Source of the DNA: JACRDV01 sp024860865 [NCBI: Methanobacteriota archaeon] | GTDB lineage: Archaea > JACRDV01 | Direction of reading: 5' to 3' | DNA length: 17,562 nucleotides | Assembly (NCBI GenBank): GCA_024860865.1 | Contig: JACRDV010000124.1 | Coordinates: 1 to 17,562 of the forward strand | Shown: in pieces, positions 1 to 17,562 of the stretch | Layout of the letters: each line of letters starts with the position of its first letter | How positions within the stretch are numbered: position 1 is the stretch's first letter | The notes under the pieces: model-generated | What the model saw: the letters and a program-made list of their open reading frames with translations, nothing else | Databases searched by the model: none | Told to the model about the DNA's origin: nothing | Made by a program: the position numbers and the translations under genes

Positions 1-482
1 ACTTGTTCGATTTTTTCCACAAAGTCCTCTGCTCTTACTTTATATTCTGGATACCCTGTATTCGGAGGTTCCACTAGTTGTAGGCCAGCCATTTCAGCAG
101 CAATCGCGGTTGAATAATGGCATAAGGGATCTGCTACTATCACGTTTGTGTAGTCTTTTGATCCTTCAACTTTCAAGCTTTCAGCTATTGTTCTAACAAC
201 TGCGAATTGGGCTGCGCGGCATCCAAATGTATGTTCTGCGACATCTCCGCCAAAAAATTTTGCAACGTCTTGAAGGAAGTCTCTCACAGGTGGCTTTGCA
301 ATAAGACTTGATCTTCCTTCGAGACAGTCGAAGCATGCTGTATAACCAACTTTAGTCCATTCTTCCTCCAAAAGCTTTTTTTGCACTTCTTGAGGCACAA
401 TTCCTCCAGTCATAATTGGTTGGATTATCGTATGCGTACGATATTGATTGCGCATTAATTTGTATTTCTGTATTTCAAGCAT
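1..482 (-). CDS. pscS: Sep-tRNA:Cys-tRNA synthase (SepCysS), N-terminal part, runs off the left edge
   Basis: PLP enzyme that converts O-phosphoseryl-tRNA(Cys), made by SepRS, into Cys-tRNA(Cys) with a sulfur donor. Translated by hand from ATG at 482 down, 160 residues are visible. The family's CxxC pair is present (Cys50 and Cys53 in ACFDCLEGR), followed by KPPVRDF. A turn FGCRAAQF corresponds to the usual NGAREAKF segment, though the Lys is Gln here. HYSTAIAAEMAGL carries the His expected to stack on PLP. The PLP lysine and third catalytic Cys would lie outside the window. The gene starts 4 bp after the DUF169 stop, so the two are almost certainly cotranscribed. The organism should also encode SepRS, which is not in this window. 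Confidence 0.88.
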   Translation of the reverse strand, partial: MLEIQKYKLMRNQYRTHTIIQPIMTGGIVPQEVQKKLLEEEWTKVGYTACFDCLEGRSSLIAKPPVRDFLQDVAKFFGGDVAEHTFGCRAAQFAVVRTIAESLKVEGSKDYTNVIVADPLCHYSTAIAAEMAGLQLVEPPNTGYPEYKVRAEDFVEKIEQ

Positions 483-486
483 AACA

Positions 487-1515
487 TTACACTTTGATTC
501 CAATTTTTTGTAAATATCTCACCATATTGTTAACAACTTCTTTGATTGTGATTTCCATGCTCTTCCCGCTCTGGATATCAGCACCTAATTCATCAACGCT
601 TGCCATTATAGACAAGTCTAACCAGTAGCCACGTTGGCTGGCGCGATAAGGTCGTGATAAAATTTTTTCAAGCTTTTTTGTAGCTTCTTCAGCTTTTTCA
701 TCTGAGGGCATTTTCACTGGCAAGTGAACAGTAATAAACTTAAGCTTACCCTGGAAGTCCTTGTTGAGATACACTCTAACATCTTGATTACTAATTCTCC
801 CAAAGAAGTAATCAGTGCTTTTTGAGAGACCTATTTTTTCAAACTCATTTATTACTCCAATCGGTATATCGCTTACGCGACAGCCACATAGAGCACCGCC
901 AGTTTTCACAAGTCTCTCTATACTTTCTGCCAACTGAATATAGATTTCAGGCGGCGCTCCAAAGATAACCTCATTATCTCGATAATCCGAAAACACAACT
1001 CTAGCGCCATTGCACAAGAATGATAAATTTGGTTTACCTTCCATGTAAGGTTTTGCGGTAAATTCACCACAAGCCGCTTCGCCTCTAAATCCAACAGACA
1101 AAAGCTCCTCTTTTCCAGCCTGCAGAAGGGTAGTTATATCCATCATTTGTCTAGGAGTGAGTATAGCTAAAATAACATCTGGTTCCTCAGTAATCTGGTC
1201 TATTGAAGCAACCAAGACTTTCTTCGTATCTGCAGGTTTCACTCTTGGTTCGATATCTACATACACTGGCGCTGTAAAGCCGAGACAAAGTTCAGCAGTT
1301 GGGCATGTTTGATCCTCTTTATTAAATAGTAGAGCTTTACCCTGCGAAGCAATTCTAACTATTTGGCAATATGCTGCTGGCTTTTCAGGTTTAAACTGGG
1401 GCTCTCCTTGAGAGCCGTCTTTCATAATTTTTATACCAACCAAATGGTATCTTAACCCAAGATACGCTCTGACAGTTTCGTCGATTTTGCCCCAATTTAT
1501 TTGCTTCTTAGCCAC
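487..1515 (-). CDS. DUF169 family protein (COG2043-like), Cys-rich
   Basis: Protein of 342 aa from a GTG start at 1515. A GAGGT Shine-Dalgarno on the minus strand (1522-1526) sits 6 nt before it. I recognise the DUF169 family by the N-terminal half, with segments such as CPTAELCLGF (71-80) and a late ALCGCRVSDIPIG (208-220). Seven cysteines are spread over roughly residues 50-212. The roughly 100-residue C-terminal extension has no motif I recognise. No signal peptide or membrane segment is visible, so it is cytosolic. The biochemical function of DUF169 is not established. Its position directly upstream of SepCysS in one operon hints at a role near sulfur or cysteine metabolism; that is inference only. 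Confidence 0.8.
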   Translation of the reverse strand: MAKKQINWGKIDETVRAYLGLRYHLVGIKIMKDGSQGEPQFKPEKPAAYCQIVRIASQGKALLFNKEDQTCPTAELCLGFTAPVYVDIEPRVKPADTKKVLVASIDQITEEPDVILAILTPRQMMDITTLLQAGKEELLSVGFRGEAACGEFTAKPYMEGKPNLSFLCNGARVVFSDYRDNEVIFGAPPEIYIQLAESIERLVKTGGALCGCRVSDIPIGVINEFEKIGLSKSTDYFFGRISNQDVRVYLNKDFQGKLKFITVHLPVKMPSDEKAEEATKKLEKILSRPYRASQRGYWLDLSIMASVDELGADIQSGKSMEITIKEVVNNMVRYLQKIGIKV

Positions 1516-1549
1516 TCTTTTACCTCGTATAGAATTTTTTGCTTATAAA

Positions 1550-1560
1550 GTTTATAAAAT
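1550..1560 (-). promoter_or_regulatory. TATA box for the DUF169-SepCysS operon
   Basis: On the minus strand the sequence reads ATTTTATAAAC, a good archaeal TATA box. A start of transcription about 26 nt downstream would fall near 1529, just upstream of the Shine-Dalgarno at 1522-1526. A second TATA-like stretch at 1541-1550 lies too close to the start codon. Confidence 0.5.
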
Positions 1561-1644
1561 AAACTCTTTATCAAACTACCTTACATTAAACTGCACGAAT
1601 CTATTTAATTGCTACCGAAATAGAAATACGAAATACCCAAACTA

Positions 1645-1654
1645 TTAAAAATAT
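1645..1654 (+). promoter_or_regulatory. TATA box for tRNA-Gly
   Basis: TTAAAAATAT sits about 35 nt upstream of the first base of the mature tRNA. A start about 26 nt from its centre would give a leader of roughly 10 nt. An A-rich stretch resembling a BRE precedes it. Confidence 0.45.
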
Positions 1655-1709
1655 GGTACTTGAAAGGAAAATAAAGTAACTAGAGCGGCCGTAGTCTAGC
1701 CTGGTTAGG

Positions 1710-1732
1710 AGAGCTTTTTGCAACTCTAACAA
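1710..1732 (+). other. tRNA intron 1, in the D arm (position 23/24)
   Basis: A 23-nt intron with a textbook bulge-helix-bulge. The central helix GTTA (1704-1707) pairs with TAAC (1727-1730). The two 3-nt bulges are GGA (1708-1710) and AAA (1731-1733), each cut between its second and third base. The inner helix GAG/CTC (1711-1713 with 1724-1726) closes a 10-nt loop. Removing it restores A24 and C25 of the D stem. Non-canonical intron positions like this are known in some archaeal lineages. Confidence 0.78.
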
Positions 1733-1746
1733 ACTTTGGCCTTCCA

Positions 1747-1768
1747 AGAGAAATATTTACTCGCAGAA
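1747..1768 (+). other. tRNA intron 2, canonical position 37/38
   Basis: A 22-nt intron after A37. The central helix CTTC (1741-1744) pairs with GCAG (1763-1766) with one T/C mismatch. The bulges are CAA (1745-1747) and AAA (1767-1769). The inner helix is GAG (1748-1750) with CTC (1760-1762). Shifting the boundaries by one base either way breaks the helices, so this is the preferred placement. Confidence 0.72.
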
Positions 1769-1774
1769 AGCCAA

Positions 1775-1807
1775 TAACCCGGGTTCAAATCCCGGCGGCC
1801 GCACCAT
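1775..1807 (+). repeat. Left copy of 33-nt direct repeat: putative attL in tRNA-Gly 3' end
   Basis: Spans the tRNA variable loop, T arm, 3' acceptor strand, CCA and one further base. It is repeated at 4014-4046 with one mismatch (C1779 against G4018). The 28 bases 1780-1807 are identical in the two copies. Confidence 0.7.
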
Positions 1808-1809
1808 AA

Positions 1810-2055
1810 TTTAATTCAAACTTAGCGGGACCACTTTCAGTTCAACGCGTTGCCCGAAGGGTTTATGGTTACAGCTCACACAAGCGCGTTGGCAGGCGTG
1901 TCAGAAAATGCCACTATTCAGGCCTGATAGATCGGAGGGACTGCTTCGTTCTCGGTAAAGGAGTCGTTGCCCTTCCTGCTGAAACAGCAAAGGGCTTCAT
2001 CGAGTTTCTAAAAAACAATCATGTAAAGGTTGTCCAGCACGAGGTTTATATGTAA
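1810..2055 (+). pseudogene. GC-rich ORF remnant of unknown family, no start codon
   Basis: The frame is open from the stop at 1807-1809 to TAA at 2053-2055, about 81 codons, and contains no ATG, GTG or TTG except a terminal ATG. It is markedly richer in G and C than the genes around it. The translation is basic in the middle (SSHKRVGRRVRKCHYSG) and ends with TAKGFIEFLKNN and VVQHEVYM, which looks like genuine protein. It appears to be the C-terminal end of a lost gene. I do not recognise the family. No tyrosine-recombinase catalytic residues are visible, so I cannot call it an integrase fragment. Confidence 0.4.
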
Positions 2056-2253
2056 CTAGCTATGACCACTTCCTACGAAGTTAAGAAAGTAAGGAGGTCT
2101 ACATGTTTCCAAGCATTTTTAGTCTTGTAACGCTTACTTGCTCTACGTAGGTATTCTGATGACTTCAATCTCCCGACATTTAAGATATTTTTGAGTTGCT
2201 TGTCAAAATTAAACCAGCGGCTACACCATCATTATTTTCAGGTGATTTAATTT
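2056..2253 (+). other. Gene-poor spacer upstream of the PfkB gene
   Basis: No supported gene. There is an AGGAGGT Shine-Dalgarno-like string at 2092-2098 before an ATG at 2103, but that frame stops after 15 codons. A GGTGA at 2241-2245 is the ribosome binding site for the TTG start at 2254. Confidence 0.4.
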
Positions 2254-3375
2254 TTGCAGGATAGCTTGAAAAAAGATATCGAAGAACTTATTGAAATCTT
2301 AGAGAAACGTAAGGCGAGACCTAATGTTGTTATTATGCCAGACTTTTTTCTAGATCATTTTATTTCTTTTAAAGGGAACCCGCCATCTTTTTTGGAAAAA
2401 ATTTCAAACATTGTAGGGCAAGGCGGTGGAAATATCCCTTTTGTCAGCCAGTCTATTTTTAGAGGTGGAAATGCAGCTAACACAGCATCGGCTCTTGCTT
2501 CATTAGGTGCAAACGCGCATTTGATTGCCAGAACAAATCCAACAGGGCTCATTTTACTTAAACATCTTCTTAAAACCAAAGGCATGGATTTATCCCATGT
2601 TAAAGTGAACGGTAGGATTGCATTAACTACAGCGATTGAGCTAAGATACAAAGGAAAGCTAGTGAACTTAATGATAAATGACCCGGGTTCAGTTAAGGAT
2701 TTTAGTTTCAAAATCTTAACTAAAGCTGACCTAGATTTAATTAAAAGTTCTAATTTTGTATGTGTTTTTAATTGGAATCAAAATTTGAGAGGGACAGAGC
2801 TTATTAAAAAGGTTTTCAGCTTTGTTAAGAAAAAAGGGAAAGGAAAAACTTTCCTCGATACCGGAGACCCTTCTTTTAAAAGGAATGAAATTCAAACTTT
2901 AATAAAAGAAGTTTTGTCTAAAGGTTTAGTTGATATTTTTAGTATAAATGAAAATGAAGCAATTTGGTTTGCTTCCTATTTTAACACAAGCATTCACAGG
3001 AAAAGTAAAGTAGTGAAACCTGACAAATTGGCTTTTAAATGCGCAGATCTTCTCCATGAAAGACTGGGTTCGAGGATAGACTTGCATACGATTAAATATT
3101 CTGCTACTTTCACCAATGGTGAAAAATATATTGCTCCAATTTTTAAGGTACGAGCTTTAAGAACAACTGGTGCCGGTGATGCTTGGAAAGCTGCAGATAT
3201 TTATGGAGAAGCTTTAGGACTAAGGCCTGAGCAAAGATTATTGTTAGCTAATGCAGCAACAGCCTATTATGTTTCAAGTATTAATGATGATCATGCCACA
3301 ACCGAAAATGTAATTCAAATGTTAAAAATGAAATTAAAAGATTTCGATGAACTGTCACATGTGAAAGAAAAGTAG
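2254..3375 (+). CDS. PfkB/ribokinase-family carbohydrate kinase
   Basis: Protein of 373 aa from a TTG start; GGTGA lies 8 nt upstream. The ribokinase-fold signatures are present: the first PfkB motif GGNAANTASALASLGA (71-86) and the second motif TTGAGDAW (304-311), whose Asp309 would be the catalytic base and whose GAGD forms the anion hole. An N-terminal segment of about 60 residues, partly helical and charged, precedes the first motif. The substrate cannot be read from the sequence; sugar or nucleoside kinases are both possible. It lies between the two copies of the tRNA 3' end, so it is either cargo of the element or a host gene caught between repeats. The frame is intact with no sign of decay. 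Confidence 0.85.
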   Translation: MQDSLKKDIEELIEILEKRKARPNVVIMPDFFLDHFISFKGNPPSFLEKISNIVGQGGGNIPFVSQSIFRGGNAANTASALASLGANAHLIARTNPTGLILLKHLLKTKGMDLSHVKVNGRIALTTAIELRYKGKLVNLMINDPGSVKDFSFKILTKADLDLIKSSNFVCVFNWNQNLRGTELIKKVFSFVKKKGKGKTFLDTGDPSFKRNEIQTLIKEVLSKGLVDIFSINENEAIWFASYFNTSIHRKSKVVKPDKLAFKCADLLHERLGSRIDLHTIKYSATFTNGEKYIAPIFKVRALRTTGAGDAWKAADIYGEALGLRPEQRLLLANAATAYYVSSINDDHATTENVIQMLKMKLKDFDELSHVKEK

Positions 3376-3495
3376 TTTTCTTAGAATTCTTTGGTTTGTA
3401 TTGGTTAAAGTTTCAGCTTTATAACTAAGTCGCCATGTAATCTGAAAACAAAAGCTTAAAATAGAAGAAGAAATTTGAAAGAAAATGGAAAAAAG

Positions 3496-3756
3496 ATGGA
3501 AAATAAAAAATTACCAGAGAGAATTTATAAATTAGATGAAGATTTGAGCGATTATATATGCAAAGTTACTTATAAAAAAGATCAAGGTTCTATTCTTTGT
3601 AAATCAACATTAGTTGAAGGAATTGTAGAAAGTTATATTGGAACCCCTCCACTTGTTAAAGTAATTGAGAATATTATACGAGAAAGAGGGGGAAAAGTAG
3701 AGGTTTTTAATAAAGAAACAAGAAGTTTAAATCCGAGAAAGAAAAAAACCGACTAA
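3496..3756 (+). CDS. Small hypothetical protein
   Basis: Protein of 86 aa from ATG at 3496; an in-frame TTG at 3475 would add seven residues. The ribosome binding site is weak (GGAAAA). I do not recognise the family. The protein is highly charged, has two cysteines (in YICKV and ILCKS), and ends in a basic tail NPRKKKTD. The middle (LVEGIVESYIGTPPLVKVIENIIRERGGKVEVF) could be one or two helices followed by a strand. No membrane segment is visible. It is the only small intact gene between the tRNA repeats besides the kinase, and its last 30 nt overlap the end of the opposing winged-helix remnant. Confidence 0.5.
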   Translation: MENKKLPERIYKLDEDLSDYICKVTYKKDQGSILCKSTLVEGIVESYIGTPPLVKVIENIIRERGGKVEVFNKETRSLNPRKKKTD

Positions 3757-3900
3757 ATTACAAATTTGATGAAGTTCCAACCTATTTACCGAAAAATTGG
3801 AGAGGCCCAATACCCGGGCCAGCTCCCGCTCACTCATCTCAACCTCGCGTTGGCTGAAGAGATAGGAGAGCAACTTTAACTTGGCATTGGAATCTAACAT
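3727..3900 (-). pseudogene. Truncated winged-helix DNA-binding domain
   Basis: Fifty-seven residues from ATG at 3900; an upstream ATG at 3927 would add nine. The N-terminal part, MLDSNAKLKLLSYLFSQRE then MSERELARVLGLSNFSVNR, reads as helices 1-3 of a winged helix-turn-helix, of the kind found at the start of archaeal regulators and some nucleotidyltransferase-type toxins. After SVNR the expected helix turns into an unrelated tail (LELHQICNLVGFF) and stops. This suggests a frameshift or deletion removed the wing and everything after it. A short intact regulator is possible but less likely. Confidence 0.45.
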
Positions 3901-3936
3901 GCCATGCGCCGATACATGAAACCGCATGTTTTCACA

Positions 3937-3981
3937 TGTTATTTTTTAATAACAGTATTTTATAAATATAACGGACGTTAT
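3937..3981. promoter_or_regulatory. Two inverted repeats around a strong TATA box
   Basis: TGTTATT (3937-3943) and AATAACA (3948-3954) are 7-bp perfect arms. ATAACG (3968-3973) and CGTTAT (3976-3981) are 6-bp perfect arms. Between them lies TTTATAAATA (about 3960-3969). A direct repeat CATGTT occurs at 3925-3930 and 3935-3940. The placement just upstream of the winged-helix remnant suits operators for that regulator; this is inference. Confidence 0.35.
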
Positions 3982-4013
3982 TTAAACCTAACAATTAAAC
4001 TTACCGCAACTTG

Positions 4014-4046
4014 TAACGCGGGTTCAAATCCCGGCGGCCGCACCAT
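4014..4046 (+). repeat. Right copy of tRNA-Gly 3' end: putative attR
   Basis: Matches 1775-1807 in 32 of 33 positions, ending in the acceptor strand CGGCCGC, then ACCA and T. The single difference (G4018) would break the first T-stem pair, so this copy is not under tRNA selection. No 5' half is present. Sequence upstream of 4014 and downstream of 4046 does not continue the match. Confidence 0.7.
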
Positions 4047-4074
4047 TAGCTGATTTAGGTTCAATATATTATGA

Positions 4075-4425
4075 AATGTATTATTCAAGGAGATAGAAAA
4101 TTTTGAACCATTCATTTCCGAGATTACGGCTGCCGAAATTGAACGTACCCCTGATATGGAATTCCAAAGTAAAATGAAAGAAGTGGTATCGCAATTTTCA
4201 GTGCTCTTCCTAACTGATGACGTTGAATGGTTAGCAAACGAGTATATCCGCCATGGTGCAGTTCCAGAAGGTTACCCTGAAGATGCTTACCATATTGCTA
4301 TCGCTGTTATAAACGAAGTAGACTATCTTTTGAGTTGGAACTTCAAGCACATTGTAAGGAGGAAAACGAGAGACATAGTGAAGATGGTAAATACTTTAAA
4401 TAGATTCAGACAAATAGAAATTTGA
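4075..4425 (+). pseudogene. N-terminally truncated PIN-domain (VapC-like) toxin
   Basis: The frame is open after the TGA at 4072-4074, with the first ATG at 4156. The visible part is the second half of a PIN domain: FISEITAAEIERT, then an acidic stretch, PEDAYHIAIAV (the conserved Asp of the C-terminal acidic motif), then VDYLLSWNFKHIV. The first strand with its catalytic Asp, normally in an LDTS-like segment about 40 residues earlier, is absent in all three frames. The coding match fades out within about 30 nt of the tRNA repeat, so the gene was probably cut by recombination there. Translation from 4156 would give an 89-aa protein that is unlikely to be an active RNase. Confidence 0.6.
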
Positions 4426-4454
4426 CACCAGCAGAACTATTATAGGAGGTAAAC

Positions 4455-4658
4455 ATGAGCAAAATCACGGAAAAAAAGATGGAAGAGATAAGAAAAATGG
4501 TGGAAGAGGAATTTCCTGATGATCCAGCTTTACAGCAAGTTCATATTGCAAGGAAAATCATTGCTAAGGAAGCGGAGCGTGAAGGATTAAGTTTTCTTGA
4601 ATACATCAAATTGTTGGGGAAGCAAGTTAAGGATGTCTCTCAAAGGCACGGCGTATAA
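4455..4658 (+). CDS. Small helical protein, probable antitoxin partner of the PIN gene
   Basis: Protein of 67 aa with a strong GGAGGT (4444-4449) 5 nt before its ATG. It is highly charged and predicted helical throughout (KMEEIRKMVEEEFPDD, then ARKIIAKEAEREGLSFLEYIK). It starts 29 bp after the PIN gene, in the toxin-first order seen for some archaeal and bacterial PIN pairs. The antitoxin role is inferred from position, size and charge; no known DNA-binding motif is evident. Its stop codon lies inside the left arm of the inverted repeat at 4653-4742. Confidence 0.55.
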   Translation: MSKITEKKMEEIRKMVEEEFPDDPALQQVHIARKIIAKEAEREGLSFLEYIKLLGKQVKDVSQRHGV

Positions 4659-4742
4659 CAGAGCGTATCCGTCTCCGTGCCTTGATACTTCGCCCAAATC
4701 CCGCCCATCTGCTGGACTTCAGATACGCTCGGGACGTTATAC
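4653..4742. repeat. GC-rich imperfect inverted repeat, attC-like
   Basis: GTATAAC then AGCGTATC (4653-4669) is complementary to GATACGCT then GTTATAC (4722-4742). The inner gap is 2 nt on the left and 6 nt on the right. The outer 7-mers resemble integron attC R boxes but do not fit the strict consensus. A second hairpin, AAGGCACGG (4643-4651) with CCGTGCCTT (4675-4683), overlaps the left arm. The 90-nt block is far richer in G and C than its surroundings and begins within the stop codon of the preceding gene. Confidence 0.5.
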
Positions 4743-4835
4743 CAACAATAAGTTAACAGAACCATTTTTTCTTAGAATCCTCTTGGTGCTAAGCCTCAGA
4801 GAAATCCTGTTATTCGCACAATATCGGTGATTGTT

Positions 4836-5549
4836 TTGCTCACTTTAATTTTGGCCGATTCTGAACTCGAGCTCGTTCCAAAAGAGCTTCGAGATAATCC
4901 AATCATTGTAGAATACTCACGCAGAAAAAAGAAAGACCCTTCAAAAATTTTGCTCGATTCTAACTTACATTATCAAGCGATGAAGGAGCTGAAAGATAGT
5001 AAAAGAAGAGGGCGGCCAGACATAATTCATATAACATTATTGAATGCCCTTGATTCTCCACTTAATCGATCTGGCTTGTTAAATGTTTATGTTCATACTA
5101 GAAATAATGAAATCATTTCAATTAACCAAAGCACAAGACTTCCTCGAAATTATAATCGATTTGTTGGGCTGATTGAGCAACTTTTTGAGAAAGAGAAAGT
5201 TCCATCGGAAAATCCACTCCTTGTTAAGCAAAACAAAACTATTGAAGAATTGTTGGCTGAATTGAATCCTGACTATGTAATTGTCTTTTCCGAAGATGGT
5301 GAGAAAATTTCTTCTCAAAAATTAATGCAAGAAGCAGCAAAATGCGATAAAGTTGTGGCTATAATTGGTGGATTTCCGCACGGAGATTTTCTCAGTGGTA
5401 TTAAAAAAATTGCAGATAAAGTTGTTTGTATAGATCCGTCTCCACTAAATGCTTGGACTGTTGTTAATAGAATAATATTTTCATATGAAAATGCAATTGA
5501 TTTAGCTGAAAGGAGGTTTGAAATTGCGCGCGCGAGCTCCAAAACCTAA
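4836..5549 (+). CDS. nep1: Nep1/Emg1 rRNA pseudouridine N1-methyltransferase
   Basis: SPOUT-class methyltransferase that modifies a pseudouridine in helix 35 of small-subunit rRNA during ribosome assembly. Family segments are clear: GRPDIIHITLL with LDSPLN, then STRLPRNYNRFVGLIEQLF, and the SAM-binding knot with AIIGGFPHGDF and an IDPSPLNAWTVVNRI helix. The start is taken as TTG at 4836, because GGTGA (4826-4830) lies 5 nt upstream and the protein then begins LTLILADSELELVP like relatives; GTG at 4827 is the alternative. The length of 237 aa is normal. The gene overlaps rnp4 by 26 nt, indicating translational coupling. Confidence 0.9.
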   Translation: MLTLILADSELELVPKELRDNPIIVEYSRRKKKDPSKILLDSNLHYQAMKELKDSKRRGRPDIIHITLLNALDSPLNRSGLLNVYVHTRNNEIISINQSTRLPRNYNRFVGLIEQLFEKEKVPSENPLLVKQNKTIEELLAELNPDYVIVFSEDGEKISSQKLMQEAAKCDKVVAIIGGFPHGDFLSGIKKIADKVVCIDPSPLNAWTVVNRIIFSYENAIDLAERRFEIARASSKT

Positions 5550-5874
5550 ATGGATGAAACAAATTGCTTTAGAGAGGATTATACGGTTGTTCCAATTGGC
5601 AGAGCAGGAGTTTAAGTTTCACCCCGAGCGCTCCCATCGATATGTTGAACTTGCAAGAAAAATTTCAATGAAATATAACGTAAGAATTCCAAAAGACTAT
5701 AAAAGAAGATTTTGCGGGCATTGTTATAACTTTCTTAAGCCTGGAGTAAATTGCAAGGTTAGATTGCGAAAGATCCCTACAGCTTATGTCGCAATAATAT
5801 GTTTAGATTGCGGCAATATTATGAGAATACCCTATAAGGGCAAGAGAAATAGAACAGTCCCCATCCAGGTCTGA
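5524..5874 (+). CDS. rnp4: Ribonuclease P protein component 4 (Rpr2/Rpp21)
   Basis: Archaeal RNase P subunit, homologous to eukaryotic Rpp21/Rpr2, that binds the RNA specificity domain together with Rnp1 (Rpp29). It is 116 aa with an N-terminal two-helix region (LERIIRLFQLAEQEF, then HRYVELARKISMKYNV). A zinc ribbon follows, with ligands Cys64, Cys67, Cys93 and Cys96 (FCGHC and CLDCG) and an extra Cys77. Start choice: AGGAGGT at 5511-5517 is only useful for the TTG at 5524 (6 nt spacing); the TTG at 5518 is too close. The basic C-terminus (YKGKRNRT) suits RNA binding. Confidence 0.88.
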   Translation: MRARAPKPKWMKQIALERIIRLFQLAEQEFKFHPERSHRYVELARKISMKYNVRIPKDYKRRFCGHCYNFLKPGVNCKVRLRKIPTAYVAIICLDCGNIMRIPYKGKRNRTVPIQV

Positions 5875-5983
5875 AAGAATTAAAAGCGAAAGCATGCCAT
5901 TTTAAATCCATCTAGGTCGACATAGGCCAACCGAAGGTTTAATTAAAGAGATAATCAGAATTTTAAAAAAGGGACTTAATTAA
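5871..5983 (+). pseudogene. Decayed YhbY/CRM-domain RNA-binding protein gene
   Basis: Two adjacent frames give pieces of one CRM/YhbY domain. The frame at 5871-5912 reads LKELKAKACHFKSI, matching the LRAKAHHLKP-type start of the domain. The +2-shifted frame at 5906-5980 reads IHLGRHRPTEGLIKEIIRILKK, matching the IGKxGxTEGLIxEIxxxLKK core. There is no start codon, one frameshift near 5905-5912, and a stop before the rest of the domain. A small YhbY gene between RNase P and ribosomal genes is an arrangement I recall from other archaea. Family identity rests on the by-eye pattern. Confidence 0.6.
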
Positions 5984-6096
5984 GCTATTAAACACTAGGC
6001 TAGTAGAGATAAAAGAGTTCCAGCAAAAGCTGAACCTTCGCTAAACTTATTAACATTATCAACCTTCTATTCACCTAAATAATGAGGAGGATCTTA

Positions 6097-6534
6097 ATGG
6101 CTAATGTTTACGATGTTCCAGCCACTCAATTAATAGAATTGGCTGCACTAGAACTAAAAAAAATGGATGTCTTTACCCCTCCCGTGTGGGTGCCTTATAT
6201 TAAAACAGGAGCGCACAGAGAAAGAGTTCCTCAGCAGGACGAGTGGTGGTACACCCGTTGTGCATCTATACTCAGAAGAATATACATTGATGGCCCAATA
6301 GGAATCGAAAGGTTAAGAAGTTACTATGGAGGGCGAGAATCGCGCCCAGATAGACCTCACCACTTTAAAAAAGGTTCAGGCTCAATTGTTAGGAAGGCAA
6401 TCCAACAGTTAGAGAAAGCAAAATTTCTCATTAAATCCAAAAAAGGTCGGTCAATAACTCCAAAAGGTCGAAGTTTCCTAGATAAAATTGCCACTCAGAT
6501 TAAACCTCAAGCTCCGGTTTCAAAATCAGCTTAA
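6097..6534 (+). CDS. rps19e: Small-subunit ribosomal protein S19e
   Basis: Protein of 145 aa, an archaeal and eukaryotic small-subunit protein needed for late 40S/30S head maturation. The start at 6097 is chosen over ATG 6082 because GAGGAGG (6084-6090) lies between them as the ribosome binding site and the protein then begins MANVYDVPA as in relatives. Family marks include the [17 protein letters not shown] region, the [23 protein letters not shown] winged-helix core, YYGGRESRP and [19 protein letters not shown]. It heads the run of closely packed genes to eif6. Confidence 0.95.
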
Positions 6535-6551
6535 TCAAAAACGGGATAAAC

Positions 6552-6893
6552 ATGGCAACTGATGAAGAAGAAATTGAAGCTCTTAGAAGGAAAAGATTGC
6601 AAGAGCTACAACAGCAACAAGCTACTGCTGAGTTAATCAGGCAGGAGCAATTAAGACAGCAAATTGAGCTTCAAAAGCGAGCAATTTTGCGGCAGATATT
6701 AACCCCTGATGCTCGTGCTCGGCTGACAAATATAAAGATGGTAAAGCCAGAATTTGCTGAACAACTTGAGCTCCAATTAATCCAATTAGCTCAGACTGGG
6801 CAGCTCAAGAGCCAAATTAATGATGAGCAACTCAAAGAGTTATTGCGGAAGATTGAGGGGCGTAAAAAAGAAATTAAAATTAGGAGAGTTTAG
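6552..6893 (+). CDS. PDCD5/TFAR19-family DNA-binding protein
   Basis: Protein of 113 aa matching the archaeal homologues of human PDCD5, small helical proteins with nucleic-acid binding reported. It has a long Gln-rich charged N-terminal helix ([19 protein letters not shown]). The compact three-helix core follows, with [20 protein letters not shown] and [10 protein letters not shown], then [17 protein letters not shown]. It starts 17 bp after rps19e and its stop abuts the ATG of rpl39e. The arrangement S19e-PDCD5-L39e-L31e-aIF6 is widely conserved in archaea. Confidence 0.92.
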
Positions 6894-7049
6894 ATGAGCA
6901 GAAACAAACCTCTTGGTAAAAAATTGCGCTTATCTCGAGCAACAAAGTCTAATCAACGAGTTCCGATTTGGGTTGTTGCTAAAACCCGTGGTAAAGTTAG
7001 AACTCATGCAAAAATGCGCCATTGGCGTAGAACTAAATTAAAAGCTTAG
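6894..7049 (+). CDS. rpl39e: Large-subunit ribosomal protein L39e
   Basis: Protein of 51 aa translated by hand from ATG at 6894, directly after the PDCD5 stop. The sequence is very basic: [18 protein letters not shown], then [12 protein letters not shown] and a final [10 protein letters not shown]. The NRRVPxWVxxKT core and terminal RxWRRxxL are diagnostic for L39e, which lines the peptide exit tunnel. The stop is followed immediately by the GTG that lies nine bases upstream of the L31e start. Confidence 0.95.
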
Positions 7050-7058
7050 GTGAAAGCA

Positions 7059-7319
7059 ATGCCAATTGAGAGAGTTTATACTGTCCCCCTTAGCAAAGTA
7101 AAATCAGTTCCAAGACAAAAACGCGCCCCTAGAGCGATTCGGTATATAAAAGAATTTTTAGCTCAGCACATGAAAGCTGATGAAGAAAATATTAAATTAG
7201 ATCCATCAATTTCTGAAAAGGTGTGGGAGCGCAGCATAAAAAAAATCCCGTCTAAAATTAAACTTAAAGTCACAAAGCAAGATGATGGTTCAGTAATTGC
7301 CGTTTTGGCCGGAGAATAA
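7059..7319 (+). CDS. rpl31e: Large-subunit ribosomal protein L31e
   Basis: Protein of 86 aa. The start is ATG 7059 with GGTGA at 7049-7053 as ribosome binding site; a GTG at 7050 within that site is less likely. It contains [23 protein letters not shown] as separate recognisable blocks, then [11 protein letters not shown] and a [18 protein letters not shown] block, the standard L31e pattern near the exit tunnel. Compact size and tight spacing to rpl39e and eif6 (8 bp) indicate one transcript. Confidence 0.94.
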
Positions 7320-7327
7320 GAAGCTAT

Positions 7328-7996
7328 ATGCCTGTTCAACCACTTGATTTTGCCGGCAATCCCAATATTGGGGTTTTTGCAGCGGCTACAGATAAAGATG
7401 TGTTATTGCCACCGATTCTAAGCAATAAAGCTGTAAAAATTATTGAGAATGTTCTCAAAGTGCCGGCTATTAGAACTAACTTATGTGGCAGCAACCTAAT
7501 CGGGGTATTCTCAGTTGGAAATAACAATGGTCTAGTTGTTTCTAGGTTTGCACTTAATGAAGAAATTAAATTTTTAAAAGAAAGAATAAAATCTAATGTT
7601 GAACCGTTGCCAGATAAGCACACTGCGGTTGGAAATTTGGTTTTAGCTAATGATTATGGAGCAATAGCTAATCCGCTCTTATCTAAAACTGCAATTAAAG
7701 TGTTGGAGGAAACATTGGGAGTTGAAGTGGTTAAAGGAACAATAGCTAAGATGAGAACTATCGGATCAGTAGCAGTTGCAACCAATAAGGGAGTTTTGGC
7801 TCATCCAAATGCTACTGAGGAAGAATTAAAGTGGCTGGAGGAAATTCTTAAGGTTCCAGCAAATGTAGGAACTGTAAACCGAGGGACTCCATATGTTGGA
7901 GCTTGTATGATCGCTAATGTGGAGGGAGCAGTTGTTGGAAGCTTAACAACTGGTCCTGAACTCGCTAGAATTGAGGACACATTAGGATTTTTATGA
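7328..7996 (+). CDS. eif6: Translation initiation factor aIF6
   Basis: Protein of 222 aa, the normal size. It has the fivefold pentein repeat of IF6: recurring NIGVFAAATDK-, LIGVFSVGNNNG-, AVGNLVLANDYG-, SVAVATNKG- and VGACMIANVEG-type strands, each followed by a helix. IF6 binds the large subunit at L23/L24e and blocks premature subunit joining. It closes the first ribosomal block; the stop at 7994-7996 is followed by a short AT-rich spacer with its own promoter. The expected next gene in many archaea, L18a/LX, is absent here. Confidence 0.95.
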   Translation: MPVQPLDFAGNPNIGVFAAATDKDVLLPPILSNKAVKIIENVLKVPAIRTNLCGSNLIGVFSVGNNNGLVVSRFALNEEIKFLKERIKSNVEPLPDKHTAVGNLVLANDYGAIANPLLSKTAIKVLEETLGVEVVKGTIAKMRTIGSVAVATNKGVLAHPNATEEELKWLEEILKVPANVGTVNRGTPYVGACMIANVEGAVVGSLTTGPELARIEDTLGFL

Positions 7997-8012
7997 ATAG
8001 TATAGTTCTTAA

Positions 8013-8023
8013 ATTTTATATAG
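8013..8023 (+). promoter_or_regulatory. TATA box for the VapB-type gene, possible leaderless transcript
   Basis: ATTTTATATAG is centred about 26 nt before ATG 8045, so transcription may begin at or next to the start codon. No Shine-Dalgarno precedes the ATG, which agrees with a leaderless mRNA. A second AT stretch (8027-8035) is closer. Confidence 0.45.
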
Positions 8024-8044
8024 CATATTTATATACAAAAAAAC

Positions 8045-8248
8045 ATGGCCAAAACCATATCAGTCTCAAATGGTGTATACGATTTATTAGTAAAGGCAAA
8101 ATTATCCAAAGAAAGCTTCAGCGAGGTTATAGTCAGATCTTTAGAAAAGAGAATGAAATTAACAGATATTGCAGGCTCACGTACAATTAGTAAAGAGGAA
8201 TGGAGAAGGGTCAGCAAGGCTTTTGAAAAACAAAAAAGAAGCCGATGA
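8045..8248 (+). CDS. VapB-type antitoxin (DUF217-like), orphan
   Basis: Protein of 67 aa. The N-terminal MAKTISVSNGVYDLLVKAK resembles the ribbon-helix-helix strand and first helix of VapB/DUF217 antitoxins, followed by ESFSEVIVRSLEKR and a toxin-binding tail with TISKEEWRRVSKAFEKQ. Such genes normally overlap a VapC PIN gene. Here an ATG overlaps the stop (ATGA at 8245) but the frame closes after 22 codons without PIN motifs, so the toxin is missing. It sits inside a translation cluster, between eif6 and pfdA. Confidence 0.72.
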   Translation: MAKTISVSNGVYDLLVKAKLSKESFSEVIVRSLEKRMKLTDIAGSRTISKEEWRRVSKAFEKQKRSR

Positions 8249-8489
8249 GAAAAGGAGAAGGCATGTTAGCTAGAAGTAGGCGCAATTTTGAGGCTATTTG
8301 CCTTATAGCATGAAATAGCTAAAGTAGCGCTGAAATAGATGTATCTTTTGCCTTAGAAGGTATAAGTACAAGTCTTACCTATGTTATCAAGCTGCTACGC
8401 GCAATGTAGAGCACTTTCAAAAAATTCGCGGTGTAAAAATTGAAACTTATTAACAAACTTAGTTTCAATAAATATGAAAGAAATTCATA
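8249..8489 (+). other. Non-coding spacer where toxin or LX would be expected
   Basis: A 22-codon ORF (8245-8313) overlaps the antitoxin stop. No PIN or L18a/LX coding sequence can be read in any frame. A 9-bp inverted repeat, ATTGAAACT (8439-8447) with AGTTTCAAT (8461-8469), runs into the TATA-like AATAAATATG at about 8467-8476. That box is about 26 nt from 8497 and so fits a transcript starting ATG 8505. Confidence 0.4.
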
Positions 8490-8504
8490 ATGTTGAGATA
8501 TAAA

Positions 8505-8963
8505 ATGGCAACTGAAAGAGAGCAATTACAAAAAATGTTGGCTGAGCTCGATTATTATCAAACTCAACTTCAAGTGCTTCAGCAGCAATCGCAGTTAATA
8601 GATGCTTCAATTTCTGATATATTGATTGCAGACCAAACTTTAACCGAGATAGGAAAACTGCCTGAAGGTACTGAAATTCTAGTTCCAATAGGCGGATCTT
8701 CATTTATACAGGCTAAAATTACAAACACTAAGACAGTGATAGTTGGGCTAGGAGCTGATACTTCGACAAAGAAAACAATTGAAGACGCTCAAAAAACTCT
8801 TCAAGAAAGGCTAAGTGAAGCTCAAAAATTTAAAGAAAATGTTCAGCGTGGCCTAGTTGAAATAAGCCAAAGGATAGAAGTGTTGCGCCCTCAGGTAGAA
8901 GAATTAGTAGCCAAAATACGCGAAGCAAGCGGCAAACCTGGCGAGGCCAAGGGCAGTGTTTAA
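8505..8963 (+). CDS. pfdA: Prefoldin subunit alpha
   Basis: Protein of 152 aa, cytosolic chaperone subunit forming the alpha2-beta4 jellyfish complex that hands unfolded proteins to the thermosome. It has an N-terminal coiled coil (LQKMLAELDYYQTQLQVLQQQ), then a beta hairpin region (EILVPIGGSSFIQAKI, then VIVGLGADTS), then a C-terminal coiled coil (AQKTLQERLSEAQKFKEN onward). ATG 8505 is preferred over ATG 8490 from the family N-terminus (MATEREQ) and the promoter position. It overlaps ftsY by 8 nt; linkage of pfdA and ftsY is common in archaea. Confidence 0.93.
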   Translation: MATEREQLQKMLAELDYYQTQLQVLQQQSQLIDASISDILIADQTLTEIGKLPEGTEILVPIGGSSFIQAKITNTKTVIVGLGADTSTKKTIEDAQKTLQERLSEAQKFKENVQRGLVEISQRIEVLRPQVEELVAKIREASGKPGEAKGSV

Positions 8964-9960
8964 TTCATTAAAAGAAAAGCTTGCTCAATTCACCAAAAAA
9001 ATCGCTGAAGTTGCTGATAAAAAATCTGAGGCCGAAGTAGCTGCGGTAAAACCCACTTTGGTAGAAAAGACAAAGGCCCTTTTTAAAGGGGAGATTATTT
9101 TAGATGAAAAAGATTTAACTCCTGTTTTTGACGACTTAGAAACTTCCTTGCTTGAAAGCGATGTTGCCCTCCCCGTTATTGAAGAAATAGTAAAATCAAT
9201 TAAAATGCAGCTTGTTGGCAAAAAAATCAAGCGTAATGAAAACCTTCCAACCTATGTACAAGGAGTTTTAAAAAACGCAATTCAGCAGGTTCTGATCTCT
9301 GCTAAACCAGAAGAAATACTCAATCGAATTAAAAAGCGTGATCCCGCTCGCCCATTTGTAATTATGTTTGTAGGAATCAATGGAACTGGAAAAACAGTTA
9401 CTATTGCAAAATTTGCAAAATTTTTGCAAGATCATGGTATCAAATCAGTAATGGCCGCCAGTGATACATTTAGAGCGGGTGCAATTGAACAGCTTGAAAA
9501 GCACGGCAAAAATCTTGGGATTAGAGTAATCAAACATGAACCGGGAGCAGACCCAGCAGCAGTTGCATTTGATGCAATTGAGCATGCAAAAGCCAGAAAA
9601 CTGGATGTGGTTTTAATAGATACTGCTGGCAGAATGCAGACTGATGTTAATTTAATGGAGGAAATGAAAAAAATTCACCGCGTTACAAAACCAGATTTAG
9701 TTATTTTTGTTGGGGATTCTCTAACTGGACATGATATGATAATGCAATCAAAGGAATTTAATGATGCTACTGAAATAGATGGTGTTATCCTGACAAAAAT
9801 GGATTCTGATGCCCGTGGTGGATCTGCACTTTCAATCTCATATGTGATTAAAAAACCAATTCTTTTTCTAGGCATAGGTCAAAAATATGAAGATTTGATT
9901 GCATTTAACCAAAAATGGATGGCAAACCGTTTGTTAGGTGAAGCAAATGTCGCTGGATAA
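8956..9960 (+). CDS. ftsY: Signal recognition particle receptor FtsY
   Basis: Protein of 334 aa from a GTG start overlapping pfdA. It has a short charged N-terminal helix, the N domain (about 50-115), then the GTPase G domain. G1 is GINGTGKT (140-147), G2 is DTFRAGA (170-176), the DTAGRM motif of G3 is at 222-227, and G4 is TKMDSDARGG (280-289). The very short acidic A domain is usual in archaea. It docks SRP-ribosome complexes at the membrane through reciprocal GTP hydrolysis with SRP54, whose gene overlaps it. Confidence 0.96.
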   Translation: MFNSLKEKLAQFTKKIAEVADKKSEAEVAAVKPTLVEKTKALFKGEIILDEKDLTPVFDDLETSLLESDVALPVIEEIVKSIKMQLVGKKIKRNENLPTYVQGVLKNAIQQVLISAKPEEILNRIKKRDPARPFVIMFVGINGTGKTVTIAKFAKFLQDHGIKSVMAASDTFRAGAIEQLEKHGKNLGIRVIKHEPGADPAAVAFDAIEHAKARKLDVVLIDTAGRMQTDVNLMEEMKKIHRVTKPDLVIFVGDSLTGHDMIMQSKEFNDATEIDGVILTKMDSDARGGSALSISYVIKKPILFLGIGQKYEDLIAFNQKWMANRLLGEANVAG

Positions 9961-11293
9961 ACTTGGGAGCTCATTGCGATCTGCTCTTAGAAAAATAATT
10001 GGGGCGCCTCTTGTTGACGAAGTCCTAGTCAAGGAGGTTGTTAAAGATATTCAACGGGCTTTAATCACATCAGACGTTAACGTCAAATTAGTTATGGATC
10101 TTTCAAAGAAAATTGAAAAACGCGCACTAGAAGAAAAACTGCCAGCCGGTTTATCTAAGCGAGAGCATGTTATCAAAATTGTTTATGATGAGCTAGTGAA
10201 ATTTGTCGGAGAAAAGCCATCAGAGCTCCGTATTTCAAAAGACGGATTCAAAATTATGATGATTGGAATCGAAGGGAGCGGAAAAACCACAAGCATAGCT
10301 AAACTTGCGAGATTTTTCCAGAGGAAAGGGTATAAACCAGTTTTGATTTGTGCTGATGTACATAGACTTGGGGCCTATGAACAGCTTCAACAACTTGCGG
10401 CACAGCTTAACGTTCCATTTCATGGAAACTTAAACTCAACTGATGCTGTAAAAATAGTTGAAGAATCTTTAAGCAAAATCGAGAAAAAAAATCTAGTTAT
10501 TATTGATACAGCTGGTCGGCACAAATCTGAAACAGAATTGATGGACGAAATGAAAAAATTAGCCGAAGTTGCTCAACTTAACGAGAAATTGCTGACCATT
10601 GATGCGACCATAGGACAACAAGCAGGAGTACAAGCTAAAGCATTTCACGAAGCAATTGGCATTACTGGTGTTGTTTTAACAAAACTCGATGGTGCGGCTA
10701 AGGGTGGAGGGGCATTATCTGCAGTTGCAACAACTGGAGTTCCTATTAAGTTCATTGGAGTCGGAGAAAAAATCGACGAATTTGAACTCTTTGATCCACA
10801 AAGTTTCATCTCTAGGTTACTTGGGATGGGAGACCTTAAGGCGCTACTTGAGAAGGCTGAAGAGCTCCCAAAAGAAATAAAAGAAGTAGATGTTACAAAA
10901 TTCTTAGCAGGTAAGTTTACTCTTCAGGACCTTTACTCCCAGTTCGAAGCTATGCAAAAAATGGGTCCGCTTAAAAAAATTCTTCAGATGGTCCCGGGGT
11001 TTGGGCTTAGCGCAGAATTACCTGAGGATTTTTATAAATTAAGCGAAGAGAAATTAAAAAAGTTTAGAGTTATTCTGGATTCTATGACTGATAAAGAACT
11101 TGAGAGCCCAGAGATAATCAATCGAAGTCGAATGCAGCGAATTGCTAGAGGGTCAGGCACTAAAATGGAGGATATAAAAGAACTTCTCAAGCAATATCAA
11201 ATAGCAAAAAGATTGTTTAAATCTCTTAGGAAAGGTCGTTTTCCCGCATTAGACAAAGCTCTTAGGCAAATGGGCTTAAAGAAATTTAAATAG
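9947..11293 (+). CDS. srp54: Signal recognition particle protein SRP54
   Basis: Protein of 448 aa from ATG 9947, overlapping ftsY by 14 nt; AGGTGA (9936-9941) in the ftsY frame is its ribosome binding site, so the GTG at 9938 is less likely. N and G domains: G1 GIEGSGKT (107-114), G2 as DVHRLGAYEQL (from 137; the common form is DTxRPAA, so this one departs at three positions), DTAGRH (187-192) and TKLD (245-248). The C-terminal M domain has MQKMGPLKKILQMVPGFG and a basic C-terminus for 7S RNA and signal-sequence binding. FtsY and SRP54 made from one coupled mRNA suits their stoichiometric pairing. Confidence 0.96.
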   Translation: MSLDKLGSSLRSALRKIIGAPLVDEVLVKEVVKDIQRALITSDVNVKLVMDLSKKIEKRALEEKLPAGLSKREHVIKIVYDELVKFVGEKPSELRISKDGFKIMMIGIEGSGKTTSIAKLARFFQRKGYKPVLICADVHRLGAYEQLQQLAAQLNVPFHGNLNSTDAVKIVEESLSKIEKKNLVIIDTAGRHKSETELMDEMKKLAEVAQLNEKLLTIDATIGQQAGVQAKAFHEAIGITGVVLTKLDGAAKGGGALSAVATTGVPIKFIGVGEKIDEFELFDPQSFISRLLGMGDLKALLEKAEELPKEIKEVDVTKFLAGKFTLQDLYSQFEAMQKMGPLKKILQMVPGFGLSAELPEDFYKLSEEKLKKFRVILDSMTDKELESPEIINRSRMQRIARGSGTKMEDIKELLKQYQIAKRLFKSLRKGRFPALDKALRQMGLKKFK

Positions 11294-11389
11294 CATTTTT
11301 TCCCAAAAGCTTTAAAATGAAGTTCCTTATCCAATGAAGTGCTATAGAATACTAAGTAATAATGTTATAAAGTTAATGAGGGTTTTCTT

Positions 11390-11680
11390 GTGGCTAGGCG
11401 TTCGCATGGCTTAAGAAGCAAATCTCGTTTAAAACTCAGAAGACATCCTCGAGAACGAGGATTATCTCCTATTAGCAAAATAATGCAAGAATTCAAAGAG
11501 GGAGATAGAGTTCACATTACGATAGACTCTAGCTTGCATAAAGGCCAGCCTCACCCTAGGTTTCATGGTCGAACAGGGGTTGTGACTGGAAAACGCGGGC
11601 GAGCATATATTGTTACTATTTCGGATGGAAATAAAATAAAAGAGATAATAACCTATCCGGAACATTTGAAACTTCAGTAG
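11390..11680 (+). CDS. rpl21e: Large-subunit ribosomal protein L21e
   Basis: Protein of 96 aa from a GTG start; GAGGG at about 11378-11382 gives a 7-nt spacing. It has a basic N-terminus rich in Arg, then the SH3-like core: FKEGDRVHITIDSSLHKGQPHPRF, HGRTGVVTGKRGRAYIV and a final strand. In archaea L21e, RpoF and DUF655 form a conserved trio, and here they follow with spacings of 9 bp and about 30 bp. A short spacer after srp54 holds an AT-rich stretch that could contain a promoter. Confidence 0.94.
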   Translation: MARRSHGLRSKSRLKLRRHPRERGLSPISKIMQEFKEGDRVHITIDSSLHKGQPHPRFHGRTGVVTGKRGRAYIVTISDGNKIKEIITYPEHLKLQ

Positions 11681-11689
11681 GGAGCACAT

Positions 11690-12028
11690 ATGCCAAAAAA
11701 GGTTTTAACTGAAAAAATAACTCCGCTATCGGAAGTTAAAGAAATTTTAGAAAGCAGAAGTAAGGAAGGTGAATTAAAATATGAACAACGGCTTACTTTG
11801 GATTACGCCTCCAAGTTTGCTAAAATAAAGAGCGGAAAAGCTGAAAAATTTATTAAAGAGCTGATGGAAGCCGTTGATAAAGTAAAAGAGCGCCAAGCAA
11901 TTAAGATTGCTGATTTATTGCCTGTAACCCCTGATGATGTTAGAGTTATTTTTGCAAAAGAGAGATTCAGTCTCACTGAAAATGAAATAAAAAAGATACT
12001 AGAAATTGTGGATAAATACCGTCCATAA
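11690..12028 (+). CDS. rpoF: DNA-directed RNA polymerase subunit F (Rpb4)
   Basis: Protein of 112 aa, partner of RpoE (Rpb7) in the stalk of archaeal RNA polymerase. The sequence is helical with the RpoF pattern: an N-terminal VLTEKITPLSEVKEIL, a central LTLDYASKFAKIKSGKAEKFIKEL in separate helices, then the HRDC-like C-terminal part with LLPVTPDDVRVIFAKE and IKKILEIVDKYRP. ATG 11690 has GGAG upstream. Its end lies 31 bp before the DUF655 start. Confidence 0.93.
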   Translation: MPKKVLTEKITPLSEVKEILESRSKEGELKYEQRLTLDYASKFAKIKSGKAEKFIKELMEAVDKVKERQAIKIADLLPVTPDDVRVIFAKERFSLTENEIKKILEIVDKYRP

Positions 12029-12059
12029 ATCTTATTTTGAAAATTTTGGTGGCAATCAA

Positions 12060-12635
12060 ATGGAAATGGAAGAGTATGCTATTGTGCTTGATTTTTTAGC
12101 AACTGGTTATCCTGAGAATACTAGACCCATTCACTTAAGAGAACCGATTGCTCAGGTAATTGGAGAAAAGCAATTTACATTGCTAGAGATAGTGCCGAGA
12201 AGGGAAGTTTCGTTCAAACCTTATGACCGAGTGTACATTGGCAAAGGACAAAGAGAACAGGTTGAATACGTTCGCGGCAGAATCCCCTATGAAAAGCTCA
12301 CAGCTACAGCAAAAGTTGAGCTTCCCTATATTCTTGAGCAGATTGCAACAAAAGATGAAGCTAGATTTATTGAGTTCTTTAATAAATGTCAGCCGATCAC
12401 AACTCGTTTGCATCAACTGGAGCTTTTGCCTGGAATTGGAAAAAAACTAATGTGGTCAATAATAGAGGAAAGAAAGAAAAAACCATTTCAAAATTTTGCA
12501 GACATCAGTGCTCGTGTTCACTTATTACCAGATCCTAAAAAAATGGTAGTTAAACGAATTATACAAGAGCTCGAAGGGCGTGAGAAATATTATATATTCG
12601 TACCACCACCAAGGTCAGCTCGAGCTCCAACATAA
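12060..12635 (+). CDS. DUF655 protein (S1-like/HhH RNA-binding)
   Basis: Protein of 191 aa from ATG 12060 with GGTGG at 12049-12053; a longer frame from 12006 overlaps rpoF and lacks family similarity at its start. DUF655 (COG1491) is a conserved archaeal protein that goes with rpoF and rpl21e. It combines an N-terminal OB/S1-like beta part (LLEIVPRREVSFKPYDRVYIG) with a helix-hairpin-helix (LLPGIGKKL, 122-130) and a second small helical region. Both parts suggest nucleic-acid binding; the exact role is not established. In many archaea the rRNA dimethyltransferase KsgA follows; here the strand switches instead. Confidence 0.9.
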   Translation: MEMEEYAIVLDFLATGYPENTRPIHLREPIAQVIGEKQFTLLEIVPRREVSFKPYDRVYIGKGQREQVEYVRGRIPYEKLTATAKVELPYILEQIATKDEARFIEFFNKCQPITTRLHQLELLPGIGKKLMWSIIEERKKKPFQNFADISARVHLLPDPKKMVVKRIIQELEGREKYYIFVPPPRSARAPT

Positions 12636-12636
12636 G

Positions 12637-12645
12637 CCTTTTTTA
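12637..12645 (+). terminator. T-rich stop between convergent genes
   Basis: Only 7 bp separate the DUF655 stop and the end of the opposing tubulin-like gene. The run CCTTTTTTAC just after the DUF655 stop codon is a plausible archaeal oligo-T termination signal for the plus-strand operon. Confidence 0.35.
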
Positions 12646-13770
12646 CCCTGATGGGATAAAGCGCATACGGCTTTCATATCTTTCAAATGCATCTTTTAGA
12701 CTTTGAAACCTCGCTATATCGCCTCTATCGTAGGTATAGCAGAGAATTACTGATGTAGATTTGGTATCAGTTATATTTACACCATAATGGATTTCTTTCA
12801 TTTGAGTTCCTGCGCAGATCTTTTCCTCAAGTTCAGCATGGTCTATCTTTTCTGCGATTTTTTTAGTTGTTTTCAAAATGCAAAGTGCTTTCATTGGTAT
12901 TTTTCCTTTTACCCCTCTGATTGATGATCTACTGATTGCCTTTTCGATTAACTGATTTATGTTGATTTCCTCTTGACTAAAGAGTGTTGCGGTTTCTTGT
13001 GTTGTTCGAGATACTGAAGTCACTCCTATATAACTTCCATAAACACTGCCTAGGTTTAGGGCAGTTAGAAAATCCTTAGCATCAATCACTTTGTATAAAT
13101 CACCGTGCATTTTTTCCTCTAGGAGCACTCCGAACATTATATCCTTTAAAGATTCAGCGATAACTTGATTAAAATCTGGGAAAAGATTGTATAATGTCCT
13201 TGAAGTTTTTGCTTTGGTGGTGAGCAAGTCATTATCTACCGTAATCAACCCGTCGCAAAGTCTGTGCTTAAAAACGTTCTGCAACCACCACCATGCATTT
13301 CTAAAGGGTAAATCGCCCTCAACAGTTGCAGGTAAAACACAAATTACTACTGTAGGTATTTTAAGTTCATTGCGAAGCGCATCTAGTATAGTTAAAGAGA
13401 CTCCACAGCCTGTGCCTCCACCAGCACCTAAAATCATCATTGCAAATGGCACAGGATTTTTGGATAAAACCTCTCTCTCCATCCAATCCAAAAAGGACTG
13501 CGTATGCTCATGAGCCACTTCATTAGCATCATATGGATTTTTGCCAAATCCTGCAGCAACATAATGTTCAAATCCCTTTTGATATGGCATAAAACCTCTT
13601 TGTTTTGATATTCCAAGCCAAAAATCTCTGTTGATATGCTTTAGCTTTAGTAGGTCTTTAATGGTAGAATTGAGGGTAACTGGATAAGCTAGGCTAAAGA
13701 TCTTTTTTTCCGAAAAGACATCATCGGCAAGCGTGCCACCACACTGGCCTACACCTACAAATAAATCTAT
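12643..13770 (-). CDS. Divergent FtsZ/tubulin-family GTPase, non-canonical start
   Basis: Reading frame of about 375 codons. The N-terminal nucleotide-binding loop is DLFVGVGQCGGTLADD. The tubulin signature is GAGGGTGCG, within FAMMILGAGGGTGCGVSL. NDLL matches the N-x-D region, and VIDAKDF corresponds to the T7 catalytic loop (NxDFxD in FtsZ). Beyond these motifs it is far from canonical FtsZ or CetZ. The frame runs back to TGA at 13810-13812 but has no ATG, GTG or TTG before the internal ATG at 13590, which would lose the first nucleotide-binding loop. ATA at 13768-13770 follows GAAGGG by 6 nt and gives a proper family N-terminus, so it is likely the altered or unusual start. Last gene of the minus-strand cluster. 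Confidence 0.78.
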   Translation of the reverse strand: MDLFVGVGQCGGTLADDVFSEKKIFSLAYPVTLNSTIKDLLKLKHINRDFWLGISKQRGFMPYQKGFEHYVAAGFGKNPYDANEVAHEHTQSFLDWMEREVLSKNPVPFAMMILGAGGGTGCGVSLTILDALRNELKIPTVVICVLPATVEGDLPFRNAWWWLQNVFKHRLCDGLITVDNDLLTTKAKTSRTLYNLFPDFNQVIAESLKDIMFGVLLEEKMHGDLYKVIDAKDFLTALNLGSVYGSYIGVTSVSRTTQETATLFSQEEININQLIEKAISRSSIRGVKGKIPMKALCILKTTKKIAEKIDHAELEEKICAGTQMKEIHYGVNITDTKSTSVILCYTYDRGDIARFQSLKDAFERYESRMRFIPSG

Positions 13771-13854
13771 AGATATCCCTTCTCTGATTATTTCGGTATC
13801 AGCCCAAATTCAGATTATCTTTAAAAGTGTTATTAATATTATGTATACCAAGGT

Positions 13855-13866
13855 AATATAAAAATA
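13855..13866 (-). promoter_or_regulatory. TATA box upstream of the tubulin-like gene
   Basis: The minus strand reads TATTTTTATATT. A start about 26 nt downstream (near 13833) would give a leader of roughly 60 nt before the proposed ATA start. The gene may therefore be transcribed separately as well as from the upstream genes. Confidence 0.4.
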
Positions 13867-13896
13867 ACCCTCGTAAAAAGTGGCGTACTTAGAATT

Positions 13897-14535
13897 TTAG
13901 TCATCAATATCGAGCGCTGATGGCATTTTTATTTCTGAGCTTTTTTTTATTTCAAATATCATATCGCGCTCATCAATGAACTCAATTATTGTTTGAATAT
14001 GGAGAGTTTTGGAACCCTTGGGGGGAACAAGTACAATTTTTAAGGATTTTGTTTCTCTCGGTTTAAGCTCAGGGATGGTCTCATCAATTTTCTTGATTTC
14101 TATTTCTTCTTCAGCCATCAGTCGGGCTGAAATATTTTTAACTGGAAAATAAGAGTTATTCATAATACGAATTGTCAAATATCCCTCCTTATCTGCACGG
14201 CGAAAAGAGGGAAAAATATCAATTTTTAATTCAGGTTTCGTTATAAGCTGTATTAACAGCTTGTCTATTTCTTCTAAACATTCCTTTTTTAATTTTAATG
14301 GAATAAAAGTTCCGAATGGCCAACTTATATCAAAGTCAAGTAGTGAAGCTTCATCATTTTTCTTTTCTATTTTTATTTTCCATGTTTCTTCCACATCATC
14401 TTTTTTTCTGAAGAGAACTATGTGATGTGGATAAATCTCTTCCTTGATAGCGTATTCTCTAAAATAAACCTTTAAATTTTTAAAAGTGCTATCGACATCA
14501 CGGGATGTCTCCCTTGTTAAGTGGAGTTTTGGCAA
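13897..14535 (-). CDS. Cytosolic beta-rich protein, unknown family
   Basis: Protein of 212 aa from TTG at 14535 with GGTG 5 nt upstream on the minus strand. No signal peptide or membrane segment. The first 110 residues mix strands and helices, including WPFGTFIPLKL and a helix KKECLEEIDKLLIQLI. The last 100 residues read as an Ig-like sandwich of the NEW3/CARDB kind: GYLTIRIMNNSYFPVKNISA, then IPELKPRETKSLKIVLVPPKG and a closing strand. I do not recognise the full-length family. It lies between the two membrane proteins and the tubulin-like gene on one strand, so it may link them; that is inference from context. Confidence 0.65.
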   Translation of the reverse strand: MPKLHLTRETSRDVDSTFKNLKVYFREYAIKEEIYPHHIVLFRKKDDVEETWKIKIEKKNDEASLLDFDISWPFGTFIPLKLKKECLEEIDKLLIQLITKPELKIDIFPSFRRADKEGYLTIRIMNNSYFPVKNISARLMAEEEIEIKKIDETIPELKPRETKSLKIVLVPPKGSKTLHIQTIIEFIDERDMIFEIKKSSEIKMPSALDIDD

Positions 14536-14643
14536 TTTTTCACCAATTGTTAGAATGCTTTCTTGATTAAACCGCTCACTTTAGGTAATAAAAAGTTGTC
14601 TGATTATTTCTTTTCCTTAATCATGGAAAATGAGGGATTCTTT

Positions 14644-15582
14644 TCACTCCTCGAAAATCTCTTCTGTTTCTATTCTTTCTCTTATTCGTTTTCTAATGCG
14701 AATCATTCTATAGCTAAACCCACCTGAGCCCCCTAAAACTACTATAAGACCTCCAATAAAGGAATAATAAAGCTTGTTAGCTCTTCTTTGCTTTTGTTGG
14801 GCATCTGTGAGTGCTTTCAGTGCCTTCTCTTTTCCTCCTGCATCACCGCTTTGTTCATAGGAGATTACAGAGTCCCGTAGGTCATTTACTGCATTAGAAA
14901 AATAACTTCTTGAAAAAATAAAAATGGTGCTTTCTCCCTTTATTTTTGAATCTAGGCCCTTATCAAAGCTGTTAATTGCAGCATTTCTTATTCTGTTATT
15001 AGCACTTAGGTAAAATGAAAGCGCATTTCTGACATAATCAATTGTCAAAGGATCTTTTGTGCGGTTACATACTTCAGCGGCATCTGAATAAAAACGAATT
15101 TTATCAGGATAGGCTGGGTAATTGTTAGCCTCATTAATTGACAGTTCAATGAACTTTAATGAAAGGCTAGCAACTAAAGATTCAGCATTAGATCGTATTT
15201 GGTGTTTTAAACTGATGTTTCCATATTTTACTATCTTTTCATAGCTTTTTATACTCGAGTGTAAATTTTTTTTCGTCTCTTCACATCTTTTTGATTGCGC
15301 GCTCTCAACTGCAGCTTCCGATTGGTTCAAGAACAATAAAGTTATTTCAATAAATCCCCCAAGTTTGTTGGCTTCACTAGTGAGACCGCGCGCATTGAGA
15401 CCTTTTTCTTCGTTAACCAGTGAGGCTAAATATCCAGATATGGCATGAACTTCTTCAGAAGATATTTTAGAGCGCCAATTATTCACTCTGTTTTCTTGGT
15501 TGATAACATCATACGCTGCTCCAAATGGTGCATTCGAAATTAAGAATAATAATAAAACCAGTAAAATGGCAAATTTTTTCAC
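14644..15582 (-). CDS. Secreted helical protein with C-terminal membrane anchor
   Basis: Protein of 312 aa from GTG at 15582, behind GAGGGG and 1 bp after the upstream stop; a TTG at 15612 is possible but would extend the signal peptide with basic residues. Signal peptide about 1-22 (MKKFAILLVLLLFLISNAPF). The exported part is almost wholly helical with few aromatic clusters and contains N-glycosylation sequons (NQS, NIS, NRT). A transmembrane helix at about 271-292 (FIGGLIVVLGGSGGFSY) is followed by a basic cytosolic tail RIRKRIRERIETEEIFEE. By eye the last 130 residues align with the end of the neighbouring 653-residue protein. Function unknown; topology is outside-in with the tail in the cytosol. 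Confidence 0.72.
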   Translation of the reverse strand: MKKFAILLVLLLFLISNAPFGAAYDVINQENRVNNWRSKISSEEVHAISGYLASLVNEEKGLNARGLTSEANKLGGFIEITLLFLNQSEAAVESAQSKRCEETKKNLHSSIKSYEKIVKYGNISLKHQIRSNAESLVASLSLKFIELSINEANNYPAYPDKIRFYSDAAEVCNRTKDPLTIDYVRNALSFYLSANNRIRNAAINSFDKGLDSKIKGESTIFIFSRSYFSNAVNDLRDSVISYEQSGDAGGKEKALKALTDAQQKQRRANKLYYSFIGGLIVVLGGSGGFSYRMIRIRKRIRERIETEEIFEE

Positions 15583-15583
15583 T

Positions 15584-17562
15584 TTATTTCCCCTCAAATA
15601 TCTCCTCTTCAATTTTGCGCTTTTTAATTTCCTTCTTAATCTCTATCTTCCTTCTAGCAATCCACATTGCGACAGCTAAGGAAGCAGCACTAGTTGAGGA
15701 AAAGAACCCTGTTAATTTGTATGTTGCTTTTTTCTTTGCATTTGAAGCTAGCTTCAATTTTTCATTAATTTCGGTAGCCTTAGAATCACCTAAGTAAACA
15801 TACGCATTGTGGGCATCGTTGTAGCAATTTACTGCCTGAGTATAGACTTCCCTTTCATCAAAGAAACCCTTTTCCTGTTTCATGAGCTGATCTCCCTTTA
15901 CAGCCAAAAAGTCTGCTTTAGCAGTGTAGTTGAGTATATCATAGGTATACTTCACATATAGACCGCGGGAATAATCCATAGCCTCTGGATTTTCAGCAAT
16001 CCTATAAGCCTGAAAGGCTAAAGCAAAAAATTTTTTCTTTTCTTGGAGAGTTTGCGTTTTATCAGTGGCATCCTTAAAGAAATCACCGTAATTTTGTGCA
16101 ATTTTTTTCTGTAAGTAAGGAACAACAGTGTTGTAAACTTGAGATCTAAATTCTTTCTCTTCGGTAGAATAAATTTCCATACTTTTGGTGTGTTTATAAC
16201 CGTTCATCAAAGTTTCAAAATTATCTTCGTAACTTCCAGCCGCTATGCCTTCGTTTAGTTTATTTATGCTTCTAAAGGTGTCTAAAGTTGTTGTAGCAAG
16301 CATTGATATAACAACTGAGTGTGCAGTTTCAAGTTTTTTGTTAAAGAAATTCACAGCGAAAGCTTTAGCGTTATTCAATTCTGATGGTGCTGAGATTTCC
16401 TTTAGGCCATTTATAGCTCCGACAAATTCTTTGTCTACAAGATTAAATCGAACTTTAGCAGTCTTGGGCGTTATATATTTGGGGGATATTCCAACTCGCC
16501 AAACATATTCGCCCCAAACTGCTTTATAAGGATCAACATCTGGCTTTAAACTGATGTTACTGCTGGAGGATGGCATTATCCTGGAAATCGATGTGGGATT
16601 TGCTTTGAGCCAACCTCGCACTAACTTCTCATCAAGTTCTTTAGGCCTTTCTATGGATTCAACATCTATTTTCACATCTGATAACGGTGAATATCCACCG
16701 CTCTCTTTTATTTTAATCGAACGAAGACTTTGATTCATACCAAAATCGATATTATCGCTTGAAATTTCCATAATAGGAAATGGGATGTTAAAGCTTAAAG
16801 AAACATTAAAATTTTTAAGTTGTTCGCCAGTTTCAGAAGTTGGTCTAAAAATTAAAATTCCAGAATATTTACCAGGGGGTGTATCGAGCGTTGGTTTAAC
16901 CTTAACTTTAAGAGAACTAGAGCTACCCCCACTAATTTTCCAAGGACTTGGCTCAATCGAAACAAAATTTTTTAGGCTTTCTGGAATATCTGTACCGATA
17001 TCTATTGAATAGCCACCAGTTATTTCATCAGCATATACTAAATCTGTTTTATTCTCGGTGCACCTTAAATTCCCAAAATTGAGCGAGCTTCGATTAAAAT
17101 AAAGTCTTGGTTGAGGCCATTTCAAAATTAGCGTAAAGCTCAAGGAACCATTTTTTCCTAACGGTGTAGAAGTTGCTTTAAGGGTTGCAGAAAACTCACC
17201 CTGTGTGAATCTTTTTGGTAGGTTTAATTTAATAGTATTGCTACTGCTATTGCGTCTCGCTAGATTGGAAATAGTAGGTGCAGAAAGAGAAGCATAGCTC
17301 GAAGCATTGCGTAATTCAAAAGTAACTTCAGTTGCATTAAGCTTTCCTTCATTCGCTACCGTAAAATCAATTACTCTTTCAATTGGATTAATAACGGCCT
17401 CCGGCATTATAATAATAGGACTACTAATACCAGTTATCTTGAGTTTTGGTATTGCTTTTGTTATAGTGATGGTTTTGTTAGCGCTTCGTCCACTACCTAA
17501 AGTAATGTTAGCTGCTTGAGCCTCAACATAGATTTGTAGCGTCATGTTAGCCGAAAATTTAC
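15584..17562 (-). CDS. Large surface protein with Ig-like repeats and membrane anchor (5' end outside window)
   Basis: The frame is open to the window edge (residues KFSAN precede the first visible ATG at 17545), so the start lies beyond. The visible 650-odd residues begin with several beta-sandwich segments, each carrying a motif such as IDFTVANEGKLNATEVTFEL or LKVKVKPTLDTPPGKYSG, typical of NEW3/COG1470-like surface domains. They carry many N-x-S/T sequons. From about residue 390 it becomes helical, then a membrane segment near 608-629 and a strongly basic tail (RRKIEIKKEIKKRKIEEEIF). The C-terminal helical part, anchor and tail resemble those of the next gene, which starts 1 bp after this stop. 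Likely an extracellular receptor or adhesion-type protein. Confidence 0.75.
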   Translation of the reverse strand, partial: KFSANMTLQIYVEAQAANITLGSGRSANKTITITKAIPKLKITGISSPIIIMPEAVINPIERVIDFTVANEGKLNATEVTFELRNASSYASLSAPTISNLARRNSSSNTIKLNLPKRFTQGEFSATLKATSTPLGKNGSLSFTLILKWPQPRLYFNRSSLNFGNLRCTENKTDLVYADEITGGYSIDIGTDIPESLKNFVSIEPSPWKISGGSSSSLKVKVKPTLDTPPGKYSGILIFRPTSETGEQLKNFNVSLSFNIPFPIMEISSDNIDFGMNQSLRSIKIKESGGYSPLSDVKIDVESIERPKELDEKLVRGWLKANPTSISRIMPSSSSNISLKPDVDPYKAVWGEYVWRVGISPKYITPKTAKVRFNLVDKEFVGAINGLKEISAPSELNNAKAFAVNFFNKKLETAHSVVISMLATTTLDTFRSINKLNEGIAAGSYEDNFETLMNGYKHTKSMEIYSTEEKEFRSQVYNTVVPYLQKKIAQNYGDFFKDATDKTQTLQEKKKFFALAFQAYRIAENPEAMDYSRGLYVKYTYDILNYTAKADFLAVKGDQLMKQEKGFFDEREVYTQAVNCYNDAHNAYVYLGDSKATEINEKLKLASNAKKKATYKLTGFFSSTSAASLAVAMWIARRKIEIKKEIKKRKIEEEIFEGK

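Follow-up and report, generated by a model that had tools for sequence, protein, structure and literature searches.

A tubulin-superfamily GTPase and membrane-anchored stalk proteins recur together in three archaeal phyla

A GTPase of the tubulin superfamily (GTPase-A) and an Ig-like stalk protein, accompanied in nearly all examined genomes by a helical stalk protein, form a conserved set that is present in three archaeal phyla. We propose that this set links the cytoskeleton to the cell surface by means of a tubulin-superfamily family that is neither FtsZ nor CetZ, a reading to which we assign a probability of roughly one half.

The window, meaning the whole 17,562-nt stretch that was analysed, is an entire contig (G000:C77), so that the Ig-like gene is truncated at the contig end and its N-terminus is missing. 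A sequence-only reading had described four same-strand genes, the first two essentially overlapping. ORF analysis bore this out, with all four present as open frames on the minus strand (Table 1). With its end at 15584, the Ig-like frame overlaps by 29 bp the helical open frame, whose start is at 15612; if the helical gene starts instead at an internal GTG, 1 bp separates the two genes. The helical gene is followed after 108 bp by the gene for a 212-residue protein, from which a further 87 bp lead to the GTPase open frame, or 126 bp to codon 14 of the GTPase. The order of the genes differs from that in relatives.

Table 1. Positions of genes and features in the window.
Feature	Position	Strand	Remarks
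GTPase-A, tubulin-superfamily GTPase	12643..13809	-	388-codon open frame, without canonical start codon upstream of GVGQCGG
T1 motif GVGQCGG, residues 19-25 of open frame	13735..13755	-	Sequence, alignment
T4 glycine loop AGGGTGCG, residues 129-136	13402..13425	-	GGGTG invariant in 14/14 rows of alignment
T7-position motif VIDAKD, residues 241-246	13072..13089	-	Alignment; profile match to CetZ1 VVDSSE stretch
212-residue protein; no anchor predicted, weak Ig-repeat likeness in C-terminal half	13897..14535	-	Lineage-specific, outside conserved set
Helical surface protein made up of an N-terminal hydrophobic segment, an ectodomain, a weak C-terminal TM and a short basic tail	14644..15612	-	
Helical protein C-terminal anchor, residues 281-299	14716..14772	-	Hydropathy 1.46
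Helical protein presumed cytosolic tail, end RIETEEIFEE	14647..14706	-	
Ig-like surface protein of 658 codons, truncated N-terminally at contig end	15584..17560	-	
Ig-like beta-sandwich domains, frame residues ~40-374	16439..17443	-	AlphaFold2 model; Foldseek matches
Ig-like protein helical stalk, residues ~377-615	15716..16432	-	Related to separate helical protein family
Ig-like protein C-terminal anchor, residues 616-634	15659..15715	-	Hydropathy 1.32
Ig-like protein presumed cytosolic tail, end KIEEEIFEGK	15587..15655	-	

The GTPase-A open frame comprises 388 codons after a TGA and reaches 13809; an ATG-started frame in the ORF list, reaching 13590, was rejected as too short. Because no ATG, GTG or TTG lies ahead of GVGQCGG in the open frame after this TGA, any start assigned to GTPase-A is provisional. 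Tubulin motifs, noted from the letters alone, were present in the form of the T1 motif GVGQCGG, the T4 glycine loop AGGGTGCG and VIDAKD at the T7 position, and PF00091 matched the protein with 52.6 bits against a cut-off of 33. Acidic residues at the T7 position have a role in hydrolysis, and the aspartates there are required across subunits in tubulin-type polymers. GTPase-A retains the nucleotide-binding loops together with both T7-position aspartates; D243 and D246 of VIDAKD were invariant in 14 of 14 rows of the GTPase-A alignment (A2) and aligned with the VVDSSE stretch of CetZ1 in a profile search. When a structural model was used for a fold search, the 50 matches listed were all superfamily members or complexes containing them, headed by the CetZ structures 3zid, 4b46 and 4b45 (TM-scores about 0.5, rmsd 16-18). 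The mean pLDDT of the model was 58, with the nucleotide domain alone confident and the C-terminal half not, and claims on polymer contacts are thus unsupported by it.

The window GTPase belongs to the tubulin superfamily and falls in neither the FtsZ nor the CetZ clade. A quick tree was built from 107 superfamily rows, six of 113 sequences (short or unrelated frames) having been removed beforehand and FtsZ rows being labelled by motif. In this tree 18 GTPase-A rows clustered separately with an SH-aLRT of 81, or 96 when a diverged f80 paralogue was included, and the window row formed a long branch. The nearest relatives found were Hydrothermarchaeota proteins with 29-34% identity (blastp E down to 4e-53); the member in G023, from this phylum, matched with 34% identity and an E of 2.5e-44, the next match in that genome being at 1.2e-10. 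Like FtsZ1 and FtsZ2, which are held at the membrane by the peripheral anchor SepF, GTPase-A is a superfamily GTPase with a proposed membrane-proximal role. However, it lay outside the FtsZ clade, its score with the FtsZ equivalog TIGR00065 (38.7 bits) was below the cut-off of 295.2, and its proposed partners are transmembrane surface proteins rather than a peripheral anchor. CetZ proteins are archaeal tubulin-like proteins that act in cell shape and motility. They resemble GTPase-A in being archaeal and extra to FtsZ, and a profile search placed them first among its solved relatives (4b46, E 2.1e-22), but GTPase-A fell outside their clade as well. CetZ_C (PF21011) was not listed for the window GTPase at E ≤ 1, while a control CetZ from G001 (Hydrothermarchaeota) scored 213.9 bits. 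Described cetZ neighbourhoods contain pili, cofactor and sugar genes (PMC9856176).

Both surface proteins had been credited with membrane anchors. In the window these are weakly hydrophobic (best 19-residue means of 1.46 from residue 281 of the helical protein and 1.32 from residue 616 of the Ig-like protein); they align to clear TM segments in relatives, and the anchor calls therefore lean largely on this alignment. The EEIFE-type endings of the two tails were confirmed (RIETEEIFEE in the helical and KIEEEIFEGK in the Ig-like protein). The window tails resemble each other, but the evidence on tails is mixed: their score was attained by 96 of 5000 shuffles. Helical and Ig tails of system 1 had a mean score of 17.3 compared with 11.7-15.0 between lineages, where one pair reached 33. 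The tail was not the best-conserved region in either protein.

The Ig-like protein matched a profile built without it (hhalign 97.7%, E 2.4e-12), and the Ig-protein stalk matched the helical family (hhalign 96.7% between the two families). Within the window, comparison of the helical protein with the Ig-like protein gave a z of 3.4 for ectodomain against stalk and 6.9 for TM and tail. These comparisons make the Ig and helical proteins paralogues across stalk, anchor and tail. A direct profile comparison did not join the window helical protein to the helical family of Hydrothermarchaeota (hhalign probability 0.5%, inside the range of 60 shuffles). A wider helical-family profile matched solely the Ig-protein stalk in G000 (E 0.011), missing the window helical protein, which the family reached at a weak E of 5e-3 in a small ORF set. 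The link of this protein to the family was examined via paralogy with the Ig stalk, and the protein is presumed to be the counterpart of the ~320-residue Hydrothermarchaeota helical protein.

In Hydrothermarchaeota the conserved locus encodes GTPase-A, then a helical protein with two TM segments (the two-TM protein) and another tubulin-like GTPase (GTPase-B), divergent from genes for a helical and an Ig-like anchored protein, the latter homologous to the window Ig-like protein. An anchored beta-propeller protein is a further part carried by relatives. Among 345 archaeal genomes, strong GTPase-A matches (14 plus a fragment in G077) and strong Ig matches (15) fell in the identical 15 genomes, most of which had supplied profile rows, leaving few independent finds (f80, G359). 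The three f80 genomes, from a third phylum, are in neither the GTPase-A nor the Ig profile; each has GTPase-A, GTPase-B, the Ig protein and the helical protein on four separate contigs. The genes are also unlinked in G359 and G077. A second, diverged f80 locus holds a GTPase-A-like gene with a helical and an Ig protein. Of the 19 Hydrothermarchaeota in the 345-genome set, 8 lack both GTPase-A and the Ig protein. By profile search, the helical protein was missing in G073 (94% complete) and G061 (62%), Ig stalk aside, and GTPase-B in G359. GTPase-B and the two-TM protein had no match in the window genome G000 at E ≤ 1e-6 and 1e-4, in an assembly that is 92% complete and in which the contig ends inside the Ig gene.

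One pattern scan of genome contigs returned 13 loci, one of them a 37-residue match, all in archaeal MAGs titled Hydrothermarchaeota, Hydrothermarchaeum, Pyrohabitans, 'Euryarchaeota archaeon' or 'archaeon'; the patterns would overlook f80-type sequences, so these loci do not bound the distribution. Longer antisense frames can mask genes in ORF tables, and the masked GTPase-B of L089 and helical gene of L091 were taken from other searches. A scan of viral contigs gave one distant stretch (29% over query residues 17-112), and the four window proteins had no PADLOC or PHROGs match at E ≤ 0.01 that would indicate a defence or phage origin.

The sequence-only reading had inferred one system from the four genes and named conserved co-occurrence in diverged species as a check. 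The comparisons favour this for three of the four: the GTPase and Ig proteins recur together in Hydrothermarchaeota and, unlinked, in the third phylum, and the helical protein presumably recurs, judging by architecture and paralogy. The relatives, moreover, show a larger set. The 212-residue protein, read as a cytosolic beta-sandwich linker, has no orthologue among the 345 archaeal genomes, and its role as a conserved linker was rejected on this basis. Its predicted fold drew slight backing from the C-terminal half, which weakly matches stretches of large proteins in five other genomes. A 240-residue protein of the diverged f80 locus occupies a comparable place and has no likeness to it by eye.

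In the proposed linkage, GTPase-A would assemble with GTP into filaments lining the membrane from inside. The two tails, with their shared EEIFE ending in the window, would dock on the filament or its adaptor, while the Ig and helical ectodomains would attach to the envelope or to a partner surface. The filament may, in most relatives, be completed or tethered by GTPase-B and the two-TM helical protein. A parallel is offered by the tubulin pairs of eukaryotes, Asgard archaea and Prosthecobacter, as most relatives encode tubulin-like A and B proteins two genes apart. However, the likeness between A and B is distant (hhalign 96.5%, confined to one stretch of 127 columns) and B was not found in the window genome; a heterodimer would be hypothetical here.

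The same module might work without a load-bearing filament, GTPase-A serving to organise or recycle the surface complex as a nucleotide switch or a scaffold, and the tails binding the two-TM protein or another adaptor rather than the GTPase. This alternative is possible, if somewhat improbable. It fits the position of the two-TM protein, which all 14 of the 14 Hydrothermarchaeota loci place between the two GTPases, and the unconfident C-terminal half of the GTPase model; the invariance of aspartates that act across subunits argues against it, as does the finding of EEIFE tails and GTPase in G000, where the two-TM protein was not found. FtsZl1/Tubulin_2 loci, archaeal and bacterial clusters of a tubulin-like gene with genes for secreted and membrane proteins, have been proposed as membrane-remodelling systems (Makarova and Koonin 2010, PMC2875224), and the window set could be a divergent relative in such a remodelling or vesicle function. 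The diverged f80 locus is consistent with this idea, as one of its further products, 988 residues long, matches Tubulin_2. We nevertheless regard it as unlikely: the 388-residue window GTPase lacks, and is too short for, the coiled-coil C-terminal extension, Tubulin_2 (PF13809) was not listed for it at E ≤ 1, and neither the four window proteins nor the four Hydrothermarchaeota partners scanned, all from L084 and other than its Ig protein, had a listed match to Tubulin_2, von Willebrand A, P-loop GTPase or OmpA.

Kinship with FtsZ, and the suitability of constriction to a tethered polymer, would accord with a second division-ring apparatus whose surface proteins serve septum adhesion. Such a role is very unlikely given that two other superfamily genes of G000 carry FtsZ-type motifs and were placed among the FtsZ rows, and that several Hydrothermarchaeota genomes of high completeness, for example G001 (98%) and G078 (100%), have neither GTPase-A nor the Ig protein, which indicates that the set is dispensable. 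Chance neighbourhood, with a tubulin-like gene merely abutting surface-protein genes, could appeal to the single genome representing the window phylum, to the unconserved 212-residue gene in the middle and to the differing gene order. It is already contradicted by the co-occurrence of GTPase and Ig homologues, which adjoin in 11 Hydrothermarchaeota loci and occur together unlinked elsewhere, and we consider it extremely improbable.

The proposed cytoskeleton-to-surface linkage would probably serve to shape the cell, organise its envelope or attach it to surfaces, and not to divide it, since two FtsZ-type genes are also present in the genome. Tentatively, the arrangement may be an integrin-like one made with tubulin, in which a membrane-apposed polymer of paired GTPases would grip, by their tails, the two paralogous transmembrane stalk proteins and a beta-propeller receptor, force or signal would cross between cytoskeleton and surface, and tails and GTPase would have co-diverged by lineage. 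Literature searches found no published description of such a system, and the known prokaryotic tubulin-type filaments contact the membrane via peripheral or single adaptors. A tubulin relative that travels with transmembrane surface stalk proteins would constitute a direct link from a prokaryotic cytoskeleton to the exterior. Many archaeal genes of the tubulin superfamily are unassigned; for one of them the set offers testable partners, and it points out uncultured lineages in which to seek machinery for shape or attachment.

Four frames on one strand were seen in the ORF calls, as the sequence-only reading had described, encoding an Ig-like anchored surface protein, an anchored helical stalk protein (the helical protein), a 212-residue protein and a tubulin-superfamily GTPase (GTPase-A).

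Coordinates of the four frames in the window
Feature	Position	Strand	Remark
Ig-like frame	15584-17560	-	ORF call; gene cut at contig end
Helical frame	14644-15612	-	ORF call
212-residue frame	13897-14535	-	ORF call
GTPase frame	12643-13809	-	Open frame; extends beyond the listed ORF, which begins at an ATG

The window is the entire contig C77 of a genome of 1.54 Mb (160 contigs, 92% complete), the sole representative of its phylum among the archaeal genomes compared. The GTPase open frame contains no ATG, GTG or TTG upstream of GVGQCGG; an in-frame ATA codon (13768-13770) lies a few bases 3′ of GAAGGG, roughly where relatives start, and may be a genuine non-canonical start codon or a product of the assembly. 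Nothing suggests a foreign origin of the four-gene block, since third-position G+C (0.29-0.31) resembles that of the three adjoining genes (0.25-0.32), which we take to be SRP54, FtsY and eIF6.

The window GTPase matched PF00091 at 52.6 bits and the FtsZ equivalog model at 38.7 bits (cut-off 295.2), with CetZ_C, the FtsZ C-terminal domain and Tubulin_2 absent from the Pfam matches listed at E <= 1. The best solved structure for a profile of 14 GTPase-A orthologues was CetZ1 (E 2.1e-22), and Foldseek placed CetZ structures on top (TM-scores ~0.5) for the predicted model, which is confident in the nucleotide domain only. Residues for nucleotide binding are kept, and the two T7-position aspartates, which do not vary in 14/14 GTPase-A rows, align with the T7 stretch of CetZ1. 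A quick tree built from 107 superfamily rows united all 18 rows of GTPase-A in one group (SH-aLRT 81, rising to 96 when the diverged paralogue of family f80 was included), separate from the rows labelled by motif as FtsZ and CetZ; owing to a long branch, the exact place of the window GTPase within the tree is unsure. Two further superfamily genes elsewhere in the window genome carry FtsZ-type motifs and were placed among the FtsZ rows.

The nearest relatives found of the window GTPase are in Hydrothermarchaeota, where named loci include those of Hydrothermarchaeum profundi JdFR-18 and Pyrohabitans JdFR-16 and JdFR-17. In all 14 loci compared (GTPase-A is partial in L090), GTPase-A is followed by a protein with two N-terminal TM segments (the two-TM protein; long helices or coiled coil, judged by eye only) and then by a second tubulin-like GTPase, GTPase-B, identified from the gene listing in 13 loci and by a profile match containing one stop in L089. 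Divergently upstream, a helical and an Ig-like anchored protein are encoded in 11/11 loci whose contig reaches that far, the Ig-like gene being cut short in L086. Ten loci have sequence beyond the Ig gene, and in 8 of them an anchored protein is encoded next on the opposite strand (it is absent in G023 and within the 0.6 kb seen in G062); a scan of the L084 member gave beta-propeller matches of PQQ and WD40 type. Two more Ig genes lie on separate contigs, with a propeller gene adjoining in G073 and not in G077. The Hydrothermarchaeota Ig profile, built without the window protein, matched the window Ig protein (hhalign 97.7%, E 2.4e-12). Ig and helical genes stand near GTPase-A in 11 loci; the order in the window (Ig, helical, 212-residue protein, GTPase, all on one strand) differs.

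Profile searches of 345 archaeal genomes detected GTPase-A in 14 (E < 1e-90), with a further fragment at a contig end of G077 (E 6.7e-21), and Ig in 15 (E < 1e-100). Both proteins thus point to one set of 15 genomes, made up of the window genome, 11 Hydrothermarchaeota and three members of f80, a family belonging to another phylum, which is itself represented by 29 genomes. GTPase and Ig, whose co-occurrence had been put forward as a check on the cluster, show a matched distribution across three phyla; as relatives share history, the single genomes are not independent trials, and the three phyla are the independent part of these counts. Of the 19 Hydrothermarchaeota, 11 have both proteins and eight neither; weak Ig matches (E 1.3e-8 to 5.5e-7) occurred without strong GTPase-A in four genomes. 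GTPase-B matches (E < 1e-160) came from 14 of the 15, every one but the window genome. For the two-TM protein the number was 12, with f80 matches of only E 1.3e-43 and 1.6e-18; its profile found none in the window genome, G077 or G271, and outside the 15 matched G175 alone (E 5.9e-5). Among 20 chosen genomes, helical proteins (E < 1e-30) were found in 10 of 13 with GTPase-A and 0 of 7 others, the profile missing the window genome, G061 and G073 despite their GTPase-A. A caution on these counts is that profile rows came from most Hydrothermarchaeota and the window; f80 contributed to the helical profile alone, with two rows from a diverged second locus, and not to those of GTPase-A, GTPase-B, Ig or the two-TM protein.

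In the f80 genomes G167, G271 and G337, the GTPase-A, GTPase-B, Ig and helical genes are spread over four contigs per genome, one gene on each; the four G337 genes are contig-internal, with no partner in the several kilobases fetched either side. G349, also of f80, has GTPase-A, GTPase-B and a helical protein. G359, of family f131 in the same phylum, carries GTPase-A, helical and an Ig fragment on three contigs, the fragment adjoining a propeller-type gene; no strong GTPase-B was found in this 74% complete genome. The second, diverged locus occurs in G337 (L190, contig C80) and G167 (L191, contig C41) and has genes for a relative of GTPase-A, another short tubulin-like protein, helical, Ig and propeller-type proteins and a 985-988-residue protein, assigned by Pfam to Tubulin_2 in L190, the one scanned. 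Judged by eye, Asp/Asn-rich repeat surface proteins are also encoded there.

Other tubulin-like loci were observed. Of three tubulin-like genes in L230:7554-11680 (G001:C37), two carry CetZ_C; the second and third flank the gene of a 277-residue protein that is hydrophobic near its N-terminus and ends in a C-terminal TM segment, and in L093 two tubulin-like genes flank a similar protein. L206 (G350:C184) clusters three divergent tubulin-like genes with small anchored proteins, one product fitting Tubulin_2 better than Tubulin. In L205:663-2816 a GTPase-A orthologue bears a C-terminal extension of ~330 residues with lysine-rich repeated units (by eye). A separate tubulin-like family in f38 (L109, L115-L118; genomes ~3-3.6 Mb), weakly joined to GTPase-B in the tree, has the motif GIGECGSNIVGS in 4/5 members by motif scan.

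The helical family and the Ig-family stalk are homologous (hhalign 96.7%, E 4.2e-10). Within the window, helical against Ig stalk, TM and tail gave z 8.1 (0/300 shuffles), a value raised by the TM and charged tail; the helical ectodomain alone against the Ig stalk gave z 3.4 (1/300), and TM plus tail alone z 6.9 (0/300). The same comparison gave z 3.9 and 5.7 within two Hydrothermarchaeota; in three controls that set the ectodomain against the two-TM protein, z lay between -0.2 and 1.4. As the profile of its presumed family misses the window helical protein, its membership of the Hydrothermarchaeota family is inferred. The Ig-like model predicts long helices C-terminal to tandem beta-sandwich domains; its closest solved structures include Ig/ASH-type domains from ciliary proteins and cadherins.

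Both window tails contain EEIFE. Across 15 pairs from Hydrothermarchaeota, f80 and G359, helical tails carry LGxE[LI] in 15/15 and Ig tails G[DEN][VIL][VIL] in 14/15. The window tails scored 35 against each other, above either tail's match to every other C-terminus predicted in the loci compared (154 in all), though 96/5000 shuffles of the same letters reached this score. Mean helical/Ig tail scores within lineages were 29.8 in the second f80 locus and 17.3 (range 7-32) in the main GTPase-A/Ig/helical set, compared with 11.7-15.0 between lineages, where one pair reached 33. These scores therefore suggest a common lineage-specific tail, clear in the window and second f80 locus and modest elsewhere. 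Cross-phylum identity, 0.22 and 0.27 overall, was higher in the last 12 columns (0.36 and 0.40, respectively), but other stretches are better conserved.

Earlier papers describe FtsZl1 loci with vWA and membrane proteins (Makarova and Koonin, PMC2875224), genes for pili, cofactors and sugars in the neighbourhood of cetZ (PMC9856176, a study we take to be by Brown and Duggin), CetZ in Hydrothermarchaeota (PMC9871819) and archaeal membrane systems with Ig-like proteins (PMC5898192). The passages of these papers that were consulted do not describe the GTPase-A/Ig/helical set, nor do the papers listed by broader literature searches, whose coverage excludes most subscription journals.

Taken together, these results show that a tubulin-type GTPase is retained as a set with two anchored stalk proteins, which are paralogues of each other. 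An essential role of GTPase-A in division is argued against by the two other FtsZ-type genes of the window genome, and by well-completed relatives that are missing both GTPase-A and Ig. The common tail ending is the best hint that both surface proteins share one cytosolic partner. The simplest reading casts the GTPase in this role, since neither the two-TM protein nor GTPase-B turned up in the window genome, although both may fall in the missing part of the assembly. The GTPase would form filaments beneath the membrane, on which the tails of the surface proteins would dock.
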